From the IMG/VR virus record IMGVR_UViG_3300033141_003629, positions 1 through 64,000 of that record: a stretch of DNA of 64,000 bases; one strand, 5' to 3'. The stretch is from a virus. The notes beneath the pieces were generated by a model. The model made no database searches and was not told the origin of the DNA. It was given only the letters and a program-made list of their open reading frames with translations. A program made the position numbers and the translations under genes. This document shows positions 1 through 64,000 of the stretch, piece after piece (position 1 is the first letter of the stretch; each line of letters opens with the position of its first letter).

Positions 1-168
1 ATCAGCAACCCTACACTCGATAGAGCCATCGGGTAGATAATGTCCTTCTCTATAAGGGCCAGCAGGATTAAGTCCTAACATACTCTCTGTATTTCCGTGG
101 CTCTCTAAATCCTTAACCTTTATTTCCCCCGTTTCCGGATTGTGAAAAAAACTAATAAACTGGCACAT
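1..168 (-). CDS. Conserved phage hypothetical protein, N-terminal 56 codons (cut by window start)
   Basis: The start ATG at 168 follows a good SD (AAGGGGGT) and the frame stays open to the first base of the window, so the C-terminus is missing. The visible protein begins MCQFISFFHN and contains LESHGNTESMLGLNP and YREGHYLPDGSIECRVAD. From memory, this opening block (first a Cys-Gln/Lys-Phe-Ile start, then a REGHY..DG.IE.RV stretch) recurs at the head of short proteins in phage and mobile-element DNA; their function is unknown. It lies downstream of the 213-626 gene and probably shares its promoter. The family memory is moderate and the reading frame is certain. Confidence 0.7.
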   Translation of the reverse strand, partial: MCQFISFFHNPETGEIKVKDLESHGNTESMLGLNPAGPYREGHYLPDGSIECRVAD

Positions 169-212
169 AGTTACCCCCTTTTAAATACCAATATCTTTAT
201 ACTCTTTCTGTT

Positions 213-626
213 TTAGTCCTCTATTGCTTTTTCATATTCTGCTCTTATATTCGCTACCTCCTTAAACCACTCCCAAATATTTAACATCAACTTTTTATTT
301 TTTCCTTGAATTTCCTTTTTAGCCCCATCAAACCAGTCCAAGAACCAGTATTCAATTTTATAAGGATTCTCGTCATAAGAAACAAAGAACCTAAATTCAT
401 CGGAAGGCCCACCGTAAGACAATTGATATCTAAAATATCCTTCTTTTTGGTCTGTAAAAGTTCCCGCAGGAACATAATCAAAACTTAAGCCATAGTCATA
501 TATTGTTCCTAAGCCCTCCACGCCCTCTCCGCCATTGCAGTAGTCCTCCCATATTTGGCAAAGGTCATCCATTCTGCATTTTAAATGAAACGCAATTTTT
601 TCCTTACAGGTCTTCTGCTTTTTCAT
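213..626 (-). CDS. Conserved hypothetical protein, acidic and aromatic-rich
   Basis: A 137-residue protein that starts MKKQKTCKEK behind a purine-rich SD (AAGGGGGGG). It is rich in Trp, Tyr, Phe and acidic residues. Its most distinctive stretches are YGGPSDEFRFFV near residue 72 and IEYWFLDWFDGAKK near residue 91. I recognise this pair as typical of a small family seen in phages and plasmids, but know no function for it. It has no signal peptide or membrane segment and is probably a cytoplasmic globular protein. A clear promoter lies 53 bases upstream, and the next gene (1-168) follows in the same direction. Confidence 0.65.
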   Translation of the reverse strand: MKKQKTCKEKIAFHLKCRMDDLCQIWEDYCNGGEGVEGLGTIYDYGLSFDYVPAGTFTDQKEGYFRYQLSYGGPSDEFRFFVSYDENPYKIEYWFLDWFDGAKKEIQGKNKKLMLNIWEWFKEVANIRAEYEKAIED

Positions 627-678
627 ATTGCCCCCCCTTTATTCATACGCATTTGCTTGTTGTCTTATCCTTGATTGA

Positions 679-706
679 AGTATAACATGCTTTCCCGTTT
701 TGTCAA
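679..706 (-). promoter_or_regulatory. Sigma70-type promoter for the 626-1 genes
   Basis: On the minus strand TTGACA (701-706) is followed after 16 bases by TATACT (679-684). It lies just upstream of the 213-626 gene. The same CTTGACAAAA start and TATACT box recur at 1235-1263 and, with variation, at 2676-2703 and 51866-51895, which supports a shared host-polymerase promoter type. Confidence 0.75.
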
Positions 707-1074
707 GGTCTTGCATATAATTCTCTTTTTAGCGTATCGTGTTTATCATTTTTAGAATTAATGTATATTGTAACAATCTCTTTTTGATTGCCAACAACAA
801 GAATTAAATCATATACCTTATTATAATCAATCCTAAAACATGCTTTAGTTACTTTATCTTGTCCATTTGTATAAAATTCAAAAATTTGCTCTACATCTAA
901 TTGTAAATCATTTTTGATATAATAAAGCAATTGCTCCATATCTAAAACCCTTAGCCGGATATTATCGCAACAATGAGGAGTATATTGCCACTCCATTTTG
1001 TTAAGGCGATATACAAAGGTTATTAATTTGTCTTTGGCCTCCTGTGGGAAAAATACGTCCTTGTGATAGCGCAT
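703..1074 (-). CDS. Hypothetical protein, possible small toxin-like or RelE-like fold
   Basis: I chose the ATG at 1074 (MRYHKDVFFP), which sits behind GGAGATTAAGGAA. The longer frame up to 1107 would run into the upstream 45-residue gene. The protein has 123 residues, a helical N-terminal half and a C-terminal half with alternating hydrophobic strands (KACFRIDYNKVYDLILVV, then IVTIYINSKNDKHDTL). The ending loosely resembles strand-turn-strand ends of RelE or DUF4258-type proteins, but the similarity is weak and no catalytic set can be named. It follows the 1079-1216 gene by four bases, so the two are probably co-translated. Confidence 0.55.
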   Translation of the reverse strand: MRYHKDVFFPQEAKDKLITFVYRLNKMEWQYTPHCCDNIRLRVLDMEQLLYYIKNDLQLDVEQIFEFYTNGQDKVTKACFRIDYNKVYDLILVVGNQKEIVTIYINSKNDKHDTLKRELYARP

Positions 1075-1078
1075 TTCC

Positions 1079-1216
1079 TTAATCTCCAAAATATGCCTTA
1101 TAATCAATAAAACAATCTATACCTTGTAAAATTGCTTTTTGTTTAAAAATAAAAAAATAGTGTAATTTATAAGGCAAATCTTTTATTTCTTGTTCAATCC
1201 GTTTGAGGTTATACAT
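1079..1216 (-). CDS. Small hypothetical protein (45 aa)
   Basis: This short gene begins MYNLKRIEQE behind an AGGGAGAG ribosome site and ends YFGD. It is rich in aromatic and basic residues and has no recognisable domain. Its position directly after a consensus promoter (1235-1263) and four bases before the next start supports real translation. It could also be a leader peptide that couples translation of the 703-1074 gene. Confidence 0.5.
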   Translation of the reverse strand: MYNLKRIEQEIKDLPYKLHYFFIFKQKAILQGIDCFIDYKAYFGD

Positions 1217-1234
1217 TTCTCTCCCTTTTGTTTT

Positions 1235-1263
1235 AGTATATCATAACGCTTCGATTTTGTCAA
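1235..1263 (-). promoter_or_regulatory. Consensus sigma70-type promoter
   Basis: On the minus strand TTGACA (1258-1263) and TATACT (1235-1240) are separated by exactly 17 bases. The transcript would start a few bases before the 1079-1216 gene. It is one of the best promoter matches in the window and marks the left edge of the repeat and DnaA-box region. Confidence 0.8.
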
Positions 1264-1338
1264 GGCCATATGTAAAAATTTTTCATATAAGGCTATGGGG
1301 CTTTTTCATATAAGCATATTGCCCTTTTTTAAAATAAG

Positions 1339-1381
1339 TTATCCACAGGTTATCCCCAGGCTGTTAATAACCTGTTAATAA
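1339..1381 (+). other. DnaA boxes and AT-rich direct repeats (candidate origin core)
   Basis: TTATCCACA at 1339-1347 is an exact DnaA box and TTATCCCCA at 1350-1358 has one mismatch. They are spaced 11 bases apart, about one helical turn. They are followed at once by two copies of CTGTTAATAA (1361-1370 and 1372-1381), also 11 bases apart. Helically phased boxes beside an easily melted repeat fit an origin-like or DnaA-responsive region. Whether the phage uses host DnaA is inference. Confidence 0.55.
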
Positions 1382-1390
1382 GTCCTAAAC

Positions 1391-1409
1391 GATAATGATA
1401 ATCATTATC
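1391..1409. promoter_or_regulatory. Exact Fur-box palindrome
   Basis: The 19 bases GATAATGATAATCATTATC are a perfect palindrome around a central A and match the classical E. coli Fur-box consensus at every position. The stretch 1396-1410 also fits the 7-1-7 form used for Bacillus Fur. It lies between the DnaA boxes and the tandem repeat, with the nearest promoter 128 bases away. The match is visible; regulation by host Fur is inference. Confidence 0.55.
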
Positions 1410-1420
1410 ATTAGGCAATG

Positions 1421-1828
1421 CAGCCTTGTCTGAGGCCTCTGGCTATGCTTCTGGCCTTGTCTGAGGCCTCTGGCTATGCTTCCAGCCTTGTCTAAGGCCT
1501 CTGGCTATGCTTCCGGTCTTGTCTGAGGCCTCTGGCTATACTTCCGGCCTTGTCTGAGGCCTCTGGCTATGCTTCCGGCCTTGTCTGAGGCCTCTGGCTA
1601 TGCTTCCAGCCTTGTCTAAGGCCTCTGGCTAGCCTCTGGCTATGCTTCCGGTCTTGTCTGAAGCCTCTGGCTATGCTTCCGGTCTTGTCTGAGGCCTCTG
1701 GCTATGCTTCCGGCCTTGTCTGAGGCCTCTGGCTATACTTCCGGCCTTGTCTGAGGCCTCTGGCTATGCTTCCGGCCTTGTCTGAGGCCTCTGGCTATGC
1801 TTCCAGCCTTGTCTAAGGCCTCTGGCTA
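1421..1828. repeat. 13-copy tandem repeat with 31-bp unit
   Basis: The core CCTTGTCT (or TCTTGTCT) occurs at 1424, 1455, 1486, 1517, 1548, 1579, 1610, 1652, 1683, 1714, 1745, 1776 and 1807. The spacing is 31 bases throughout except for one 42-base step where 11 bases are duplicated. Each unit carries the palindrome GAGGCCTC and the string TCTGGCTATGCTTCC. A block of about 93 bases with the same variant order appears twice, 197 bases apart, so the array grew by block duplication. The units touch with no unique spacers, so it is not CRISPR. The array is far richer in G+C than its surroundings. From 1829 to 1919 I see nothing else. Confidence 0.95.
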
Positions 1829-1919
1829 CTTATCAAACGACCTTCAGTTTTAATTCTCGATTAGGCAATACTAACCCCTTAGCCAAAGTTAACCCACAAA
1901 AATTAATACATTTTTCATG

Positions 1920-2060
1920 TTAGGCCATTTTATTTTTTTTCCATTTACAGTCGAGATGATAATAAACAACCCCATCAAAAAAGTATCTTCTATCTACCTT
2001 TTGAAAACACAATGGACACAAACGAAAACAAGCAAAAACCCTTTTGATAATTTTATTCAT
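1920..2060 (-). CDS. Small zinc-finger-like protein (46 aa)
   Basis: The protein begins MNKIIKRVFA and contains CPLC at residues 15-18 and HLDC at residues 35-38, a spacing suited to one zinc site. The N-terminus and C-terminus are strongly basic, which would fit nucleic-acid binding. The start lies two bases after the stop of the metallopeptidase gene and has no strong SD of its own, so translation is probably coupled to that gene. The function is unknown. Confidence 0.5.
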   Translation of the reverse strand: MNKIIKRVFACFRLCPLCFQKVDRRYFFDGVVYYHLDCKWKKNKMA

Positions 2061-2062
2061 GT

Positions 2063-2479
2063 TTACACCATGCAATAGGCCAAAGAAAAATTATCCGCTT
2101 GTTGCTCATAATCCATGTTTTCAAATCTATCGCTTAATCTTAATGGGCCAGACAGTTTATCCTTAAAAATACAATGGTGTAATTCATGGAGTAATACAAT
2201 CCTAAGTCCAATTTTTTTGCTATACTTAACTAATCTCATTTTTTTGTCTCTATTAAAATAATAGCCACCTACCCCATCCCTAAATACTTTGTTCAACTCT
2301 GCGAAATTTATGTTTATTCTATGCTTGTAATTACCAAGATGATTGGCTCGACAATTTTCCTCTTGATTAAAAGAAACGCATACCTTGCTTTTTAATTGAA
2401 AAACATTACAATAATAATAAACTAATTTCCTAATTAGTTTTTTTCGTTTTTTAATCTGACTTTTATTATGATAATGCAT
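2063..2479 (-). CDS. Putative zinc metallopeptidase with HELHH motif
   Basis: A basic N-terminal third (KKRKKLIRKL) precedes a zincin-type active site: LLHELHHCIF, then about 20 residues later YEQQADNFSLAYCM. The HExxH plus a downstream Glu in a helix ending in an ADNFSLAY-like string is the layout of ImmA/IrrE-type and related small metallopeptidases. I preferred the ATG at 2479 (MHYHNKSQIK), which has GGAG seven bases upstream. The ATG at 2491 lacks an SD. A promoter at 2676-2703 faces the gene. ImmA-like proteins often cleave repressors, but here the substrate is unknown and no repressor gene lies beside it. Confidence 0.65.
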   Translation of the reverse strand: MHYHNKSQIKKRKKLIRKLVYYYCNVFQLKSKVCVSFNQEENCRANHLGNYKHRININFAELNKVFRDGVGGYYFNRDKKMRLVKYSKKIGLRIVLLHELHHCIFKDKLSGPLRLSDRFENMDYEQQADNFSLAYCMV

Positions 2480-2675
2480 TTTATTCTCCATCTTTATTTA
2501 TTATTTGCTTTTTCTTTCTCTTTTTCCTTATCAATCTCTGTTAGTGATACAATTAAATAAATTATCTAAACTTCTTTTAAAAAGTCCTCCTTTCATTTTT
2601 GTTTTCTCCTTTGTCCGGTCAATTAATTTAAAGTTGCTTTTCTCTTGAAAAATTTTTTTCTTGTCTTACAGTATA

Positions 2676-2703
2676 AGTATAACACCAAACAAAAAAAAGT
2701 CAA
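2676..2703 (-). promoter_or_regulatory. Promoter for the HELHH peptidase operon
   Basis: On the minus strand TTGACT (2698-2703) and TATACT (2676-2681) are 16 bases apart. A second TATACT follows directly at 2670-2675. The transcript would have an untranslated leader of roughly 170-190 bases before the peptidase start. Confidence 0.65.
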
Positions 2704-2948
2704 GGAGAATAATAAAAAATTAATCATAACCCTTATCATCAATCAAATCATAATTTTTTAAAAATAGATAAAAAGTTATAACCTACTAAAAACAAACACA
2801 TAATAACTAAATAATAATGATAATAAGTAATAAAAAATATAAATTATTGATAAATAAGGAGATAAAAAAAATAGTCGCATTTTTTGTATAAAATATGCGC
2901 CACTTGGGGTCGTACTAACTGATTATAAGTTAATTACTATCAAAGGTC

Positions 2949-2964
2949 TATGTAAATTTACATA
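2949..2964. promoter_or_regulatory. 16-base perfect palindrome, operator-like
   Basis: TATGTAAATTTACATA reads the same on both strands and is flanked by GGT(C) and ACC, which extend the symmetry with one mismatch. The size and form fit an operator for a dimeric helix-turn-helix repressor. No repressor gene lies beside it, so the role is open. Confidence 0.4.
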
Positions 2965-2971
2965 ACCTTAT

Positions 2972-3009
2972 ACCCCTCAAATAGTTATGCTATATGGGGG
3001 GTTCTTTTT
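2972..3009 (+). terminator. Terminator-like hairpin
   Basis: ACCCC (2972-2976) can pair with GGGGT (2998-3002), and inside it ATAG (2981-2984) pairs with CTAT (2990-2993). TTCTTTTT follows. The stem is interrupted and no plus-strand gene is seen upstream, so this is a weak call. Confidence 0.35.
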
Positions 3010-3207
3010 AGCAAAAAATGTGCCAATTATAAACGGAGTACCGACTGTATCTTTCTTTCGATTTAATAATTTTATAACTCATTTACTTTAAAGAACTTAT
3101 ATTTTTTCGCCAATAAATTTTAAAAAAATCAAAAATGATGAAAATATAGTCATAACGGATGATATTTTTAGTTTATTTAAGTTATTTTTTTCTTATTTTA
3201 AATCATT

Positions 3208-3580
3208 TTACATCATTTGGTGGATAATTTTAAAATCTACTTTATTTAACTTTATTAATATCAAAGAGTTATATAAGTTTTTAGAAACAAAAATCACTGT
3301 ATTTGGTAGATTTGGGTAGAATTAAGGTAGATTTCTTAGAAATTGAGCAAAATTTGGGTAGAATTAGTTCTACTATATTCAACTTATTATATATTAAGAA
3401 GTTATATAATTACTAATTCCTTAAATTTGGGTATTTGGGTAGTTTTTACCACAGGTAGAAAGATAGTCGTACCGAACGCCGCCCCCTACCCCCATCTTAG
3501 TTTAAGGACATTCTACTATTTTTATCATATTGGATTTAAAGAACTTAGAAGATTTTTTTTAAAAAAACCAAATGATGTAA
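3208..3580. repeat. 13-bp inverted repeat pair
   Basis: TTACATCATTTGG at 3208-3220 is the exact reverse complement of CCAAATGATGTAA at 3568-3580. A direct repeat of TTTAAAGAACTTA occurs near 3087 and 3535. The arms enclose the TTTGGGTA repeats. Short inverted repeats can arise by chance in AT-rich DNA, but these contain mixed bases and match at every position. Confidence 0.5.
3304..3461 (+). repeat. Iteron-like TTTGGGTA repeats
   Basis: TTTGGGTA occurs at 3311, 3353, 3426 and 3434. The first two extend to TTTGGGTAGAATTA (3311-3324 and 3353-3366). The related GGTAGA appears near 3305, 3326 and 3455. The copies lie in one strand orientation, as iterons for an initiator protein often do. A reading frame at 3343-3588 overlaps them but looks spurious. 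Confidence 0.5.
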
Positions 3581-3608
3581 GTATTTAATAGAGAAAAAGA
3601 TTTGACGA

Positions 3609-3673
3609 GGCGTTTTTGTTTTTTCGTTTAAAAACGCCGAGTAGTACTTTTTATGTATTATATAAAAAGTACT
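3609..3673. other. Two adjacent perfect stem-loops
   Basis: GGCGTTTTT (3609-3617) pairs with AAAAACGCC (3630-3638). Five bases on, AGTACTTTTTAT (3643-3654) pairs with ATAAAAAGTACT (3662-3673) around a seven-base loop. Neither is followed by a clean T run on either strand. They may be terminators of weak form, or structure at the start of the transcript that carries the RNA at 3806-4281. Confidence 0.5.
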
Positions 3674-4103
3674 AAAATCATATTGTTTATTATGTTCTTG
3701 ATTTGTTATTAATATATCAGTATCATATAAGAATAAAAACCTAAATGGCAAAAATATTTTAAAAAAAGTGTGGTAAAATCGTATATGTGCAGTATACTTA
3801 TTAGTGAGAGACAAAATCTGTTCTTTTACATAAATTTTAAGGTCAATCGCGGAAAACGCCATCCCGCGTAGGGAACTTTAAACAATAGTCGCCTTAACCT
3901 AGCTAAATACTATGGAGTCAGGCGAAAAGAAAAAAGATTTTGTTCCAGCAGATTGATTGAAAATTCATAAACAACTAGGTATTAATCAATGCTTCTATTT
4001 CTGTTAACAGAAATAGTTTGCTAAAAAGACGAAAGGTGAGTTATATCCGATTGTTCTAGAGCAGCGACATCTTCTATGAAAAGACTCTACCAAGTGAAAA
4101 ACT

Positions 4104-4220
4104 ATGGAAAAATACGAATTGACCAAATTAGATAAATTTGATGTAGCAATTGTTAAAATTCAAAAAGAAATAGATGCTCTTAAAGCAAGATTAGAAAAGA
4201 TAAAAATTTCTGTAAAGTAA
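4104..4220 (+). CDS. Small coiled-coil protein (38 aa)
   Basis: The frame begins MEKYELTKLD and continues with a regular heptad pattern (IVKIQKEIDALKARLEKI), so the product would be a short amphipathic helix. It lies between the candidate RNA helices and the terminator. The upstream AAGTGAAAA is a poor SD. It may be a real microprotein or the coding part of an attenuated leader. The terminator directly after it would separate it from the virion operon. Confidence 0.4.
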   Translation: MEKYELTKLDKFDVAIVKIQKEIDALKARLEKIKISVK

Positions 4221-4244
4221 TTCATAATACGTTATAAGTAGTTT

Positions 4245-4281
4245 AAGCTACCGCTTATGGAAGTAGGCGGTAGCTTTTTTT
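4245..4281 (+). terminator. Strong intrinsic terminator
   Basis: AAGCTACCGC (4245-4254) pairs perfectly with GCGGTAGCTT (4267-4276), and a run of seven T begins within the stem end at 4275. It stands just before the first virion gene (SD at 4295). It must be read through, or a further promoter must lie after it, for the late operon to be expressed from upstream. Confidence 0.85.
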
Positions 4282-4308
4282 ATTATATGTTAAAAAGGAG
4301 ATTTGCAC

Positions 4309-4554
4309 ATGTTAGAAAAATCAATTAGATTTGGACAGCAAAACTTTTTTTATGTAAAGAATGATGAAAGCGATGGAACATATGACTATACTGGTTTTAT
4401 GACTCAACAAGGGGCCATCCTTATTGCTCGTTATACTAAAGATGGTGACAATGCTCTTTATTGGGTAGGCACAGGAGATTTTGATACTATCTGGGCTGCA
4501 AAAGCAACAAAAAATTATGTTTATCCAAATGAATTGGATTTGCCCAGAGTATAA
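4309..4554 (+). CDS. Hypothetical protein, first gene of the virion operon
   Basis: The ATG at 4309 (MLEKSIRFGQ) lies eight bases after AAGGAG; a TTG two codons earlier is less likely. The 81-residue product alternates short strands rich in Tyr and Gly (FFYVKNDESDGTYDYTG, ALYWVGTGDFDTIW), which suggests a small all-beta protein. It precedes the tail spike gene, so a minor virion part or spike adaptor is possible, but I recognise no family. Confidence 0.6.
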   Translation: MLEKSIRFGQQNFFYVKNDESDGTYDYTGFMTQQGAILIARYTKDGDNALYWVGTGDFDTIWAAKATKNYVYPNELDLPRV

Positions 4555-4597
4555 AAGATAAAGAATAGACTCTAACTGAAAACAGGAGAGCACCGGA

Positions 4598-6118
4598 ATG
4601 TCACAGTATACAAAAAAAGTAAACAAGTTTACAGGGTATCTTCAGTTGGTTCCTTCTAATATAGTTATGGTTTTTAGAGCCGGAGTTGCCAATGAAGCTG
4701 CTCTTCCTGCATCTGGAAATGTAATAGGAGATGCAAGAATAACTAATGATACACATCATATTTATGTTTGGGATGGTTCTGCTTGGCAAGACCAGGGGGA
4801 TATTATAGACTTAAACTGGTCTGCAATTCAAAATAAACCAACTTCAACAACAAGCCAAATAGACGATGCAGTATCAAAAAAACACACCCAAGGAACAGAC
4901 CAGGGTTTAGATACTGGGGGAGCAAATGCAACAACTGCTGCAGAAGTAAAAGATGCCGTTACTAAAGCATTAACAATAGTAACTGTTACGGAATTAACAG
5001 ATGAAGGAATTAATGCAGCAATCGATTCATTAGGTGCATCTGGCGGATTAGTTTTATTGCCAGAAGGAACCTATGTAATTGATGCTCCAATTGTCATTGA
5101 CTATGACAAAACAATTTTGATGGGTTATGGGCAGCATACTATTTTAGATGCTTCGGCTTGGGCAACGCCAACAGGAAACATTATTACAGTTACTGGTGTA
5201 GATAATTGTGAAATCAAAAATTTAAAAATAATTGGTGCAAATTCTGGAGAAGCATATGCAACTATTAATGCCATTGATTCTCAGTATTTAACCATTGAAG
5301 ATGTTATTATAGAAGAAGCAAATTATGATGCTATTTTGGCAGGAGCTTCTGGTAGTGCAGGAACTAGTGACCAGTTAATTATAAATAGAGTTACTATCAA
5401 TGGTGCAAATAAGGATGGTATTAAATTTAGAGGGACTAATTGTAAAGTTACAAATAGTAGAATAATGAATACCGATGGTATTGGTATTTTTGTTTATTAT
5501 TGTATAAACCCAGAAGTAACAGATAATTATTTTTATACTTGTTATCAAATTGTTAAAGTAGAAGGTACGACTGGGTTGAATTTAATTAATAATACTTTCA
5601 GTGCAGATACTCAAGTCGCCCACGATGCTTCTCAAATTTATTATTGGTCGAATAATACAGGAGGTATTATTGCAAATAATTGTCTTAGTATTAATCAGAA
5701 TAATAAAAAATCACTTCATTTAAGGGGTTTGAATAAAGCGATTATTGCAAATAATTATATTAAAAGTGGAAACTTTACCTCTTATAATATTTATATGGAT
5801 TTATATTGCACTGATAATTTAATTGTAAATAATATGTTAGAAGCTAGCACATATAATCCAGATATTACAGGGGTTTATGGTCACGCCGATGCAGATGGCA
5901 ATGTGCTTATTAATAATCAGTTCAGAGGAACATTTGTTAACGAATATGATATCAATGGAACGTGTACAGTAATAAAACCGGAAGATATAGCGGATGCAAT
6001 TTCCAAAAAACACGATGGTACTACTCAATTAAGCCAAAACGGAATAAATGGAACATTTACAACAACCGATGGAAAGACAGTCACAGTTGTTGATGGACAA
6101 ATTACAAATATCGTGTAA
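4598..6118 (+). CDS. Tail spike with right-handed beta-helix
   Basis: A 506-residue protein with SD AGGAG. Residues 1-110 hold a fibre-type head with YVWDGSAWQDQG and a DAVSKKHTQGTDQGLDTGG string common in phage fibres. From about 150 to 470 the sequence is a pectate-lyase-like parallel beta-helix, with GTYVIDAPIVI and many Asn/Ile/Val ladder repeats such as NNTFSAD and IIANNYIKS. The C-terminal tail repeats the DAISKKH element and ends in a short strand-rich tip. Such spikes bind and often cleave surface polysaccharide; no catalytic residues can be assigned by eye. Tail spike is the likely role, while enzyme activity is inference. Confidence 0.8.
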   Translation: MSQYTKKVNKFTGYLQLVPSNIVMVFRAGVANEAALPASGNVIGDARITNDTHHIYVWDGSAWQDQGDIIDLNWSAIQNKPTSTTSQIDDAVSKKHTQGTDQGLDTGGANATTAAEVKDAVTKALTIVTVTELTDEGINAAIDSLGASGGLVLLPEGTYVIDAPIVIDYDKTILMGYGQHTILDASAWATPTGNIITVTGVDNCEIKNLKIIGANSGEAYATINAIDSQYLTIEDVIIEEANYDAILAGASGSAGTSDQLIINRVTINGANKDGIKFRGTNCKVTNSRIMNTDGIGIFVYYCINPEVTDNYFYTCYQIVKVEGTTGLNLINNTFSADTQVAHDASQIYYWSNNTGGIIANNCLSINQNNKKSLHLRGLNKAIIANNYIKSGNFTSYNIYMDLYCTDNLIVNNMLEASTYNPDITGVYGHADADGNVLINNQFRGTFVNEYDINGTCTVIKPEDIADAISKKHDGTTQLSQNGINGTFTTTDGKTVTVVDGQITNIV

Positions 6119-6135
6119 TTGAATTAGGAATTTAC

Positions 6136-6213
6136 ATGAAGAAAGCAAGAATAGCAATGGACAACATTTTAAGAGATTTAATCGTTATTTTTTGTAAATC
6201 TTTAGAGCAATAG
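6136..6213 (+). CDS. Possible microprotein (25 aa)
   Basis: MKKARIAMDNILRDLIVIFC opens the frame, which ends SLEQ before a TAG stop. TAGGAA lies seven bases upstream. The product would be a single amphipathic or membrane-seeking helix. It fills the gap between the spike gene and the next virion gene. There is no independent support, so it is only a candidate. Confidence 0.3.
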   Translation: MKKARIAMDNILRDLIVIFCKSLEQ

Positions 6214-6254
6214 TCTAATTTAAAAAATAGATTTTAGAATTTACAGAGGCAAAA

Positions 6255-6617
6255 ATGGAGTCTTATTTTAGAGGCGATACGATTGAAATGTCTTTTCAAT
6301 TATATCGTGATAAATCAGAAAACGAATATTGGGATTTAACAGGTGCACAAATTAGATTTGAATTAAGAAATGGAGCAAAAAAAATAAAGAAAGGAAGTGT
6401 ATTAGTTACTGGTGGTTCTGATGAGCAAATTCAAATTATAAATGCTGCACAAGGTTCTTTTATCGTTTATATAACTAAAGACGAATCTATAGAATTAGCA
6501 GTTGGTACTTATCAATTTGAAATCGAGGTTACAACTTCAGAAGGGAAGAGATATACAGTATTACAGGATAAGCTATCTATTAAAGAGCATTATATTACTT
6601 GGCAGAATGTAGAATAA
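6255..6617 (+). CDS. Baseplate-type beta-sandwich protein (BppU N-domain-like)
   Basis: The 120-residue protein opens with MESYFRGDTIEMSFQLYRDK and continues WDLTGAQIRFELRN, then a strand-rich C-terminus ending in YTVLQDKLSIKEHY. This RGDT..F.L....WDLTGA..RF.LR pattern is what I associate with the N-terminal domain of siphophage baseplate upper proteins and related phage Ig-like domains. Here the domain stands alone, without the C-terminal receptor-binding part. It lies between spike and fibre genes, consistent with an adaptor at the tail tip. Confidence 0.65.
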   Translation: MESYFRGDTIEMSFQLYRDKSENEYWDLTGAQIRFELRNGAKKIKKGSVLVTGGSDEQIQIINAAQGSFIVYITKDESIELAVGTYQFEIEVTTSEGKRYTVLQDKLSIKEHYITWQNVE

Positions 6618-6621
6618 TATT

Positions 6622-6852
6622 ATGGACATTGAATATACAAATCCAAAAACTAAAATTGTATTTCAACCCACAAGAATAAATATTAATGCATTTGCAATAG
6701 CTTCTGCTATAGACTTTTTGAGAAGAAATATTTTTATTGAGTACGGTCGAGCTATAGAAATAGAGATAAAGAAGTTTTATAAAATTATCTCGACCTTTGG
6801 AATATATGACGAAGATTTAAGAGCTTTTTTGGTAGCATGGTATAAACATTAA
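6622..6852 (+). CDS. Hypothetical virion-operon protein
   Basis: A 76-residue protein that starts five bases after the previous stop. It combines a strand-like N-terminus (TKIVFQPTRININA) with a helical C-terminal half (LRRNIFIEYGRAIEIEIKKFYK, ending RAFLVAWYKH). No domain is recognised. The tight spacing argues for co-translation with the BppU-like gene, perhaps as a partner. Confidence 0.55.
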   Translation: MDIEYTNPKTKIVFQPTRININAFAIASAIDFLRRNIFIEYGRAIEIEIKKFYKIISTFGIYDEDLRAFLVAWYKH

Positions 6853-6873
6853 AAGGATGGAGGAAATAAGAAA

Positions 6874-7428
6874 ATGGCTGATTACAGAGTCCCAGTTTTA
6901 GAAAATTTTGAATGGCAACAATCAGTTAAAAGTAGGTCAGCAACACCTCCAGGCAGTCCAGCAAAGGGTGATAGATACCTCGTTATTGCTACTGCAAGCG
7001 GAGATTGGTCTGGTCACGAAGGAGATATTGCATATTGTTCTAATGCAGTTGGTCCAGTTTGGTCTTTTGATTCTCCCACAGAGGGTATGATTTTATGGGT
7101 AGATGATGAAGACAAGTATTATCATTATAATGGAAGTACATGGAGCGAATATCTTGGGCAGCAAGGACCCACAGGTCCAACAGGCCCACAGGGTACTACT
7201 GGTCCAACAGGCCCTACAGGTCCACAGGGTGCAACCGGCAACACAGGTCCTCAGGGTCCAACAGGCGCACAAGGTGCTACTGGTCCAACTGGCCCTACAG
7301 GTCCACAGGGTGCAACCGGCAACACAGGTCCTCAGGGTCCAACCGGCCCTCAAGGACCAACTGGTCCAACTGGTCCAGTAAATCAAACGTATGATGCAGA
7401 TTACGAAGCAATTATAATTTCACTATAA
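6874..7428 (+). CDS. Tail fibre: DUF2793 head plus collagen-like Gly-X-Y stalk
   Basis: Residues 1-92 are a DUF2793-type domain ([21 protein letters not shown], then [21 protein letters not shown]), a family found in phage fibres and adaptors. Residues 95-170 are an unbroken collagen-like repeat made mostly of GPT, GPQ and GAT triplets, which should form a trimeric triple helix. The last 14 residues ([15 protein letters not shown]) form a short cap. SD is GGATGGAGG. The same head domain opens the gene at 8440, so the two are paralogues. GPT triplets are O-glycosylated in some bacterial collagen-like proteins, and a glycosyltransferase gene follows directly. Confidence 0.85.
7171..7380 (+). 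repeat. Collagen-coding repeat with 81-bp period
   Basis: About 53 bases starting at 7211 recur from 7292 with essentially no change, a period of 81 bases or nine Gly-X-Y triplets. The near-identity in DNA, not only in protein, shows recent in-frame duplication. It also makes this region prone to slippage and fibre-length change. Confidence 0.85.
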
Positions 7429-7445
7429 AAAGAAAGTAGGGAATT

Positions 7446-8465
7446 GTGAAAGCTATTTTATGGCCCTACAAATATAAGAATATGCGGAAGAGTTGGTATT
7501 TACAAATGACTTGGATTGTAAATGCCCTCTTTAAGTATGGTATTACAGTTAAAAAACATAAAGATTTTATTTGTCAAGGGTTAGATTTTTTGCCTTTATA
7601 TAATTATAAAGAAGATAAATCTACAGATATTTGTATTTATAATCATGCAGATATATCTCACTTGACGGGGGATATTTTATTGGCGAAAACAAATTGGTTT
7701 TTTAAACCAACAGTTCCAGACGAATACCACTCGACTTTGGATATTTTGGGTTATGGTCCATATAGTAGTGTAACCTATAATAAACCAAATTTTGAAGTGG
7801 TAGATAACAACGATGTAGATATCTTTTTTAACACAAAAGTTAAAAAATGGATTGAAAATAAAAGCACTAAGTGGGGAGGCTTCTTTGAAAATAAAGAGCA
7901 AGTTATTACCGATAAAGGTTATTTTTTAGTTCTGGGTCAAGTAGGAGGAGATGAGGTAGTAACAAGACATGATTTTGGAAGTTATTTTCTAAAACTAGAA
8001 GCCATTATTAAAGAGTTACTTCGTATTTCTAATAAAAAAATTATAGTAAAATTACATCCGTATACAGATGGAATAAATGCCAGGAATACGAAATTTTCTG
8101 ATGGATTAAAGAAAAGACTAAAATCGTTTAGTAATAGAGTTGCTGTTTATACAGGCAAGACAAATATACATAATTTTATAAAAAATTGCGAATGTGTATT
8201 TTTGTCAAACTCAGATTCTGGTTTTGAAGCAATGATGCACAAGAAACCCATAATTTCGTTTGGATTTCCTGCGTATCATTGGGTAGCATATGATTTGAGG
8301 CATTTATCTGATTTAATAAGGGCTATTAAATTGGATTGGTTCGATTTAAACAAACAGAATAAATTTTTATATTGGTACTTAGAAAAATATTGTTTTTATA
8401 ATCAACAAACAGCCATTAGAAGAGTAAAGGAATTGTTAGATGGTAGATTACCCAGTTCCTATTAA
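7446..8465 (+). CDS. Glycosyltransferase of the capsule-synthesis (KpsC/S-like) type
   Basis: The 339-residue protein uses a GTG start after AGGG. The C-terminal half carries the family hallmarks: KKIIVKLHPY near 196, then CECVFLSNSDSGFEAMMHKKPIISFG, where the Ser-Gly-Glu-Ala and Pro-Ile-Ile-Ser-Phe-Gly blocks mark the sugar-nucleotide site of capsular polysaccharide transferases with GT-B fold. The N-terminal half is less conserved. It sits between two DUF2793 fibre genes and overlaps the second by 26 bases. The likely substrate is therefore a fibre, perhaps Thr in the GPT repeats, rather than host capsule. The enzyme class is fairly secure, the acceptor is inference. Confidence 0.7.
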   Translation: MKAILWPYKYKNMRKSWYLQMTWIVNALFKYGITVKKHKDFICQGLDFLPLYNYKEDKSTDICIYNHADISHLTGDILLAKTNWFFKPTVPDEYHSTLDILGYGPYSSVTYNKPNFEVVDNNDVDIFFNTKVKKWIENKSTKWGGFFENKEQVITDKGYFLVLGQVGGDEVVTRHDFGSYFLKLEAIIKELLRISNKKIIVKLHPYTDGINARNTKFSDGLKKRLKSFSNRVAVYTGKTNIHNFIKNCECVFLSNSDSGFEAMMHKKPIISFGFPAYHWVAYDLRHLSDLIRAIKLDWFDLNKQNKFLYWYLEKYCFYNQQTAIRRVKELLDGRLPSSY

Positions 8466-9759
8466 TACTTTTTTTGAATATCAGTCTTCAGTTAAAAATA
8501 GATTAGCAACTCCACCAGGCAGTCCATCCAAAGGAGATAGATATTTAATTATATCTACAGCGACCGACGCTTGGGCAGGAAAGGAAGATTATATTACAGT
8601 TTATAATGGAAGTGGCTGGGCTTTTATAACTCCTAAAGAAGGAATGATGACGTGGGTACAGGATGAGGATATATATTATATCTACGATGGCAGTAGCTGG
8701 GATACTGAAATCCCAGATGAATTTACTATAATAAAAAGTAATGGCGTTTTAAAAATTGCTGATAGAATCGAAAATAATATTATGTTATTGGCTTTTTATC
8801 GTTCAGTTGATAGTGGAGCTACACAATATAACTTGATGGATGGAATAATTGATGAATATGAAGATGAATCTGGAATTGATACTGGAAATTCTACAAATGA
8901 AGATTATGATTCTACGAATGACCTATATTCTCCTACTTCAAGTGCTGGGAGTGATATTATAGACCAATCTAGTGGCTCACTTGGTGGGCCATTAGGAGGC
9001 GCAGCCGGTGGGCAAGAATATAGAGTTGCACAAAGTTTCCAATTAGATAGCAATTATACAATAGCAGGTGTTTCATATAAACTAGGAACTAATAGCGGCT
9101 CTCCAACTGGAAATCATACAGTTCGTATTGAGACAGATAATTCTGGAGTTCCTTCTGGTACATTGGCAGACGCAAATGCCTCTAAAGAAATTACGCCGGT
9201 TGCTAATAGTTATAATACTGCAACATTTGACAATACATTTCAATTATCATCTAGTACTACTTATTGGTTGGTGATATTATGTGATAATCAAGCAGATAAT
9301 GTTTATTGGCGGGTATTATATGATAGTGCTAATCCATATGCAAATGGAATGAGAGCATATTCAACCGATGGTGGGTCTAGTTGGACGACTTCTGGTGTTA
9401 CTTCACATGACCATGTATTTAAAATTATTTCGGCTCCAACTGCAGACTTAATGACTTTAATTTCTGAGTCGTTTACAGCAGAAGTGGCTCCAGACGATGC
9501 AAGAATTGTATTATTTGAAGAAGATGTAGATAATATAACAGTCAATACCGATATTAAGGCGTATGTTTCTAGAGATGGGGGGACTACTTATACACAAGTT
9601 ACACTATCTGACGACGGTGATTGGCAAACCGGAAAGAGAATTTTGTGTGGTGTCGCCGATATCTCAGGACAGCCGTCTGGCACAAATATAAGATATAAAG
9701 TAGAAACTTTAAATAACAAAGATTTGAAACTTCACGGCGTTGGTCTAAATTGGAATTAA
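8440..9759 (+). CDS. Second DUF2793 tail fibre with carbohydrate-binding-like middle
   Basis: Residues 1-85 repeat the DUF2793 head of the 6874 gene (PPGSPSKGDRYLIISTATDAW; MMTWVQDEDIYYIYDGSSW). A linker of acidic and Ser/Gly residues follows. Residues 190-320 form a beta-sandwich with QSFQLDSNYTIAGVSYKLG and TYWLVILCDNQADNVYWRV, resembling choice-of-anchor or carbohydrate-binding modules. The C-terminal 100 residues form another strand-rich unit ending GVGLNWN. The start overlaps the glycosyltransferase gene and has AAGGA eight bases upstream. Receptor-binding fibre is the likely role. Confidence 0.7.
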   Translation: MVDYPVPINTFFEYQSSVKNRLATPPGSPSKGDRYLIISTATDAWAGKEDYITVYNGSGWAFITPKEGMMTWVQDEDIYYIYDGSSWDTEIPDEFTIIKSNGVLKIADRIENNIMLLAFYRSVDSGATQYNLMDGIIDEYEDESGIDTGNSTNEDYDSTNDLYSPTSSAGSDIIDQSSGSLGGPLGGAAGGQEYRVAQSFQLDSNYTIAGVSYKLGTNSGSPTGNHTVRIETDNSGVPSGTLADANASKEITPVANSYNTATFDNTFQLSSSTTYWLVILCDNQADNVYWRVLYDSANPYANGMRAYSTDGGSSWTTSGVTSHDHVFKIISAPTADLMTLISESFTAEVAPDDARIVLFEEDVDNITVNTDIKAYVSRDGGTTYTQVTLSDDGDWQTGKRILCGVADISGQPSGTNIRYKVETLNNKDLKLHGVGLNWN

Positions 9760-9760
9760 T

Positions 9761-9898
9761 ATGGTTAAGAGAATAGGATTAAATAGAAAGAAAAATTTAT
9801 TAAAAAAATATAAAAAATTTCAGAATCATAAATTATCGCAAGATGAAATAAACGAACTAGTGATTTTGATGGCAAAGTACTTACTAAATTTAAAATAA
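9761..9898 (+). CDS. Small basic helical protein (45 aa)
   Basis: The ATG follows the fibre stop by one base. The product begins MVKRIGLNRK and is Lys-rich, with two predicted helices (KKNLLKKYKKF; SQDEINELVILMAKYLLNL). No domain is known to me. Its place directly before the portal gene and its coupling to the fibre gene support translation, but a function cannot be proposed. Confidence 0.5.
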   Translation: MVKRIGLNRKKNLLKKYKKFQNHKLSQDEINELVILMAKYLLNLK

Positions 9899-9922
9899 AT
9901 AATAGAAAAAGGGGATAAATCA

Positions 9923-11962
9923 ATGTCAGAATCGGGATTGCCAATTAGCTTATTTTCTAGATTTATAGCATGGCTTTATTCTGCTGGAGAAATAGAACTT
10001 CCTTCGGATTTTCATGGCAGATGCCAGAAAGTGCAAGAGATAACAGACCTCGACTGTTCTGGCGTAGTTAATACCCTGAATAACTATGCTATAGAATCTG
10101 CAGCTTCCACAAAATATAGGATTGAATGCGATGATAATACATTACAAAAACTATTGAATTCGTGGTTATCACAGATTAATCTTGATGTAAATAATATTCC
10201 CACTGGACTTTCTTCTTTATCTAAAGAATATTTTAAAGAAAGATGGGCAGGGTCTTCTTTTTGTGCATTAAAGGTTAGTAATTGGAAATCTATTATAGTA
10301 GAAAATACTTCAATTGAGGTTCCAACACTCCTTTGGTTTGTTAATGGAAGTTCGATTTATGTAAAAAGAAATAAAAAAGATAATTTTGTTTTAGGAAGTG
10401 ATGAATATTATTTGGATAGAAATTATGAAATAAAGTTAATACCCAATGGAAAAAAAGAATCTTCTATTATTCAGAAACCATATAATAGGTGGTATGACCA
10501 ATATGCTACACCATATCTTTTTAAGAATGGGGTATATAAAAATTGGAAGGCGATGCAGATTTTGCAGAATAAAGGCAACCAAGCAATAACAAAGGTGTTA
10601 CCTTATTTATTTATGATGGTAAAAGGAAATGAGACTTTATTTAAAGAAGGGGTGGATTATAGCGATACAGAATTGACAGAAATGGTAGATAATTTCAAAT
10701 CGGAGTTAGAAAGATTTCAGGCAGAAGGAAGAAAAGTTCCCGCTCATGGAGTGCCATTTGACCAAAAGTATGAACATTTAATTCCAGACTTGTCTAAGAT
10801 AGTTAGTGAAGAACTTTATAGACAAGGCTATAGAGCAATTTTGTCTGGGATGGGATTTATTGATGTTATTCAAGGATTAAGTTCTACAAGAAGAGAATCT
10901 ATTTTAAATCCTAAACCATTTATATCAGAAATAAATAGTGGTGTAGCAGACTTTAAATCAATTCTCTTAGAGGTTATTTATAAAATTGTTGATAAGAATA
11001 AATCAAAACATAGAAAATTATTTAGTGATAAAGGCAAAATTTTTGTTACTAATAGTCCTTTAAAAATAAATATAGAACAAATCCTCGACGCAGTTAGGTC
11101 TGGATATGATAGAGGCCCAATTAGTATCCAATCATATGCAGAAGCACTTGGGTTTGATTATGAGACAGAGAAGGAGCGACGCACTAAAGAAGCCAAAGAG
11201 GGGATGGAAGAATTATTCTATCCCCATGTGATTTCTAATCAAGAAGATAAAGGTAAAGATGTAGTTATTCCTTCAAAACCAAAAACTAAGAAACAAGAAA
11301 ATTTAGAAGATGAAGGAAAAAACCCCCCTTCACCAGAAATAGAGAAATATAAAAATGCAGAATGGAATATAGAAGAATCAAAAATAGATGAAACTGACCA
11401 ATATTATAGAGTTAGACAAATTGAGCCAAGTGAGTTTGAGGAAGATTCTTTTAGAACTATTTGGCTTGATAAAGCAAAAGGAATAAAAGCAGTTATTGGA
11501 AAGAAAAAAGGAGAAACTAAAACTACAGTACAAACTCTATTGTTTTTAAAAGAAAAGTGGACAAAGAAAGAAATTAAGAAATGGATAAAAGAACACGCTA
11601 ATCAATTTCATGCATACATAGAGATTGCAGAAGCAAATTTACAGGAAGACCTTATAGAAGCCCCATATACAAAAACAAATTATCCGAAATATTTAGACAA
11701 ATATCCTGCTGGGGCTAGAGAAGCTTTTATTAAAACTTTTAATAAAATCTATGAAAAAACAAAGGACGAATCAAAAGCATTTCCTATTGCATGGAATGCT
11801 CTTAAAAGGTGGCTAAAAAAACATAATTATACATTTAAAAAAGGTTTTTGGGAAAAGAAAACAAAAGAAGAGCTAGAGAATGCAGAATTAAAAAAGAAGC
11901 AAAAAAGACTTTTAGATAAATTACTAGAATCGGATGGGGCAGATAAAAATGAAAATATATAA
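9923..11962 (+). CDS. Portal protein with C-terminal ChaB-like domain
   Basis: Residues 1-430 behave as a phage portal. There is a helical wing with GLSSLSKEYFKERWAGSSFCALKV, a mid-region KNWKAMQILQNKGNQAITK, and the helix-rich part ELYRQGYRAILSGMGFIDVIQGLSSTRRE. A charged linker is followed by a compact domain (YYRVRQIEPSEFEEDSFRTI to KKEIKKWIKEHANQF, about 490-570). Residues 584-632 match the ChaB pattern (YPKYLDKYPAGAREAFIKTF and DESKAFPIAWNALKRW). At 679 residues it is longer than most portals because of these added domains. The SD is AAGGGG. The dodecameric portal forms the DNA gate at one capsid vertex; the ChaB part may bind DNA or another head protein. Confidence 0.75.
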   Translation: MSESGLPISLFSRFIAWLYSAGEIELPSDFHGRCQKVQEITDLDCSGVVNTLNNYAIESAASTKYRIECDDNTLQKLLNSWLSQINLDVNNIPTGLSSLSKEYFKERWAGSSFCALKVSNWKSIIVENTSIEVPTLLWFVNGSSIYVKRNKKDNFVLGSDEYYLDRNYEIKLIPNGKKESSIIQKPYNRWYDQYATPYLFKNGVYKNWKAMQILQNKGNQAITKVLPYLFMMVKGNETLFKEGVDYSDTELTEMVDNFKSELERFQAEGRKVPAHGVPFDQKYEHLIPDLSKIVSEELYRQGYRAILSGMGFIDVIQGLSSTRRESILNPKPFISEINSGVADFKSILLEVIYKIVDKNKSKHRKLFSDKGKIFVTNSPLKINIEQILDAVRSGYDRGPISIQSYAEALGFDYETEKERRTKEAKEGMEELFYPHVISNQEDKGKDVVIPSKPKTKKQENLEDEGKNPPSPEIEKYKNAEWNIEESKIDETDQYYRVRQIEPSEFEEDSFRTIWLDKAKGIKAVIGKKKGETKTTVQTLLFLKEKWTKKEIKKWIKEHANQFHAYIEIAEANLQEDLIEAPYTKTNYPKYLDKYPAGAREAFIKTFNKIYEKTKDESKAFPIAWNALKRWLKKHNYTFKKGFWEKKTKEELENAELKKKQKRLLDKLLESDGADKNENI

Positions 11963-12242
11963 AGACAGAACACTAAAACAAGAAGTTAAGACCTTAGATT
12001 TAGGAGTTGTTGAAGCGGGAGATACAAAAGAATTTTCTTTTTATGTTTACAATGATTTGGATGCTGACCTGCAGTTTTTGCAGTTTTCTGTTAAGCACCC
12101 AGAAGTGCATATAACCAAAGCTCCTCAAAATTTATCTAAAAAAACTTCAGAAGAATTAAAAATAAAATGGACCCCGTCTGTTACATTAAAAGAAGGATTA
12201 AAAGCAGAACTAAATATTCGTGGCGTAGAATTGTGGGGTTAA
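11949..12242 (+). CDS. Small Ig-like structural protein
   Basis: The ATG at 11949 (MKIYKDRTLK) overlaps the end of the portal gene by 14 bases and sits behind GGGG. The 97-residue product has seven or eight predicted strands, with LGVVEAGDTKEFSFYVYNDLDAD and a closing LKAELNIRGVELWG. That is the pattern of a single immunoglobulin-like fold as in phage decoration and tail proteins. Coupling to the portal suggests a role at the head or neck. Confidence 0.6.
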   Translation: MKIYKDRTLKQEVKTLDLGVVEAGDTKEFSFYVYNDLDADLQFLQFSVKHPEVHITKAPQNLSKKTSEELKIKWTPSVTLKEGLKAELNIRGVELWG

Positions 12243-12243
12243 T

Positions 12244-14043
12244 ATGTTGCGTGATTTGGGTTGGTTAAAACAAGTAAAATTAAAAAATAGTTCTGGAAGT
12301 GTTATTAATCCAGCGACCGTTGAAAAACTTGAAGAGCTACAACTTGCCTTGCAGAATATATATTCTGCTGTAGATGATTTGGAGTTGACCACGGAGAATA
12401 TAAAAGTAGAAGCAGGACAGATTAATTTAAATACCGATGATTTAGAAACAAAAATACAATCAGTAAGAGACCAATTAGATGTTCTTTTATCAACCAGAGC
12501 GTCAGAATCAACGTTGGCAGACGTAAAGACTGTCTTAGATAATATAAAAACAGTCTTGGATACAGTAGATTCTACATTGGACGTTGCACTATCTACTAGG
12601 GCAAGTGAAAATACTCTAGTTCAAATTAGAGATTATATAGATACAGTAGAAACTATTTTAACAAATATTTATAATCAACTTGATGTTGCTCTTTCTACTC
12701 GATTATCAGATAGTAATTTTGATGCAAAAGTAGGAGAAGTCCAGGCATCTCCAACCTCCTACACACTCCTTGCGAGACTTAAAGATATTTGGGATAAATT
12801 AGCAGAACTTTTTAATAATGGTGCAGCTAAGATTAGGATTTGGGATGGAACTACACAAGCAAATGTAACTACTGATAATAAATTGAAAGTAGTTGCACAT
12901 GGAAGAGCAGTCGTTTCTACATTAAATTCAACCAATGCTCCCCTAGGAATCGGTGGGTCTTTTGTAGGAACGTTTGAAGAAGTATTGGATTATTCATTTA
13001 TATCTGTTATTGTAAAATCAGATGTTGATTCTGCAGCAATAGGGCTTGTTGTAGAATGGTCTTCTGATGGCATTAATATGGATGATAGTGACGAATATTT
13101 TATTTATGGGGGCCAAGGAAAACAATATACATTTGGAACATCTGCAAAGTATTTTAGAGTTAAATATTTTAATAATGGAACGAGTGCTCAGTCTTATTTT
13201 AGATTACAAACAATTTTGAGGCCTTTTAATCAAAAGCCAAGCTCACATAGAATTGGTGACCAAATAACAGAAGAAAATGATGCACAATTAGTAAAAGCAG
13301 TATTATCTGGAAGTGATAATGGAGAGTTTAGAAATGTAAAAGTAAATCAACAGGGGAGATTGGAAATAACGCAAACTCCACCTTTAGACAATGTTATTAT
13401 ACAACTCTTATATGATAAATCACATACAGCAATAAATTCAGGAGAGTGGCAAGACGTATTAGATTTTACTGTTCCAACCGGATATGATTTGGGAGTTGTA
13501 TCTTTTGAAGCACAGTCTCAATTTGCAAATGAAGCTGCTAGGGCAATCTATAAAAATATGTTAGGAACTTTCGATTGCCTAACAGATACATTTACAGATG
13601 GAAATACTATAATTGCTCCGCGTTTTGCGACTAGATTGTATGCATATGTTACTAGTGTTATGGGGTCTAAAGATGATATATTCACAATAACATATACAAA
13701 TACATTGGGAGTAACAGGCAGGACTGCAACAGTTACTATTCCAAAAAGTTCTTTAGTAGGCACCAATGTTGAGGCAATATTACAGGTAGGAGATATAGGC
13801 ATTAGCGATATTACAAATATAACGCATACCGAAACAGGCCAGGCAGGAGCAGTGCAATTTTGTGGATGCATAGAATTATTTTATTTGGCCTTAAAAGATT
13901 CTAATACACAATATAATACCTTAAGTACAGTACAAGGTGTTGGAGTTTACGAAGGAGAACAACTCTTTTTGCAATATTTAGCTGGAACAAAAAGTGCTTA
14001 TGTTAGAAGATTAAATTTAGTAGCACTATTAATGCCAAAATAA
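12244..14043 (+). CDS. Fibre protein with coiled-coil and LDVALSTR repeats
   Basis: The 599-residue protein begins with a long coiled coil (residues 20-170). That region holds the phased repeats QLDVLLSTRASEST, TLDVALSTRASENT and QLDVALSTRLSDSN, a motif common in phage fibre shafts. A globular strand-rich part follows, with KIRIWDGTTQANVTTDNKLKV near 196, a beta-sandwich around 220-330, and a C-terminal head with TLGVTGRTATVTIP. It starts one base after the previous stop. It could be a head fibre, because it lies between portal and protease, or a side tail fibre; the sequence does not decide. Confidence 0.65.
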   Translation: MLRDLGWLKQVKLKNSSGSVINPATVEKLEELQLALQNIYSAVDDLELTTENIKVEAGQINLNTDDLETKIQSVRDQLDVLLSTRASESTLADVKTVLDNIKTVLDTVDSTLDVALSTRASENTLVQIRDYIDTVETILTNIYNQLDVALSTRLSDSNFDAKVGEVQASPTSYTLLARLKDIWDKLAELFNNGAAKIRIWDGTTQANVTTDNKLKVVAHGRAVVSTLNSTNAPLGIGGSFVGTFEEVLDYSFISVIVKSDVDSAAIGLVVEWSSDGINMDDSDEYFIYGGQGKQYTFGTSAKYFRVKYFNNGTSAQSYFRLQTILRPFNQKPSSHRIGDQITEENDAQLVKAVLSGSDNGEFRNVKVNQQGRLEITQTPPLDNVIIQLLYDKSHTAINSGEWQDVLDFTVPTGYDLGVVSFEAQSQFANEAARAIYKNMLGTFDCLTDTFTDGNTIIAPRFATRLYAYVTSVMGSKDDIFTITYTNTLGVTGRTATVTIPKSSLVGTNVEAILQVGDIGISDITNITHTETGQAGAVQFCGCIELFYLALKDSNTQYNTLSTVQGVGVYEGEQLFLQYLAGTKSAYVRRLNLVALLMPK

Positions 14044-14061
14044 TTATTAAGGAATAATCCG

Positions 14062-14796
14062 ATGCATAATATACAATTAGATTGGGCAACACTAAAAACA
14101 GGCTTTATATTGAAAAAATTTCCAGTTAATTATGTCTATAATAATGGGCGATATGAAATTTATATCCAGGATAGGAATATTCTATGGTCTTCTTTGCTAG
14201 TTTCCCAAGAAGATATTATAGATTTTGAAACAAATTATAAAGCAGGGGCAAATATTTGTTTATATTCTGAAGATGGCAAAGAAATTTCTCGCACAGAATC
14301 TCGCCCATTAAGTACTACTACTTACTTCACTATGAGGGGAGATTCTCAGAACAATATTGGAGATGGGAAGGAATTGTTTTGGGATTTTTCTAATATAGAC
14401 GATATTATACAAGCTCCACAAGGGTACAAAAGAAAAAGAATTGAATTTAAATTTTTAGACCCCATATATATAAAAGAGGGAGCCGTATATTTTCATAATT
14501 CTCTTAAAGGAAGTTATTTAAGTTTGCACGTAGTTTGTCCTGCCGGAGCCTATTATATAGATAATAATGGAGCCCCACATCAAGCTACAGAAGATGTTAT
14601 AATTTCTACTTATGTAAACTACCATTTTTTTCAAGGTACTTGCGCTATGGGGGATGAATTAAATACAGAAAGCTGTAGTGTTGAGATTCCAAATTACTAT
14701 AAATATTGGCTAGAAGTAACAGTGCCAGAAGTAGACGCAGAAAGCAATGGATATGTCTCTATTGAGTTATATAGAAAAAGAACGAGAATATTATGA
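14062..14796 (+). CDS. Minor structural protein, beta-rich, unknown family
   Basis: A 244-residue protein, mostly short strands with many aromatic residues. The middle part (GDGKELFWDFSNIDDIIQAP; YKRKRIEFKFLDPIYIKEG) and the Cys-containing part LHVVCPAGAYYIDNNGAPHQ look like a jelly-roll or sandwich domain. The C-terminus ends GYVSIELYRKRTRIL and overlaps the next gene by four bases. The same operon holds fibre and head genes, so a virion surface role is likely, but I recognise no family. Confidence 0.6.
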   Translation: MHNIQLDWATLKTGFILKKFPVNYVYNNGRYEIYIQDRNILWSSLLVSQEDIIDFETNYKAGANICLYSEDGKEISRTESRPLSTTTYFTMRGDSQNNIGDGKELFWDFSNIDDIIQAPQGYKRKRIEFKFLDPIYIKEGAVYFHNSLKGSYLSLHVVCPAGAYYIDNNGAPHQATEDVIISTYVNYHFFQGTCAMGDELNTESCSVEIPNYYKYWLEVTVPEVDAESNGYVSIELYRKRTRIL

Positions 14797-15284
14797 TAGG
14801 CAAACTATTATTTGTAAAAAATAATTCTTTGATAGGTAGTTGGATTAGAAGAGTTACTAATTCCGAATATAATCATGTTGGTATTTTTGTTAGCAAAGAC
14901 AATATCATAGAATCTAGGTTTGTAGGTGTTGAAGAAACTCCATTTAGTAGATTTAAATTATTAAAAGAACAGAAAAAATTAGATTACAAAATTTATAGAA
15001 TAAAACCAGAATTTCAGAAATATGTTGATAAAATTATATTTTTTGTTAGAATGCAGCTAGGAAAAAAATATGATTTTATTCAGATGTTGGCACTATATAT
15101 TTTTCTGTTGTTTCGCATTAAACGTACCATAGAGCCAATTGAATATGGGGAAAGGTGGCTTTGTTCTGAATTAATAGCAGAAGCTTTTGAATATAGCGGA
15201 CTCAAAATTTATAAAGAAATCGATTCGGACCAAATAACCCCAGGAGATTTGCTGCGTTCTGATTTTATAGAGGAAGATATATGA
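14793..15284 (+). CDS. NlpC/P60-superfamily permuted papain-fold protein (YiiX/YebB-like)
   Basis: The 163-residue protein shows SEYNHVGIFVSKDNIIES near residue 25 and RWLCSELIAEAFEYSG near residue 132, followed by ITPGDLLRSD. In the circularly permuted papain group the His comes first and the Cys later, as here (NHVGIF then CSEL). A hydrophobic helix (MLALYIFLLFRI) lies between. Such proteins act as amidases or thioesterases, and some phages place cell-wall hydrolases in the virion operon. A second member of the same group is encoded on the other strand at 36494. Peptidoglycan as substrate is inference. Confidence 0.7.
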   Translation: MIGKLLFVKNNSLIGSWIRRVTNSEYNHVGIFVSKDNIIESRFVGVEETPFSRFKLLKEQKKLDYKIYRIKPEFQKYVDKIIFFVRMQLGKKYDFIQMLALYIFLLFRIKRTIEPIEYGERWLCSELIAEAFEYSGLKIYKEIDSDQITPGDLLRSDFIEEDI

Positions 15285-15805
15285 TTTATATAGAAAAAGA
15301 TATCCGATGTAAAGATGATTTTATTGTTCTAGATGAAGCCGACAACCCAGTTACTGGATTAGATAGTTCGGATTTTACAGTTATATTATATAATCCAGAT
15401 AAAAATGAAATAACTTCTGGAATTTCTATAGAAGAAATAGGAGATGGGCTATATAGGATTTCTTTTACTCCAGACGCACTAGGAAACTGGACATTGTTTG
15501 TATATAATAACATGTATTTTCCTTTTGGAAAGGGACAAACATATCAATGCGTGATTAGTTTGAGTGGGAATTCTAATAACGAATTAGTTAAAAGAATTTT
15601 GGGCCTTTCTCAAGAGAATTACAGAATATTCAATCCAATTTATGTAGAGAAGAATTTACAGCAGTGTTTAACCTCAGCAGCGATAAAAATTTATTCATCT
15701 GCAGCAGATTGTGAAGCTGATACTAATGCGATAGCAGAATATAATATCAGTGCTATATTTGATAGTAAAGCAAGAATGATTAGCTACAAGGTTAAGAAAG
15801 TATAA
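15281..15805 (+). CDS. Virion protein with Ig-like or carboxypeptidase-regulatory-like domain
   Basis: The first half (residues 10-110) reads as a beta-sandwich with a DEADNPVTGLDSSDFTVILY start and GDGLYRISFTPDALGNWTLFV, the pattern of bacterial Ig or carboxypeptidase-regulatory-like domains. The second half (LVKRILGLSQENYRIFNPIY, then CLTSAAIKIYSSAADCEADT) is another small mixed domain often found with these units in phages. It overlaps both neighbours by four and one bases. Adhesion or decoration is likely. Confidence 0.6.
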   Translation: MIYIEKDIRCKDDFIVLDEADNPVTGLDSSDFTVILYNPDKNEITSGISIEEIGDGLYRISFTPDALGNWTLFVYNNMYFPFGKGQTYQCVISLSGNSNNELVKRILGLSQENYRIFNPIYVEKNLQQCLTSAAIKIYSSAADCEADTNAIAEYNISAIFDSKARMISYKVKKV

Positions 15806-16368
15806 TGAAGCCAACAGGACAATCTCTTATAACTAAAGGAATTCAAGCAATTGAAAAAGGAATTTCTTTAATTACCAAAGGGATTTTAGATAGAGCGCGA
15901 ATAAGAAAAGGAGCGCAGCAGTTAGTTAAAAAATTTTTTAAGATAATATTTCCGCTTTATGGAATCAAACAGTTTAAATTTAGTATGGAGTATAGTATTA
16001 TTGGTAAAAAAGTAGTTGGATTAATGCAGATTTTTGAATTGGTAGGAAGGAAATCAATACTTTCTAGAAGGCAGTTATTGATAGGCGGTATTATATCTAG
16101 AGCTTATAATAAAAAATATTGCCTTAGAGCAAAGCGACAGCATTTGTTTGATGTGAGTTTAGTTTTGGCTGCAAGAAAAAAATATAATATAACCGATAAT
16201 AGAAAAGTTGTAGGAATTCTAAGGTCTAGATTTCAAAATAAAAGAGATTTTGTGGTGAGAGGAATTAGAAAAATAGATTTTAAAACCGATATGACTGTAA
16301 AAGGTAAAAGAGATATCATTCCATTGCTACTAGCAGCAGGACTATTAGATAAGGAGGAAAAAGTATAA
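15805..16368 (+). CDS. Very basic repetitive protein of the head-gene cluster
   Basis: The 187-residue protein has a high Lys/Arg content and few acidic residues. It appears built from repeated short strands with a hydrophobic-hydrophobic-Gly-Lys/Arg turn (IIGKKVVGL, ELVGRKSIL, VVRGIRKID, TVKGKRDII), so a beta-solenoid-like repeat is possible. The start shares its A with the stop of the previous gene. It precedes the head protease gene. DNA contact inside the head or decoration of the shell are possible, neither proven. Confidence 0.55.
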   Translation: MKPTGQSLITKGIQAIEKGISLITKGILDRARIRKGAQQLVKKFFKIIFPLYGIKQFKFSMEYSIIGKKVVGLMQIFELVGRKSILSRRQLLIGGIISRAYNKKYCLRAKRQHLFDVSLVLAARKKYNITDNRKVVGILRSRFQNKRDFVVRGIRKIDFKTDMTVKGKRDIIPLLLAAGLLDKEEKV

Positions 16369-18362
16369 TGAATAACAAAAAACGCATAGCAGAAGTATTG
16401 CTAGAAATTGCAAAGAACTCTAAAACAGAATTTATTGAGGACTCTGCTATTGATAAAGAAATTAAGGAAGCCGCTAAGAAGATTGAGCTTTCTCTCCCTT
16501 CTCCAGATTTGGCAGTATTTAAGACTGTCTATTGTGAGATAGGAAAAGTTAATAAGAATGGAGTAATTTTGTCTAAGAAAGCAGTAGAAAAAGGACTCCA
16601 TACTTTGCGTTTCAAACAGTTGAATTGGGAACACGAAGGTAAAGGTCAAGTATGTGGATATACAATAGATGCCAAAATTAATGGAGATAGGGTAGAGACT
16701 ATTAATGTTCTTTTTAAATCTCTTTTTAAAGAGCAGTTTGAAGAATTAAAAGAGAAGATAAAAACAGGAGAAGCAGCGGTTTCTTTTGAGATATGGAATT
16801 GCGACCCTGCTACTAGAAAGTCTGTTGTTAAACAGCTTGACGATGGAAAAATTGAGATAGACCCAGTTATATTTCATGGCACTGGAGTTCTATTATCGCA
16901 TAAGCCAGCTTGTCCAAATGCAAAAATTTTTAAACTTGTAGCTAAGAATGAAATTAGAGAAGCAGAAAAAATTGTTAATAAAATTTTTAGTGAAAATCTT
17001 ATTTTTGCATCTTTTGCCATAGACGATGTAGAAGAAGCAAATGTCAGTTGTGAATGTCTAAAGTGTGGAAAAGTTATTTCTACAAAAAAGCATTGTAAGG
17101 ATATAAAATGTCCTGACTGTGGTGGAGATATGAGAAGAAAAGATAGACCAGGTGAGGGACAGCCTGTTCAAGAATCAGGAAAGGAAAAAGATAGCGAGGA
17201 GGGTAGAAAAATGGAGTTAGAAAAGTTATTTGCTTCAGTTGAGAAAGAAGAAGATATTACCTTTGATTTAGCTCTTTCTTTCTATTATGCCTCTGAAGAA
17301 GAACAAGCTAAACTTACAGAAGATGCTGCAAAGTGGACTCGCAAGTTTATCAATAGTCTGCCCGATTCAGCCTTTGCAGCTATTGAGCCAGCTTATCCTG
17401 AGAAAATTCAGAATAAGAATGCTCGTCACTTGCCACATCATAATGGAGTGGGTGATTTGGGGAAGGACAAATCTAATGCAAACTTAGATTTGCCTCATTA
17501 TAAGAATGCTCTTGCCAGAGCAAATCAAATAAATCCTGTAAGTGATTCTATTTCTGCAGAGGAATTAAGAGCAAAAGCAAATGCTCATTTAGAAAGACAT
17601 AAAGATGTACTTGAAGCAGCAGAAAAAGAAGAAAAACCAGAAGAGCCAAAGGCTACAGAGAAAACCCAGGCCAATGAAGTGCAGAAAGAAACCAAGCCAG
17701 AGGATAAAACCGATGGTGCTGAAACGACTTCTGCAGAGACTCCTAAAGCCGAAGAAACTCTAGAGCCAAAAGCTGCTTCTCAAGAAGGAGTCAAACCTGA
17801 AGAGGAAAAACCCGAATCAACGGAAGAGGCTCCTAAATCAGAAGAGGCACAAGATGTAGAAACAATTGTGCCTAAAGTAGTTGTTAAAGTTACTCGTATC
17901 TATGAAGATGTTTTTGTAGATACTTATGTTGATGGTACCCCATCTGGAGAATCGACTGGAAAGAGTTATATGAAGAAAATAACTGAATACAGCGATGGAA
18001 CCAAAGATGAGGAAACAAACGAATCAGAATATAAGAAAAAGTTTGATTATGCTGAATTAGAAAAAGCTGTTAATGATGCGAAAGCCGAAAAGGATAAAGA
18101 GATAGTCAACTTGAAGGATGAGCATGAGAAACAGCTAAAAGAAAAAGATGAAAAAATAGAAGCACAATCTAAAGAACTTGACCAGAAGAGTCAAGAGATT
18201 GCAAAATTAAAGACTGAAGTTGAAACCGCAGAAGAGAAAGAAGACACTCCCGAAATGTCAGTAGGAAGTGTAGAACCTCTAACAGCTCAAGAGAAGAGCG
18301 AAATTAAACAGCGTAAAGAAAAGATAGACGCTATTATAGCTAGCAAGCACCAAAATAAATAA
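16368..18362 (+). CDS. Head maturation protease with zinc ribbon and scaffold domain
   Basis: Residues 1-190 form the protease-like part: VFKTVYCEIGKVNKNGVILS, then LNWEHEGKGQVCGYTI with a candidate active His, and GEAAVSFEIW with a candidate active Ser, in the order seen in phage prohead proteases. Residues 233-255 hold a four-Cys zinc ribbon (CLKCGK, CPDCGG). After residue 280 comes KWTRKFINSLPDSAFAAIE and ARHLPHHNGVGD, a block I know from phage head proteins. An acidic Glu/Pro/Lys-rich linker and a coiled coil follow, typical of scaffold. The fusion is longer than usual proteases, and an internal start makes the scaffold separately. Confidence 0.75.
   Translation: MNNKKRIAEVLLEIAKNSKTEFIEDSAIDKEIKEAAKKIELSLPSPDLAVFKTVYCEIGKVNKNGVILSKKAVEKGLHTLRFKQLNWEHEGKGQVCGYTIDAKINGDRVETINVLFKSLFKEQFEELKEKIKTGEAAVSFEIWNCDPATRKSVVKQLDDGKIEIDPVIFHGTGVLLSHKPACPNAKIFKLVAKNEIREAEKIVNKIFSENLIFASFAIDDVEEANVSCECLKCGKVISTKKHCKDIKCPDCGGDMRRKDRPGEGQPVQESGKEKDSEEGRKMELEKLFASVEKEEDITFDLALSFYYASEEEQAKLTEDAAKWTRKFINSLPDSAFAAIEPAYPEKIQNKNARHLPHHNGVGDLGKDKSNANLDLPHYKNALARANQINPVSDSISAEELRAKANAHLERHKDVLEAAEKEEKPEEPKATEKTQANEVQKETKPEDKTDGAETTSAETPKAEETLEPKAASQEGVKPEEEKPESTEEAPKSEEAQDVETIVPKVVVKVTRIYEDVFVDTYVDGTPSGESTGKSYMKKITEYSDGTKDEETNESEYKKKFDYAELEKAVNDAKAEKDKEIVNLKDEHEKQLKEKDEKIEAQSKELDQKSQEIAKLKTEVETAEEKEDTPEMSVGSVEPLTAQEKSEIKQRKEKIDAIIASKHQNK
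17211..18362 (+). CDS. Nested in-frame scaffold protein
   Basis: Inside the protease gene, GAGGAGGG (17196-17203) lies seven bases before an in-frame ATG (MELEKLFASV). This is a stronger SD than that of many genes in the window. The product would have 383 residues and lack the protease and zinc ribbon, keeping the acidic linker and coiled coil. This copies the logic of lambda C/Nu3, where scaffold is made from an internal start of the protease gene. Confidence 0.65.
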   Translation: MELEKLFASVEKEEDITFDLALSFYYASEEEQAKLTEDAAKWTRKFINSLPDSAFAAIEPAYPEKIQNKNARHLPHHNGVGDLGKDKSNANLDLPHYKNALARANQINPVSDSISAEELRAKANAHLERHKDVLEAAEKEEKPEEPKATEKTQANEVQKETKPEDKTDGAETTSAETPKAEETLEPKAASQEGVKPEEEKPESTEEAPKSEEAQDVETIVPKVVVKVTRIYEDVFVDTYVDGTPSGESTGKSYMKKITEYSDGTKDEETNESEYKKKFDYAELEKAVNDAKAEKDKEIVNLKDEHEKQLKEKDEKIEAQSKELDQKSQEIAKLKTEVETAEEKEDTPEMSVGSVEPLTAQEKSEIKQRKEKIDAIIASKHQNK

Positions 18363-18418
18363 AAGATACGCAAAAGGCAAAAGCCTAGCAAAAACAAGTT
18401 ACTAACGAGGTAAAAAAC

Positions 18419-19345
18419 ATGAAAGATGTAATTCAAAAGGCTTATGAGTTAATTGGTAGCCCAATTGACCCTAATCTAAAAGTGCCTGCTGAAGTTATGG
18501 ATATCGTTGACTTTAAAGAATCTGAAGCTGGTGAAACAGTAGAGTATTTTAATAGCGACCATTCTGGCGTAGATGATATTTATGCGGCAGATGCTAATGG
18601 TACTATAACGTATCATAAGATTACTCTTCGTACTCCTGTTGCACTTACATTTGTTGGTCTTCAGTCCAAGCTAGAAACAGTTCTGCTTGATGAGATTATG
18701 AATAGCAAAGACCAGACTGCTTTGGCAACAAAGAAGGATGGTATTATTCGTTCTATGGATAAAGAAGAAGCTCGCAGAATTCTTAATCTTATTCTTGCAG
18801 TTTCTTCACAGGAAATCACTCCTGCTACTAGTGATGATATCTTAGATGTTTTCATTAAGATGAAGCAGTTGGTTTCTAATTTTGCTGATAATTATATTCT
18901 TTTGGTTGCGTCCAATGTTATGGACAAAATCGAAACTTATGATAAAGATAATTCGACTTCTGATAATTATAAAGTCGATATTATGGCTACCCTAACTAAA
19001 ATTGGGGTTCGTAAAGTTGTAAAAATTATTGGCAATTCTGGCTACAATGCTGGAGATACTCCGGTTCTTGCCGACGGTCGTGCAATTCTGGTAGGCCGAG
19101 ATTCTACTCTGGCCTCTGGTCGTCCAATTAAGTTTAGACGCAGAAAGTTTAGCGGCGAAGTTGCTCGTCTTGCTGGTGCAGAAGAGGGAGCAACTCGTCT
19201 AGTTCGCATGGTTGAAACTCCAATTCCAGTAAATGCTGCTGGTGCGAATACTCTTGGTTTTTCAACTTTTGGTTATGAAAGCCAAATTGCTGTTCTTACT
19301 AACTATAGAGCAGTTGCGTGGGCAGATGTTTCGTCCTTGCTTTAA
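18419..19345 (+). CDS. Major capsid protein, HK97-type
   Basis: A 308-residue protein right after the protease-scaffold gene, with SD GAGG. It has an N-terminal arm (DPNLKVPAEVMDIVDFKESE), a long spine helix (DKEEARRILNLILAV), and a P-domain or A-domain end with LVRMVETPIPVNAAGANTLGFSTF and the C-terminal YRAVAWADVS. Position, size and layout fit a HK97-fold coat protein. The codon use differs from its neighbours, with many CGT/CGC arginine and C-ending codons, as expected for the most highly made protein. A GC-rich hairpin follows the stop codon. Confidence 0.85.
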   Translation: MKDVIQKAYELIGSPIDPNLKVPAEVMDIVDFKESEAGETVEYFNSDHSGVDDIYAADANGTITYHKITLRTPVALTFVGLQSKLETVLLDEIMNSKDQTALATKKDGIIRSMDKEEARRILNLILAVSSQEITPATSDDILDVFIKMKQLVSNFADNYILLVASNVMDKIETYDKDNSTSDNYKVDIMATLTKIGVRKVVKIIGNSGYNAGDTPVLADGRAILVGRDSTLASGRPIKFRRRKFSGEVARLAGAEEGATRLVRMVETPIPVNAAGANTLGFSTFGYESQIAVLTNYRAVAWADVSSLL

Positions 19346-19358
19346 TCTGAAATAGGTG

Positions 19359-19386
19359 AGGAGAGGGGGTTTTCCCCCTCCCTCCC
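19359..19386 (+). terminator. GC-rich hairpin after the capsid gene
   Basis: AGGGGG (19364-19369) pairs with CCCCCT (19374-19379) around TTTT, and outer GAGG/CCTC bases extend it. A run of A, not T, follows, so it is not a classical terminator. The outer sequence GAGGAGAGGG ... CTCCCTCCCAA is shared with the hairpin at 23457-23496. It may protect the 3' end of capsid mRNA or reduce downstream expression. Confidence 0.6.
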
Positions 19387-19413
19387 AAAAAAACCTATAA
19401 CAGAAAGAAAATT

Positions 19414-19908
19414 ATGATAGCAAGATTAAACTCCAAAAATGAATTAGATGTTTATTTGTTTCTCGAAGATTATAGAGATTTTTTTGAAGAATTCTATATA
19501 ACTTTGAATAAACGTAGAACTTTCTTAAAAGGAAATTGTTCTTTGATTAAAAAAATATTAAAGACACAAGAAGTCTATGGCCTGTGGGAAAAAGGATTGC
19601 AGGGAGTCTTTTTAGTTTTTAGAGAAAAAGGATTCCGACCATATTTAAAAATTTTGGGAAGAAATAAAAAAATAGTTTCTAATTTACTTCAATATTTTTT
19701 ATGGAAGTTTGCTACAATCGAAGTATATTGTAAGTTAAAGAAGAAAAATCCAATTACTAAAATTATTTTGCACAAGGCATTTAGGCAGGTTGGTGATAGA
19801 GGAAATGAGCTACTTTTGTGCAAGTATGCAATCAAAAATTATAAGCCGTTGATAGCCAAAGATGAGTATATAAATTATGAAGCGCTTTACTATAAGAGGA
19901 TAAAATGA
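19414..19908 (+). CDS. Hypothetical head-cluster protein, possibly GNAT-like fold
   Basis: A 164-residue basic protein with alternating helices and strands. Its middle part GLWEKGLQGVFLVFREKGFRPYLKILG and the C-terminal KAFRQVGDRGNELLLCKY recall the strand order of GNAT acetyltransferases, where a late strand ends in a Gly-containing turn. No acetyl-CoA pyrophosphate loop can be pointed out with confidence. It lies between the capsid and connector genes and overlaps the next gene by four bases. Confidence 0.5.
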   Translation: MIARLNSKNELDVYLFLEDYRDFFEEFYITLNKRRTFLKGNCSLIKKILKTQEVYGLWEKGLQGVFLVFREKGFRPYLKILGRNKKIVSNLLQYFLWKFATIEVYCKLKKKNPITKIILHKAFRQVGDRGNELLLCKYAIKNYKPLIAKDEYINYEALYYKRIK

Positions 19909-20510
19909 CATCCATTATCACAAAACTAAGGTATTTATTAAGAGATTTATTAGATACGACTGGTAGACAAACATATGATTATTTGTCTACGAGCTATTCA
20001 AAGGTAATTACTTTGAATACAGACAAAGCGATTGCCTCTAGTATTAAAGTTTATAAGAATGGAATAGAGTGGTCTTCTGATAATTGGACGTATGATGTAG
20101 ATACTGCCCAACTTACAATTGAAGAAGAATCTGGAGAAGAACTAGAAGTAGGAGATGTCCTTTTAATAACTTTTTCTTATTATCAGAAATATTCAGATAC
20201 TATTTTGGAAGCATATATACGGTCTGCGCTTTATTATATTTCTATAGAACAATATAAAACTTTTGAGGTAGAAAGCGGTGGTACACTGGACCCAACACCA
20301 TCAGAACAAGAGGAAAATCTTATTGCTATTATAGCAGCAGCACTTGTTGGTGGTAATGTAGCACAATATAGGACTCCAGAATTATCCATTGTATTTAACA
20401 GTAGAGAACCAGTAGAAACTAGAATTAGAAATTTTATTCGCAAAGTAAATAAATCATATGGCGTCTTAGAATATATAGACCTGACTGCCGAAGCTACAGA
20501 GGAAGAATAA
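19905..20510 (+). CDS. Head-tail connector (adaptor) protein
   Basis: The 201-residue protein begins with helices (ITKLRYLLRDLLDTTGRQTY). It has a beta insertion (KVYKNGIEWSSDNWTYDVDTAQLTI, then EVGDVLLITFSYYQKYSDTI) and ends with helices typical of gp6/gp15-like adaptors (EENLIAIIAAALVGGNVAQY). It follows the capsid cluster and precedes the head closure gene, the usual place of the adaptor that forms the ring below the portal. Confidence 0.65.
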   Translation: MTSIITKLRYLLRDLLDTTGRQTYDYLSTSYSKVITLNTDKAIASSIKVYKNGIEWSSDNWTYDVDTAQLTIEEESGEELEVGDVLLITFSYYQKYSDTILEAYIRSALYYISIEQYKTFEVESGGTLDPTPSEQEENLIAIIAAALVGGNVAQYRTPELSIVFNSREPVETRIRNFIRKVNKSYGVLEYIDLTAEATEEE

Positions 20511-20511
20511 A

Positions 20512-20892
20512 ATGGAAGCAATGAATGAAATATTTAACCAACTAAGGCAACAGGGACTGTTAGAAACTTTATTATGTTATCCAGCAAATTCTACATTTGC
20601 GGACCCATATGAAAAGAATAAAACTAATGTCTATATGCCGCCCCTTCCGGTAGAAGGTATTGTTCATTCTATTGGATTTTCTGGCCTAAAGTGGAAATAT
20701 TATGCCCAACTTCCAACAGGGTCTATTCAACTTATTGTTGAACCAAAGTATAAAGAAATAATTTTATCAGCGAAAAAAATAGAATATAAAAACAATTACT
20801 ATACTGTTTATAGAGATGGAACTAATTTTCAATATATAGAAAGACGACATTATATTGTATTTATATTAGGGAGAAAGCAATCAAATGATTAA
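20512..20892 (+). CDS. Head closure protein
   Basis: A 126-residue strand-rich protein between the adaptor and the gp10-like genes. It has a Pro-rich turn (YMPPLPVEGIVHSIGF) and a five-strand end (KKIEYKNNYYTVYRDGTNFQYIERRHYIVFILGR), matching small SH3-like head-completion proteins. The order adaptor, closure, neck, tail terminator, tail tube in this operon supports the call more than any motif does. Confidence 0.55.
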   Translation: MEAMNEIFNQLRQQGLLETLLCYPANSTFADPYEKNKTNVYMPPLPVEGIVHSIGFSGLKWKYYAQLPTGSIQLIVEPKYKEIILSAKKIEYKNNYYTVYRDGTNFQYIERRHYIVFILGRKQSND

Positions 20893-21430
20893 AGTAAAAT
20901 TCTCATTTAGAGATAGAAGAAAATTTAAGAATCTAATACGATATATTGAAAAAATACCTTTTGTTGAAGCAGAGGCAGAAGTTCAAACAGTTGCAGAAAA
21001 TGCTGTAGAGTCTATGACTGCAACAATAAATTCTTCTAGAAAACGCCCTGATGCTGGCACTCATAAATTAGAGAATGCTATTACAATAGAAGAGCTTTTA
21101 AATAATCCTGGAAGAGAATTGCTAATTGGAATAGGGAGTTTAGATAGACTAACTCAAGAAGCTCCATATTGGGAAGTATTAGACCAGGGAGGCTATATAC
21201 CTCCAGCAAATTTAGGTTATTTTGACGGAAACCCAGAAAAGCCAACGAAAGGCATGTCTGGTCAACACTGGATGCATACCGGCAGTACTTCTGATTATTT
21301 ATTGACTCCAAAGAAACCAATTCAAGGCATTGATTATATCGGAGCCGGATTGAGAAATTTAGCACAAAGCTTAGATAAATTAGTAATTGATTTCGGTGGA
21401 AAAATTTTAGACAATATGGAGAAGATATAA
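20885..21430 (+). CDS. Neck protein of HK97 gp10-like type
   Basis: A 181-residue protein that overlaps its neighbours by eight and one bases. It starts with a long helix pair (RKFKNLIRYIEKIPFVEAEA; VQTVAENAVESMTATINSSR). Then comes a loop with GTHKLENAITIEE, the aromatic stretch APYWEVLDQGGYIPPANLGYF, and an ending LRNLAQSLDKLVIDFGGKI. The WEVLDxGG..P pattern is common in gp10-like proteins that join head and tail. Confidence 0.65.
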   Translation: MIKVKFSFRDRRKFKNLIRYIEKIPFVEAEAEVQTVAENAVESMTATINSSRKRPDAGTHKLENAITIEELLNNPGRELLIGIGSLDRLTQEAPYWEVLDQGGYIPPANLGYFDGNPEKPTKGMSGQHWMHTGSTSDYLLTPKKPIQGIDYIGAGLRNLAQSLDKLVIDFGGKILDNMEKI

Positions 21431-21906
21431 TGGGAGTCTATAGATTATCAAGAAATATAGAGGCTTCTCTTATAGATTTTTTTACTGAACAATTTGAAAT
21501 AGATTGGAGCGAGTTTAATATTCGTACTGTGAAGGTATTTCTTCAAGCATATGAAGGTACACTGCCAGCAGTATGTATAGAAGAAGTAACCACAAACCCA
21601 GTAAAAAAAGAAATTGGTAGCTCTGCTTGGCTAAAAATTCCAGAAATTTCTATAAGAGTATTTGCTACTTCTGATGGATTAAGAAAGGATTTGAGAGATT
21701 ACATAATAGATAAGCTAGAAGGAAATATTCCTTATTATCAGTATACGATAACCGATGGGGGAGTTACAGAAAAAACTTTAGCAGGACAGATTGTTGTACG
21801 AGAGATTTTAAGAGATGCAAAAGAATTAACTAATACAGAAAATTTAGAACTTGCTGATAAATTTAGGCATATTATAATTTTTTCAGCAATAATAGCATTG
21901 TCATAG
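21430..21906 (+). CDS. Tail terminator (tail completion) protein
   Basis: The 158-residue protein follows the gp10-like gene with a one-base overlap. It shows the alpha-beta pattern of the lambda U/gp11 family: an N-terminal helix, KVFLQAYEGTLPAVCIEEV, then IPEISIRVFATSDGLRKDLRDYIIDKLEG and a closing strand FRHIIIFSAIIAL. It would cap the tail tube at the head side. The stop codon is TAG, which confirms TAG as a stop in this phage. Confidence 0.65.
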   Translation: MGVYRLSRNIEASLIDFFTEQFEIDWSEFNIRTVKVFLQAYEGTLPAVCIEEVTTNPVKKEIGSSAWLKIPEISIRVFATSDGLRKDLRDYIIDKLEGNIPYYQYTITDGGVTEKTLAGQIVVREILRDAKELTNTENLELADKFRHIIIFSAIIALS

Positions 21907-21916
21907 GAGAGACGTC

Positions 21917-22120
21917 ATGGCTTGGATTCCAGTAGTTTCACTTGCATTAAATTTGACTATTTTAATTGTTTCTATAGGGGGATTTATAAAAGTACTAAAA
22001 AATGACCTCATGCATGTTCAAAAAGATTTGAAAGAAATAAAAGATGCTATTAAATCTATTTCTGCAACAACAAGTAATTTAGCAGAAAGAGTATCTACTA
22101 TTGAGGGTAGATTGCAATAA
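21917..22120 (+). CDS. Small membrane-anchored coiled-coil protein (XhlA/holin-like)
   Basis: The 67-residue protein has one membrane segment (about residues 6-28, VVSLALNLTILIVSIGGFI). A heptad coiled coil follows (LKEIKDAIKSISATTSNLAERVSTIEGRL). This is the plan of XhlA-type proteins that work with holins. SD is GGAGAG. It lies in the tail-gene cluster between tail terminator and tail tube, unusual for a lysis gene, so a role in the virion or at infection is possible too. Confidence 0.6.
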   Translation: MAWIPVVSLALNLTILIVSIGGFIKVLKNDLMHVQKDLKEIKDAIKSISATTSNLAERVSTIEGRLQ

Positions 22121-22228
22121 AAGATAAGAGATTGTATGGAAGATATATTTTGTAAGAAGACGATATAAGTTTCTCTATGAAGAGAGAAGTGAACCAAATC
22201 TTTAAAAATCAATGGAGGATTTAAAAAG

Positions 22229-23449
22229 ATGATTAAAGCGAAATTCTTTAGACCTCGTATTTTCCCTTGGAATAATGATTGTGCTCCTCGCCAAATTGAT
22301 AGGGCGCAGGATATTTCTGGGGATTTAACGCTAAATCGTGAAAAAGCTTATGAGATTGGTAGAGATGGTCTTCTAGGTTACAGAAAGCAAACGCCTTCAT
22401 TCTCCTATTCAATGACTCAATTTGAATATGGTAGCATGGATTTCTGGTATGCGCTTGCAAATAAAGAGGCTCCAGGAACTGGCGATGATGTATATATTGA
22501 ACTAAGTGACTTAGAGACTACGAAATTTGATATTGCTGCATTTCTAACAGACGACAATAATACGTTTAGAGGAACAATTTTATTCCCTAAATTGCGGGTC
22601 AATGGGTATTCTATCAATATTGCTGACCCAGGTGCTGTTGTAGAAAGAGGATTTGATTTTGTTGGCGAAGATTATAAATTATTTGAAAATAAATATTTTG
22701 CCTATAATGAAGATGTTGTAGAGAGTGGAGAAACCGAAAAAACGATTACTCTTAGCCCAGCAGCAATTGAATATGCTTCTGGGAAATATGTTTTTAGAGT
22801 ATTGAGAGTTAGAAGTGGTGTTGTTAGTGAATTAACAGAAGACACTTCTTCTCCATATGCAGATGATACTTGGCGGTACTCTGCGGGAGATGTAATTGTT
22901 CAGGGATGTGAAGTTGGGGACATAATTAAAGTTTATTATGTTGCTAATACTGCTTATACAACTACCTGGACAGACAACGATGCAGACCCATACCTATTAT
23001 TGGCAGAATATGCTGAAATTCGTTTGAAAGTTGGTACTGATACTAGAATTTATAGATTGCAAAGCGTTAGTATTGATGCCTCACTTGAGAGAACGGATTA
23101 TAAGGAAATAGGAAATTCGGAAGTTGTTCAGACAGGAGCAACAGGTAGTGCTGTCACAATTTCTCTGAATAGGTTTGCAGAAACAATGACTCTAGAACAG
23201 ATTCTTGCGGGAGACAATGCTTATCCATATATTGACCCCCGTAATTTTGCTGAAAATATTCAAATGCAAGTTTTGATTTATGAAGATAAAGAACACACCT
23301 CATTTAAGGTTGGCTATTTGATGAAGAATATTACTCCAACTGCAATAGGTACATCTCAAGCTGTAGAGGAATATGGTGAGAGAACTACTGAGTTGGAATG
23401 TGATAATATGAGAATAAGTACAGAGCTTACAGACTTAGCATTTGTGTAA
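22229..23449 (+). CDS. Major tail (tube) protein
   Basis: A 406-residue protein with SD GGAGG. It is strand-rich throughout. The start MIKAKFFRPRIFPWNNDCAP leads into a tube-like core (AYEIGRDGLLGYRKQTPSFS, MTQFEYGSMDFWYALANKEA). An insertion of about 120 residues (from 175) may be an extra surface domain. The C-terminal part repeats tube-like elements (YRLQSVSIDASLERTDYKEI; SLNRFAETMTLEQILAG). Position just before the tail chaperones and a strong hairpin plus terminator after the gene fit the abundant tube protein. No sheath gene follows, so the tail is probably non-contractile. Confidence 0.7.
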   Translation: MIKAKFFRPRIFPWNNDCAPRQIDRAQDISGDLTLNREKAYEIGRDGLLGYRKQTPSFSYSMTQFEYGSMDFWYALANKEAPGTGDDVYIELSDLETTKFDIAAFLTDDNNTFRGTILFPKLRVNGYSINIADPGAVVERGFDFVGEDYKLFENKYFAYNEDVVESGETEKTITLSPAAIEYASGKYVFRVLRVRSGVVSELTEDTSSPYADDTWRYSAGDVIVQGCEVGDIIKVYYVANTAYTTTWTDNDADPYLLLAEYAEIRLKVGTDTRIYRLQSVSIDASLERTDYKEIGNSEVVQTGATGSAVTISLNRFAETMTLEQILAGDNAYPYIDPRNFAENIQMQVLIYEDKEHTSFKVGYLMKNITPTAIGTSQAVEEYGERTTELECDNMRISTELTDLAFV

Positions 23450-23456
23450 TATCTTC

Positions 23457-23496
23457 GAGGAGAGGGTGGCGGCCTGGGGCTGCCACTCTCCCTCCC
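23457..23496 (+). terminator. GC-rich hairpin after the tail tube gene
   Basis: GAGGGTGGC (23462-23470) pairs with GCCACTCTC (23482-23490), including one G-U pair, around an 11-base loop. Its outer flanks GAGGAGAGGG and CTCCCTCCCAA match those of the hairpin after the capsid gene. There is no T run. Both follow the two most abundant structural genes. Confidence 0.65.
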
Positions 23497-23576
23497 AAGA
23501 AAGAAGAATTATGCTAGAGAAGTCTGTGCAATATGCAAAGTATGGTAAGGTATGATAAATATAAAAATACATATTG

Positions 23577-23607
23577 CCATACTATAACTAGTATGGTTAT
23601 TTTTTTT
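23577..23607 (+). terminator. Intrinsic terminator before the tail chaperone genes
   Basis: CCATACTA (23577-23584) pairs exactly with TAGTATGG (23589-23596) around TAAC, and TTATTTTTTTT follows. This is a textbook rho-independent terminator within the virion operon. It would lower transcription of chaperones, tape measure and tip genes relative to capsid and tube. Confidence 0.85.
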
Positions 23608-23618
23608 AAGGAGATAAG

Positions 23619-23855
23619 ATGCCAAAAATTATTATTGACGAAAAACTATTATCGATGATTTTTGAACAAGAAGCTAGAGTATTGGTTGGAAAAGTATGTA
23701 AGCGGTTTGAAGTTCATTCTGAGCTAAAAGAAATCAAAGCAGCAGTAAAAGAACTTCTTTATGAAACAATGAGGGATACTCACAGAATGATAGTATACAA
23801 TGGAAAAGAACCAGTGCATCTCACAAATAAAAAGCAAGGAGAAAAATATGGATAG
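23619..23855 (+). CDS. Hypothetical protein between tail tube and tail chaperones
   Basis: A 78-residue charged, helical protein with strong SD AAGGAG. It begins MPKIIIDEKLLSMIFEQEAR and ends HLTNKKQGEKYG. No domain is recognised. It overlaps the chaperone gene by eight bases, so it may belong to the tail assembly unit. Confidence 0.55.
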   Translation: MPKIIIDEKLLSMIFEQEARVLVGKVCKRFEVHSELKEIKAAVKELLYETMRDTHRMIVYNGKEPVHLTNKKQGEKYG

Positions 23856-24477
23856 TCGTAAGGACCAAGCTGCTAAAATAGTAAAAGAATATGAGGAAAA
23901 AAATGCTTTACTAAATGCAGAGGAGATGATTAAAGATAATAAGATTTATTTCTCTGTAGATGGAAAGAAATATAGAGTTCGCTTATTAAATTTAGCTGAG
24001 AGAAATGAACTCGATAATTTAAGACGAAGAAAATTTGGAGAATTGATTCAGGATAAAAATATATTGATGGAAAAAGATTTGATTGTGCAGTATAAAGAAA
24101 GGGGAATTGATATTGATGAAATAGATGATAAAATTCATAAATTAAGAGCACAGTGGGCAGATATAGAGCTAAAATTAGGAGAAGCGCTGTCTAAAAATGA
24201 GGCAGATATAATTTTAAATTCTTACAAAGAGAATATAGAAGAATTTAAGCGGGAAATAAATATTTTAAATTCACAGAAAGCAATATATTTGGAATTTTCT
24301 TTGGAAAATCAACTACTTTCTTATGTAGCTCAAATATTTACTTATTTGAGTTTAGAAAAACATACCGAAGAAGGCTGGAAAAGAATGTTTAAAACAATAG
24401 AAGAGTTTGAGACTAGCCCAGAAGAAAAAGTTATTAATACGGCTGCTCAGTATTCAATTATTTTACAATCGCTATGA
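23848..24477 (+). CDS. Tail assembly chaperone (G-like)
   Basis: I chose the ATG at 23848 (MDSRKDQAAK) behind AAGGAG; the frame is open 16 codons further up but without an SD. The 209-residue product is charged and helical, with a small N-terminal strand pair (KIYFSVDGKKYRVRLLNLAERNEL), typical of the first tail chaperone that binds the tape measure. The next frame overlaps by ATGA rather than by a visible slippery heptamer, so the two chaperones seem to be made by re-initiation here. Confidence 0.6.
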   Translation: MDSRKDQAAKIVKEYEEKNALLNAEEMIKDNKIYFSVDGKKYRVRLLNLAERNELDNLRRRKFGELIQDKNILMEKDLIVQYKERGIDIDEIDDKIHKLRAQWADIELKLGEALSKNEADIILNSYKENIEEFKREINILNSQKAIYLEFSLENQLLSYVAQIFTYLSLEKHTEEGWKRMFKTIEEFETSPEEKVINTAAQYSIILQSL

Positions 24478-24812
24478 TTTACAGTATCTTACAAAAGCTA
24501 GCTGCTTCTATTCGTTATCAAAATTTGTTTCATGCGAGCAAGCAGATAAATGGAGTGCGACTATTTAAAAATACGAGAGATTTTTCTTTGCTTCAGCAAA
24601 TATTTATTAGTTATTTATATAATTTTGAAGCAATTCACAATGATATTGCCTTTGAAAAAATTTCTAAAAGAGTATTGGAAGATACGATTTTTTCAGATGC
24701 TTATTTAGCTTGGAAACAAAAAAGAAAGAAAGATAATAAAAAGTCAAAAAAAAGAAGAGATGTTTCTTTAGTTCCTGCTAAATTTATAAAATTTAAACGT
24801 CAAGGAAAATAA
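24474..24812 (+). CDS. Second tail assembly chaperone (T-like)
   Basis: A 112-residue basic protein that starts in the ATGA overlap with the first chaperone gene and ends four bases before the tape measure gene. It has LLQQIFISYLYNFEAIHNDIAFEKIS and a Lys-rich C-terminus. Position between chaperone G and tape measure is the main evidence. In many siphophages this part is made by frameshift; here it has its own ATG. Confidence 0.55.
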   Translation: MIYSILQKLAASIRYQNLFHASKQINGVRLFKNTRDFSLLQQIFISYLYNFEAIHNDIAFEKISKRVLEDTIFSDAYLAWKQKRKKDNKKSKKRRDVSLVPAKFIKFKRQGK

Positions 24813-24815
24813 ATT

Positions 24816-27509
24816 ATGGAACATTCACAAAAATTCTTAGCAACTATTCGACTAGCCATTGAAGGAGCTGAAGCTGCTACAAGAAAGTTAAAAAAAATAG
24901 ATAAAACAACTACAGATATGGCAGCAAAGCGAATTGATTTCCCCTGGTTAAGAAATCTTCCTCAACAGAGCCAAATTGCTCAACAATCGATAGTAAGTTT
25001 TTCTAAGGAATTAAAGGGATTTTCTCTCGCTGGTCAAAAGTTAAATACAGTTTGGAAAGAAGGTCAGCCAGTAGGAGCAAGGTCTGTTCAGACTTTTAAA
25101 AATCAAGCTGGAGCAATTAAAAAAGTTACTACAGAATTTAATAAAAATGGAAAAATAGTTAAGCAGGGATTAACAGATATTTCTGCAGGTGCAAGTCGTG
25201 GTGCTGGTATTATGGAGCAGTTTGGGCTTGCTATGCGTAGAGCATTGATTGTTGCTCCTATCTGGATGATAATGAGAGGAGCTATTCAGTCTGTCATAGG
25301 TACGATTAGAGAAGGTGCTCAGGCAATGTATGATTTTGATAGAGCACTTATTAGGGCCCAAGCAGTTATTCATGATTTTGAAGGTACAATTGCTGAAGCT
25401 ATGGGAATTTTAAATAGAGAATTAAGGACTTTGTCTGCAGAAACTGCAATATCGGTAGATAAGTTAGCCACAGCATTTTATAGATTTGGTACTGTTGGTA
25501 CTGGCTTTAAGGATTCGATTGAGGGAGCAGCAGCAGCAACTAAGTTAGCAGTAGCAATTCAGGGCGATGCTGACCAGATTGCAGAAACACTGGCATTGAC
25601 ATATACTCTACTGGGGGATACTATTTCAGATACTATACCTCAAAGCCAAAAACTTATTTCTGTAGTTGCAAAGATTTATAAATTGTTTCAGACCAATGCA
25701 TTTACTGCTAAACAATTTGACCAGTCTTTGAGACAGTTTTTGCCTACTGCAAATACATTAAATATTACTCTGGATGAGACATTGGCCTTGTTAGCAGCAA
25801 TAAATACAGCAGCAATTCAAGGTGGCCGCGGCGGTCGTCTATTAAGAACATCGTTTCAGAAATTTGTAGAGAATATAGAACAAGTTGCTCCTAGATTTGG
25901 AGTAAAAGTTGTACCAGAAATAGAAGGTATTTATACTTCTGTAAGAAAAGTTCTTGAACAAATTAATAAGTTAAGTTTAGAGGGTAGGTTGACAGAAGTA
26001 TCAGAAGCTCTTTCCGATGTATTTGGTGGTATTAGGTCAAGAGAAGCTGCTCAGGCAATTGCTTCTGTGTTGAATGTTTTAGATAAAAATATGGCAGATG
26101 TTTCTAATACTGCGGAGAATTTATCAAGTATATATAGCAATTTCGATAAACGACTTAACGAAGTATCCGAGAGTGTAAGTTTTCAAATAGACCGATTTAA
26201 AGAACTAAAAAAGAATGCTACAGAAGCATTTATTAGTGGAGTTGTTGGAGGAAAAGATTTTGCCGAATCAGTTAAACTTTATAATGATGCTCTTAAAGAT
26301 TCTTTACCAAATGTTAAATTATTAGGTACTTATTTAAGATTAATTGCAGAGTTTGGTATTTTAACTCCAATAGGTGGAATTTATATAGAATCCCTTCGTA
26401 GAGCAAGAGAAGAAGCTAGAGCTATTGGAGATGCTCAGCAGAGAGTTGGAGATGTTTTAAGAGGTCAAACTACAGCACAAGAAGCTTTAGCTGTGTTGCA
26501 AGAACTAACTGCGGGAAAATTAATCAAAGATGTTAGACTTAGAGAACAGATTAGGACACAGGTTATTGCAATATTACATGCAAAACAAGCAGAAGTTAAT
26601 TTAGCTAAAGAGCAAGCCCTAGCTGACGATGATTCTTTTCAGAGAATTAAACAACAGTTAGATTTATATAAAGATAGAGCAAAAGAAATTCGCAAGACAG
26701 CTAATATACAAGCTCAAGAATTAAAATATTTGCAGCTTCGTGCCAAAGGAATAGAAGATTCTGATTTGGCTCAAATAAAATTTTTAGATAAAGTAAAAGA
26801 AACTGTGCGAGAATACAACAATTTAGAAAATATAACAAGTAGAATTGATTTATCAGATATTTTATCTGCTCTACAAGTTGGTGATTATAATAGAATTTTA
26901 CAACTCACAAATGGAATAGTATTTAATGATGATAAAATTCTAGAATTAAATAAATTACAAAATGATGTAGTAGCTGCTCGCATAAAACTAAAAGACGACG
27001 AAGTAAAAAAAACTCAGAATCTTTTGTTACAATATGAGCAAGCAACTGAAACAGAACGCAGGTCAATAGAAAGATTGTTTGAATTGAGGCAGCTATCTCC
27101 AGAAGAATTAGCTCAAAGATTTCGTAGCAATATTTTTGATAAGAAAATAATCTTAGATTTTTGGGGTCAATTTGAAAAATCTGCCCAAGATGCTATTACT
27201 CAAACTATAAAAGACCTTTATAGATTAAATGTTCCTGTAAAATTGGATTGGTCTAAAAATCCCTTTTATAAGACAGCATCGCCTTTGACTGCAGCGAGAA
27301 TGGCTGTAGCTCCAGCAGCGGGAACAAATATAAATGCAAATGTTAATCAAACTGCCTCGTTTGGAGATGTTCTTATTTCAATAAATCCAGATTCTATAGA
27401 AAAACTAGCTTCTCTTTCTGCAGATGAGCTAACAAAGATATTGGTTAATAACTCCCAATTAAAACAATTAATTACAAATATTGTTTTAAATACAAAGACA
27501 AGACAATAA
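24816..27509 (+). CDS. Tape measure protein
   Basis: An 897-residue, mostly helical protein. Residues 190-420 hold the phage tail tape measure domain (TP901-type): AETAISVDKLATAFYRFGTV, IEGAAAATKLAVAIQGDADQ, FDQSLRQFLPTANTLNITLD and AAIQGGRGGRLLRTSFQKF. A hydrophobic stretch near 140-165 (RALIVAPIWMIMRGAIQSVIG) could insert into the host membrane. Length of the protein sets tail length; about 900 residues would give roughly 135 nm by the usual 0.15 nm per residue. The C-terminal half is a long charged coil. Confidence 0.85.
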   Translation: MEHSQKFLATIRLAIEGAEAATRKLKKIDKTTTDMAAKRIDFPWLRNLPQQSQIAQQSIVSFSKELKGFSLAGQKLNTVWKEGQPVGARSVQTFKNQAGAIKKVTTEFNKNGKIVKQGLTDISAGASRGAGIMEQFGLAMRRALIVAPIWMIMRGAIQSVIGTIREGAQAMYDFDRALIRAQAVIHDFEGTIAEAMGILNRELRTLSAETAISVDKLATAFYRFGTVGTGFKDSIEGAAAATKLAVAIQGDADQIAETLALTYTLLGDTISDTIPQSQKLISVVAKIYKLFQTNAFTAKQFDQSLRQFLPTANTLNITLDETLALLAAINTAAIQGGRGGRLLRTSFQKFVENIEQVAPRFGVKVVPEIEGIYTSVRKVLEQINKLSLEGRLTEVSEALSDVFGGIRSREAAQAIASVLNVLDKNMADVSNTAENLSSIYSNFDKRLNEVSESVSFQIDRFKELKKNATEAFISGVVGGKDFAESVKLYNDALKDSLPNVKLLGTYLRLIAEFGILTPIGGIYIESLRRAREEARAIGDAQQRVGDVLRGQTTAQEALAVLQELTAGKLIKDVRLREQIRTQVIAILHAKQAEVNLAKEQALADDDSFQRIKQQLDLYKDRAKEIRKTANIQAQELKYLQLRAKGIEDSDLAQIKFLDKVKETVREYNNLENITSRIDLSDILSALQVGDYNRILQLTNGIVFNDDKILELNKLQNDVVAARIKLKDDEVKKTQNLLLQYEQATETERRSIERLFELRQLSPEELAQRFRSNIFDKKIILDFWGQFEKSAQDAITQTIKDLYRLNVPVKLDWSKNPFYKTASPLTAARMAVAPAAGTNINANVNQTASFGDVLISINPDSIEKLASLSADELTKILVNNSQLKQLITNIVLNTKTRQ

Positions 27510-27521
27510 GGAGATACTAAT

Positions 27522-27932
27522 ATGGCAGATTATGTTGTCAAAATAACTTTTAATGATGGCTCAGGAAATTATGATTTTCCTTTAGTACAGTCATGTCCAG
27601 ACCCAATAGAAGGGTCTAAGGCTGTAGTAATTGAAGGCAATAGGGGGTCTGGTTCTGTAGTTATACCAGGAGGCAAAAAAAGCCAAAGAATTATTGTCAA
27701 GGGAATTATTTTGGATAACGATGGATTTGTTGATATTCAAACTGCAATTGCATCTATGAAGTCAGCAGTTACTACCAATTTAGCAACCCTAACAAAAAAA
27801 TATTGGAATGGGTCTACATGGGTAAATGTATGGCAGTATACTGTAAGAAGAATTGACCCAATAGAATTTTCAGATAGCTTACAGACAAACAATCAAGATT
27901 ATACAGCAACATTTTTAATTGTTAGTTATTAA
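27522..27932 (+). CDS. Distal tail-type protein
   Basis: A 136-residue strand-rich protein with strong SD AAGGAG. It shows VVKITFNDGSGNYDFPLVQS, GSGSVVIPGGKKSQRIIVKG and a closing FSDSLQTNNQDYTATFLIVSY, a tube-like fold as in distal tail (Dit) N-domains or secondary tube proteins. It comes directly after the tape measure, the usual place of Dit. Confidence 0.6.
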   Translation: MADYVVKITFNDGSGNYDFPLVQSCPDPIEGSKAVVIEGNRGSGSVVIPGGKKSQRIIVKGIILDNDGFVDIQTAIASMKSAVTTNLATLTKKYWNGSTWVNVWQYTVRRIDPIEFSDSLQTNNQDYTATFLIVSY

Positions 27933-27943
27933 GGAGGCAACAA

Positions 27944-28606
27944 ATGGCAACAAATTTGCAAATCGGAATTAATTATGTAGATGCAGATGTTCCTTTTTCT
28001 GATACTCCTACAGATTTTATTATAGTCGATGAAGACAACGATTATCTTATTTGGACAACAGGAGATGATGTAGTAAAGGATTTAATGACTGCAGAACCAA
28101 CTGCAGATGAATTAAATGCGGCGGCTACAATCATTGATGAAGAAGAAGATGTTACTATTCCACAGTGCCTATTGATGGATTATTCTCATAATGTTGGAGG
28201 GAGTTATTATACCCACAAAGTTATTGGAATGGGAGAAAATAAAAGATATGTTTTCTTATTTAGTTTTGATGGCCCAACAGCAACAGAACCACAATTAGAA
28301 GCATGGGATACTTCTGCTCATTCTACTGCTGATAAGAATGTGCTTGGTTTAGGAACTCCAAATGATTCTATGGTAAAAGCAGTATGTACTACCTTGGCAT
28401 TACCTGGAACTGATTGGGCAGGCTCTCCAATTGCGGGAACTAATGTTTTGCTTTTAAATGATGGAAATGGAGCTTTAGATGAGCTAGAGACAGGAGAAAC
28501 TAGTCATGATTTATATGCAAATATCAAGTTAGTTGTGCCTGCAGGCTATTCTATTCCATATGTAGAACAATTTGTACTTTCTATTAGATATAGTTGGTCT
28601 GAATAA
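27944..28606 (+). CDS. Minor tail protein
   Basis: A 220-residue acidic protein with SD AAGGAGG. Strand-rich parts surround the low-complexity acidic segment DEEEDVTIPQ, and there are segments such as CLLMDYSHNVGGSYYTHKVIG and YSIPYVEQFVLSIRYSWSE. I do not recognise the family. Its place among the tail tip genes supports a structural role. Confidence 0.55.
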   Translation: MATNLQIGINYVDADVPFSDTPTDFIIVDEDNDYLIWTTGDDVVKDLMTAEPTADELNAAATIIDEEEDVTIPQCLLMDYSHNVGGSYYTHKVIGMGENKRYVFLFSFDGPTATEPQLEAWDTSAHSTADKNVLGLGTPNDSMVKAVCTTLALPGTDWAGSPIAGTNVLLLNDGNGALDELETGETSHDLYANIKLVVPAGYSIPYVEQFVLSIRYSWSE

Positions 28607-28620
28607 AGAAAGGATAAAAA

Positions 28621-28989
28621 ATGCAAAGATTATTTGATATTGTATATGAAGATGGAGAACATTTTGTTGGCGGAAGTTCTTATCTGTCAGCGGGTGATTG
28701 GGGAAAGTCTCCGCAGAAAAAAATAAGAACATTTTTTGTAAGACTTCCTTTTGGAGATAATTTAGTATTGTCTGGATACGACAGATACTATTATAGAATA
28801 GAAGCCTGTAAAGATTTTTATGGAGTCAATACAAGTAAATTAAGGATAGAGTATATATTTGTATATGCTCAAAAACAGAATAAAATAAAAAAATATAAAA
28901 TAGATTTAAAAAAAGCAATGATTGAAGGATTTATAAAAGATATAAACGATAATGAAATTAGGGGTTTAAATCCTAAATATTGGAGGTAA
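28621..28989 (+). CDS. Minor tail protein, small
   Basis: A 122-residue protein that starts MQRLFDIVYEDGEHFVGGSS. It contains short aromatic strands (RTFFVRLPFGDNLVLSGYDRY) and a basic C-terminus (NKIKKYKIDLKKAMIEGF). It is closely spaced to both neighbours. No family is recognised. Confidence 0.5.
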   Translation: MQRLFDIVYEDGEHFVGGSSYLSAGDWGKSPQKKIRTFFVRLPFGDNLVLSGYDRYYYRIEACKDFYGVNTSKLRIEYIFVYAQKQNKIKKYKIDLKKAMIEGFIKDINDNEIRGLNPKYWR

Positions 28990-29001
28990 GAGAGGTTTAA
29001 T

Positions 29002-29499
29002 ATGGCAACTTATTTTGAGTGGAGCGAAAGTAATGGCGCTGGAGAAGTAGTTACTGATGATGTTGCAAATTTAAACTTTGGTAGTATAGATGCAGCAGAA
29101 TTAGTACCACTTTCCTATCCTATTTTGGCTGGAAATAATTCTTTTGCCAAATATATTAGAGGAAAGTTTTTTGCAGATACTGGAGAAACACCAACAATTT
29201 CAAATATTAAATTTTGGAAATCTTCAGGAGCTTATAAAACGGGTGAGGAGATTGTGGCTGCTGCTAATGTGGCTTATGCTACTCCATCTGCATCCGATAC
29301 TGGAGATAGTGCTATACCAACTGTAGAAGGGTCTGCATTATCTATAAATTCTTATGAAGGCCAATCAACAATTGAGATTGGAGAATCAGATGTTTCTGGG
29401 TATACAGGCTATATCCGCCTACAATTACAAACTTCTGGAAGTACTCCTGCCGGTGCAGCCAATCAAAAAGAATTTACAATACAATACGACTCAATTTAA
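29002..29499 (+). CDS. Minor tail protein, beta-sandwich
   Basis: A 165-residue acidic, strand-rich protein (MATYFEWSESNGAGEVVTDD; EIGESDVSGYTGYIRLQLQT). The composition and the strand pattern are like a single tip or adhesin domain of the Ig or jelly-roll class. The paralogue-like start MAT and its size resemble the 27944 product, but the sequences cannot be aligned safely by eye. Confidence 0.5.
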   Translation: MATYFEWSESNGAGEVVTDDVANLNFGSIDAAELVPLSYPILAGNNSFAKYIRGKFFADTGETPTISNIKFWKSSGAYKTGEEIVAAANVAYATPSASDTGDSAIPTVEGSALSINSYEGQSTIEIGESDVSGYTGYIRLQLQTSGSTPAGAANQKEFTIQYDSI

Positions 29500-29527
29500 G
29501 GTTTAATAATTAATAAAGGAGTTTTTA

Positions 29528-29692
29528 ATGCGATTAATTAATAAATTTCTACGAATATTTAATTTAACAGTAGTAAAAAGAATACAATATAAATTTCATG
29601 GTAATTTTGTGAAAAAATCACAAAATACAAAGGAATTACTTGTATGGAATTATACTAAAAAGAACGAAAAAATTTTATATAGATTTAAATAA
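29528..29692 (+). CDS. Small basic hypothetical protein (54 aa)
   Basis: This gene has a very good SD (AAGGAG, eight bases before ATG). The product MRLINKFLRIFNLTVVKRIQ... is basic and may be one amphipathic helix followed by strands (YKFHGNFVKKS; LLVWNYTKK). It fits cleanly between two tail genes. The function is unknown. Confidence 0.55.
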   Translation: MRLINKFLRIFNLTVVKRIQYKFHGNFVKKSQNTKELLVWNYTKKNEKILYRFK

Positions 29693-29704
29693 TAGAGGAA
29701 CAAT

Positions 29705-32371
29705 ATGCCAGGAATAGACGAATTTACCAAACTATTAATAAGAGCAAACCCACCTGATGCAGGAACAGACTTTGAGGATGTTTCAAGTAATGCATTTACT
29801 ATAACTGCAAACGGAGATGCCCAAGTAGATACTGATATTAAAAAATTTGTAGCATCTATTCTTTTAGATGGTAACGACGATTTATCTGTTCCATATAATG
29901 CAGATATTTGTGATTTTGATGAAGGAGATTTTACTTTAGAGACCTGGGCTTATTCTACTGCTGAAAATGGAGACAGGAGTTTGATGTCTGCCGGAGGTTA
30001 TCCTAGCGGCTGGGCATTATATTTATATGGTGCTGGAGGAACACAAGGAGTTGGTTTTGCATGTAATTCTGGTGGTTGGGCTGGTCGAATAGCAGTTGCA
30101 GATAAAATTTCTTTATCAACCTGGACACATATTGCCTTAGTTAGAGAAGGCAATTATTTGATGATATTTTATGACGGAGTATTAAAAGCAAGAACAGAGT
30201 TTACTGGAATAGTAACTTCTGGGAATAGTTCTTTTATATTTGGAAGAGAAAGAACATTTTATGTTCAAGGAAATTATGAAGAAGTAAGAGTATCAAAAGG
30301 TATAGCTCGCTGGACAGGAACTGAAGTAGGAGTAACCTATTTTACTCCTCCTACAACACAATATACGGAAGTGGTTGCTGAGACAATTTTATCTGATGCA
30401 CATATTTACGCCACGAACCTTCAAGAAACAATTCTTTCAGACGCTTATTTAATTTTATCAAGAAGTCAAGAAACTATTCAATCGAATACGAATTTTTATG
30501 CAAGAATTCAACAAACGATTACTGCAGCAGCAAGTTTTTTAGAGCCACTATTTAGTGAAGTAATAAATAAAGTAAACCTACGAAAACAGATTATATCAAA
30601 TATATTAAATAAAATAAATTTGGCTATATTAAATAGAACAGATATATCAAATGCAGTTAATATTGCTAAGAGAATTTTTAATAATATTTCAAACGATATT
30701 AGATTAAAGAAAAGAAATTTTGGTAATGTATTAAATGATATTCGTGTAATAAAATCTTGGCAGACCGCAGCAATTGGTGGGTTCCAATCTCTAGGTAAGG
30801 AATATTTAAAGGTTTATATTAATTCGGTAGAACAGACTGATGTTGATGTAGATTCTATTGCTATTCGTAGAGGATTAAATGTCGCACATGCAGCTACATT
30901 TGTATTAGCTAGGGCATATGATTCTACAAAACCAAGTGATGAGGCAGCCGTAGAAATAAAGTATTATAATTGGATATTATTCTCTGGATATATTACACAA
31001 ATTCAGCCAGGAGATACGCCAGAGTCAATGTTAATAAATTGTCAAGACGAATATTGGAAACAAAATAGAACAAATGTTTATTATCAAGTGGGTCATAAGC
31101 CTACTGATAATCAAGAACTATTTTATGAAAAAATAAGTACAGCATTATCAACTGTGCATTCTTTAAATTGGAATATTGGAGATTTTGTTCCTCAAGTTAT
31201 AGATAATTTTAGTGTAGGAAGTTCTGAGGCAATTACTAATTTAATTACTCAATGTGGAAACTATGGTTGGTATTATGATGTTAATAAAAATAAAAAATTG
31301 TGGACGGCAGAAAGAGGGCCTATAATTTCTATTTCAAGACAAACTCTTGGAAATAATTTTAATCTTTATGAGGTAGTTTCTCATTCATTTACAGATGATG
31401 TTGAGAATATAGTAAATAAACTTCGGGTACAAATGGGAAACAAAGTTATTAGAAAATTTAGTACTTCGGGTGCTCAAAGAAGTTATACAGTTTATCAATT
31501 TAGATATGTTAGAGATTGGTGTGCTCCAGCATGGAATATTTCTTATGAACATTTGGCAAAGGATTCTGATGATGGACAAGGATTTGATTTTTATGACCCA
31601 AACGGTATAGATGCTGAGGGCTATTCTGAAGTGTTTAAAGTATGGAACTTGCCATTTATAAATAGAACAGTAGAGCAATGGGTAGACCGCTATCAACCTG
31701 AAGTTTGGATTTATAATAATTTCTTAAATTTTATAAACCTATATACTTCTCAAGAACCAGTTTTAAAACTAACCGAAGGATTTACTATTGATTATGATAA
31801 TAATAGAATTATCTTTAATGAACCACTATATCTAGTAAAATTGAATTCTAGGGGAGAAGTTGAAAAAGTTAAAGCTCCTGGAATAAAAATTGTTATATCA
31901 AAAAGGTCATCATTTACCTACACAGAAAGCCCTTCAGATGACCCAGAATCAGACATTACAAATCCGCTTATGTTTTTTACAAATAAAGTTGGAGATTATG
32001 CTACAACTATTATTAAAGAACTTGCTTTAACAGATTTGTCAATTCAAGAAGGAGGTAATTTTGTTAATGCTAATGGAGAAACAGAACTCATTCCTTCATG
32101 GGATGATACAGAATTTGCAGAGGACATCGCGTATTGGAATTTAAGTAATTCTGCATATAAAAAGATTTCTGGAACAGTAGACATTACTTTAGATGCTTTT
32201 GTATTTTATAATATTCAATTAAATAATAGAATATATATAGAAGGAATCACTGAATCTGCTATGAATATTACAGAAATAAATTTTGATATGCAAAATTTTA
32301 TTGTTAGATTATCTTTGGAAAATTCTCATTATTATAAGAGGACAGTTTCATTGCCTTCTCATGGAGAGTAA
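29705..32371 (+). CDS. Tail tip protein with N-terminal LamG/concanavalin-like domain
   Basis: The 888-residue protein starts with a LamG-like lectin fold (residues 15-215: KFVASILLDGNDDLSVPYNA, FTLETWAYSTAENGD, WTHIALVREGNYLMIFYDGV). Three short repeats of the form QETILSDAY (about 225-275) and Asn/Ile repeats (NKVNL, NKINL, NDIRL, NDIRV; 285-345) follow. From 360 on comes a tail-associated baseplate hub-like part with LKVYINSVEQTDVDVDSIAI, IQPGDTPESMLINCQDEYW and NLITQCGNYGWYYDVNKNKK, as in gp44 or Tal-like proteins. The lectin domain may give first contact with host sugar. No lysozyme or peptidase motif is seen. Confidence 0.7.
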   Translation: MPGIDEFTKLLIRANPPDAGTDFEDVSSNAFTITANGDAQVDTDIKKFVASILLDGNDDLSVPYNADICDFDEGDFTLETWAYSTAENGDRSLMSAGGYPSGWALYLYGAGGTQGVGFACNSGGWAGRIAVADKISLSTWTHIALVREGNYLMIFYDGVLKARTEFTGIVTSGNSSFIFGRERTFYVQGNYEEVRVSKGIARWTGTEVGVTYFTPPTTQYTEVVAETILSDAHIYATNLQETILSDAYLILSRSQETIQSNTNFYARIQQTITAAASFLEPLFSEVINKVNLRKQIISNILNKINLAILNRTDISNAVNIAKRIFNNISNDIRLKKRNFGNVLNDIRVIKSWQTAAIGGFQSLGKEYLKVYINSVEQTDVDVDSIAIRRGLNVAHAATFVLARAYDSTKPSDEAAVEIKYYNWILFSGYITQIQPGDTPESMLINCQDEYWKQNRTNVYYQVGHKPTDNQELFYEKISTALSTVHSLNWNIGDFVPQVIDNFSVGSSEAITNLITQCGNYGWYYDVNKNKKLWTAERGPIISISRQTLGNNFNLYEVVSHSFTDDVENIVNKLRVQMGNKVIRKFSTSGAQRSYTVYQFRYVRDWCAPAWNISYEHLAKDSDDGQGFDFYDPNGIDAEGYSEVFKVWNLPFINRTVEQWVDRYQPEVWIYNNFLNFINLYTSQEPVLKLTEGFTIDYDNNRIIFNEPLYLVKLNSRGEVEKVKAPGIKIVISKRSSFTYTESPSDDPESDITNPLMFFTNKVGDYATTIIKELALTDLSIQEGGNFVNANGETELIPSWDDTEFAEDIAYWNLSNSAYKKISGTVDITLDAFVFYNIQLNNRIYIEGITESAMNITEINFDMQNFIVRLSLENSHYYKRTVSLPSHGE

Positions 32372-32372
32372 A

Positions 32373-33194
32373 ATGAAAAGTATCGGCGAAAGATTACAAG
32401 AATTAGAAAATATGGTAACTCTATTGACAGCAGAACTCACAACTTTAAAATCTCATATAGGAGATAGATATACACCCCCAACTACTTTTCAGGGGGATAG
32501 TGTTGCAACAAAACAATATCCTGCTGGAGATGTTAGAAGTGGATTTGGGGCTTCTGCTGGAAAACTTCTTGCTTGGAATAATAAAGAACTAGACAATCCA
32601 GCTAATCAAGAACCTACTGCTCCATCGGTAGGTTATAATAAACATACTCACACTCGTTTCTCTGGTGGAGCTTTGCTTATGGATGGATTAGAAATTGTTG
32701 AGTATGATTTTACTAAAAAAGCAGATAAAACGCCTGTTCCAGAGGGTCAGAGAATCACTAATTTACATAGCCAAGGGTTTTGGCCTTATGAACCAAAAAT
32801 CCAAACGGCTCTTAATAGTAAAGGGGAAGAAGTTCCAAAAATAGGGCAGTTAATTCTTACATTTGCTCCAGATATTCAAAAATGGGGGAGTACAGCATTT
32901 GAAATAGATGTAACTCAATGTTATTTTGTAAAGAGAAGACAAACCGCAAATAAAGATGAGAATGGAGATGTAATTGAGGGTGAAGATGTTGGAGATATTG
33001 AAAAAGATTCTAAAGGTCAAGAAATGAAAGCCCCGTTGATGGTATTAAAAGAGGAAGAATCTACAGACCCAGAAACAGGAGAATCAATAAAAACTCTAGT
33101 AGTAGATGATGCAAAAACCTCAATTGTTTGGGATGAAAATGGACAGTGTTGGAGATTATATGCAGCTTATGCTCCAGGCGATGCGGGAGTATAA
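32373..33194 (+). CDS. Tail tip protein with N-terminal coiled coil
   Basis: I chose the ATG at 32373 (MKSIGERLQE) with GGAGA upstream and one base after the previous stop; the longer frame lies inside the previous gene. The 273-residue product has a coiled coil (residues 4-28), a Gly-rich part with KHTHTRFSGGALLMDGLEIVEY and a strand-rich C-terminus with acidic loops. It is probably a trimeric tip or fibre adaptor. Confidence 0.55.
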   Translation: MKSIGERLQELENMVTLLTAELTTLKSHIGDRYTPPTTFQGDSVATKQYPAGDVRSGFGASAGKLLAWNNKELDNPANQEPTAPSVGYNKHTHTRFSGGALLMDGLEIVEYDFTKKADKTPVPEGQRITNLHSQGFWPYEPKIQTALNSKGEEVPKIGQLILTFAPDIQKWGSTAFEIDVTQCYFVKRRQTANKDENGDVIEGEDVGDIEKDSKGQEMKAPLMVLKEEESTDPETGESIKTLVVDDAKTSIVWDENGQCWRLYAAYAPGDAGV

Positions 33195-33196
33195 AA

Positions 33197-35227
33197 ATGG
33201 CTCAATGTCCAATTTGCTTTAGTCAAATTAGCTCAACAAATGAGGGGGATGCTAAAAATTTTGTTTGGACAGACGACCCCCTTTTGGTATCTGATGCTTA
33301 TGACTTTCTTGATGAGAACGGCAAACCTACTACAAACCCCCCTTGCAAAGGAATTCTTCAGATTATTTTTACTCATATAAAAGAATTGCAAGATAATCGA
33401 CAAGCTTTAGAATCTATATTGCTTGATGCTGAAGATAGAACGGAATTTAGTTCTATAAGCCTAAATGGTAAATTTGTTTTAACTAGTAAGCATATAATGG
33501 AATTGAGATATTCTACAGAAAAACTTCTTGAAGCAGTAGGAATGACAAAAGAAGACTATTTTAATTATGATGCTAGTGGGATAGATAGAAGACCAGGAAA
33601 TCACAAATTAAATTGGGTAGATGCTCCAACTTCAGGAACTTATACTCAGGAAGTGATTAATCATTTTTTAGAAAATAAATTTCAAATTAAGGCTATTCAT
33701 ATTGAAGAGCTGAGGCATTATATAAAGACCTTGGATTTCTGGAAAGAGCTATGGTTTGGAGTTTCTCATTTGCATGATATTACTGGAGATAGTTTTCAGA
33801 AAGTAAATGATAGGATTAATGCAGATAATAAATGGTATTATCAACCATCTGGCAGATATAGGTATTGGGATTCTTATGAAATGAAGAACATCTGGTATGC
33901 TGCTCATCCATGTGATGTTGCTTGGCTTTATACTAATCAACCAGGACTAATGGACGATTCATACTATTCTGAGATTATCGCCACTATATTAACTAATCAG
34001 ACTTTAGCTGATGACCTAAATATTACTTTTAAAACCTGGATTACTTTTCTAAGAGATGATATAGATAATTCGCAAATAGATGATATTGTAGTTACAAATA
34101 TAAATAACATTTATTTTGCAGGAAAAATAAAAATAGATGATGAGATTATTAGCTTTACAGGTAAAACATATCTGGACGAGACTTATACTGTAGCCGAATT
34201 GACAGGAGTTACTAGGGGAGTAGATGGAACAACTCCTGTAGAACATAGTGCTGGAGCTACTGTATATCAACTGGATGATTATTATAGAATTACATTGCCA
34301 GGAACACCTATAACATTTAAATATCGCAAAGATACAAATGATTGGTGGAATTATCCTGATGATTTACAAGAAAAGAGAGTTTCTATAACTGCTCTTAGCG
34401 GTGGAACTTCTTGGGCTTTAATGCAATATAGTACCGGAGATACCACCAGGTATTTTATAAAACAGGTAGGTACTAGTTTAATGCCCAATAATAAATGGTA
34501 CTATGTTGAAAATTTGACCGCTCATAGCTGGTATTATACAGAAGATGGTAGTTCGTGGACAAAACAAACTTCTGCTAATGGATTTGCTCAATTTGGTTTT
34601 TATAATTATACTACAATGGATGATTTTATTATTTACCAAACAAGAAACCTTGGCTCTCATACAGCAGTTGCTCCGGCTTTTCGTCACCACGTTATGATGG
34701 ACTGTGATGCTCTTTATGGAGATTATCAACTGGGATTAGCATTGGATGCTTTTAGTCATTGTACTAATAATTATGGAAAAGTAAGTGTGGGCGATGGGAT
34801 TTTGACACTTGAAATGAAAGATTCTGTTGGTGGTTCTATAGCACAGAGTACCTGTGCTATTTTTGCTCCAGTAACTAGCTCTTTTTATTATCCTAATGGG
34901 TTAATAATTAAATCTACGACTACCTTTACAATAACAAGTACTTCTATTTCAGGCGGGATTGGATATATTCATTTGTTAATATCGGGCGGGTTAAATGGGT
35001 CTTTATTACAATATGTTATCTCTAATTCTGACCCAGGGTCAGGATATATTTATATTCCAAAATCTAGTTTTAATGCAGGATTTTCTAGAAATATTGCAGA
35101 CGACTTTTTGACAGCCTTAGGAGTTTCTGGATTGAATAGGCAGATTTTAGGAATTCGTATTATTCTGTCTGGCGATTCTAGAAGTGATTTAAAGATGACT
35201 ATAGGACAGATTAATATTACGCAGTAA
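33197..35227 (+). CDS. Large tail tip or receptor-binding protein with N-terminal Cys pair
   Basis: I chose the ATG at 33197 (MAQCPICFSQ) with GGGAG upstream; the longer frame overlaps the previous gene. The 676-residue product starts with CPIC and holds three related helical units (IIFTHIKELQDNRQALESIL; LTSKHIMELRYSTEKLLEAV; IKAIHIEELRHYIKTLDFW), a repeat I know from tail proteins. A central part has an oligosaccharide-type beta barrel (KIKIDDEIISFTGKTY...LTGVTRGVDGTTPVEHSAG). The C-terminal half is beta-sandwich (TYYFIKQV-like, then YIHLLISGGLNGSLLQYVIS). It is the last plus-strand gene and overlaps the opposing gene by 11 bases. Confidence 0.6.
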   Translation: MAQCPICFSQISSTNEGDAKNFVWTDDPLLVSDAYDFLDENGKPTTNPPCKGILQIIFTHIKELQDNRQALESILLDAEDRTEFSSISLNGKFVLTSKHIMELRYSTEKLLEAVGMTKEDYFNYDASGIDRRPGNHKLNWVDAPTSGTYTQEVINHFLENKFQIKAIHIEELRHYIKTLDFWKELWFGVSHLHDITGDSFQKVNDRINADNKWYYQPSGRYRYWDSYEMKNIWYAAHPCDVAWLYTNQPGLMDDSYYSEIIATILTNQTLADDLNITFKTWITFLRDDIDNSQIDDIVVTNINNIYFAGKIKIDDEIISFTGKTYLDETYTVAELTGVTRGVDGTTPVEHSAGATVYQLDDYYRITLPGTPITFKYRKDTNDWWNYPDDLQEKRVSITALSGGTSWALMQYSTGDTTRYFIKQVGTSLMPNNKWYYVENLTAHSWYYTEDGSSWTKQTSANGFAQFGFYNYTTMDDFIIYQTRNLGSHTAVAPAFRHHVMMDCDALYGDYQLGLALDAFSHCTNNYGKVSVGDGILTLEMKDSVGGSIAQSTCAIFAPVTSSFYYPNGLIIKSTTTFTITSTSISGGIGYIHLLISGGLNGSLLQYVISNSDPGSGYIYIPKSSFNAGFSRNIADDFLTALGVSGLNRQILGIRIILSGDSRSDLKMTIGQINITQ

Positions 35228-35957
35228 GTTTATTGCGGACTATTGCCCTTAATTCGTTTTGATTATATCCCACGTTCTTTATCTTTGAAAAGAATGTGGG
35301 ATAATTTATTTTCTCAAAACAAGTGATGTTTGAATTGGGAGATACATTATAGATTTTTGGATGATTTTTTAAAAATATATCGAAGTGTTTTTTGGGTTTT
35401 GTATTATTATAGTGGTGAACAAGATGCTGCCCTTTGTGATTAATTTCTTTATCAGAATAATAGTGGGTTTCAGTTTCTCCATCTTTTCCTTTGGGCCAAT
35501 CATATCCTAGAAGAAATATTTTTCCAGAATAATCTAATAAAAAACAAGCAACTTCTAATGCAAAAATACCAGTTAGTTTTGGCAAGAGAAATCCTTTTTT
35601 TACACTGTTTTCTTTTTCATAAGAATGACTTTTCTTTAATACAATTACATTAGCTGGCATAGAAGGCATGTTACTTTTTTTAATAGTTATAAGCAAGGGC
35701 TGTTTTCTAATTATTTCTATATGTCTAGTATCTGTATATGCTAGATTAGAACCAAGTAGCTTGCCATTCCATACTTTTTTATCTGCGAATATCGTAAAAG
35801 TATTTTTAAAGTGATGGCAAGCAAAATTACATGCTACTACAAATTTATTTTTTATTTTTTCTTTAAGGCCCAGATTTATGCCCATTTTAATCGATGGGCC
35901 TCCACCTATAATTATGACTTCTTTTGGGATTTGTGTTGTAGTTTGCACCAGACACAC
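35217..35957 (-). CDS. DUF115/MptE-like protein (Maf-type fold)
   Basis: The 246-residue protein opens with a Rossmann-like turn EVIIIGGGPSI and later has GIFALEVACFLLDYSGKIFLLGYDWP. This pair (GxGPS near the N-terminus, then a Leu-rich helix before a GYDxx strand end) is what I associate with the DUF115 group, which includes MptE-like pterin kinases and flagellin glycosylation factors. The start is probably a GTG near 35957 or 35948; there is no ATG. It belongs to the minus-strand block rich in glycosyltransferases, so a sugar-transfer role is more likely than pterin synthesis. Confidence 0.6.
   Translation of the reverse strand: MCLVQTTTQIPKEVIIIGGGPSIKMGINLGLKEKIKNKFVVACNFACHHFKNTFTIFADKKVWNGKLLGSNLAYTDTRHIEIIRKQPLLITIKKSNMPSMPANVIVLKKSHSYEKENSVKKGFLLPKLTGIFALEVACFLLDYSGKIFLLGYDWPKGKDGETETHYYSDKEINHKGQHLVHHYNNTKPKKHFDIFLKNHPKIYNVSPNSNITCFEKINYPTFFSKIKNVGYNQNELRAIVRNKLTA
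35267..35312 (+). terminator. Hairpin at the meeting point of the two arms
   Basis: ATCCCACGTTCTTT (35267-35280) pairs with AAAGAATGTGGGAT (35289-35302), 14 pairs including one G-U, then AATTTATTTT follows. It lies 40 bases after the last plus-strand stop and inside the end of the opposing gene, so it serves as coding sequence on one strand and probably as a terminator on the other. Confidence 0.65.
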
Positions 35958-36016
35958 CTATTTTTTCTCTTGAATTGTTTGTTAGGTAAAACTCTTTTAC
36001 AGTATTTGCATTTCAT
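35912..36016 (-). CDS. Small zinc-finger-like protein (34 aa)
   Basis: The frame begins MKCKYCKRVL and contains CKYC and CVWC, two CxxC pairs 18 residues apart, in a strongly basic background. This is enough for one zinc ribbon. The ATG lies one base after the stop of the membrane protein gene. The C-terminal half overlaps the start of the DUF115 gene. It is too short for routine gene finders, but the Cys spacing argues for a real product. Confidence 0.5.
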   Translation of the reverse strand: MKCKYCKRVLPNKQFKRKNRCVWCKLQHKSQKKS

Positions 36017-36017
36017 T

Positions 36018-36497
36018 TTAGATATAAAGTAGTGGCACTGTTAGATAAAGAGCTAATCCTTTCCCAAATTCTTCAATTTGACACCCATCCCAATAATGGC
36101 CAAATAATTTTAGTTTATGTGGTCTATGAGTTGCCCAATAATTAACCCACCAAGATAAAACCAAGCATCTTGTGATAAATCCAATAAATTTGGTTGTGAT
36201 TGGGATAAACCATATGGCAGATAAACCATACATAAATCCAACTAACCACCATTTAGCTTGTTGATTTTTATCTTTAAAATAGGAAGATAGAGATGCGCTT
36301 AGTGATGCTATTCCAAACACAATTAAACCCCAGTACCAATTATTTTTTAGTGTATTAAAAAACAAAATATTACCAGCTATAAGCAGGGAGCATAGAATAT
36401 CTCTATAAGCAGTATGATAGTATTTGCTACCACCCATTCTATAAAAAATTCCAGAAAAAATTGACATTATAATGTAGCTAATAATATACAATATCAT
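36018..36497 (-). CDS. Multi-pass membrane protein
   Basis: I chose the ATG at 36497 (MILYIISYII) because it has GGAGA upstream and forms an ATGA overlap with the previous stop. The 159-residue product has about four membrane segments (5-22, 40-55, 60-75, 90-112). It also has conserved-looking polar motifs GGSKYYHTAYRD and HYWDGCQIEEFGKGLALYLTVPLL. I recall similar unnamed membrane proteins in other phage genomes, but know no function. Coupling to the papain-fold gene could suggest a lysis or envelope role. Confidence 0.6.
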   Translation of the reverse strand: MILYIISYIIMSIFSGIFYRMGGSKYYHTAYRDILCSLLIAGNILFFNTLKNNWYWGLIVFGIASLSASLSSYFKDKNQQAKWWLVGFMYGLSAIWFIPITTKFIGFITRCLVLSWWVNYWATHRPHKLKLFGHYWDGCQIEEFGKGLALYLTVPLLYI

Positions 36498-37075
36498 AAA
36501 GTCTCCGAAATTACTTTCCAATTTGTATTGGTCCTACAAAAATCATCTATATCATCTGTAGTAACTTCGTGCCAAGATTCTTTGTTAAAGTTGATGCCAA
36601 TAAAAGAAAACCATTTGGCTAGCCTTGTTACACAGATTTCTTTCTTAGGTAGTTGACATATTCTTGCAAACCAACCTATACCTGTTAGCCACGTTAATAA
36701 TTTACCTACTATTAATAAAACATCATAACCAAGTCCTAAATCTCGTTCTGCTATTTCTACCAATTTGTTTCTCTGTGCTTCGGTAAGAGAAGTGTTTCTA
36801 TATACAACGTGGGGTTTATAAAGAAAAGCACTGGCTATAGATTCATATTCGACTACTTTTTGCTGTTCAATTACACGCATTTCATTGACCACAAGACCAG
36901 GGTGGTAAGCTCGTACATCATCTATGAGCCATTTTATTTTTTTCTTAGAAATAAGATAGATTAGTTTACCTAAAACCCAGTGCCAGATAGTATAACTTTG
37001 CATTAGGAATTTAATTATTTTGGATTCTGTTGATGCACTATCAATGATAAATATATCCCCGCTTTGAAATCTCAT
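36494..37075 (-). CDS. NlpC/P60-superfamily permuted papain-fold protein, second copy
   Basis: The 193-residue protein has GDIFIIDSAST at the start, an HPGLVVNEMRVIEQ block near residue 58 (active His context), GLGYDVLLIVGKLLTWLTG and KKEICVTRLAKWFSFIG (active Cys context, around residue 147). The His-then-Cys order is that of YiiX/YebB-type permuted enzymes, as in the 14793 gene. Size and motif spacing differ from that copy, so they are distant relatives. Together with the next membrane protein it might act on the host envelope. The substrate is unknown. Confidence 0.65.
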   Translation of the reverse strand: MRFQSGDIFIIDSASTESKIIKFLMQSYTIWHWVLGKLIYLISKKKIKWLIDDVRAYHPGLVVNEMRVIEQQKVVEYESIASAFLYKPHVVYRNTSLTEAQRNKLVEIAERDLGLGYDVLLIVGKLLTWLTGIGWFARICQLPKKEICVTRLAKWFSFIGINFNKESWHEVTTDDIDDFCRTNTNWKVISETL

Positions 37076-37078
37076 ATA

Positions 37079-37264
37079 CTATCTCCAAAGAATATCTCCA
37101 TTTGGTTCTCTATTATCAGAAATATCTTGCTGACATTTCTTTTTATAGGAAGAATCAAATGAGTCTGGCAAATAAACAACCATTGGGCATTTATAGATAG
37201 AACCTATTTTATAAAGACACTTTTTTCTATCTTCTTTAGTGCATTTACAAATCCACTGTCCCAT
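37079..37264 (-). CDS. Small Cys-rich protein (61 aa)
   Basis: MGQWICKCTKEDRKKCLYKI opens the protein, which has further Cys in YKCPMVVY and KKKCQQD. The pattern could hold a metal ion or disulfides. The SD is AAAGGAG. It lies between glycosyltransferase and papain-fold genes with spacings of 11 and 3 bases. No family is recognised. Confidence 0.5.
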   Translation of the reverse strand: MGQWICKCTKEDRKKCLYKIGSIYKCPMVVYLPDSFDSSYKKKCQQDISDNREPNGDILWR

Positions 37265-37275
37265 TGTTAGCTCCT

Positions 37276-39288
37276 TTATAGTTGTTGTGTAAAATATATT
37301 TCGTCAGGCATAAGGAGCCTGCTATATAATTTTGGAGAAGATAGGTTAATAGTATAATAGTCGCAGACAAACTTTAAATACTTTAGGCGAGTTTGTTCTT
37401 TGATTCTTAAATTTTTTAGAGATTGAGTGAGGTTTCTGGCCTTGTCATTGATTCTTAATTGAAAAACCAAATCATCTGTATTACAATAGTGAAATCCTAT
37501 AGTAGCGAATTTTTTTCTTTTAATTATTCCTTCAAAGACAGTGGTGGAGGAAAAAGAAGTGAAGTAGTTGAATATATCAAAAAGAGTATCTAAGTTCTCA
37601 TACACCTCAATGATATTTGGATATTTTTTAAAGAATTTTAAATCGGAACTTGCTTTGTGATGTCCCCTATATAGAGGGTGGTGCTTAATTAAAAATCTTG
37701 TTCCTGGATTTGAATTAACTACCAAATCAATATATTCTTCGTAGGTATTTATTTTTTTGTTGACAGTTTTTTTAACGCTCATATCCCATAGCAATTGTCC
37801 AAAAATCACAATATAAGTTTCTTTCGGGTTTAGGCTATATTTGGCAAAGAATTGGCTAGGTGTTATTTTGTCTGGCTGGGGTTGTCTACTAGACTTTGGC
37901 AAGTCTATATTTTGTAAATTATCTAGCGGCATTTTATCAATATATTTATAAATATCGTTGGGACAGGTATATTGACACCCACTAGAATCAAATAACCACT
38001 TCCCATCAAAAGCAGTTTCTGTATTAATATGTTTAATTCCCAGAGAGTTACATGCTTTCATTAGTTGTTCGTGGTATGGGTGTAGTGGTTGGGCATTTAT
38101 TACTTGGTCTATATAATTTTGTTTTAAGATTTTTATACACTCAAAATATATTTGATTTTCTTGTTCTTGTGTAAGTTCTGGTCTACATATATCATTAATT
38201 GGTGGAAATCTAAAACAATTGTTTAAATTTAAATTTTTATAGGGGGTTAATGAGGTATGGTCTATAGTAAATATATTAAAATGCTCTTCTATTAGAGGGT
38301 TGTTTTTAATTTTATGACATTGCTCTGCTCTCATTCTACTTATTAAAAGATTTTTTTTGGGTTTTATGAAATTTATATTATAATTTGGCTGCTTATTTGT
38401 TAATTGCTCAAAAGCTATGTCTATTTTTTCTAGAGGAATAAACTTATTACAATCATGTCGTCTGTTTAAACACTCACATGGTGGGTCTGGTGTAATAATT
38501 TTAAGATTTCTTAAATCCATGCGCTCGAAGTCAATATATTTTGCTGGATTAGAGTAGCCCCCGCCAATTACTATAGTTTTTGTTTTTGTGGCTATGCCCA
38601 AAGGAAATAAAAAACAATTATAAGTAAGAACTAGGTCACACAAAGGAACTAGCCCTATGATAGTATATAGGTCTAATTCTCCATTCTCAAATCTAATATC
38701 TATATTATTAAGCTCTTCTGTGACATTATCAATTGTTCTATCTGCAATACTTATAAAGAAATATTTTGACTTATATTTGTCTATGATGTATTGGAAGTAT
38801 CTCACATCTGGAATTCTGGCATTATTTTTCCAATCTTTTCTATTTGATGGTGGTTTTAGAATACATATTTTTTTAGTAGTATGAAACGTCTCAAAAATTT
38901 TTTTTGCTTTTTTTATCCAGGTTGGATGAATTGGGATTGTATAATCTATATTTTTAGATTCTATAGGAATAGCACGATTAAATGCTTCTGGTAGAGTTCC
39001 ATTTTTTTTGAATTCTGCAATATAATATGGAATTGGGAGATTTTTTGCTTTTCTGTCTTTAGAGGTCCAAAAAGAATCGGGATAGCTATTTATAATTTGT
39101 TGACATGTTTTTAAGGTTTTGCATGCGCGGGGTTTAATATATTTGACATTGGCTAATTGATAAAACAGAAATGGAAACGGGGTTTCTAAGTATACCGTCT
39201 TATATTTTTTGCAAGCCTCTTTTATATAGGGATATATAAAAATATTATCACCGAACCCAGCATATGAAGTTATTATAACTGATTTCAT
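37276..39288 (-). CDS. Double glycosyltransferase: GT9 heptosyltransferase-like plus GT-B capsule-type domain
   Basis: I chose the ATG at 39288 (MKSVIITSYA), which forms an ATGA overlap with the epimerase stop; the longer frame starts with TTG. Residues 1-320 look like the GT9 family: SYAGFGDNIFIYPYI at the start, KKICILKPPSNRKDWKNNARIPD, and LVPLCDLVLTYNCFLFPLGIATKTKTIVIGGG. Residues 325-670 are a second transferase-like part with YIVIFGQLLWD, RFLIKHHPLYRGHH and YFTSFSSTTVFEGIIKRKKFATIG, resembling capsule-type GT-B enzymes. At 670 residues it is about twice one enzyme. Two sugars could thus be added in turn. Confidence 0.7.
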   Translation of the reverse strand: MKSVIITSYAGFGDNIFIYPYIKEACKKYKTVYLETPFPFLFYQLANVKYIKPRACKTLKTCQQIINSYPDSFWTSKDRKAKNLPIPYYIAEFKKNGTLPEAFNRAIPIESKNIDYTIPIHPTWIKKAKKIFETFHTTKKICILKPPSNRKDWKNNARIPDVRYFQYIIDKYKSKYFFISIADRTIDNVTEELNNIDIRFENGELDLYTIIGLVPLCDLVLTYNCFLFPLGIATKTKTIVIGGGYSNPAKYIDFERMDLRNLKIITPDPPCECLNRRHDCNKFIPLEKIDIAFEQLTNKQPNYNINFIKPKKNLLISRMRAEQCHKIKNNPLIEEHFNIFTIDHTSLTPYKNLNLNNCFRFPPINDICRPELTQEQENQIYFECIKILKQNYIDQVINAQPLHPYHEQLMKACNSLGIKHINTETAFDGKWLFDSSGCQYTCPNDIYKYIDKMPLDNLQNIDLPKSSRQPQPDKITPSQFFAKYSLNPKETYIVIFGQLLWDMSVKKTVNKKINTYEEYIDLVVNSNPGTRFLIKHHPLYRGHHKASSDLKFFKKYPNIIEVYENLDTLFDIFNYFTSFSSTTVFEGIIKRKKFATIGFHYCNTDDLVFQLRINDKARNLTQSLKNLRIKEQTRLKYLKFVCDYYTINLSSPKLYSRLLMPDEIYFTQQL

Positions 39289-40280
39289 GATAGCTTTGTT
39301 CTCCAATATTCATAGACATCTTTTAGTGTTTTTTCTATCGGAATCACAGGCTTCCAGTTGGTATAAGCTTTTAATTTTGTTGTATCTCCTACTTGGATTT
39401 GAATGTCTATTGGTCTATAGACTCTTTTATCTATTTTTTTTATAATTTTACCTTTTAGTCCGGCAATTTCTATTAGTTTATCAGTAAAAAATACCATTTG
39501 TTTTACAGTAGAAATATCTCCACACACATTAAATGCTTGTCCATTTATTTCATCAGAAAAGTTTTTCATTAAGAGATAATATGCATTCATACAATCTCTC
39601 GCATCTATAACTACTCTATAGGTTTGTAGATTTCCAACAGGAAGTATATCTGTTTTTTCTTTGCCAGTAGTTATTAATGCAAGATGGTAGGCATCCCATG
39701 AGATAGAAAAATTTTTTCCCCTTCTAGGTGCTAAGTGAGAAAAAGCTCTTGTGTTGAATCCTTTTATAAATCCATTTTTGCATCTCTCTGCAATATATGT
39801 TTCTGCTGCCATTTTTGACCATCCATATGGATTTGATGGTTTTAGTGGTATATTTTCTTTAAGTATACCTATATCTTTACACTCATCTCCGTAAACTTCA
39901 CTAGTAGATACATTGCATATGATACACTCGTTATTATATTTTTCAATGGCAGTAGCCAAATTGATAGTTCCAACCACATTTGTTTTCATTGTGCCAACTG
40001 GGTCTTTGAATGAAGTGGGTGGGTGAGATTGTGCAGCTAAATGAAAGCACCAATTATACTTATTTTCTTTAAATATTCTTTCCAGTGAGTAATAATCTTT
40101 CAAATCCCCATAATGAAAAGTGATTTTTTCTATATTTTTTGGAGTCATTACATCTAAAAGACTATATTGGTTTCCATTGCTTCCTCTAATAAGAGCATGT
40201 ACTTCATGACCATCTCTAAGGAGGATATTTGCTAAGTGAGGAGCAGCATGTCCTAGTATACCAGTTATAAAGACTTTCAT
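39285..40280 (-). CDS. NAD(P)-dependent nucleotide-sugar epimerase/dehydratase (extended SDR, GMD-like)
   Basis: The 331-residue protein has the nucleotide-binding motif TGILGHAAPHL (residues 6-16), FHLAAQSHPPTSFKDP (the AAQSH block of GDP-mannose dehydratases), VSTSEVYGD and the active YGWSK near residue 149. TRAFSHLAPRRG and the C-terminal RPIDIQIQVGDTTKLKAYTNWKP fit GDP-mannose 4,6-dehydratase or a close relative. It overlaps both the cupin and the transferase genes by ATGA, so the three are one unit that makes and uses an activated sugar. The exact substrate cannot be read from the sequence. Confidence 0.8.
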   Translation of the reverse strand: MKVFITGILGHAAPHLANILLRDGHEVHALIRGSNGNQYSLLDVMTPKNIEKITFHYGDLKDYYSLERIFKENKYNWCFHLAAQSHPPTSFKDPVGTMKTNVVGTINLATAIEKYNNECIICNVSTSEVYGDECKDIGILKENIPLKPSNPYGWSKMAAETYIAERCKNGFIKGFNTRAFSHLAPRRGKNFSISWDAYHLALITTGKEKTDILPVGNLQTYRVVIDARDCMNAYYLLMKNFSDEINGQAFNVCGDISTVKQMVFFTDKLIEIAGLKGKIIKKIDKRVYRPIDIQIQVGDTTKLKAYTNWKPVIPIEKTLKDVYEYWRTKLS

Positions 40281-40672
40281 TTCTTTCTCCTATTTTTTTC
40301 TAATATTTGGTTTAAAGTGTATTCTTTCCCCCCTATTATTCTACCCCCTTGAGAATGTCTAATAATATCTTTTGGGTTTATTTTTGATTTTGTAACGTAA
40401 GCCAATTCTATCATAACAGAATTTTTTAATGCTTTAAATCTATGACTAAGAGGAGGATGAACCTCCCAACTTTCATTTGGTTTTAAACTTGTTTTTCCAA
40501 ATGCTGTTTCTATTTCTACTTTTCCAGATACGACTACAAATTTATTAATTTTATTTTTGTGATAATGATAAGAACAAAAAGCGTTTTTTTTAATATATAA
40601 TAGGTCTATTTCACACCCATCGGTTAGGAGAATCCTACGCCGTTCCCCCCATACTTTGTGAATGTTGCTCAT
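40277..40672 (-). CDS. Cupin, mannose-6-phosphate isomerase type II-like
   Basis: The 131-residue protein carries the double cupin motif: FCSYHYHKNKINKFVVVSGK (metal His pair and Lys/Glu position), and ESWEVHPPLSHRFKAL (third His). The HKVWGE start and the ending ELAYV...DIIR..QGGRI are as in sugar-phosphate isomerase cupins linked to GDP-mannose enzymes. It is coupled to the epimerase gene, which strengthens a sugar-nucleotide role. Confidence 0.75.
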   Translation of the reverse strand: MSNIHKVWGERRRILLTDGCEIDLLYIKKNAFCSYHYHKNKINKFVVVSGKVEIETAFGKTSLKPNESWEVHPPLSHRFKALKNSVMIELAYVTKSKINPKDIIRHSQGGRIIGGKEYTLNQILEKNRRKK

Positions 40673-41244
40673 AATTTGCTCTCCTCAAGTTGTTTGTCAT
40701 AGTATTTTTTCTTCCAGTGAGAATATTTTTGATTGATTTCATCCCAAGAAAATGGATAATAATTATTTTGTTCTATACACACATTAATACAATCTGTAAA
40801 TTTACCTTTTTTATAAAATCTTTGACAAAACCACTTATCATGTTTATGACCGACTATATTTATTTTATAATCAAAGTTAGCACTTTCTGGCTTGTGAGTC
40901 ATATTAATTAAATGACCACCGTAGCGTATAACTATGCTTTGTATTGGAGTTTTAAATCCATTTTTTCCTTTTTTATCATGATTGCCTTCGATAAAGATAA
41001 TATTTTGACAATTAAGATTTTTCAGTAATTCCTGTGGTTTTTGTGGCTCTCCTTCTCCCCTACCAGTCCCACTTTTAAATCCAACATCTCCAAGAAAAAA
41101 TACTAAATCGTTAGGTTTAACTCTGGCATTAAATCGAGAAATGATGATATTATTCATTTCATCTACTGTTTTAAATGGGCGGTTACAGTAACGAATAATA
41201 TTAAAATGATTAAAATGCCAATCTGAAGTCCACCAAATATTCAT
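40669..41244 (-). CDS. Calcineurin-like metallophosphoesterase
   Basis: All blocks of the family are present: TSDWHFNH (residues 6-13), FFLGDVGF (about 49-56), FIEGNHDK (about 84-91), MTHKPES and INIVGHKHDKW. Two metal ions would be bound. The 191-residue size and the SDWHF..N start fit the stand-alone phosphoesterases common in phages. Its ATGA overlap with the cupin gene puts it in the same transcript. The substrate is unknown; a cyclic phosphate or nucleotide is possible. Confidence 0.8.
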   Translation of the reverse strand: MNIWWTSDWHFNHFNIIRYCNRPFKTVDEMNNIIISRFNARVKPNDLVFFLGDVGFKSGTGRGEGEPQKPQELLKNLNCQNIIFIEGNHDKKGKNGFKTPIQSIVIRYGGHLINMTHKPESANFDYKINIVGHKHDKWFCQRFYKKGKFTDCINVCIEQNNYYPFSWDEINQKYSHWKKKYYDKQLEESKL

Positions 41245-41251
41245 TTTTTTA

Positions 41252-41815
41252 TTAGGCTAGTTTGTCAACTACTCCACGAGCCAAGCATTGTTCTGCATTG
41301 AACCAAAGTTCTCCATTAATGGCTTTTTCAATATCAACCTTAGATAATTTTGTCTTTTGTTTTAGTATTTCTATCATTATATTATCGAGGACAGATAAAT
41401 ACTTTGCTCTATCTTTAATAAAGCTAACATAGTCATTAACACCACTCGACATTGGGTGCATCATCCAAAAAGAGTTTTTATACATATATCGCTTGTTTCC
41501 AAAAATACTGATATATGCGGCCATTGAACATGCTTCTCCATTTATTAGCGTAATAATAGGAGCAGCAGAAGATTTAATAGCATTTATAATTGCAAATCCA
41601 TCAGCAACGCTTCCTCCAGGACTATTTATTTCGAGAACAATAGGAGCTTTTTTGTTTATTTCATTCATCGCATATATTTTTGTAACCACATTATTAGCAA
41701 TTTCAGCATTTATATCAGAAAAGAGCAAAATATGTCTTTGTTTATTTAAGATGCATTGAAAAGCTTCTTCTTTATACAGAGGGGGAAGCTTAATTCTTTG
41801 CTTTTTCTTATTCAT
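41252..41815 (-). CDS. ClpP-like serine protease
   Basis: The 187-residue protein shows the ClpP core: VLEINSPGGSVADGFAI (residues 60-76), NGEACSMAAYISIFG with the active Ser at 97, and FWMMHPMSSG with the active His at 120. The end (GELWFNAEQCLARGVVDKL) matches the ClpP C-terminal block, but the usual catalytic Asp before that stretch is not obvious (Gly-Glu instead). No head role is likely because the phage has its own head protease. It overlaps a winged-helix gene by ATGA. A role in host protein turnover is inference. Confidence 0.8.
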   Translation of the reverse strand: MNKKKQRIKLPPLYKEEAFQCILNKQRHILLFSDINAEIANNVVTKIYAMNEINKKAPIVLEINSPGGSVADGFAIINAIKSSAAPIITLINGEACSMAAYISIFGNKRYMYKNSFWMMHPMSSGVNDYVSFIKDRAKYLSVLDNIMIEILKQKTKLSKVDIEKAINGELWFNAEQCLARGVVDKLA

Positions 41816-42036
41816 TTTTCCTCCGGAGTTTCTTTAATACGATAATAAGTAGTCATTTTATATTCCCCATCTCTTCTTTTTCTCACTTTTTCAATAATTT
41901 TGTGACCAACTAATCTACCAACTGCTCCAACGTGGGAAAGACTAAGCTTTTCTTCGATTTCTTTGATTGTAACGATATTCTTTTCTTTTAAAAACTCATA
42001 TAATTCTTTTTCTTTTTTAGATAAAATAAGCTCCAT
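41812..42036 (-). CDS. Winged helix-turn-helix DNA-binding protein
   Basis: The 74-residue protein is one winged-helix domain: KKEKELYEFLKEKNIVTIKE, then the recognition helix SHVGAVGRLVGHKI and a basic wing RKRRDGEYKMTTYYRIK. The SD is AAAGGA. It is coupled to the ClpP gene, so it may regulate this operon or guide a partner. The family cannot be named more closely. Confidence 0.65.
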   Translation of the reverse strand: MELILSKKEKELYEFLKEKNIVTIKEIEEKLSLSHVGAVGRLVGHKIIEKVRKRRDGEYKMTTYYRIKETPEEK

Positions 42037-42055
42037 TTTATTTTTTCCTTTCTAT

Positions 42056-43246
42056 TTATGCAGATTTCAATTTTAATTTTGGAATAAATATTAAACAACA
42101 CAATGTTGCGACTGTTGCTGTAATGACATTTACAGAATATCCAAAGTGGTCATATATCCACCCCCCAATTGGAGCACTTAGCCCTCCAGCAAAATTATTA
42201 ATGCTAGTAGCGAGTGCATATAATAATCCTTCTGCTCCCCTAGGAACGATTTTTGCCATAAAGGCTAGGATAGCTAAAAAGGAAATTCCACTAAAAGCCC
42301 CAAAAGCCAAATTGTAAGCTATAAGCATCCACTTATTAGGTAGATATAGGTAGAAAAGATTTGTTATTGCTCCAAAAATAATAGCAAAATAAAGTAATTT
42401 TTTTAGTGGATACTTGTAAGCTTTCCAATAATAAAGAAGATAGCCAATTAGACCTACCACCGTTCCGATAGTACCAGAATAGCCAAGAAACATTTTATCA
42501 ACCCCCAGGCCCTCTCTCACCCGAATCATTAGGGCGGTCCCAAAGGACGGGCTAAATTGCAGACAAGCAATAAAGGCTAGCCCCAATAAAAAGTTGCGGT
42601 CGAGCGCTTTTTTTAGAGAGTTTTTAATATTTTGAAATGTTAAAGAACGGGTCGTTTTCTTTTCTTTATAAAAACGAGTTAGATATATCAAAGTAATCAA
42701 AGGCAAAATTCCAACAAGTGCATATGCGATTTTATAGTTAAGCGGTTCAGGGAAATGAGAAGCAATATATGCCCCTCCTAAGGATACCAATAATCCAGCC
42801 ACTCCAAGGCTGCTCCATTGAAGCGCTTGAATTTTTCCGTTCATCTTTTTATTTCTTTCCAAAAGAACCATTTGTGTGTCATTTGCAACATCATTAAATC
42901 CTGTGCAGGTAGCCATTAGGAAACCAATTACAATAAGAGAAACCAAATTAAGTCCAAACAAAACAACATAGGCAATAGATGCTAGAAGAAGCAAATAGCT
43001 AAGAATGAGCCAATATTTAGTGCGATAATTTTTTAGAGAAAAACAATCACATATAATCCCATATATTGGTTTTATACACCAGGGGATTGTCACAGCAAAT
43101 GTAATGAACCCGATTTGAGTGGCAGTAAGTTTCCAAGATTCGCGAGTAAGATAATAAAGGCACTGACTTGGCAAGCCAGATAAACCTTGGTTAGCGTAGA
43201 CTAATACGAAAAATAGAAATGTTAGAAATGGAATTTTTTTATTCAT
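42056..43246 (-). CDS. Major facilitator superfamily transporter (FBT/AmpG-like)
   Basis: A 396-residue protein with about twelve hydrophobic segments, full length for MFS. The TM2-TM3 loop reads KPIYGIICDCFSLKNYRTKYW, a form of the MFS signature. TM4-TM5 has GFNDVANDTQMVLLERNKKM, where acidic residues within the membrane recall folate-biopterin (BT1/FBT) or AmpG-type carriers. The second half has a matching VPRGAEGLLYALATSINNFAGG. It overlaps the ASCH gene by eight bases. Complete MFS carriers are very rare in phages. The substrate is unknown; a folate or muropeptide is possible from the subfamily resemblance. Confidence 0.75.
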   Translation of the reverse strand: MNKKIPFLTFLFFVLVYANQGLSGLPSQCLYYLTRESWKLTATQIGFITFAVTIPWCIKPIYGIICDCFSLKNYRTKYWLILSYLLLLASIAYVVLFGLNLVSLIVIGFLMATCTGFNDVANDTQMVLLERNKKMNGKIQALQWSSLGVAGLLVSLGGAYIASHFPEPLNYKIAYALVGILPLITLIYLTRFYKEKKTTRSLTFQNIKNSLKKALDRNFLLGLAFIACLQFSPSFGTALMIRVREGLGVDKMFLGYSGTIGTVVGLIGYLLYYWKAYKYPLKKLLYFAIIFGAITNLFYLYLPNKWMLIAYNLAFGAFSGISFLAILAFMAKIVPRGAEGLLYALATSINNFAGGLSAPIGGWIYDHFGYSVNVITATVATLCCLIFIPKLKLKSA

Positions 43247-43562
43247 TTTTTAGAAATGTTAAAATAAGAATTTTACTGAAATCCCAGGTTTTAAATTTTT
43301 CAAATACTCTCTTGACTTTTTCTATATTGTCTATTCCAGTATCTACCATAAGCAGTGCTTTTGGAATTTTTTCATACTCTAGTTCTTCTACGGCCAATAA
43401 AATTGCTTCCCCAATTTTTTTATTATTTAGCAAAATATTAAATAGTTTGTTTATTTTGGAGTAATAATATTGATATTTCTTAAAGTTAGATTTGCGGATA
43501 GTAGTAAAAATGGGTTGATTTAGTTTATTATTCCAATTATGAGAAAATTTAATATTATTCAT
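43239..43562 (-). CDS. ASCH/PUA-like domain protein
   Basis: A 107-residue protein with SHNWNNKLNQPIFTTIRKSN, an ILLNNKKIGEAILLAVEELE stretch and VDTGIDNIEKVKRVFEKF. The order (start with a thiamine-like TTIR turn, then a beta barrel and a helix) fits the ASCH branch of PUA-like RNA-binding folds often seen in phages. It overlaps both neighbours by eight bases in the AATGAATAA form. RNA binding or RNA cleavage is possible. Confidence 0.6.
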   Translation of the reverse strand: MNNIKFSHNWNNKLNQPIFTTIRKSNFKKYQYYYSKINKLFNILLNNKKIGEAILLAVEELEYEKIPKALLMVDTGIDNIEKVKRVFEKFKTWDFSKILILTFLKNE

Positions 43563-43995
43563 TTTTTTTATATTCTTTCTTTATTTCGTCTATATCGGAA
43601 CGCAATTTATTGATTTTATTTTTTACTTTTTCACTTGTAAAGCCAAAAAAAGTCATTTCCCATAAACAATGACAAAGAATGTCTATCAAAGAAAAATATT
43701 CTATTGATTTTTTGGCAATTGGCATAGATAACCACTCTGCCCAATCAATAAAATCTAATGCCCAGTGCTTCTCATCGGTTTTTGTTATTCCACTAATAGA
43801 AATATAGTCTCGTTTATCACGAACATCTCCATATTCCATTATGAGAATCGTGAACCTTGTTTTTTTTGGTTTGGTGGTTTTTAATTCTTCTAAAACTTGA
43901 AGATAGTGCTCGCTCCGCTGTCCTGGATATAATTCTACTAGTCTTTTAATAACTTGTTCTGGATTGAGTTTAAAAATCAAATCTCCAAATGTCAT
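43555..43995 (-). CDS. Conserved hypothetical protein (DUF6557-like)
   Basis: The 146-residue protein has the pattern MTFGDLIFKLNPEQVIKRLV, DFIDWAEWLSMPI and ILCHCLWEMTFFGFTSEKV. I recall the WEMTFxGF block from a small family of unknown function in phages and bacteria (DUF6557), but could not check it. It has no membrane segment. It starts in an ATGA overlap with a 20-codon microgene. Confidence 0.6.
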   Translation of the reverse strand: MTFGDLIFKLNPEQVIKRLVELYPGQRSEHYLQVLEELKTTKPKKTRFTILIMEYGDVRDKRDYISISGITKTDEKHWALDFIDWAEWLSMPIAKKSIEYFSLIDILCHCLWEMTFFGFTSEKVKNKINKLRSDIDEIKKEYKKNE

Positions 43996-44054
43996 TTTAT
44001 CTCCTTATAAGACACATCGATTAGTTTTTTAGCGAGGCGAATGATTTTTTTCAT
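43992..44054 (-). CDS. Possible microprotein (20 aa) linking two genes
   Basis: MKKIIRLAKKLIDVSYKEIK would be a short basic amphipathic helix. Its ATG overlaps the stop of the site-2 protease gene (ATGA) and its stop overlaps the next ATG in the same way. Its tail codons also form the SD (AAGGAG) of the next gene. It may exist mainly to carry ribosomes across, like a coupling leader. Confidence 0.4.
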   Translation of the reverse strand: MKKIIRLAKKLIDVSYKEIK

Positions 44055-44686
44055 AGCATTTTTCCAATTCTTTCTAGGCTCCACCTAACAAATAAATTTC
44101 CGAGATATAATATACAAAAAATATTTAAAAGATTGATGAAAAACATTCCAGCATTAACAGCACGTTGCATAAGAATTATTCCATCTTTTTTTCCAAACTT
44201 TTTTTCCAATAGAAATAGCAAGGGGTAACTCCCATCTAATGCAGGGAAGGGAATTAAATTGCTCAGCCCAAGAACAATACTCAAATAACCAAAGTTATAA
44301 AATGGGACCCAATTAAACAAAACACCTAAACCCAAAGACATCAGACCTGTTATACAGTTTGCCAAAATACCAGATAGTGCAATACAAGACTTCTGCATAT
44401 ATGGTAAGTTTGTAAATGCTCTTTTCTTTTTAGAATAATCCAATTCCCCATCTAGAGAACAATAGCCCCCAAGTAAAACCCACGATATTTGATAGATTGT
44501 TTCTCCCTTTCTAAAAGAAAAGAAAGGCTTTCCAAATCCAATTGAGAATACCTTTACTTTGCACCTATATTTTTTAGCTCCCCATAAATGGCCTAATTCG
44601 TGAATCATAATAACTAATATCAAAATAATACAAATTTGTGCAGCGAAGTTGATATGTGGTAATAAAGGATGAATAAAGCTAAGCAT
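44051..44686 (-). CDS. Site-2 protease, RseP-like intramembrane zinc metalloprotease (M50)
   Basis: The 211-residue membrane protein has HELGH at 29-33 inside the first membrane helix. FSIGFGKPFFSFRKGETIYQ and LGGYCSLDGE match the RseP FGFGP..PLGGY segment, and LANCITG and FPALDGSYPLLFLLE match the PDZ-less S2P second motif with Asp at 151. All parts for a minimal, PDZ-free intramembrane protease are present. It is three bases from the deformylase gene and overlaps a microgene. It could cut a host anti-sigma factor or a signal peptide. I know of few phage-encoded S2Ps. Confidence 0.8.
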   Translation of the reverse strand: MLSFIHPLLPHINFAAQICIILILVIMIHELGHLWGAKKYRCKVKVFSIGFGKPFFSFRKGETIYQISWVLLGGYCSLDGELDYSKKKRAFTNLPYMQKSCIALSGILANCITGLMSLGLGVLFNWVPFYNFGYLSIVLGLSNLIPFPALDGSYPLLFLLEKKFGKKDGIILMQRAVNAGMFFINLLNIFCILYLGNLFVRWSLERIGKML

Positions 44687-44688
44687 AG

Positions 44689-45330
44689 TTATCTTCTTTT
44701 GTGTTTTCTATTAAAGATTGTCTTGCCTTGTAAATGGTCTACTTCGTGTTGAATTACTACACTCTCAAAATCTTGATAACAGCTAGTTGTAGCTTCTAGT
44801 TTTTCGTTATGATTAACCAATGTAATAAATACCCACCTATCGGTGTCTACTCTTATACGAGGAAAACTTAAACATTCCTCTCCTTTAACTGTGAATTTTC
44901 TATCGTGTTCTACAATTTTTGGATTTATCAAAAGAAGTTCTTTTGGCCTTAATTTTTTATTTTTTTTATCAATATCAACCATTTTAATATAAGAAATTTG
45001 TTTGCAATAACCAATTTGATTTGCACTTAATCCCACGCCCCCAACATGTGCCAGAGTTTCTTTCAATTCTACAATAATTTGAGAAATATCTTCTCCTGGT
45101 TCTACTGGTTTGCAGGGAATCCTCAATTTATTTAAATTATGAATAATTTCTCTCACATTTGGGTTAGCTTTTTTTTCTTTCACTTCGTGCACAAAAGCTT
45201 TTGGGTTTTCTAGCATTTTCTTTAGTTGTTTTCTTTCAGAACAGGAGAGGTAGCCCCTTTCCATTCGTATTTTTTGTTCTTCAAGATAAACATTGGCTTC
45301 TATTTCTGTAGAAAAAGAAGTTTTAAGCAT
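44689..45330 (-). CDS. Peptide deformylase with N-terminal extension
   Basis: The three deformylase motifs are complete: GVGLSANQ (98-105), EECLS with metal ligand Cys153 (motif 2, usually EGCLS) and HEVDH (195-199). The first 60 residues are a helical extension with no known counterpart, while the catalytic part is normal for type I enzymes. Phage deformylases are known in marine T4-like phages, usually shorter than this. The enzyme would remove formyl from new proteins. It overlaps the RecA-like gene by eight bases and is followed at once by the S2P gene. Confidence 0.85.
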   Translation of the reverse strand: MLKTSFSTEIEANVYLEEQKIRMERGYLSCSERKQLKKMLENPKAFVHEVKEKKANPNVREIIHNLNKLRIPCKPVEPGEDISQIIVELKETLAHVGGVGLSANQIGYCKQISYIKMVDIDKKNKKLRPKELLLINPKIVEHDRKFTVKGEECLSFPRIRVDTDRWVFITLVNHNEKLEATTSCYQDFESVVIQHEVDHLQGKTIFNRKHKRR

Positions 45331-45982
45331 CTTCTCTCCTCACTGGAATAAAAAAGTTTGAAGAAACAAGTTTTGGAAATAAACGATTTTTTGTTACTTT
45401 GGTCTTAATATTATAACCTATAATTTTATTGCCTTTTTTTATTTGGGTTTTATTGGTTAATTTTATTTGTATATCTATGTTGGGAGTTATGGTTCTATAT
45501 TTTGCACTTACAGTTTTTCTCCGTTTTATATCTTTTCTAATTTGATTAGTTAAAAACACAGCACATTCTGATAGATGAACCGCACTTACGAATTCTGCCC
45601 AGCCTTTTTTTGATAAATCTAGGGCTGCGATTGAATCTATGAAAATAACATCAACTAGAGCAAGAAGGCTTTTATAATGCTGAATGAAGTGGTCTGGATT
45701 TATAATATAAAGAAGCTCTAAGTCTACTCCAATAAAACTACCATATGACGAGTCGAAGCAATAGTCTGCATTAACAAACATAACTGAATTTTGCTGTTGT
45801 AATTTTTTTATTAGTTCTAGACAAAGAGTAGTTTTTCCAACTCCAGGCCCCCCAAAAAATTCATATATTTTGCCTTTTGGGAGGGAAGCAGACCCAAAAA
45901 TTTGAAAGAAATTGCTTATATCTATCGAAGCAACATTTTTTGGGTATGGATAAAGTTGATTTTCTAGATTTTTTAAGTCCAT
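45323..45982 (-). CDS. RecA/RadB-like ATPase, short form (Sak4-like)
   Basis: The 219-residue protein has FFGGPGVGKTTLCLELI (Walker A near 43-51), DVIFIDSIAALDL (Walker B near 110) and a later FLTNQIRKDIKRRK (L2 or NQ sensor). This is the core of RecA-like recombinases without the C-terminal domain, as in Sak4 or RadB. A longer RecA-like gene lies at 58899. The small form may be a recombination mediator or single-strand annealing factor. Confidence 0.7.
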   Translation of the reverse strand: MDLKNLENQLYPYPKNVASIDISNFFQIFGSASLPKGKIYEFFGGPGVGKTTLCLELIKKLQQQNSVMFVNADYCFDSSYGSFIGVDLELLYIINPDHFIQHYKSLLALVDVIFIDSIAALDLSKKGWAEFVSAVHLSECAVFLTNQIRKDIKRRKTVSAKYRTITPNIDIQIKLTNKTQIKKGNKIIGYNIKTKVTKNRLFPKLVSSNFFIPVRREDA

Positions 45983-45983
45983 A

Positions 45984-46133
45984 TTAATTTTCTTTCTCTA
46001 ACTTGATTAAGTCTCTTTTATGCTTATGATAGTAGCGAATTGCCTTCCAAGTCAAATCGTCAAATACACATTGTCTATAAAACTTTTGTTTAAATTTAGG
46101 AATCCTCACTTTAATTTTTTTTGAATATCTCAT
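45984..46133 (-). CDS. Small basic protein (49 aa)
   Basis: The frame MRYSKKIKVRIPKFKQKFYR ... is rich in Lys, Arg and Tyr. It ends one base before the start codon region of the RecA-like gene and begins seven bases after the SbcC-like stop, with no clear SD, so coupling is needed. A nucleic-acid contact is possible from the charge. It would be missed by length cut-offs. Confidence 0.45.
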   Translation of the reverse strand: MRYSKKIKVRIPKFKQKFYRQCVFDDLTWKAIRYYHKHKRDLIKLEKEN

Positions 46134-46140
46134 TATATAA

Positions 46141-47565
46141 TTATAGTATTTTACTAATATTGTTTTCTCTTTTTACTTGTATCATTTTAACATCTTTAAT
46201 TTCATCTATATTCTGATAAATTAGAAAGACTTGATATGGCAAAGACTTTAAAATATCCAACAGCTTGTGAAGATTATTTAACTTTAATTCATTTAGTCCT
46301 TCATCTAATATGATAATCCCTCTTGTAATTCCATTTTGCAAAAGAATAGCCAATTTAAAAATGACGGACAAGAATATCCCCTGCCCACCAGATAGGTCAT
46401 TGTAATCAAGTTCTCTACCATTTTCTATGATAGTAAGAAACTGCTTATCTGCCGAAAAAATAACAGAAAGCCCAATTTCTTTTAGTAAATCATTTATAAT
46501 ATAGGTAAGATTATTTAACCATTTTTGAATATACCAACCAGAAAAATTATCTAGCACTTTAATGGCTGCTGTATATAACTCAACATCTGCCCTGGTATAT
46601 CTATAATCTACAAATTTTTTTGCTGCTTTTAGTTTTATTAATGCTGAAGAGATTTTTTCATAGCGAATATTTAGTACTTGTAAATTATCTTCAACATATG
46701 CTAAATCATTTAACAAAGTATTTAGGGATTTTTCATATTCTTTTTTTTCTACGGCTAATTTATCTATTTCTTCTTTTGATTTACCTTTTATAGCAGCTAT
46801 TTTTTTTGTTCCTAAAATTGTTCCACATGTAGGACATTTTTTTGTTTTTATCTGTTCGGCTACATCTTTATTATTTTTTATAATATAATCTATAGACCTT
46901 ATCTTGCCGGATAACTCGCTTTGTTTCTTTAAAAGGGTTTTTTGCTCTTCTTTAAACTTATTAATTTGATTAGAAAAGGTTTCTTTGGCGTTGATTAATA
47001 TATTTTCTCTTTTTTTTGATATGTAGAAAGTATATAATTTTTTATCTATATTATATGTCTCTCTTTCTAATTTCTTATTAAGTAGACTTTTTCTAATATC
47101 TGAAAAATCAGCATCAATAAAAGCCATCAATTCTTTTCTGAGTGTAACAATGCTTCTGGTATCTTTAGCATAGTCCAGGAGATTAATACTATTTTTATTA
47201 ATAAGGCGATACTTCTGAAAAAAAGTATAATCTCCAATTTTTTTATCTATCCATGCTTGCTTGAGTGTGGTAGTATTAAATTGAATTTCTATTTCACCTT
47301 CATAAATATGTAGTTCATTTGGAACGCTTCGTACAATCTTGAATTCGTCTGTTTCTAATTCAACTGTTGTGGATTTTTCTCCAAAAGAAATAAGTCTTTT
47401 CAATTTCGTTCCACTTGCGTTACCATACAGAGCAAAGATTATTGCTTTTAGTATGGTAGTTTTTCCAGAATAGTTTTCCCCTCTAATAATATTGGTCTTA
47501 CCAAAAGAAAGTTCTTCTTTTGGAAAAAGTTTAAAATTGTTGAGTTTTAGAGATTTTAATCGCAT
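46141..47565 (-). CDS. SbcC/Rad50/gp46-like recombination ATPase
   Basis: The 474-residue protein has Walker A GENYSGKTT (30-37), a coiled coil with zinc hook CPTC (244-247), the signature LSGGQ (391-395) and Walker B IIILDE (417-422). The coil is short, as in phage forms. With the SbcD-like nuclease (49605) it would form the end-processing complex. The start is unusual: a methyltransferase gene lies directly upstream, and a copy of the first 22 codons remains beyond it at 48754-48834. The present start uses a TGAGGA site formed at the methyltransferase stop. Confidence 0.85.
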   Translation of the reverse strand: MRLKSLKLNNFKLFPKEELSFGKTNIIRGENYSGKTTILKAIIFALYGNASGTKLKRLISFGEKSTTVELETDEFKIVRSVPNELHIYEGEIEIQFNTTTLKQAWIDKKIGDYTFFQKYRLINKNSINLLDYAKDTRSIVTLRKELMAFIDADFSDIRKSLLNKKLERETYNIDKKLYTFYISKKRENILINAKETFSNQINKFKEEQKTLLKKQSELSGKIRSIDYIIKNNKDVAEQIKTKKCPTCGTILGTKKIAAIKGKSKEEIDKLAVEKKEYEKSLNTLLNDLAYVEDNLQVLNIRYEKISSALIKLKAAKKFVDYRYTRADVELYTAAIKVLDNFSGWYIQKWLNNLTYIINDLLKEIGLSVIFSADKQFLTIIENGRELDYNDLSGGQGIFLSVIFKLAILLQNGITRGIIILDEGLNELKLNNLHKLLDILKSLPYQVFLIYQNIDEIKDVKMIQVKRENNISKIL

Positions 47566-48816
47566 CAGTCCTCATTTTTGTTTATAATTCTTTGTATTAT
47601 CAATTGATTTAAAAATATGAGCAATTACATCCACTGTCCATCCATTACCTAACATTTTATATCTTTGTGAATCACTAACTCCTAATGTATAGTTATCTGG
47701 AACAGTTTGTAATCTTTCACATTCTAAGGGAGTTAATTTTCTCCAAGTTAATTTGGATGTTGTAATTTTTGGTTCTCTATGTCCGCCTGTCATAGTGGTA
47801 AGTGTTGGACACTTACCATTTATATCGTATGTTCTTTTAATGATATCAAAACCTTTTAAATTTGCTATTCCTGTTTGTATAAGTAAATTATTATATTGCC
47901 TCATACTTGGGGTTTTCCCATTTTTCGCCTTAATTCCGCCTTTATTTACTCCATGAGGTAATTGAAAAATTAATTGTCTTCGTTTTTTATTAAAATATTG
48001 TTTTAGGTTTCCGCCTTTAAAATAATTACTATCAATGCAATAACTTTTATCTTTATCTACAATTTGATAAGATTTATTTTTATATATATTATCCCACTCT
48101 TGTTTACTTCCTACAGGACTATTTCTACCACTAACACGGACTATTTTGGATTTTTTTCTTAATAAATTAACCTCATAATTTGGTTGTTTTTCTAAAATAT
48201 CTTTTAAATAAATTTTTTTATCTTTGGGTTGTTTTATATTTGGAATGTTAGTCCAATATAATCTTTTTCTGTTTTGAGCTGAAACTAATGCACTATTAAT
48301 TAAAATGGGTTCTACCCCCATTAATTCTGAAATTTTATTTTGAAATTCTTTTTTCATTTTTACGTTTTCTAAAAGAAAATATTTAGGTTTAGTTTCTTTT
48401 AATAATCTAACAAATTCAAAAAATAATTTACTTCTTGGGTCATTAAAATTTAATTGTTTCCCTGCAAAACTAAATCCTTGACATGGAGAACCGCCCATAA
48501 GAATATCAATTTTAGGCAAATCTTTTCCATTTATTTTTGTAATATCTCCTAATTGAATAGTATTTGGATAATTTGATTGTGTTACTTTGATAGCATATTT
48601 ATCAATTTCTGATGCAAAATATTTATCAACCTTAATACCTGCACGTTCTAATGCAATTTGCCCACAACTCATTCCATCAAATAAACTTAGTACATTCATT
48701 TTAATATCTCTCTATTTTTAACTTTTTTTCCTTTTAGATATTTTTAGTAGTATCTATTGTGATTTTTCTCCAAAAGAAAGTTCTTCTTTTGGAAAAAGTT
48801 TAAAATTGTTGAGTTT
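47501..48816. repeat. 47-bp direct duplication flanking the methyltransferase gene
   Basis: The 47 bases at 47501-47547 and 48770-48816 are identical. They encode residues 7-22 of the SbcC-like protein in both places. The copies face the same way and enclose the cytosine methyltransferase gene. A 19-base string (gatttttctccaaaagaaa) is also shared by 47372-47390 and 48761-48779, so the outer copy looks like a junction of two parts of the gene. Confidence 0.9.
47572..48699 (-). CDS. C5-cytosine DNA methyltransferase
   Basis: The 375-residue protein has the ordered motifs of this class: LFDGMSCG (motif I, 6-13), GGSPCQGFSFAG with catalytic Cys73 (motif IV), ENV (111-113, motif VI), QNRKRLYW (142-149, motif VIII) and LGNGWTVDV (motif X). 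The target-recognition part lies about residues 180-310. No restriction enzyme is next to it. It would protect phage DNA from host restriction or mark it. It lies exactly between a remnant of the SbcC 5' end and the intact gene, which shows it was inserted there. Confidence 0.9.
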   Translation of the reverse strand: MNVLSLFDGMSCGQIALERAGIKVDKYFASEIDKYAIKVTQSNYPNTIQLGDITKINGKDLPKIDILMGGSPCQGFSFAGKQLNFNDPRSKLFFEFVRLLKETKPKYFLLENVKMKKEFQNKISELMGVEPILINSALVSAQNRKRLYWTNIPNIKQPKDKKIYLKDILEKQPNYEVNLLRKKSKIVRVSGRNSPVGSKQEWDNIYKNKSYQIVDKDKSYCIDSNYFKGGNLKQYFNKKRRQLIFQLPHGVNKGGIKAKNGKTPSMRQYNNLLIQTGIANLKGFDIIKRTYDINGKCPTLTTMTGGHREPKITTSKLTWRKLTPLECERLQTVPDNYTLGVSDSQRYKMLGNGWTVDVIAHIFKSIDNTKNYKQK

Positions 48817-48834
48817 AAGTGATTTAATATTCAT
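48754..48834 (-). pseudogene. Remnant of the original SbcC-like 5' end
   Basis: This 26-codon frame reads MNIKSLKLNNFKLFPKEELS, then FGEKSQ and a TAG stop. The intact gene reads MRLKSLKLNNFKLFPKEELS, then FGKTN. The ATG overlaps the stop of the upstream TM microgene by one base, which looks like the ancestral, coupled start of the gene. After residue 22 the remnant switches to sequence like codons 61-66 of the intact gene. Confidence 0.8.
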
Positions 48835-48929
48835 TAATTAGATAAACCTATATAATCCATTCTAGTACAGAATTCAAAAAATAATAAAAGTAACCATACG
48901 ATTATTAAGAGTATAATTAGGGTTTTCAT
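48834..48929 (-). CDS. Single-span membrane microprotein (31 aa)
   Basis: MKTLIILLIIVWLLLLFFEF is a clear hydrophobic helix, followed by a short polar tail CTRMDYIGLSN. The ATG overlaps the SprT-like stop (ATGA), and the stop overlaps the ATG of the SbcC remnant. Its strongly hydrophobic nature, unlike random AT-rich sequence between two soluble proteins, supports translation. The function is unknown. Confidence 0.5.
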   Translation of the reverse strand: MKTLIILLIIVWLLLLFFEFCTRMDYIGLSN

Positions 48930-49504
48930 TGTTCTGTAAACTCTTTTTTGCATATTTGACATATCGCCTTTAAATCAACAGCACATCGAACAGTGGTGCA
49001 TTCACAGCGATACTTTTTCATTTTAGTAGGTCCAATAAGAGAGATATGTTTTTTTCTATAAAGCTCAAACACTTTATAATTTATTTTTAAATCCTTTAAA
49101 ATAATTTGAAGTCGCTTAGTTGGTTTGGTAAACGCCCACCCATGTCTTCCTTCTTTTTCGCAGTTTAAACCGTAATTTTCTGCTTTTATCTTGAAATTTT
49201 TATTGTGATATCCAGAGTTGCTGCAGTCTTTTATTTTTTCACAATGATTAGCATAGTGTGCCATTTCATGTATAAGTGTTTCTATTGGGCGTCGTTTTAA
49301 TTCTTCTGCACAAATGTTTATTTCTCCAACTTCATTTTTTCCTCGTTTCCAACGATTAGCCCCAAACCAGCCGAGAATAGTTTTGTTTCGCCCTTTTGTT
49401 TGAACAGTTATAATTGGCCTAGGATACTTAAATTTAAATTTCTTATTCACAGCATCATAGATTCGTTCAAGTTCTTTAATTATAGGAATGATTGAGTTAT
49501 TCAT
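48926..49504 (-). CDS. SprT-like zinc metalloprotease
   Basis: The 192-residue protein has LIHEMAHYANH (HEMAH at 79-83) and, about 15 residues later, GYHNKNFKIKAENYGL, the third-ligand region. The C-terminus has a zinc ribbon (CECTTVRCAV, CQICKK). This is the SprT/Spartan plan, proteins that in cells remove DNA-crosslinked proteins. Its place among recombination genes fits such a role. Confidence 0.75.
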   Translation of the reverse strand: MNNSIIPIIKELERIYDAVNKKFKFKYPRPIITVQTKGRNKTILGWFGANRWKRGKNEVGEINICAEELKRRPIETLIHEMAHYANHCEKIKDCSNSGYHNKNFKIKAENYGLNCEKEGRHGWAFTKPTKRLQIILKDLKINYKVFELYRKKHISLIGPTKMKKYRCECTTVRCAVDLKAICQICKKEFTEQ

Positions 49505-49509
49505 AATTT

Positions 49510-49608
49510 TTAATATGGCTCGTATTCATAAATTTCGCCAACACCAAACATAAATAGAGATTTACAGTTCGGCATGGATGAGACTAATTGTTCAACTTTG
49601 AATTTCAT
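49510..49608 (-). CDS. Microprotein (32 aa)
   Basis: The frame begins MKFKVEQLVSSMPNCKSLFM and ends YEYEPY. It overlaps the SbcD stop by ATGA and ends five bases before the SprT ATG. It has mixed helix and strand character. Coupling on both sides and normal amino-acid composition suggest it is made, but it may act only as a link. Confidence 0.45.
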   Translation of the reverse strand: MKFKVEQLVSSMPNCKSLFMFGVGEIYEYEPY

Positions 49609-50582
49609 TTTATTTCATTTAAAATAATGCTGGAAATTTCGGCATTTATTTCTTTCTCTTTACTATATGCTTCAAAAGATTCTTGTAGATTTTTAGTATC
49701 TTTTTCTTCTCCAAAAAGAGGGGTAGAATTAAATAATTCAAATCTATTTTCTCTAACAAACTTTATAAATTTTTGCTTATATTTATCTTCTACATCTAAG
49801 AAGTTATGATAATTTTTGAAATCATGGATAAGCACTTTGACCTTTGTTTTTGGCTTTAATTTGTCTAAATACTGACAAAGGGCCTCAAAATTGCTTGAAT
49901 TTTGAGCAAAAAAGCCCTTTTTAGGCACTTTTTTTTGTGCTTGGTCCCAGGAGTCTAATTTATTTTCTTTCTTTTTACATAAGTCTAACTGCACCATAGG
50001 GATAGGAGATTTTAATGGAATAAACGTATGCTTTTCATTTACTCCTTTATAGTCGGTGATTAAAATTATTCCCTTTGTATCGTTGGCTTCATCAAAAGAA
50101 ACAAAACGACAGCTACCTATTCCAGTAATATGCTCTTTCTGATAAAAAGAATGAATATGCCCCAAATAAACATGCTTATATTTTTTTAGGTCTTTAAGAG
50201 AAAGCTTGGCATCATAATTTTTTGGACTTTCTTTTATAGAGAAATGTCCACAGAATAAATGTTCTCCATCTTCATAAGATTTAACAATGCGAATAGAATT
50301 ATTTAACATCCCCAGGTGATTGAGTATTGATTCTTCATGGGTTGTAGATTCGTGACTATCTGCAGCAATTAATACTATAGGCTTACCACAATCGACGATG
50401 AACTGAGAAAATAAGTCAAGTTCGGCACTTCCAGGCTTATAACTATCGAATGTATCTCCCAAATTAATTATTTTATTTATTTTATATTCAATACAAAGAT
50501 TAACAATCTCTCTTAAAATTTCTCTACATTCTTCAAGAGATTCTTTAGTTATATGAAGGTCTGAGAATAAAAGAATATTCAT
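49605..50582 (-). CDS. SbcD/Mre11/gp47-like nuclease subunit
   Basis: The 325-residue protein shows LLFSDLHITKES (Asp8, His10), INLGDTFDSYKPGS (GD), AADSHES where GNHD is usual, FCGHFSI and LGHIHSFY. The metal ligands thus seem complete, though the Asn of the third motif is replaced by Asp or Ser. The length fits phage gp47 proteins. It acts with the SbcC-like ATPase at DNA ends. The C-terminal half is helical and charged. Confidence 0.8.
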   Translation of the reverse strand: MNILLFSDLHITKESLEECREILREIVNLCIEYKINKIINLGDTFDSYKPGSAELDLFSQFIVDCGKPIVLIAADSHESTTHEESILNHLGMLNNSIRIVKSYEDGEHLFCGHFSIKESPKNYDAKLSLKDLKKYKHVYLGHIHSFYQKEHITGIGSCRFVSFDEANDTKGIILITDYKGVNEKHTFIPLKSPIPMVQLDLCKKKENKLDSWDQAQKKVPKKGFFAQNSSNFEALCQYLDKLKPKTKVKVLIHDFKNYHNFLDVEDKYKQKFIKFVRENRFELFNSTPLFGEEKDTKNLQESFEAYSKEKEINAEISSIILNEIK

Positions 50583-50749
50583 TTTATTTTTTTATTTAAG
50601 AATGTTTTTAATTCTTTTGCTTCTTTCATAGATAGAACAATATTTCTACTTTTTTCGTCCATAACAAGCAACGCTTCTTCTGATTTAGAATTTGGATATA
50701 TTATTTTTTCTACTATAGAAGGTTGTATTGTTATAATCTCTACTTGCAT
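50579..50749 (-). CDS. Small protein (56 aa) upstream of SbcD
   Basis: The frame begins MQVEIITIQPSIVEKIIYPN with AAGGAAA upstream and ends in an ATGA overlap with the SbcD gene. It has a strand-rich first half (EALLVMDEKSRNIVLSM) and a helical end (KEAKELKTFLNKKIK). The family is not known to me. The overlap with sbcD suggests a linked role in recombination. Confidence 0.55.
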   Translation of the reverse strand: MQVEIITIQPSIVEKIIYPNSKSEEALLVMDEKSRNIVLSMKEAKELKTFLNKKIK

Positions 50750-50763
50750 ATTTTCCTTTTTAA

Positions 50764-51108
50764 TTAAAAGAATAGAAGCACACCATATTCATCATCCGAT
50801 ATAGTATAATAGATGGTTTTTACTCCTTTGGCCCTAAGCTTGGCCTCACAATTTGCACAGGGTTTTGCTAGTTTAAAAAACTTGCCGTTTTTATTTAGTC
50901 TTACAACATAGACCTCACTTCCAAAATCGAGCTTAGAAGCGAGCCTTGTTTCTGCGTGGCACTCTGGCGTAGCTTCTGAATTTCTTAAATTAGTCGAATG
51001 AACAATCCTACCATCATTACGAATACCAATTGCTCCAAAATAATATCGTTTCCACGACTTATCTTTTAAAGCATAATATCTGGCTAGATTAAAAAATCGT
51101 CTATTCAT
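50764..51108 (-). CDS. Cytidine/deoxycytidylate deaminase-like protein
   Basis: I chose the ATG at 51108 (MNRRFFNLAR), which overlaps the end of the zinc-finger gene by eight bases; the longer frame lies inside that gene. HAETRL (51-56) and KPCANCEAKL (82-91) are the zinc-binding HAE and PCxxC motifs of the deaminase superfamily. At 114 residues it is shorter than dCMP deaminases. A free-base, nucleoside or RNA/DNA substrate cannot be told apart. Confidence 0.7.
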   Translation of the reverse strand: MNRRFFNLARYYALKDKSWKRYYFGAIGIRNDGRIVHSTNLRNSEATPECHAETRLASKLDFGSEVYVVRLNKNGKFFKLAKPCANCEAKLRAKGVKTIYYTISDDEYGVLLFF

Positions 51109-51403
51109 TGTGCTTCTTTCTTTTCTTCTTCTTTTTTGGCTTTTCTTTTGTAGGTAAGTTATAGACTTGATTAATTTCTTCCGTAAGTTCATTTAATCTC
51201 TGAAGTCTTAATTCAAAAATCCTATCAAAGATTTCTTTACATCTTAAACATACTTCTTTTCCTTCTTTTTTAACCATGCCAATTAACTCTGCATAACTAC
51301 TGTGCAAGGTTCGCATATTTGTTGGTGGAGCAATATATAAAAAATAAATTTCGTTTTCCTTTACTGGCTGACCACAGAGGTCACAGTAGATTACTGTTGC
51401 CAC
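51101..51403 (-). CDS. Zinc-ribbon protein with Lys-rich tail
   Basis: The 100-residue protein has CDLCGQP at residues 7-13 and CLRCKEI at residues 52-58, one treble-clef or ribbon zinc site. A helix and a tail of Lys and Arg (KPKKKKKRKK) follow. It is probably a nucleic-acid-binding accessory protein. Its SD is AAAGGAG. It overlaps the deaminase start. Confidence 0.6.
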   Translation of the reverse strand: MATVIYCDLCGQPVKENEIYFLYIAPPTNMRTLHSSYAELIGMVKKEGKEVCLRCKEIFDRIFELRLQRLNELTEEINQVYNLPTKEKPKKKKKRKKHNE

Positions 51404-51470
51404 ATTAAACTCCTTTGGTTATACATTTAAAATAGCATAGCATATATCTTTTGTATATAAAGAAATTTTT

Positions 51471-51842
51471 TTACAGGTGCTCTCTCTTTGAATTGGGTTG
51501 AAATGAATTGATAATATATCTAAAAAAATTAGGTCGTTTGATTGTAATTCTTTTTGGGTATTTGTGGTATGGATAATAGTTATAGATTGTCCAATAATAT
51601 TCAAAAATAAAATATAATGCAACTATAGAAGTCAACACAATGAAAATATCTTTAACGAAAATACCATATCCTATCATCGGTATTCTTACAAGGAACGATA
51701 TATTAGCAAACATTCTAGAGCAGTTTTTGGCTGTTTTATTTTTTAATATTTTGCGAGTCTGGAGGCGATATTTCCAGCCATCTACAAAACCACCAAAAAC
51801 TAGCAAAAGACCTAAAATGCTCTGAATTATAATATGTATCAT
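51471..51842 (-). CDS. SemiSWEET/PQ-loop-like small membrane protein
   Basis: The 123-residue protein begins with a three-helix unit: IQSILGLLLVFGGFVDGWKY, then the polar RLQTRKILKNKTAKNCSRMF, then LVRIPMIGYGIFVKDIFIVL and IVALYFIFEYYWTIYNYY. The order helix, Q..K..KT.K..S...F, helix with YG, helix is the half-transporter plan of SemiSWEET sugar carriers, which work as dimers. The C-terminal 30 residues are basic. A good promoter lies just upstream, so this gene heads a transcript. The transporter call is moderate. Confidence 0.6.
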   Translation of the reverse strand: MIHIIIQSILGLLLVFGGFVDGWKYRLQTRKILKNKTAKNCSRMFANISFLVRIPMIGYGIFVKDIFIVLTSIVALYFIFEYYWTIYNYYPYHKYPKRITIKRPNFFRYIINSFQPNSKREHL

Positions 51843-51865
51843 TATTATACACCTTCTTTATCTAA

Positions 51866-51895
51866 AGTATAACATAATTGGTGCTAGTTTGTCAA
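51866..51895 (-). promoter_or_regulatory. Sigma70-type promoter within the replication arm
   Basis: On the minus strand TTGACA (51890-51895) and TATACT (51866-51871) are 18 bases apart, ahead of the SemiSWEET-like gene. It lies between that gene and the hairpin at 51918-51935, so a new transcript probably begins here. Confidence 0.75.
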
Positions 51896-51917
51896 GAATT
51901 GTTTTATATTTTTTTGG

Positions 51918-51935
51918 GGGAGGCCGAAGCCTCCC
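51918..51935 (-). terminator. UUCG-loop hairpin at a transcript boundary
   Basis: On the minus strand GGGAGGC TTCG GCCTCCC forms seven G-C-rich pairs with the very stable UUCG tetraloop. It lies five bases after the stop of the 51941 gene. CCAAAAAAA rather than T follows, so termination is not classical; the hairpin may set or protect the mRNA 3' end. Confidence 0.55.
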
Positions 51936-51940
51936 ATATA

Positions 51941-52141
51941 TTACTTATTTTCTTTCTTCTTTCTTCTAGCGCGAATATCTTTCTTATCAGAATCAGTAAG
52001 TAACTGATTAGACCTCATCGTACTAAGAAACTTTAATACTACTTTCATTGCCCGAAGAATTTTCTTTTCTGTAGTTACTTCGGGGTCTTTCTCTTCAATA
52101 AGTTTATCCAAATCCGAAAGAGCCGCTTCAATTGTAATCAT
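51941..52141 (-). CDS. Small helical protein (66 aa)
   Basis: MITIEAALSDLDKLIEEKDP opens a charged, helical protein with a basic tail (DKKDIRARRKKKENK). The SD AAAGGAGG is among the best in the window, so it is probably well translated. No family is recognised. It is the last gene before the hairpin and the next promoter. Confidence 0.55.
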   Translation of the reverse strand: MITIEAALSDLDKLIEEKDPEVTTEKKILRAMKVVLKFLSTMRSNQLLTDSDKKDIRARRKKKENK

Positions 52142-52163
52142 ATACTTCCTCCTTTCATCTTTA

Positions 52164-52271
52164 TTATTTGCGCCCAGGAAGGCTACCTGTTACTGCTACA
52201 TAAATATACATTCCTGCCCCACCAACAACTACACCAACAATAACTCCAATAACAACCCCCAAATTAAACAT
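52164..52271 (-). CDS. Small Gly/Val-rich membrane protein (35 aa)
   Basis: The frame begins MFNLGVVIGVIVGVVVGGAG, one membrane helix with a glycine-zipper pattern, and ends TGSLPGRK. Its ATG overlaps the SpoVG stop as TAATG. Such peptides can oligomerise in membranes like small holins or toxins. That is inference from composition only. Confidence 0.5.
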   Translation of the reverse strand: MFNLGVVIGVIVGVVVGGAGMYIYVAVTGSLPGRK

Positions 52272-52519
52272 TATTCCTCCGTTTCGTTATATTTTTCCAA
52301 TACAGCTTTTTTAATTGCTTCTTCTACATCTTGAGTTATAGGCATAACCACATCATAATACTTTTCGTCCTTTCCTCTTTTTCTTGGATATGTTACATAT
52401 AACTCGGTTTCTCCTTGCAAAAGTTTAATTCCATTCACCTTTATGTCATTAATTTCCACATCAAAAAACGCCTTAATCTTTCCTTCTGTTATTCGATTCA
52501 TTCTCAATACTCTAATCAT
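52271..52519 (-). CDS. SpoVG-family nucleic-acid-binding protein
   Basis: The 82-residue protein follows the SpoVG plan: an IRVLRMNRITEGKIKAFFDV start, INDIKVNGIKLLQGETELYV, and YPRKRGKDEKYYDVVMPIT, ending in a C-terminal helix. SpoVG proteins bind DNA or RNA and act as regulators in Firmicutes and Borrelia, and are found in some phages. The SD is AAAGGAGG. Its host-like form hints at a Gram-positive host, but only weakly. Confidence 0.75.
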   Translation of the reverse strand: MIRVLRMNRITEGKIKAFFDVEINDIKVNGIKLLQGETELYVTYPRKRGKDEKYYDVVMPITQDVEEAIKKAVLEKYNETEE

Positions 52520-52599
52520 TTTTCCTCCTTTCTTTGTTTTTGTAAAAATTTGAGTCCTGGCTATTCATCAACAACAGCTTTATCAGAAGAATTATTTTT

Positions 52600-53202
52600 T
52601 CATTTTAATAACCCTGCTAATGCTAACACAAAAGCATCTGCTTCGTCTTTTGTTTTAAATTCTAAATTAAAGTCGGTTTTTAAATAATCGTGGACTAAAG
52701 TTTTGCAATCTATTTTTTTTGCTTTGCCTTTATTTTTCCCCCTGGTAATGATGTGAGGTTTTATATTTCCTTTAGCCTTCTGTTTTCTTTGGTTAAATCC
52801 AATAAGACTTCTTGCTGTTGTTGCCCCCATATAATAATAAACATCAAAATACTTTTTCAATAAAATATACGTAAGAATTCCAAAATGAGCGAGATGAATC
52901 AGCGTTTCTGGATTGCGCCCAAAAAAACATCGTTCTATAACTTGTATTTTTTGTTGTTTATATTTTTCAATTTCTTGTTTAAATTTTTCTAAAGCAGCAA
53001 CATAATGGTCTGCTCTATGAAAGTGGTCGTCTTTAGCAGAAGTTTCAATTACTGCTGTTTTTTTAATAATAATTTCTGTTTTAGTGGCTTCTAAAATACA
53101 AATACCTGTATAGGCTTCAGCAACATCAAAGCCAATAGAAATACAATTTCGCCGAACTATTTTCTTTAACTTTTTTTCTAATTTACTAATCTTCATTTTC
53201 AT
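52600..53202 (-). CDS. RuvC-like Holliday junction resolvase
   Basis: The 200-residue protein has the RNase H fold acidic set: IGFDVAEAYTGICI (Asp26), QVIERCFFGRNPET (Glu90) and TKDEADAFVLALAGLL (Asp186 and Asp189). The SIGxD...TG and DEADA motifs are those of phage and poxvirus-type RuvC. It could resolve recombination junctions before packaging. A second in-frame ATG two codons in (53196) is equally possible as start. Confidence 0.8.
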   Translation of the reverse strand: MKMKISKLEKKLKKIVRRNCISIGFDVAEAYTGICILEATKTEIIIKKTAVIETSAKDDHFHRADHYVAALEKFKQEIEKYKQQKIQVIERCFFGRNPETLIHLAHFGILTYILLKKYFDVYYYMGATTARSLIGFNQRKQKAKGNIKPHIITRGKNKGKAKKIDCKTLVHDYLKTDFNLEFKTKDEADAFVLALAGLLK

Positions 53203-53332
53203 TTTTTAATTCAATCGCTTCATTAATAAATTTTATAGAATCTTCTAAATAAATATTTTTTCTGCATTCTTTGTTGTGCATTGCCATTTGAATTCTTTCT
53301 TTTGCTAATTCGAGCCATTCAATAATAGTCAT
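53186..53332 (-). CDS. Small helical protein (48 aa) before RuvC
   Basis: The frame MTIIEWLELAKERIQMAMHN ... is helical and charged, with AAGGAT upstream. It starts two bases after the polymerase-HD stop and overlaps the RuvC start by 17 bases. No domain is known. The tight placement suggests it belongs to the replication operon. Confidence 0.55.
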   Translation of the reverse strand: MTIIEWLELAKERIQMAMHNKECRKNIYLEDSIKFINEAIELKNENED

Positions 53333-53334
53333 AT

Positions 53335-53877
53335 TTATCCTTGGTCTTTTGGAGTGACTAAGTCTTTAGTAGCAGCCAAATAATCCGCCATATAGACAAC
53401 GAACTCCAATTTGCTGTATTTTTCTATAGGCTTTTTTATGCATTTCGGAGTCCAAAGCCCCATATGAAAACATATACAATTATTAATTTTTTGCAATATT
53501 TTATCATCCAAACCTACAACATCTACTGCAAAATAATTGCAAGCATTTATTGGATGATTTTCATAATCCTCATATGTAGATTTATTTTTGTCTACTTTAG
53601 CAATATCATGCAAAATCCCCGCAGCTAAAACAATATCTTTATCAATTCCTTTAATATCCAATCCGAGACATAGGCGACTAATAAAATAAATTGCTCTCTT
53701 AACGTGTACAATTAACCCGCCTTTTTTACAAGTACACGCTGGGTGATGTTTGCCAGTTGAAGAAGCCATACCAATGTAAAAATAATCTGGGGTATTTTCT
53801 AATGACTTTTTAACAAATTCACGAATAGCGTTATTAGAAATCAATGCTATTTCTTTATCTAATACATCCGCCTTCAT
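53335..53877 (-). CDS. HD-domain protein from an internal start in the polymerase gene
   Basis: On the minus strand AAGGAGGAG ends three bases before an in-frame ATG at 53877 (MKADVLDKEI). It is among the best SD sites in the whole window. The product would be a complete 180-residue HD protein with His58, HD at 90-91, His108, His138 and Asp164. It resembles YqeK-type and related phosphohydrolases. Separate translation besides the fusion is inference from the preserved site. Confidence 0.6.
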   Translation of the reverse strand: MKADVLDKEIALISNNAIREFVKKSLENTPDYFYIGMASSTGKHHPACTCKKGGLIVHVKRAIYFISRLCLGLDIKGIDKDIVLAAGILHDIAKVDKNKSTYEDYENHPINACNYFAVDVVGLDDKILQKINNCICFHMGLWTPKCIKKPIEKYSKLEFVVYMADYLAATKDLVTPKDQG

Positions 53878-56202
53878 TGACTCCTCCTTTTTTATGCTAC
53901 AGTTTTTGGCATGTTTGGAGCGTTTGTGGCATGTTTGATTGCTTAGTATATGTTTGGACTTTTCAATAGTCCAGCCCATTGCATCATAAATCTTCTTCAT
54001 CTTACTATCAATGCTTTTATCAATAACTTTCTTCCAGTTTACTTTCATTTTTTTTACTAAATCTTGAGATTCTTTAGTATCATCAAAACACAGTACATCT
54101 TTTTTAACTTCGGTGATAGATTCTGTTGTTTCTCCTGTTTTTTTGCTAGTTCTCTTGCTTTTTCTTGTAGCTGTTCCAAAAGGCTCTACTGGAATATAAT
54201 AAAAAGAATCTCCAGCAAATTTTTGCCACTTAGGATTCAACTCTTTGGTATATTTATTGCCTCTTACAAAAATAGGGGGCGATTTATAAACCGTATTTTT
54301 TAATTTACAAGGAAAACCAACTTCATTCAGGGGGAGGATTTTAATTCTTTCTTTCTCTTGCTTTACAAAGGACTCAATTTGTTCCTTTGTTTCTTCGTTC
54401 TTTATTTTGTTAATGACTTCTGCTTGAAAATGTTTAATATATTTAGAAGAGTCTGCTCTTTTGACTTCAATACCTTTTTCTTCATGCTTTCTTTTCCCAT
54501 TCTTTTTTAATAAGTCTCCATCATAGTGACATAAAGCAATAATAAAAATCTTTTCAAAAATTCCTTCATAATCAAACTCAATCTCTACATTATTTTTATT
54601 ATACTTCTCTTTAGCCCACTGTTTTATTAATTGGTTACATAAGTCTGTGGGATTTTCTTCTGCCCGTATAAGAAGACCATCTGTATCAATATAAATAATT
54701 TTTATTCCTCGTTCTTGTAATTTATTTTCTACATAGTGAAGCAAGTCTCTAATTAAAAAAGTTATTGCTCTTGCTATTCGGATATCAAAGAGTCTAAAGA
54801 CTTTTAATCCACATACTCCAAAGAGAGAATTAACTACTGCCTTGGTAGCATCGTATTTAATTTGGAGGTCTTTAGCTTCCTGCGTTTCTGGGTCTAATGC
54901 ATTTAGTCTTTTCTTTATTTCCTCTTTTTTGTTAATCAATTTTCTGGCTAACATTGGTAACAGAGCATTTGATTTTTGAACAAAACGAGTTTTTTGAATT
55001 TCAATGCCTTCATTTTCTCGTATATTACCAATATCTAGACAAAAATTAATTATGCTTTGAGGATATGCACTAGACAAGTCTACTTTATATAAATTTTTGT
55101 ACAGGCCAGTTAACCTCTCAATCGTAGTGCCGTCTTTATCTTCTATATTACACCTTCTATAAGCTCCTTCAAAAGTTTCGTCTAATTCAGAATCATAATT
55201 TTTTGATGGCAATATAATTCCCATGCTCTTAGCTTCAGAAAGAACCATCATATCCAGTATTTTTGAATTCCAAGATAAATCTTCCCAGGCCGATTTGCTC
55301 ATGCGCCTAAGCTCATCATAGTAATTTACAATATGTAGTTTTTCTTCAATTTTCATCATTCTGCGAATATCGTTTATATTTTTCTCTTTTAATTTATCCG
55401 ATAAAACATTAAATGGCACTTTCTCAAAAGACTCTTCTTGAAGCTCTATCTGTGCAATACTATCGAGAGCATAAGAGCGTTTTCCTTTATATATTTTCTT
55501 ATACCAATCAAGAAAATCAACTACTCCTAGTCCTGCAGGTAGAATAGTTGGGTTATCTTTGCTTCCTATTATTCTATTATGAAAGATAGGGGATAAAACT
55601 CCTGCTAATTCTACTCCAAATACTTTTTTATATCTTGCACTTAAATAAGGCCAGTCAAATTTAAGCATATTCCAAGCAGCTATAAAATCAAACTGCTCCT
55701 TTCTCATCCACTCTACAAAATCATTTAGTAATTGTTTTTCTCTATTGAGCAAATCTGTATCTGGACTAATTAGATAATCACCTAAGTAGAAGGTTTTTAT
55801 TTTGCCCGTATAATTATTAGAAACAGAAATACATGAAATTGGCGAATCTGGAAATTCTGGAGATGGGAGTGCACTACAAAGAACTTCGATATCTATAAAA
55901 GAATATTTTATTTTCGCTGGAAGAAATTTACCAATTTTATCTATGATATATCTTTTATAAAATAAAACATCTGCTTCATAGGAGTTTTTATTTCTTTTCC
56001 TTCCGACTTCATACGGTTGATTACAAATAACTTTTTTAACTTTTTTCCTATCTATGGTCTTATATATGCCTGCATTAGATGGTTGATAAAAATATGGTTT
56101 AAAGGTAAGGTCTTTAAAAAGAGATAATTTTTCTCCTATACGATGAAATATATAAATTTCTCGCCCTTTATTTGCTACATTAGTCACTGCAAAATTAAGC
56201 AT
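53335..56202 (-). CDS. Family B DNA polymerase fused to a C-terminal HD phosphohydrolase domain
   Basis: Residues 1-775 are a complete polymerase. The exonuclease motifs are FIDIE (102-106) and AAWNMLKFDWPYL (175-187). The polymerase motifs are YKVDLSSAYP (372-381), KYDATKAVVNSLFG (449-462) and YIDTDG (504-509). Residues 776-955 are an HD domain with His833, GILHD (His865, Asp866), His883, His913 and Asp939. The join is one open frame without a stop. Just before residue 776 stands a perfect SD, so the HD part once had, and may still have, its own start. The short Cys/His-rich link CHKRSKHAKNC lies between. HD domains act on nucleotides or phosphodiesters; here it could manage dNTPs at the fork. 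Confidence 0.85.
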   Translation of the reverse strand: MLNFAVTNVANKGREIYIFHRIGEKLSLFKDLTFKPYFYQPSNAGIYKTIDRKKVKKVICNQPYEVGRKRNKNSYEADVLFYKRYIIDKIGKFLPAKIKYSFIDIEVLCSALPSPEFPDSPISCISVSNNYTGKIKTFYLGDYLISPDTDLLNREKQLLNDFVEWMRKEQFDFIAAWNMLKFDWPYLSARYKKVFGVELAGVLSPIFHNRIIGSKDNPTILPAGLGVVDFLDWYKKIYKGKRSYALDSIAQIELQEESFEKVPFNVLSDKLKEKNINDIRRMMKIEEKLHIVNYYDELRRMSKSAWEDLSWNSKILDMMVLSEAKSMGIILPSKNYDSELDETFEGAYRRCNIEDKDGTTIERLTGLYKNLYKVDLSSAYPQSIINFCLDIGNIRENEGIEIQKTRFVQKSNALLPMLARKLINKKEEIKKRLNALDPETQEAKDLQIKYDATKAVVNSLFGVCGLKVFRLFDIRIARAITFLIRDLLHYVENKLQERGIKIIYIDTDGLLIRAEENPTDLCNQLIKQWAKEKYNKNNVEIEFDYEGIFEKIFIIALCHYDGDLLKKNGKRKHEEKGIEVKRADSSKYIKHFQAEVINKIKNEETKEQIESFVKQEKERIKILPLNEVGFPCKLKNTVYKSPPIFVRGNKYTKELNPKWQKFAGDSFYYIPVEPFGTATRKSKRTSKKTGETTESITEVKKDVLCFDDTKESQDLVKKMKVNWKKVIDKSIDSKMKKIYDAMGWTIEKSKHILSNQTCHKRSKHAKNCSIKKEESMKADVLDKEIALISNNAIREFVKKSLENTPDYFYIGMASSTGKHHPACTCKKGGLIVHVKRAIYFISRLCLGLDIKGIDKDIVLAAGILHDIAKVDKNKSTYEDYENHPINACNYFAVDVVGLDDKILQKINNCICFHMGLWTPKCIKKPIEKYSKLEFVVYMADYLAATKDLVTPKDQG

Positions 56203-56203
56203 T

Positions 56204-56563
56204 TTATTTTACTCCCCACAAATAAAATGGATGCCAAATTCCATCATATCCGTTGTCATGCAAATAATTTAACATTTTATTTGCGCCAATGGGATTACAA
56301 CTATGAATATAAAATAAACTTCTTTTACAAAGATTATTATTAACTATCCACTTTATAAGCTGATAACCAGTATTTTCTTCTTCAGAATCTACCCAAATTC
56401 TACAATCTAAATCGTGGTCTAAGAAAAAAATTTGAATTGAAAGTTTTTCTATGCATTTTTTCGCTTCTTGAATATTTGAATAAATATATAATGACTGGTC
56501 TTTAAAAAGATTTTTCATAGCTTCAATACGAGCTAAATTATCTTCGAGAATAAGAATATTCAT
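56204..56563 (-). CDS. Cyclic-phosphate-processing receiver-like domain (cREC)
   Basis: The 119-residue protein has the receiver-like start NILILEDNLARIEAMKNLF, then FFLDHDLDC (LDHDL, 48-52) and the two special blocks FYIHSCNPIGANKM (86-97) and LHDNGYD. LDHDL and IHS.N..GA..M separate the cREC group from signalling receivers; cREC domains are predicted to process 2',3'-cyclic phosphates of RNA. An RNA ligase is encoded at 60270, which supports an RNA repair role. It overlaps terminase by four bases. Confidence 0.75.
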   Translation of the reverse strand: MNILILEDNLARIEAMKNLFKDQSLYIYSNIQEAKKCIEKLSIQIFFLDHDLDCRIWVDSEEENTGYQLIKWIVNNNLCKRSLFYIHSCNPIGANKMLNYLHDNGYDGIWHPFYLWGVK

Positions 56564-58185
56564 CGCTTGCTCCCAAAACTCCCAAATCCAGGTTTCTTTC
56601 TTTTTATTGGCTTGACTTTCTTAAACTCCATTATCCAGACTGAAATAGCAAATACTTGCATAGCCTGAAATAAGTGGTTCTCTCCTTTACAAGCATATAA
56701 AATTTTACCATGTTTATTTCGACCAGCAACAATATTGTTCATTTGAGTATCTAACTTGGAATCTTCATAACACTCTATTTTTTTATCATAAAAAATATTT
56801 TTTAAACACTGAATTGACCAATCTACTACGCTTGTCGTTTCAAACTCCGGTTTTCCATTTCTATCGGTTACTAAATTTCCATTGGTATCTTTCTTAAATC
56901 CTATTTCTATATTTGAATTAAAATCTATGGGTATAAAATTATTTTTGCTCTCTGGATACTTTTTAACCAAATGGCTATATATACTTTTTCCTACTCCCGA
57001 TGTATGGTCTAATGCTATAAAATTTGGAGATAATAGACTGATTAGGTAATCTATAAATGCTTCTTCTTCAGTAGGAGAAAGTTGAAAAGTAGTAATTCTG
57101 TAAATATATCTATATTTTTTATTTATTTTTATAATTATAGCATATTCTGAAGGAGCGCCCCCCTCTCCTACATCAAAATAAATCCCCAAGCTATTTGCAT
57201 TCGCTGGTCTTTCCATAAATAGAATTTCTTTGTGTCTATAAAAATTATCTTTATTGACTTCAAAACATTGGATAGGAATGCCATTTCCTTCTTTGTCAAG
57301 CAAATAAGTCTCTCTTATTCGTGCAATATCAAATACACTATTCATTCCTTCAATGACTTTTCCTTCTATTTGCACGAGATATCCTGGAGAATCTTTTCCT
57401 CCAAATTCTCTAATAGCATCGTCTTCTTTCTTTTTGTTCCAGGTCGGATTAGCGTACGAAGGGAGATTAATAATTTTGTACTTATTTTCTAACGCATGAA
57501 AAATTTCTCCCATAGGAGAAGCTTTTGTAAAGGTCGTCATTCCGCTGTATCTATTTTTGCAACCTTTTTCTGCTTGACTCATTAACATTTTTCCAGAAAC
57601 ATCTTTAGTTAAAAACGAAGCTTCTTCAATATAATGCCTATCAAAATGCTTTTGATAATATTGTGAACCTGGATTTTTTCCTGTAATATTTTGATTTACA
57701 CTCTCTAATAAACACCCGTTGTTAAAGTTTATTTTATATGTCGGGCTTCTTAATGATTTGGCGTGTAGAAGTTTAAAAACGCTGTGATTTTCTACACAGT
57801 GAATAATCTTATCAAAGAGAGTTTGAACGTGAAGTTTATCATACGAGCTAATAACTGCCCAATTATATATTTTTTTAAGTGTAACCAATAATATATCTAG
57901 CGTAATAAAGACTAAAGATTTTCCAGTTAATCTACCTCCGAGATTATAACTTTCTGCCAAATTATTTTCTATCTTCCAATTTTCTTCTGGAGATTTTTTC
58001 TTATCATATAAAAATAAAGAATCCCAAGAAAGCATTGGATATTGATAAAGCCTTATATGACCTGTTTTTTCTTTATCCCACCGGTCTAAAGCATCAAAAT
58101 CATGAAAAAGTAGCTCTGCAGACATTACTGGATGAGATAAGGTCTGAAAAAATATAAGTTCTTTTTGTTTGATTTTAGCTATCAT
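56560..58185 (-). CDS. Terminase large subunit
   Basis: The 541-residue protein has an ATPase part with GGRLTGKS (83-90, Walker A) and HYIEEASF (184-191, Walker B with catalytic Glu). A nuclease part follows with LGIYFDVGEGG, FIALDHTSGVGKSIYSHL and LDTQMNNIVAGRNKHG as the acidic strands. This is the DNA packaging motor that docks on the portal. It lies on the opposite strand and 45 kb from the portal gene, in the replication arm, and overlaps the small-subunit-like gene by 11 bases. Confidence 0.85.
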   Translation of the reverse strand: MIAKIKQKELIFFQTLSHPVMSAELLFHDFDALDRWDKEKTGHIRLYQYPMLSWDSLFLYDKKKSPEENWKIENNLAESYNLGGRLTGKSLVFITLDILLVTLKKIYNWAVISSYDKLHVQTLFDKIIHCVENHSVFKLLHAKSLRSPTYKINFNNGCLLESVNQNITGKNPGSQYYQKHFDRHYIEEASFLTKDVSGKMLMSQAEKGCKNRYSGMTTFTKASPMGEIFHALENKYKIINLPSYANPTWNKKKEDDAIREFGGKDSPGYLVQIEGKVIEGMNSVFDIARIRETYLLDKEGNGIPIQCFEVNKDNFYRHKEILFMERPANANSLGIYFDVGEGGAPSEYAIIIKINKKYRYIYRITTFQLSPTEEEAFIDYLISLLSPNFIALDHTSGVGKSIYSHLVKKYPESKNNFIPIDFNSNIEIGFKKDTNGNLVTDRNGKPEFETTSVVDWSIQCLKNIFYDKKIECYEDSKLDTQMNNIVAGRNKHGKILYACKGENHLFQAMQVFAISVWIMEFKKVKPIKRKKPGFGSFGSKR

Positions 58186-58906
58186 TTTTAAGGTCTTTTA
58201 AAAATATTTGCTCATATATTAGTGTTACATATTTATGATTTACGTCTAAGATTTTTGCAACTTCCTCAATAGTCAATTTCTTTTCGTGATATGCTTTTAG
58301 TAGTGGTTTATTGTATAGGGTAGTCCCCCTAAAAAATGAAGCTTTTTTTATATCATATCCATCTAACTTCATTATCTGTCTGCTGAGTTGCAAACAATAT
58401 GGACATTTATAATAAATTTCTCCGGCATGAGTGTTATAATATTCTTTTGCTTTTGTTTTTAATTCATTCCATACAGAAGAAAAGGAGTCTGTTTCTTTTT
58501 CCTTTAATAGACCCAAAACCCGTTCGTCTTCAGCAATAGAAGAGTCCAAATCGAGCATTTTTTGTGCAATGCCTAGTGGTATGGCTCCAACTTGCTCACC
58601 CTTTGCATTTGTTTTGGTATATTCATCTTCCATAAATTTCTGCATTCGTTGTCTTAGCATTTTTTTATAAACCATTCCTATAAGTTTACTTTTCTCTGCA
58701 TAAGACTCAAATAAATTTTGCGATAAATATTCTTTATATATTTCTACTGCTTGTTTGATTTCACTGCTTATCAAGCCAGAAAATGCTTTTTTTAATTCTT
58801 TCTCTTCTAACTTTTCTTCTGCTAGTTTAACAAGCTGTTCTTCTGTAAGATTCTTATTCTGCTTTAAACCCCGTAGTCTCTTAATTAATTTTTCTTTCTT
58901 AGTCAT
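58175..58906 (-). CDS. Terminase small subunit-like protein
   Basis: The 243-residue protein is helical. It has a Cys pair IYYKCPYCLQLSRQ near 166 and a C-terminal helix-turn-helix LTIEEVAKILDVNHKYVTLI. Overlap with the large terminase gene by 11 bases and the DNA-binding motif are the reasons for the call. The family is not recognised directly. Recognition of the packaging site is the expected role. Confidence 0.6.
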   Translation of the reverse strand: MTKKEKLIKRLRGLKQNKNLTEEQLVKLAEEKLEEKELKKAFSGLISSEIKQAVEIYKEYLSQNLFESYAEKSKLIGMVYKKMLRQRMQKFMEDEYTKTNAKGEQVGAIPLGIAQKMLDLDSSIAEDERVLGLLKEKETDSFSSVWNELKTKAKEYYNTHAGEIYYKCPYCLQLSRQIMKLDGYDIKKASFFRGTTLYNKPLLKAYHEKKLTIEEVAKILDVNHKYVTLIYEQIFLKDLKNDS

Positions 58907-59915
58907 TTTCTATCCCTCTTTCAAAGTAAAATGGGATGTGAATTTCCATGCCCTCTATACAATTCTCTATTTGGCTTTTATCAACACGGACAACCATATC
59001 AAAACCAATCAATATTTTCTCCATTTCTGCTTTGCCATCTTCAGTAACTGCCCCTGTTGGTCTTTTTTCTTTTGGGGCGTCTACTTTTTGACCCCTCCTA
59101 AATTTAAGGATGAGCCTACTAGAATGTAGGAGGGCGTTTCCACCTGTAAGTGTCTCTAATTTTATAAATCCACCCAAGTCCATTCTGCTCTGCCCAATAA
59201 ATACAACCGCACACTTTGCTTCTGCAACAAATGCAGTTCCCATTTCAAAAAATTGAGCAAGCTTCCTGGCTCTTAGTGCCATTGTATCGTCGCTAACAGA
59301 TTTTTCCTTATCTGCTTTGCCTTTATATAACTCTCCTTTTGGTGCTAGACCATGCAAAGAATCAAATACAATTAAATCTACTACTTTTTCTCTGCATAAT
59401 TTTAAAATTACATCTAGCCCATCCTCTAATTGCTCTACATCTATTACTACAAGAGAATCGGTATCTACTTTTCTTTTTGCCGCATAAACTGGGTCATAGC
59501 TTCTCTCTCCATTTATATAAACACACTGCTTTCCTATTTTTTGGGCATTAGCAATCAAATCCAGTATAGCGGTTGTTTTGCCTGTTCCTTTAGACCCCCA
59601 AATTGTTGTAAATGTTCCTTCAAGAATTCCTCCACCGATTAATTTATCTATATGCTTGTTTCCAAATGGAATTCTATTTCTAATTTCTACGTCGCTAGCA
59701 AACTTTATAGCTCCTTTGCCTATTTTTTTAGTCAAATCTCGCAAAACTGAATTAAGTTTATTTCTTTTTTTTGTTTGTTCAGAAGAAAAAATCTTTTCTA
59801 CATTTAACAACTTTTTTAATTTTGGAATTTCTTTAATAGGAATTTTATTAAATTCCTCAGAAGACATTGTTGGGGGATTCTTTTTCTTATTTTTACTTCC
59901 TTTTGGTCTGCCCAT
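58899..59915 (-). CDS. RecA/UvsX-like recombinase
   Basis: The 338-residue protein has a basic N-terminus (MGRPKGSKNKKKN) and a RecA core: IDKLIGGGILEGTFTTIWGS, GSKGTGKTT (107-115, Walker A), DLIVFDSLHGLAP (Walker B), VVFIGQSRMDLGG (sensor) and TGGNALLHSSRLILKFRRG. The IGGGI..G start is typical of recombinases. It probably drives strand exchange in phage replication. The size fits UvsX-type proteins, and a shorter paralogue lies at 45323. Confidence 0.8.
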   Translation of the reverse strand: MGRPKGSKNKKKNPPTMSSEEFNKIPIKEIPKLKKLLNVEKIFSSEQTKKRNKLNSVLRDLTKKIGKGAIKFASDVEIRNRIPFGNKHIDKLIGGGILEGTFTTIWGSKGTGKTTAILDLIANAQKIGKQCVYINGERSYDPVYAAKRKVDTDSLVVIDVEQLEDGLDVILKLCREKVVDLIVFDSLHGLAPKGELYKGKADKEKSVSDDTMALRARKLAQFFEMGTAFVAEAKCAVVFIGQSRMDLGGFIKLETLTGGNALLHSSRLILKFRRGQKVDAPKEKRPTGAVTEDGKAEMEKILIGFDMVVRVDKSQIENCIEGMEIHIPFYFERGIEND

Positions 59916-59925
59916 AATTAGCTCC

Positions 59926-60273
59926 TTATTGCATTTCTCCTGTAGCTTCTACAGCTTTATAAATTGTTTTAAAATAATCTTCAAGTGTTAAGGTTACAGT
60001 AATCAACCCACCTTTATGCTGATTAACAAATATAGGAATCCTAGTACTATTAATTGGCAGGGCATTTCTTAATTTATCGAAATCAACTTTCTTAATGATG
60101 ATATTTTTATGTGTATTATCTACCTTGCATTGTACTATAAAATTTTCAGATAATATATCTTCTAATTCAGTAGAACCTCCGCTATTTTTTGTTTTTCTAG
60201 CAGTGGGCTCTATTTTCTTGATATAGGAAATTACTAATTCTTCTAATTTATTTCCTACGATTTTCTTGTTCAT
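59926..60273 (-). CDS. PD-(D/E)XK nuclease-like protein
   Basis: The 115-residue protein starts with a helix GNKLEELVISYIKKI, then RKTKNSGGSTELEDILSENFIVQCKV, in which Asp39 and Gln-Cys-Lys (about 47-49) fit the ED..D..xxK core of small PD-(D/E)XK resolvase-type nucleases. It then has a strand and IFVNQHKGGLITVTL. It overlaps the RNA ligase gene by four bases. Activity is plausible, but the usual Glu before Lys is replaced by Gln. Confidence 0.6.
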   Translation of the reverse strand: MNKKIVGNKLEELVISYIKKIEPTARKTKNSGGSTELEDILSENFIVQCKVDNTHKNIIIKKVDFDKLRNALPINSTRIPIFVNQHKGGLITVTLTLEDYFKTIYKAVEATGEMQ

Positions 60274-60872
60274 CTTTTCCTTTTTGGTTTTTCATCGTTT
60301 TCTATTGTCTTCTTAAACAATTGGCCAGAAGCAGTATGATAAATTACAATTCCTTCTGGATTCATATATCCAGGAACAACAGAACTTCCCTTTAGTGTCA
60401 AATTTTGCAATATTCCCTCAATAAAGATAGTATCGAACTTTCCTCTAAAAAGAACAGGCACAACATAACAACAGTTAGGAGCTAGAGACTTTTTTTTATC
60501 TTTTAGTTCATCATAAATATAATTATGAGAATCAACCCATTTTCTAGTGTTAAATAAATAAAATCTTTTCTCTTTTAAGCCATAACCTCTTTGAATTCCC
60601 TGCCCCATCCACTCACCATAATGAAATCCAGGTCCAAGTTTTCTCAATTCGTCTTGGTTTTCCTTAATCCATTTAGCAAACCCATAATTGTCATTGGGGA
60701 TTTCTTCTTGGATAGAACCCCAAAGCCAACGCTTGCGGCTACCTGCAAAAATGTTATTCTCCTCATCAATATAGATAATTCCATTAGTTCCATCTATTTT
60801 TTCGGTTATAACAATTTCTCTACTGAATCTGGGAATCTTCTGAAAACATTTAAATTCTGGAAAAATATTCAT
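60270..60872 (-). CDS. RNA ligase
   Basis: The ATG at 60872 (MNIFPEFKCF) overlaps the previous stop (ATGA) and follows AAGGAGG. The 200-residue protein has the nucleotidyltransferase motifs: TEKIDGTN (Lys25, motif I), GSRKRWL (motif Ia or III), HYGEWMGQGIQRGYG, RFYLFNTRKW (motif IIIa), PEGIVIY (motif IV) and QLFKKTIEND (motif V Lys). This small size is like the core of Rnl2 or Rnl5-type RNA ligases. With the cREC protein it may repair cut tRNA. Confidence 0.8.
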   Translation of the reverse strand: MNIFPEFKCFQKIPRFSREIVITEKIDGTNGIIYIDEENNIFAGSRKRWLWGSIQEEIPNDNYGFAKWIKENQDELRKLGPGFHYGEWMGQGIQRGYGLKEKRFYLFNTRKWVDSHNYIYDELKDKKKSLAPNCCYVVPVLFRGKFDTIFIEGILQNLTLKGSSVVPGYMNPEGIVIYHTASGQLFKKTIENDEKPKRKR

Positions 60873-61060
60873 GCATTTCCTCCTTCCCAATGAGGGCATT
60901 TTTTGCAATCTTCTAAAGTAAAATTAACACACCTCTCACATGGCTCAGAAAAATTTGGTTCTTTATCTTCTCGAATTCTTTCTCTGGGATTCATATGCCA
61001 AAATCTACGATACTTAATTTTATTGAGATTAATTCTATACTTTTTATCTTTTTTACTCAT
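60869..61060 (-). CDS. Small Cys-rich protein (63 aa)
   Basis: MSKKDKKYRINLNKIKYRRF opens the protein; HMNPRERIREDK and the Cys set CERC, C, CPHW at the end could bind zinc. The RFWxxNPxxRI block is familiar from short phage proteins, but has no function known to me. Start and stop overlap the neighbours by one and four bases. Confidence 0.55.
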   Translation of the reverse strand: MSKKDKKYRINLNKIKYRRFWHMNPRERIREDKEPNFSEPCERCVNFTLEDCKKCPHWEGGNA

Positions 61061-62952
61061 TATATTAAATCTTTTGGTTTAAAAACTCTAGTATCGTGAT
61101 TATATTCACAAGGAATAATATAAGTGGTATAGTTTCCTCTTGGTTCTTTTATTTTATCACATTGCCAATGGCCTTCTGTGTGGTTTTCATTGTCTTGAAT
61201 ATATCTAGCTGCAAATGTAGGAAAGTGGTCAATTAAATTCGGAGCAAACCATTCATAATCCTTTTTTAACTGAGTAAAAATAACAAGAATACCTCTCTTG
61301 CGCTGCAATTCATCGTTGATATGTTTTAATACTGTATCTGTCTCTGCTTTATTTTCCAAACAGAGCCAGTCGAGAATTGTGAATGCATTTCTTTCTAATT
61401 CTATAGCAAGGGGGTTTGAATGTTGACAATGATAAAATTTGCCTACAATTCCTAGCATTTTTGCAGTTTTCTGAAAACGAGACCCAGCTTCGTTATAAAT
61501 ATAGTAGGGTTTAATTCCTTGTTTAATTATTTCAACAAACATGTTTAGTGCTATTGTTGTTTTACCTTCATTAGTCTTGCCTCCTAAAATTAAACAATCT
61601 GCATCTTGGAAAACAGCGATGTTGTTAAAGAAAGGTATTTTATAATCACACTCATTAATTACTTCTGGTGCACTATCACTCCACTGTACTTTTTCTTTAT
61701 AGTGATATCTACCCCACCCCACTCTTATAGCTCTACCATCTCTTACAAATTGTGATAGATATTTATAAGCTAGCGGAGCTTTTGTTTGGTCATTATTAAA
61801 CACTCCCTTAACTATATCGTTAGGGCTAACATCGGTCTGCATTATTTTCAAGAATTCATATATAGCTTTTTCGTGATTCTCTTCTGTAGTTACTTCATAG
61901 CCATCCAAAGATTTAAGCATAGCTTGAACATCTTTGGTTTGCATTGGATTTTCTAGCCAATTTTTGTTAAGCCAATGCAATATTGTATTTCTCTTTTTTG
62001 CAGGAATTCCTATTTTTGTTAATACCCCACCAAATTTTACAAAAGAATCATTACAACAGCCTTCGAGATTATTATTAACGAGGTTTGGTTTTTCTCCTTT
62101 ATAAGAAGGCAAATCTAGCTCCTCATTAATTTCCTCTGCATTTCTACTTTTTTCAACTGTTTGAATTTTCAATAACTTGGATTTTAATTCTTTTGGAATT
62201 TTTTTAATCTCTGTTCCTAAATTAAGCCAAGTATATTCTTTTTTATCAATTCTAGAAGGAGCTATAACAATTTGTCCTTCTGTTCTTGTATCTATTTGTG
62301 TTCCGCCTATATTAACTTTTTGTTTTTTTAATTCTTCGTCCCATAAAAATACAAAGTGCTTTCCTCCAGACGGGGTTGTTTGGGTTAATGTATCTGCTTT
62401 TTCACATAAAGAAATTATTTCTTGTCTCAGAGGCTTTATTTCTTCTTTTATTAATTTTTTTACATCTACATCAATAACTAGAATATTACTTTTCTCGCAA
62501 TTAACACCAATATTAAGCCCGTTGTTTAGCCACTTAATCCATTTTACTTTTTCTTTATTTTCTATTTCTCTCCAGTTAGATTCAAATGGACTTTTGCTGT
62601 TTTGTAATAAAGCAACTAAAGACCAGTTATATTTCTTATAATATTCTAATTCTTTATACATATCTAATTTTAAATCTTTAATTAAATAGTTAGTAATATC
62701 TGCATCAGACAAATTTTTTTTATCTTCTTCTAATACTCTTATACAATCATAAACAGAGCCTTTAAATCCACAGACAAGACATGTGATTTTATTTGAATTT
62801 GGTAAAAAAGTAGCTGTAGGTGTCTTGGATTTAAACTTATGAGACGTTACTTTAGGACATGTAAAAAGATGTTGTCCTGACTTTTTTATTTTAGAAAAAG
62901 ATGGTAATTTTTTTTCTAAATAATCAAAGAGATGTTTTGCAATATTGCTCAT
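61060..62952 (-). CDS. Primase-polymerase with C-terminal helicase-type ATPase
   Basis: The 630-residue protein has an N-terminal zinc finger (Cys32, His38, Cys58, Cys61). A bifunctional primase-polymerase domain follows with NIGVNCEKSNILVIDVDVKK (146-165), TQTTPSGGKHFVFLWD and IDTRTEGQIVIAPSR. The C-terminal RecA-type ATPase has ILGGKTNEGKTTIALNMF (Walker A near 458-468) and a Walker B-like stretch GILVIFTQL. It would both unwind and prime the fork, like gp4-type and D5-type proteins. The SD is GAGGAG. Confidence 0.75.
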   Translation of the reverse strand: MSNIAKHLFDYLEKKLPSFSKIKKSGQHLFTCPKVTSHKFKSKTPTATFLPNSNKITCLVCGFKGSVYDCIRVLEEDKKNLSDADITNYLIKDLKLDMYKELEYYKKYNWSLVALLQNSKSPFESNWREIENKEKVKWIKWLNNGLNIGVNCEKSNILVIDVDVKKLIKEEIKPLRQEIISLCEKADTLTQTTPSGGKHFVFLWDEELKKQKVNIGGTQIDTRTEGQIVIAPSRIDKKEYTWLNLGTEIKKIPKELKSKLLKIQTVEKSRNAEEINEELDLPSYKGEKPNLVNNNLEGCCNDSFVKFGGVLTKIGIPAKKRNTILHWLNKNWLENPMQTKDVQAMLKSLDGYEVTTEENHEKAIYEFLKIMQTDVSPNDIVKGVFNNDQTKAPLAYKYLSQFVRDGRAIRVGWGRYHYKEKVQWSDSAPEVINECDYKIPFFNNIAVFQDADCLILGGKTNEGKTTIALNMFVEIIKQGIKPYYIYNEAGSRFQKTAKMLGIVGKFYHCQHSNPLAIELERNAFTILDWLCLENKAETDTVLKHINDELQRKRGILVIFTQLKKDYEWFAPNLIDHFPTFAARYIQDNENHTEGHWQCDKIKEPRGNYTTYIIPCEYNHDTRVFKPKDLI

Positions 62953-63006
62953 AACACTCCTCTATATTGTAAAAATCAAGCTTTACTCTCTATTGTATTA
63001 ATTTTA

Positions 63007-63525
63007 TCACTCTATTCTTAACCAATCTACAAATGCCTCAGCCAAAATAAGAGTAAACTGCTGGGCAGCATCTGGGTCTGGATGACCTGTCTCTGGGTTT
63101 AAGAAAGTTTGTCCACCAGTAACCGCAGCAGCCGCATTCAAAGCATTTCCTCTTTGAATTTGTGCAGTCCTATCTACATTATTATAGGAAACAACCGATT
63201 TTTTTTCGTTTTCTGTTGCAGACTTTTTTGGAGCCTTATCTTTACAACTCCAGCAAGTAGGATAATTTGGATTCTTTAATTCTTTGCCACAAATACTGCA
63301 CCGAGGCACATCTTGCTCTACATTGTTATCGTCTATCTTTTGTAGCTTTGTTACATAAATAGCTGCTCCTTTTTTCTCTGTAGTAATAGAAACTACATCT
63401 CCCTTATTTACATTTTCTAAATAAGGAATAACAAAATCTCTAACATTGTACCATTTATTATCTACACCTTTAAACGCTTTATTGTCTCCCTTCTTTGCTG
63501 CAATCTTAATAATTTTTTGTGGCAT
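63007..63525 (-). CDS. Putative single-strand-binding protein with OB fold and zinc ribbon
   Basis: The 172-residue protein has an OB-like N-terminal part (KAFKGVDNKWYNVRDFVIPY; KGDVVSITTEKKGAAIYVTK), four Cys (76, 79, 91, 94) in a zinc ribbon, and the C-terminal RGNALNAAAAVTGG with QQFTLILAEAFVDWLRIE. I recall this last block from phage proteins beside replication genes. The SD AAAGGAGG is excellent, fitting an abundant protein. The SSB role is inference. Confidence 0.55.
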   Translation of the reverse strand: MPQKIIKIAAKKGDNKAFKGVDNKWYNVRDFVIPYLENVNKGDVVSITTEKKGAAIYVTKLQKIDDNNVEQDVPRCSICGKELKNPNYPTCWSCKDKAPKKSATENEKKSVVSYNNVDRTAQIQRGNALNAAAAVTGGQTFLNPETGHPDPDAAQQFTLILAEAFVDWLRIE

Positions 63526-63626
63526 CTCATTCCTCCTTTGATTAGTTTTAAATTTTTACTTTAATGTATCTCCTTGTGTTTTTATGACAACAATAACGGA
63601 CTTGAGATAATTTTTTAACTATTATA

Positions 63627-64000
63627 TTATACATTATATAATGCCTTTACTCTTTTTCTACAAGAATAAAACGGAACTTTATTTATATACAAATTTTTTG
63701 GAGTTAAATTTAAAAGTATTTCTGTGATTGGCTTTTCTATATAGCCTGGTAAGTGCAATAAATCTACAATCATTTTTCTTTTTTCAAATTCTTCTTCTGT
63801 TTTAGGTACATCTAGCAAATTATCGCTCTTATCTCCTTTAATTTTTTTTAATAGAATAGCTTCAGGATTTTTTACTATTTTAAATTTTTTTGTATAAGGA
63901 GAAAATATTCTTACATTTGGAACTATACATAACTGCTGTAGGTCTTCGTCTGTTGAAATAATAATCTTTTCATCATAATCATCTAAAAAACGTACTGCAC
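63627..64000 (-). CDS. 5' nuclease of the T4 RNase H / FEN type, C-terminal part (cut by window end)
   Basis: The frame is open to the end of the window, so its N-terminus lies beyond. The visible 124 residues contain KIIISTDEDLQQLCIVPN, RIFSPYTKKFKIV and KKIKGDKSDNLLDVP. These match the acidic strand, the T4 RNase H-like linker and the GDKxDN helix-three-turn-helix of 5' nucleases. The C-terminus ends YINKVPFYSCRKRVKALYNV. The enzyme removes RNA primers. A TTG at 63818 is not needed as a start, because homologous sequence runs through it. Confidence 0.75.
   Translation of the reverse strand, partial: AVRFLDDYDEKIIISTDEDLQQLCIVPNVRIFSPYTKKFKIVKNPEAILLKKIKGDKSDNLLDVPKTEEEFEKRKMIVDLLHLPGYIEKPITEILLNLTPKNLYINKVPFYSCRKRVKALYNV

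Follow-up and report, generated by a model that had tools for sequence, protein, structure and literature searches.

A PDZ-less RseP-type site-2 protease gene beside a peptide deformylase gene in a lineage of tailed phages

Why should a phage carry the gene for an intramembrane site-2 protease (S2P) directly beside that for a peptide deformylase (PDF), and do the two products serve one process or two? Intramembrane proteases are well known in cells and barely documented in phages. The pair was analysed in a DNA stretch of 64,000 nucleotides (the window), which comprises positions 1–64,000 of a 69,635-base IMG/VR record (G000). The window phage is tailed, with genes for portal, capsid, terminase, family B DNA polymerase and primase-helicase.

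The protease and deformylase genes

A preliminary description, made from the sequence alone, had placed an S2P and a PDF at positions 44051–45330, and both open reading frames were confirmed there, with the following features.

44051–44686, minus strand: S2P of RseP type, PDZ-less, a multi-span membrane protein of 211 aa (Pfam M50, E = 6e-32)
44588–44602, minus strand: HELGH zinc and catalytic motif of S2P, residues 29–33 (H29, E30 and H33 invariant in 13 phage S2Ps)
44231–44239, minus strand: LDG motif of S2P, residues 150–152, with D151 as the third zinc ligand (D151 and G152 invariant in 13 phage S2Ps)
44689–45330, minus strand: PDF, a soluble protein of 213 aa (Pfam, 1.4e-32; PHROG 2890, 1.2e-21; AlphaFold2 pLDDT 91.7)
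44866–44883, minus strand: PDF motif II, GEECLS, with the metal-binding cysteine (E151, C153 and S155 invariant)
44734–44748, minus strand: PDF motif III, HEVDH (H195, E196 and H199 invariant)
45145–45330, minus strand: N-terminal helical-hairpin extension of PDF, about 62 aa, common to 10 relatives

The genes are adjacent, as described, and the gap between them is 2 bp (44687–44688) by coordinates, not the three bases given earlier. Besides HELGH and LDG, the LGGY motif was found as claimed, the latter two within ALDG and LLGGY, and the stretch previously read as FGFGK proved to belong to FSIGFGKP, the RseP signature. Profile searches with Peptidase_M50 (PF02163) and Pep_deformylase (PF01327), which the preliminary description had proposed, matched S2P at E = 6e-32 and PDF at E = 1.4e-32, respectively, each far above the curated cut-off. 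The RseP profile TIGR00054 scored 109.2 bits with S2P over two separate stretches, below its curated cut-off of 147.55, and the NCBIfam profile TIGR00079 scored 100.3 bits with PDF, just under its cut-off of 103.95.

The HEXXH motif of S2P was placed in the first core transmembrane helix, and the third contains an NxxPxPxxDG motif, of which N143, P146, P148, D151 and G152 are invariant in 13 phage S2Ps. Mutated motifs in most members had been named as evidence against the assignment; HEXXH was instead intact in every S2P examined. The AlphaFold2 model (13 phage relatives; mean pLDDT 89.1) comprises a transmembrane helix with HEXXH, a long β-hairpin at residues 44–78 (strands 44–60 and 63–78) and helices bearing the LDG motif. 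This membrane-reentrant β-hairpin core fold yielded Z-scores of 10–19 against solved S2Ps. Alignment over the whole length gave Z = 18.9 with Aquifex aeolicus RseP (9j82; 188 residues, 2.5 Å) and comparison with E. coli RseP (7w6x) gave Z = 18.6, in keeping with the RseP likeness first proposed; scores were lower with Methanocaldococcus jannaschii mjS2P (Z = 11.6) and SpoIVFB (Z = 10.1). No Pfam match to a PDZ domain was obtained for S2P, and its HEXXH and LDG motifs are separated by 121–152 residues in the phages, whereas nearly all of 79 cellular relatives have a spacing of at least 273. Because the model matches RseP at full length and the phage spacing is short, the protein, 189–232 aa long across the phages, is in its predicted structure the RseP membrane core minus the PDZ domains.

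In a maximum-likelihood tree, a branch with 100/100 support divided 13 phage S2Ps from the sampled cellular RseP sequences. The latter were limited to matches of a two-pattern scan and the S2P of relative G018 is long-branched, so the tree bears on the separation of the phage clade from this sample, not on its origin. The scan of cellular genomes yielded cellular RseP only. The sole cellular protein without a full PDZ-sized insert (L104) was rejected: it lies next to uppS and cdsA in a Clostridia genome and is the housekeeping rseP. S2P matches in the phage record collection were likewise discarded as at least partly bacterial contamination, with one (H1) lying within a uppS–cdsA–dxr–rseP–ispG cluster and three (H4–H6) being annotated cellular RseP in records of 105–290 kb.

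The PDF is complete and has the extra N-terminal helical region noted earlier. Its motif I includes the catalytic glutamine (G100 and Q105 invariant in 13 relatives), all three motifs are complete and invariant across these relatives, and structure comparison of the model returned PDF folds. The extension is predicted, with high confidence, to fold into a hairpin of two helices (residues 9–24 and 30–41); it was found in 10 core-relative PDFs, and no other protein encoded by these phages has it. At the opposite end, the model stops shortly past the HEXXH helix, such that the C-terminal α3-helix for ribosome binding is absent, as in other viral PDFs (PMC5591237). Our guess would be that the N-terminal extension substitutes for this missing anchor.

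Ratios of dN/dS in pairs with unsaturated dS were 0.12–0.30 for S2P and 0.20–0.32 for PDF, which indicates that both genes are under purifying selection. Since these ratios are low and the catalytic residues invariant, the pair was judged to be far above chance.

Conservation of the pair and its neighbourhood

Relatives were gathered from IMG/VR via alignments of the capsid protein, primase and S2P; S2P and PDF, each run alone against viral contigs, produced no match. A first survey of 21 records found S2P in 14 and PDF in 15, with PDF present in all 14 S2P records. Together with later matches, 16 distinct viruses encode both, and in 12 of them S2P follows PDF with no gene in between (G000, G001, G003, G006, G009, G013, G014, G018, G019, G021, G023 and G026); the search for the pair in related phages, proposed earlier, thus found it in most. 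The genes are otherwise separated by one HNH endonuclease gene (G016), by one member of that cluster whose HNH match is no more than weak (G011), by two genes (G025) or by 13.5 kb (G012). Relatives that lack one partner had been named beforehand as evidence against the coupling, and some were found: S2P was not detected in PDF-positive G017 (70 kb), nor PDF in S2P-positive G027 (82 kb) and G028 (90 kb), and G010 (90 kb) had neither; the remaining negative records are short fragments. These absences are provisional because every record is incomplete or of unknown completeness. Coupling of the two genes is frequent, not obligate.

The most divergent fully compared relative, G018, has a primase 31% identical to that of the main clade and shares about 20 reciprocal best-hit genes with it. 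In eight comparisons with main-clade members, PDF–S2P was twice the sole conserved adjacent pair and five times belonged to a set of no more than five; in the eighth, with G016, the pair is interrupted by the endonuclease gene. Gene order is otherwise scrambled, and the two genes have therefore either been held together or been exchanged together. A linkage exceeding chance is supported.

The pair is accompanied, nearby or farther off in the same record, by the following genes.

45323–45982, minus strand: RecA/UvsX-like ATPase, immediately upstream of PDF with an 8-bp overlap (Pfam RecA, 5e-20)
43555–43995, minus strand: DUF6557 protein, between S2P and the transporter (Pfam, 4.7e-35)
42056–43246, minus strand: MFS transporter of the conserved island, BT1/folate-biopterin-like, with AmpG second (Pfam BT1, 5e-25)
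41252–41815, minus strand: ClpP-like serine protease of the conserved island, kept in relatives (Pfam CLP_protease, 4e-34)
66344–67345 of record G000 (L003:3345–4346), just outside the window: membrane-anchored HtrA/DegS-like trypsin (Trypsin_2 domain)

The order in the main clade is SbcC, a small membrane protein, PDF, S2P, variable genes, MFS transporter, ClpP and metallophosphoesterase. The variable slot is occupied by an M16 peptidase directly after S2P in G001 and G023 and nearby in G003, by an M17 leucyl aminopeptidase after S2P in G016 and G019, or by a second ClpP-like protein in G006, G011 and G013; many members, the window among them, have neither M16 nor M17. Every long relative encodes the transporter, which is BT1/folate-biopterin-like or AmpG-like. 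Its scores with the NCBIfam fbt and AmpG profiles were far under cut-off, a search against solved structures gave no match, and neither did a search of the isolate phage collection with copy L031. A direct partnership with S2P was rejected, as the transporter also occurs in S2P-less G010 and G017 and is hence not specific. Between S2P and the transporter, G018 of the second sub-lineage described below encodes a LOG/lysine-decarboxylase-like protein (L174:7350–7988) and a small HEXXH protein (L174:6881–7360), which were also seen in G017.

The trypsin was found throughout the lineage. It has one N-terminal transmembrane segment, a His–Asp–Ser triad that is intact in most members, and a protease domain matching DegP/DegS models; no PDZ match was obtained and the chain stops right past the protease domain. 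Its gene is more than 20 kb away from S2P in the main clade, where it adjoins a gene resembling M14-type zinc carboxypeptidases/desuccinylases (L003:4357–5103). In a second sub-lineage, the order is ClpP–trypsin–PDF–S2P (G018 and G026) or ClpP–trypsin–S2P (G024), and in G027 it is ClpP–trypsin–trypsin–S2P, with trypsin overlapping S2P by 4 bp. Trypsin and ClpP occur without S2P in G010 and G017, and S2P therefore tracks PDF more closely than it does the DegS-like protease in the first survey.

A sigma-70-family factor scored over cut-off in 8 of 14 and 2 of 11 records of the lineage. It was seen in most long records (G001 74606–75244, G003 21199–21909, G006 20344–21054 and others), and the contig of the window seems to stop short of this gene. 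A single-span anti-sigma-like gene adjoining the sigma gene was looked for in the lineage records and not found. Searches for the host returned no matches for TerL, capsid or MFS transporter in the phage collection and no useful tRNA; Shine–Dalgarno sites precede 39 of 61 genes, against a background of 9%.

Several other genes were recorded in passing. The HNH-type endonuclease cluster c0 comprises 164 members in 18 records (e.g. G006 76883–77626 and G003 53311–53997), some of which split the SbcC and MFS genes, as introns or homing elements that interrupt genes would do. A terminase-like open reading frame with an intein/homing-endonuclease-like start (L226:2055–3938) directly precedes an S2P gene. 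The window further encodes a DNA C5-methyltransferase-like protein in the same operon direction (47572–48699), a family B DNA polymerase with an apparent C-terminal HD-type phosphohydrolase domain (53335–56202), a probable tail fibre protein with collagen-like GPTGPTGP repeats (6874–7428), and sugar-related proteins (glycosyltransferase-like, NDP-sugar epimerase-like and cupin; 37276–40672) that possibly modify surface glycans.

Possible roles of the pair

We tentatively favour, at a probability of roughly one in three (0.35), that PDF and S2P form part of a phage protein-turnover island at the host inner membrane, where signal peptides and stubs would be cleared and then deformylated and broken down. 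S2P would cut single transmembrane segments, for example leftover signal peptides and the stubs that remain once membrane proteins are trimmed, much as E. coli RseP is reported to remove remnant signal peptides (PMC4597795). The PDZ tandem of RseP is described as a size-exclusion filter that limits access (PMC4597795), and a core without this filter should accept more membrane stubs. Cytosolic fragments freed from protein N-termini would begin with formyl-methionine, and PDF would strip the formyl group, rendering them accessible to aminopeptidase-type enzymes (M17/M16) and other peptidases; amino acids would be returned and the membrane kept free of debris during infection. Clearance and recycling is preferred because one pathway covers PDF, S2P, M16/M17 and ClpP together. 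In its favour are the RseP fold lacking PDZ, the PDF–S2P adjacency kept as far as G018, the M17 or M16 gene close to S2P in several relatives, the closer tracking of PDF by S2P in the first survey, and the in vivo activity of short phage PDFs (PMC5591237). The formyl-methionine link between S2P and PDF is a chemical argument, and we infer what S2P cuts, in which direction the pathway runs, what the transporter does and how the phage gains. Against this reading, two S2P-positive records (82 and 90 kb) lack PDF, and M16/M17 are missing from many members.

The shared position of the two genes could also reflect a common expression class. It is possible, if doubtful, that PDF and S2P are two independent helpers, with PDF processing phage N-termini as in marine phages, S2P maturing or removing one phage membrane or secreted protein, and the genes being neighbours through a shared promoter or expression window. 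Short phage PDFs work as enzymes in vivo (PMC5591237), and PDFs are present in 78 records of the phage collection, which argues that they are common and active alone; the two genes do separate, by 13.5 kb in G012 and entirely in single-partner G017, G027 and G028; and conserved single-span phage proteins such as c35 (window 21917–22120) are candidate S2P substrates. Independence is, however, hard to reconcile with an adjacency that is kept in 12 of the 16 viruses with both genes and persists where G018 and the main clade have otherwise lost almost all shared gene order. Very little likelihood attaches to the maturation and export of a small phage or host peptide, signal-like or bacteriocin-like, by S2P, M16/M17 and the MFS transporter. 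Some peptide maturation systems do combine an S2P with M16 peptidases and transporters, and the phage S2P weakly matched an NCBIfam daptide intramembrane protease; yet neither a precursor peptide nor a modifying enzyme was apparent among the island genes.

A further reading, which we regard as unlikely, is a deregulated mimic of regulated intramembrane proteolysis (RIP), in which the HtrA-like protease as site-1 enzyme, S2P as site-2 enzyme and ClpP would imitate DegS–RseP–ClpXP without PDZ gating and force a membrane-held regulator, for instance a host anti-sigma factor, to be released. The lineage encodes all three protease types, the trypsin has the single N-terminal anchor, the mostly intact triad and the DegP/DegS-like domain without PDZ, and the genes form ClpP–trypsin–PDF–S2P in G018 and G026, with trypsin directly upstream of S2P in G024 and G027. 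RseP PDZ domains make site-2 cleavage dependent on site-1 cleavage (PMC4597795), which also counts for this mimic. The lineage encodes a sigma-70-family factor of its own, and the earlier suggestion that the pair edits protein N-termini and membrane signals in the host, for example to release a sigma factor, is a conjecture that fits this gene together with a protease of DegS topology. Such a cascade is nonetheless at odds with the missing single-span anti-sigma-like gene beside the sigma gene, the retention of trypsin and ClpP without S2P in G010 and G017, and the distance of more than 20 kb between trypsin and S2P in the main clade; moreover, the ClpP-like proteins also resemble phage head-maturation proteases in profile matches. 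Less probable still is the fuller version, an unregulated envelope-stress cascade of PDZ-less DegS-like protease, RseP-like protease and ClpP that forces release of host regulators, with PDF exposing the fragment N-termini to degradation.

Comparison with known systems

Phage S2P genes were held at the outset to be hardly described, and the papers searched agree: their only mention of a viral M50 gene names it in passing as an auxiliary gene of river viruses, with no partner described (PMC12993620). A full-text search covering part of the subscription journals returned no study of a phage S2P, the PDF–S2P pair or the island, and PHROGs contained no family matching the phage S2P. Phage PDFs are well known, and a few uncultured phages have proteins annotated as M50. 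What the present lineage adds to these is an RseP core without PDZ domains, phage-restricted as sampled and set within a conserved island of proteolysis genes.

The PDF shares its three catalytic motifs and short C-terminus with other phage PDFs (Vp16 PDF, marine viral PDFs and PHROG 2890), but differs in its N-terminal helical hairpin of about 62 aa and its neighbouring S2P gene; the island gives gene context to the question of why phages carry deformylases. The viral proteins A0A6J5SMS1 and A0A6J5RHB6 are likewise M50 proteases of uncultured tailed phages, although, in a comparison by sequence and database name, they are only 19–22% identical to the phage S2P and their names indicate no partner. 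The σE RIP cascade (DegS–RseP–ClpXP) comprises the same three kinds of protease, clustered here in one sub-lineage, whereas both predicted phage membrane proteases lack PDZ; phage rewiring of host membrane proteolysis becomes testable with this set. With the group III enzymes mjS2P and SpoIVFB, the phage S2P has in common the PDZ-less state and the core fold, but it is nearer to RseP in sequence and structure, has no CBS domain, and its model ends past the membrane core. RseP/RasP (M50B, S2P group I) shares with it the membrane core, HEXXH, LDG, the membrane-reentrant β-loop and the FSIGFGK signature; the phage protein differs in being phage-encoded and PDZ-less, in its length of 189–232 aa, its separate clade and its score under the TIGR00054 cut-off, and offers a natural minimal PDZ-less RseP core for studies of mechanism.

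Follow-up and report, generated by a model that had tools for sequence, protein, structure and literature searches.

A probable insertion of a solitary cytosine methyltransferase gene into the 5' end of a phage sbcC/gp46-like gene, with duplication of the target

The gp47-gp46 interval and its repeat pair

The window, that is, the whole 64-kb stretch of DNA analysed here, comes from an uncultured virus record of 69.6 kb that carries terminase-like (called by eye, without a Pfam match), family B polymerase, RecA/UvsX-like, gp47 (SbcD)-like and gp46 (SbcC)-like genes. On the minus strand, the site between gp47 and gp46 is occupied by a methyltransferase gene and a pair of direct repeats; read 5' to 3', the order is SprT-like gene, 31-aa ORF, outer copy of the sbcC start, 54 bp, methyltransferase, the hexanucleotide GGACTG and gp46 (Table 1). 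The gp46 product is a recombination ATPase of the SbcC/Rad50/T4 gp46 type, with a split ABC ATPase head, a Walker A motif (GENYSGKT) near the N-terminus and an LSGGQ signature near the C-terminus. A gp47/SbcD-like phosphoesterase is encoded upstream of it here and in all the syntenic relatives described below. The Walker A loop (residues 29-37, GENYSGKTT) is 9-13 residues shorter than in all aligned relatives (for example, GINLDNLTSSGNGSGKTT in L084).

Table 1. Features of the gp47-gp46 region, in 5' to 3' order of the minus strand (positions in the window)
Feature	Position	Strand	Remarks
SbcD/gp47-like metallophosphoesterase gene	49605..50582	-	conserved upstream partner of gp46
SprT-like gene	48926..49504	-	PF10263; within variable gp47-gp46 interval
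31-aa upstream ORF (MKTLIILLIIVWLLLLFFEFCTRMDYIGLSN, then stop)	48834..48929	-	own TAA overlaps outer ATG (TAATG); own ATG overlaps SprT-like stop (ATGA)
Outer remnant of sbcC 5' end	48754..48834	-	26-codon ORF (MNIKSLKLNNFKLFPKEELSFGEKSQ, then stop); apparent 120-nt in-frame deletion
Outer copy of 47-bp perfect direct repeat	48770..48816	-	
54 bp from remnant stop to methyltransferase ATG	48700..48753	-	AGAGAG is Shine-Dalgarno-like
C5-cytosine DNA methyltransferase gene, 375 aa	47572..48699	-	PF00145, TIGR00675, M.HhaI
Intact SbcC/Rad50/gp46-like ATPase gene, 474 aa (MRLKSLKLNNFKLF...)	46141..47565	-	PF02463, PF13476; aligned with four relatives; 5' end apparently rebuilt
Inner copy of 47-bp perfect direct repeat	47501..47547	-	sbcC codons 7-22
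Internal sbcC 19-mer (TTTCTTTTGGAGAAAAATC)	47372..47390	-	first 10 bases are the end of the 47-mer; marks the deletion joint of the outer copy

The methyltransferase gene encodes a full-length C5-cytosine enzyme of the HhaI type (PF00145, 3.7e-57 over residues 1-366; TIGR00675 above cut-off), with its catalytic motifs present and intact (PCQ at 72, ENV at 111, QNRKR at 142 and GN at 351). Its GC content at third codon positions is 0.128 compared to 0.229 for 12 other genes (z = -4.7), and it therefore looks like a compositionally foreign, late arrival. No restriction endonuclease partner adjoins it, its neighbours being gp46, the 31-aa ORF and the SprT-like gene; thus, the cognate endonuclease that would make this a restriction-modification system is not alongside. 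Promoter scans yielded about as many sites as in shuffles. Kin of this gene are common on other virus contigs, and the DNA matches listed in cultured phages were restricted to the methyltransferase gene.

The two copies of the 47-bp repeat, 1269 nt apart, are identical at 47 of 47 positions (54 of 56 when extended) and enclose the intact methyltransferase gene. No other non-tandem direct repeat in the window reaches 30 bp, and the 47-mer occurs only at these two places in the whole 69.6-kb record. A repeat of such length cannot be due to chance. (Elsewhere, at 1342-1890, 31-bp units are repeated in tandem in two blocks.) The sequence-only reading had proposed that an identical 47-bp duplication flanks the methyltransferase gene and encodes the SbcC N-terminus on both sides, that the outer copy keeps its ATG in the coupled TAATG position and soon ends at TAG, and that the inner copy starts the intact gene. 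All of this is found: the outer ATG, at 48834, overlaps the TAA of the 31-aa ORF, the TAG stands at 48754-48756, and the inner copy opens the uninterrupted 474-aa frame.

The copies are less alike at their very start. Over the first 18 nt, they differ at seven positions, five in codons 2-3 and two synonymous, and no further difference occurs among the first 65 nt (p about 5e-5 under a uniform distribution of changes). The outer copy begins MNI, and the inner copy MRL; codons 4-8 (K-S-L-K-L) are kept in both, with the synonymous changes at S and L. The duplicated segment may end near codon 3, the new start coming from the insert or from selection, or the first codons of the inner copy may stem from a divergent donor.

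Make-up of the outer remnant

Past the 47-mer, the outer copy does not go on to sbcC codon 23 but to codons 63-67 (EKS...). A 10-mer, TTTCTTTTGG, occurs in sbcC at nt 56 and again at nt 176 in the same frame, and the outer copy reads as sbcC from which 120 nt (nt 66-185) are missing, in frame, between these two 10-bp repeats. The 19-base word of Table 1 is indeed present in both places (48761-48779 in the remnant). By unanchored local alignment, the tail of the remnant is indistinguishable from shuffles of this AT-rich DNA, and the word was judged on that basis to be a chance match; this judgement was overturned by a test anchored on the shared TTTCTTTTGG, which gave a score of 22, whereas none of 2000 shuffles exceeded 16. 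The anchored score makes the 120-nt in-frame deletion a well supported reading of the remnant. Aligned with sbcC lacking these 120 nt, the outer copy shows 3 substitutions and 2 single-nucleotide gaps over 77 columns, one nucleotide missing from the tail being what shifts the frame to the TAG.

Since the outer copy corresponds to an sbcC 5' end with a deletion between 10-bp repeats, the duplicate would formerly have reached about codon 67. The sequence-only reading had noticed the switch to an internal SbcC sequence at the 19-base word and took it as a sign of microhomology repair. The jump itself stands, on the anchored score, but it is more likely to be a later short-repeat deletion in a dispensable copy than a trace of the insertion. 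In the 54 bp that follow the remnant, similarity to sbcC is not detectable, and these presumably are insert DNA.

The record is one metagenomic contig, and the 47-bp repeat is shorter than a typical read, as would suit an artefact in which two strain variants, such as an empty-site phage and a methyltransferase-bearing molecule, were stitched together at the repeat. This is improbable, since reads of 150 nt normally resolve 47-bp repeats and both copies have distinct, biologically sensible flanks (a coupled start, an in-frame deletion, a new Shine-Dalgarno sequence and start codon). A chimera would, moreover, still need a second molecule in which an sbcC fragment is joined to the methyltransferase.

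The same site in relatives

Five independent syntenic relatives from IMG/VR (L084, L085, L090, L091 and L103), with 38-47% gp46 identity, and one more distant virus, L003, were available for comparison. L003 was reached via its RecA-like protein, and the five others, with near-duplicates of some, via alignment-based scans; single-protein scans of IMG/VR with gp46, gp47 or terminase returned no relatives. GTDB genomes scanned with the gp46 alignment gave nothing, and in cultured phages gp46 had two weak matches only. No close relative (above 50% gp46 identity) was found in IMG/VR, the cultured phages or the GTDB genomes searched.

L084, L085, L090 and L091 carry gp47, small genes, gp46 and peptide deformylase in the same order; in L103, gp46 follows a split gp47. 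The content of the gp47-gp46 interval varies, from an RNA-ligase-like gene in L090 and several small ORFs in L091 to the SprT-like and methyltransferase genes here. The gp47 of L103 lies in two ORFs of 214 and 128 aa (L103:2546-4119), separated by a 177-aa zinc-ribbon and PD-(D/E)XK-like ORF (3174-3707; PDDEXK_5 at 5e-5, below cut-off) that is apparently a homing-type nuclease; direct-repeat flanks were looked for around this insertion and were not found.

In six of six relatives (the five syntenic ones and L003), gp46 is single and continuous after gp47, the point that the sequence-only reading had proposed to check in phages that lack the methyltransferase. No PF00145 methyltransferase was detected in the relatives' records searched, with the window's own record as positive control, nor in the L103 locus. 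The opposite outcome, namely methyltransferase-free relatives that already hold both copies, was seen in none of the five of these six that were tested, the syntenic relatives being only 38-47% identical to this phage in gp46: a repeat of the gp46 start was absent from the 3 kb upstream, where the longest shared word is 9-13 nt compared to 47 here. This also bears on the idea that the sbcC 5' end was tandemly doubled first and that the methyltransferase entered between the copies later. Such a history would formally leave the same final structure, but it needs two events instead of one and predicts a doubled 5' end of which these five relatives have no trace, and we hold it to be very improbable.

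The relatives also tell the two copies apart. The gp46 start overlaps the upstream stop as TAATG in L084, L091 and L003, as ATGA in L103, and by longer overlaps in L090 and L085; this coupling is preserved by the outer copy and lost in the inner one. Likewise, codons 1-3 read MxI in L084, L090, L091 and L103, like the outer MNI and unlike the inner MRL. The view that the original start survives in the outer copy and that the inner copy rebuilds the gene is thus supported, and with it the proposal, made from the letters of the window, that the methyltransferase gene was inserted at the start of sbcC and the 5' end of the target remade: the site is empty in the five syntenic relatives and in L003.

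Origin of the arrangement

The arrangement was probably produced by a single illegitimate insertion that placed an AT-rich gene for a solitary C5-cytosine methyltransferase within the 5' end of sbcC/gp46; a long target duplication accompanied the event, and decay of the remnant followed. A direct duplication flanks the methyltransferase (the 47-bp repeat, with about 76 nt of the remnant alignable), and relatives without the gene have a single uninterrupted target, although this empty site is visible only across a large distance (at most about 47% gp46 identity). The original length of the duplication is read through a later deletion.

We infer a copying mechanism, an order of steps and a role against restriction, as follows. 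About 200 bp of target (roughly sbcC nt 6 to 202) would have been doubled, with one copy on each side of the insert, the likely route being recombination-dependent replication: a copying strand would quit gp46 near codon 67, copy the methyltransferase from foreign DNA and then rejoin gp46 upstream of its exit point. The downstream copy would become the working gp46, starting 6 nt past the methyltransferase stop with the new codons MRL and an AGGA ribosome site of its own. The upstream copy, now dispensable, would have lost 120 nt between the two 10-bp repeats as well as a single nucleotide, which brought a stop into frame; what is left is a remnant of 26 codons, still coupled to the upstream microgene. 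By methylating the DNA of the phage itself, the enzyme presumably guards it from host restriction.

The chief rival is a homology-driven exchange of the Campbell-like or homeologous kind, with a related donor phage in which the methyltransferase lay next to an sbcC start reading MRLKS... A crossover in the 47-bp core would make the outer copy from recipient-left and donor-right sequences, and the inner copy from donor-left and recipient-right ones. It explains the differing first codons well: the copies differ on the 5' side (7 of 18 nt) and on the 3' side (the deletion joint) around an identical core, as such a crossover would leave them, and the K-S-L-K-L of codons 4-8 is kept with synonymous changes. 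The perfect 47 bp beside these differences could indeed be a recombination joint with a divergent donor, which tells against a single insertion, and the phage has UvsX/RecA-like and gp46/47-like recombination genes of its own. Nevertheless, we consider this exchange unlikely. None of 80 methyltransferase loci has an sbcC homologue, and no relative has the methyltransferase, so that no donor joining the two genes was found. If the donor had diverged, differences should appear in the core as well, and the perfection of the core would be a coincidence. Outside codons 2-3, the copies have diverged little and rather evenly (3 substitutions in about 76 nt), in keeping with decay that followed a single duplication. 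The mosaic 5' end was considered as proof of a Campbell-type crossover and found not to be decisive, five of the seven differences falling in codons 2-3, outside the clear duplication.

The sequence-only reading had also likened the event to the behaviour of mobile, intein-like and homing elements, and this likeness did not hold. A self-mobile element (homing-endonuclease cassette, intron or transposon) recoding the target's 5' end by design would leave an intact target with a newly supplied start, as elements inserting at gene 5' ends do, and homing-type nucleases apparently act on this operon in a relative, as the split gp47 of L103 indicates. But the methyltransferase is the sole ORF of the insert. 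From its ORFs and an Rfam search, the insert holds no homing or other nuclease, intein, integrase, transposase, intron or other self-splicing RNA, and no terminal inverted repeat extends beyond 13 columns. A search for other methyltransferase insertions with target duplication came back empty as well: a flanking direct repeat longer than 13 nt was present at 0 of 75 related methyltransferase loci with usable flanks (shuffled flanks reach 12). A self-mobile element is thus largely refuted already and scarcely credible as the cause. Since these 75 loci lack flanking duplications, the target duplication appears to belong to this event and not to be a habit of the gene family.

Insertion with long target duplication is known for restriction-modification genes of Helicobacter pylori (Nobusato et al. 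2000, Gene 259:99-108, as cited in PMC1643837 and PMC3031569). As those citations describe it, a methylation gene is likewise bounded on both sides by a long direct target duplication, with an empty site in relatives without the gene. The cases so described are restriction-modification genes in bacterial chromosomes, recognized by comparing close strains, whereas here the gene is a solitary methyltransferase in a phage, the coding 5' end is still functional and the comparators are about 40% identical. In haloviruses of the HF1 group, methyltransferases are gained and lost at one neighbourhood among related viruses (PMC7230728), a patchy presence comparable to that seen here; unlike here, a nearby integrase/attP is suggested to play a role, and target duplication is not in evidence in the parts of that account concerned with this neighbourhood. 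Nearer to hand, the gp47-gp46 operon of L103, from the same phage group, has likewise taken up a foreign ORF, in a free-standing insertion of the homing endonuclease type; the ORF there is nuclease-like and leaves gp47 in two pieces without duplication, while here there is no nuclease and the target has been remade. Elements that integrate at the 5' ends of genes, such as SXT in prfC, supply a new start from which the target gene continues, as the methyltransferase insert does; they carry an integrase and short attachment cores, and this insert has neither. No report of a target-duplicating methyltransferase insertion in a phage was found in the open-access literature. The locus is best explained by an isolated insertion event with long target duplication, as known from bacterial restriction-modification genes, and would be a tidy example of that kind and not a new category. 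It would extend this kind of insertion to a solitary phage methyltransferase. Both joints of one gene acquisition are preserved, in the original coupled start, the rebuilt target and a leftover copy that is shrinking, whereas records of this sort are lost as a rule. The locus also suggests that duplicating the start of its target lets a phage accept a gene in an important operon while the function of the operon is kept.

When the two copies are joined within the 47-mer, the result is an uninterrupted 474-aa gp46 that begins MNIKSLK in the TAATG position, and the event would therefore be reversible in principle by homologous recombination. One may go further and picture the methyltransferase as a reversible cassette that the gp46/47 and UvsX recombination functions would excise, giving back the coupled gp46 exactly, a doubtful proposition at present. 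If true, methylation against restriction could come and go in phage populations.

Other parts of these genomes drew attention in passing. This phage has two different RecA-family genes (45323-45982 and 58899-59915), of which the shorter (219 aa) immediately follows gp46, a position at which it was not seen in the relatives' loci. A virion-type protein with collagen-like GPTGPQ repeats is encoded at 6874-7428. In L003, visual inspection of the translation suggests two inteins within a 1518-aa primase/helicase-like ORF (L003:803-5359). The family B DNA polymerase of this phage (53335-56202) bears a C-terminal HD domain (residues about 777-953) that shares 59% identity with a free-standing HD ORF of L003; in L084 and L085, the polymerase stops short of this domain, so that the HD fusion appears to be lineage-specific.

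Follow-up and report, generated by a model that had tools for sequence, protein, structure and literature searches.

A frame in which a DNA polymerase runs on into an HD phosphohydrolase domain may represent a purposeful enzyme with a preserved internal start, or two neighbouring genes that became joined. Such a frame lies on the minus strand of the window analysed here, that is, the whole stretch of 64,000 nucleotides (positions 1 to 64,000 of IMG/VR virus record IMGVR_UViG_3300033141_003629, from an uncultured phage). The sequence-only reading of this locus had put forward the enzyme, with a recent loss of a stop codon as the alternative. We asked which of the two is favoured by the frame itself, by the family of its HD domain and by the arrangement of the same genes in related records.

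The frame, its linker and the internal start

The frame extends over 955 codons (955 aa) to a TAA with no internal stop, and codes in order for a complete family B polymerase, a 29-residue linker (747–775) and a complete HD domain (776–955). Pfam placed DNA_pol_B_exo1 at residues 63–249, DNA_pol_B at 318–615 and HD at 832–944; the polymerase matches scored 59.1 (PF03104) and 85.7 bits (PF00136) at a curated cut-off of 23. The polymerase part matches phrog_262 across its whole length and its closest relative found is about 60% identical. The exonuclease residues D104, E106, D183 and D247 and the acidic residues of motifs A and C (D375, D506, D508) are all present and, like Y380 and N458, invariant in the polymerase family alignment. 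Conservation ends at about W744, and relatives stop shortly after it, with short variable tails. In the HD part, H833, H865, D866, H883, H913 and D940 do not vary among the 51 aligned members, and neither do H820 and K869 (8/8 positions). The earlier claims that a full polymerase and a complete HD domain share one stop-free frame, and that the active residues of the latter are complete, were thus borne out.

Table 1. Features of the polymerase-HD locus and its flanks, in coordinates of the window
Feature	Coordinates	Strand	Basis
Polymerase-linker-HD single open frame, 955 codons	53335..56202	-	
Family B DNA polymerase, residues 1-744, conserved end W744	53971..56202	-	Pfam, phrog_262, invariant columns
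Linker, residues 747-775	53878..53964	-	Intergenic-like codon usage, predicted disorder, stops in 2 other frames
Linker direct repeat, 16-nt copies and 9-nt partial copy	53902..53937 (copies 53902-53917, 53922-53937)	-	
Shine-Dalgarno sequence AAGGAGGAG	53881..53889	-	
Internal ATG = M776, matching in alignment the start of L010's separate HD gene	53875..53877	-	
HD domain protein, 180 aa, phrog_5889 / SPO1 gp32.6 family, predicted YhaM-like fold	53338..53877	-	
Small ORF, about 44 codons, between HD and ruvC; slot cargo	53200..53332	-	
RuvC-like resolvase gene, downstream bound of the variable slot	52600..53202	-	phrog_159
Small conserved protein, phrog_1479, upstream of the polymerase	56204..56563	-	

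The linker looks like a spacer, with a gene end, a spacer, a Shine-Dalgarno (SD) sequence and the next gene following one another and one frame open by chance. On the window's own codon usage, residues 749–775 score -0.32 bits per codon. Of coding pieces of that length, 99.5% score higher, and the value is typical of open intergenic pieces, though the measure is noisy over 27 codons. In the model of the fusion, pLDDT drops below 50 at exactly the linker residues, while the polymerase end and the HD domain are confident. Both other frames stop immediately 5′ of the SD sequence, at TAG 53899–53897 and TAA 53894–53892. The linker is also occupied by imperfect repeats whose unit of about 20 nt is not divisible by three; the two 16-nt copies are 94% identical and 20 nt apart, and a 9-nt partial copy lies at 53950–53958. 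No terminator was found between the polymerase and HD parts. A stretch of 26 codons with intergenic base composition is open in about 10% of cases, and the frame adds a factor of 1/3, so that an in-frame join is in itself not improbable. A zinc site in the H/C-rich linker was considered and set aside; the stretch consists of translated repeats and is predicted to be disordered.

The SD sequence ends 3 nt ahead of the ATG of M776, its AAGGAGG core being 5 nt away. With 7 nt, this ATG has the longest anti-SD match among the 207 internal in-frame ATGs of window genes (one other has 6 nt), and a match of at least 7 nt occurs at only 8 of the 71 gene starts in the window. The best match of 207 indicates an internal start beyond chance, and the proposed strong SD before an in-frame ATG at the domain border is confirmed. 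In the related record L010, HD is a separate gene; its ATG, which shares bases with the stop codon before it (ATGA), falls opposite M776 in the alignment. No second HD copy was found in the record of the window. The start codon is conserved, and its agreement with that of L010, together with the lack of another HD copy, suggests that a free HD protein is likely made from M776. The internal start in the proposal of two products is therefore credible, with expression of the free form predicted from it; the other half of that proposal, a preserved and purposeful fusion enzyme, was not supported.

The HD domain: family and likely activity

Over residues 2–177 (176 residues), the HD part matches phrog_5889 (E 1e-33), a family with HD members also in many viral and bacterial contigs. 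HD proteins of SPO1-group phages (gp32.6) are 30–33% identical to the window HD, and in SPO1 the gp32.6 gene lies within the replication cluster, between the genes for DNA polymerase and ligase. A search of the literature on gp32.6 returned no reports. The HD domain modelled alone had a mean pLDDT of 93.5 and is helical, without strands. When a profile of the 51 members was compared with PDB sequences, YhaM/Cbf1 came first (E 2.6e-8 and 3.4e-7), followed by PDE10A (0.002). Foldseek gave YhaM as the sole match below 0.001 (E 3.4e-4), and in VIA-align it reached a Z of 16.8 over 162 residues vs. 12.0 for the next structure. The alignment with YhaM spans the whole HD domain, including the SGKxH...GGLxxH segment. 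YhaM is Mn-dependent and degrades ssRNA in the 3′–5′ direction, in B. subtilis also ssDNA and nanoRNA; its His-Asp pair is required, and an OB fold is present in all YhaM homologues (PMC11347170). As YhaM ranks first in the comparisons and the ligands are invariant, profiles and models suggest that the HD activity is most likely that of a YhaM-kind 3′ nuclease.

It is unlikely, in our estimate, that the domain is instead a hydrolase of nucleotides or signals (dNTPs, cyclic nucleotides or dinucleotides), clearing for instance host defence signals. Such a role would agree with the weak matches to PDE10A and YqeK, with a PDEase_I match in 5 of the 51 members, with the SAMHD1, HD-GYP and PDE folds that appear at ranks below YhaM, and with the common chemistry of HD enzymes; it is opposed by YhaM being clearly first in three comparisons and aligned along the entire domain. 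Among defence systems, only weak matches to Cas10/Cas3 HD domains were obtained. The idea of a built-in dNTP control is consequently no longer leading, since the family resembles the nuclease YhaM more than a dNTPase.

Related genes and the slot between polymerase and ruvC

The window has the only frame with both domains among 174 HD frames, which represent 143 distinct segments, and 90 polymerase frames, of which 51 are near full length; the polymerase frames include some contigs more than once. Apart from the window, none of about 50 related polymerase frames carries HD. The open codons before the HD domain number at most 30 in 122 of the 143 segments and exceed 100 in the window alone. No recurrence of the fusion was detected in viral contigs searched with alignments of the polymerase, of HD or of a mixture, in bacterial genome contigs searched with HD or in cultured phages searched with both proteins, and the exact junction DNA was not found elsewhere among records from which near-identical ones may be absent. 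L010, L013, L022 and L023, the nearest relatives to have both genes, carry HD separately and upstream of the polymerase; in L010 a phrog_1479 homologue sits between them. An alignment of related polymerases had been suggested as a check for a recurring fusion, and it left the window as the single fused case. With the two genes separate in every relative found, the notion of a preserved polymerase-HD enzyme loses its ground, and from these comparisons the frame looks like a one-off gene join and not a conserved new kind of polymerase.

The interval between the polymerase and ruvC varies from overlaps of -1 and -4 nt up to several genes. L022 and L120 have no gene in the slot, and there the stop codon of the polymerase shares nucleotides with the start codon of ruvC (TAATG; ATGA). 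A Mom-like gene comes after the polymerase in L003, L009 and L010, two other genes do so in L004 and L008, and two to four ORFs in L106, L131 and L132; in the window the slot contains HD and a small ORF. Given the stop/start overlap at an empty slot, inserted DNA leaves the polymerase without a stop unless the insert brings its own. A second join was observed in L127, a more distant member of the family, where the polymerase continues in frame into a Mom-like protein (2971–6192; phrog_1384, E 6e-52) that is a separate gene downstream of the polymerase in L003, L009 and L010. Joins with neighbours have thus arisen at least twice and with unrelated partners, and for this pattern tolerated read-through is a better fit than a selected HD-polymerase.

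Several further features of these genes were recorded. Intein-like inserts of several hundred residues are present in the polymerases of L009, L013, L023, L120, L131 and L132, giving frames of 1087–1167 aa; the insert position differs between L009 and L013. The polymerase of L014, a distant relative, is split into overlapping ORFs at 4986–6020 (exonuclease part) and 6017–7051 (polymerase part). That of L008 (5001–7790) is interrupted by an ORF at 6940–7605, perhaps a homing-endonuclease-type insertion, and its C-terminal end is recovered at 7584–7790. Near the starts of the Mom-like proteins (L127, about 5400–5520; L003, L009, L010), the peptide EVSKKTCxTSSSESRVQVSNLAP is unusually conserved, perhaps owing to a conserved element at the DNA or RNA level. 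Upstream of the window's polymerase, a 541-aa protein (56560–58185), terminase-like by eye, is preceded by a 243-aa protein (58175–58906); neither has a PHROG match at E 1e-4.

Origin of the join and comparison with known systems

The explanation that we consider probable, with some reserve, is a lineage-specific read-through join of two ordinary phage genes that still yields free HD, the HD being likely a YhaM-like nuclease. A family B polymerase gene and a gp32.6-type HD gene would have been brought into one frame, the polymerase stop being lost as the HD gene arrived in the variable slot; we infer a DNA insertion at the polymerase 3′ end as the route. Provided that the contig is accurate, the polymerase has no stop other than the one after HD, hence every polymerase would bear HD on a flexible 29-residue tether; the observations behind this are the missing stop, the predicted disorder of the linker and the intactness of both domains. 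The internal SD and M776 would supply additional free HD protein, and HD would most likely be a Mn-dependent nuclease that attacks single-stranded DNA or RNA from the 3′ end, independently of the polymerase. Stop-codon loss, named earlier as the alternative, accounts for the frame better than a built-in device does, but as a single point change it is less likely than a remodelling of the polymerase 3′ end at the slot. Some points weigh against the read-through join: from the repeats and the lost stop one can tell that the region was altered, but neither when nor how, a harmful join should be lost and yet both domains are intact, and the nuclease activity is predicted for a domain without the OB fold of YhaM.

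The intactness of both domains and of all ligands would also suit a selected bifunctional enzyme, with HD serving the fork either as an additional 3′ nuclease that clears frayed ends or RNA or by acting on nucleotides close to the active site. The HD gene neighbours the polymerase in four related records and belongs to the replication cluster in SPO1, and an RNA polymerase beta-HD fusion is reported for some Bacillus jumbo phages (PMC7824862). We nevertheless regard selection as quite improbable: not one second case exists among all the relatives, the linker looks non-coding, the internal start is retained, and the polymerase already has its own 3′–5′ exonuclease domain. The same low standing is given to a working polymerase tethered to a YhaM-like HD nuclease, to which the internal start adds free HD, with mixed oligomers at the fork; if true, a second 3′ end-processing activity would be built into the replicase. 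A low but appreciable probability attaches to an assembly or sequencing error in the linker, in which case the genome would really hold polymerase and HD as distinct genes, the first ending at a normal stop ahead of the SD. The frame comes from a single record of metagenome data, the imperfect tandem repeats, their unit length not divisible by three, fall exactly in the linker, and the stops of the two other frames occupy the usual place of a gene end. The repeat copies differ, however, the array is only about 60 nt and would be spanned by reads of ordinary length, and the L127 join is a further example of such a frame among these polymerases.

Under the read-through reading, a gene fusion is probably being seen at an early stage, in which the ribosome-binding site of the donor gene persists. 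The join sits at a polymerase-side slot with cargo turnover, where a join with the neighbouring gene is also seen for a second polymerase of the family. For phrog_5889 (including SPO1 gp32.6), a common but unnamed phage HD family, a YhaM-like 3′ nuclease activity becomes a testable lead. These analyses provide no evidence for a conserved dNTP-controlling polymerase.

The window's polymerase shares with T4 gp43-type family B polymerases (phrog_262) the exonuclease and polymerase domains and all motifs, whereas its frame runs on beyond the normal end into HD. With phrog_5889 and SPO1 gp32.6, the HD part has in common the family, the invariant ligands, the start position and the neighbourhood of replication genes; members elsewhere are all free-standing, while the window HD lies in frame behind a polymerase and is not a free gene, though the start codon and SD of one are retained. 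By profile and fold, the closest solved structure is YhaM/Cbf1, a 3′–5′ exonuclease of Gram-positive bacteria, with which the catalytic His-Asp and the other HD ligands align. YhaM has an N-terminal OB fold that is missing from the window HD, the free form of which would begin at M776, and the predicted domain is thus YhaM-like rather than a YhaM. The L127 polymerase belongs to the same family (38% identity) and is likewise in frame with its downstream neighbour, but it is joined to a Mom-like DNA modification protein, with no ATG at the junction, whereas the window has HD and a junction ATG. The earlier statement that no polymerase-HD fusion of this kind had been named holds for DNA polymerases, none being found in the literature searched; it does not extend to RNA polymerase, as in some group 1 Bacillus jumbo phages a part of the beta subunit is reported to be fused to an HD domain (PMC7824862). 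There, too, a nucleic acid polymerase subunit carries an HD phosphohydrolase domain, and although it is an RNA polymerase and the likeness is one of domain type, this fusion is the closest published analogue that we found.
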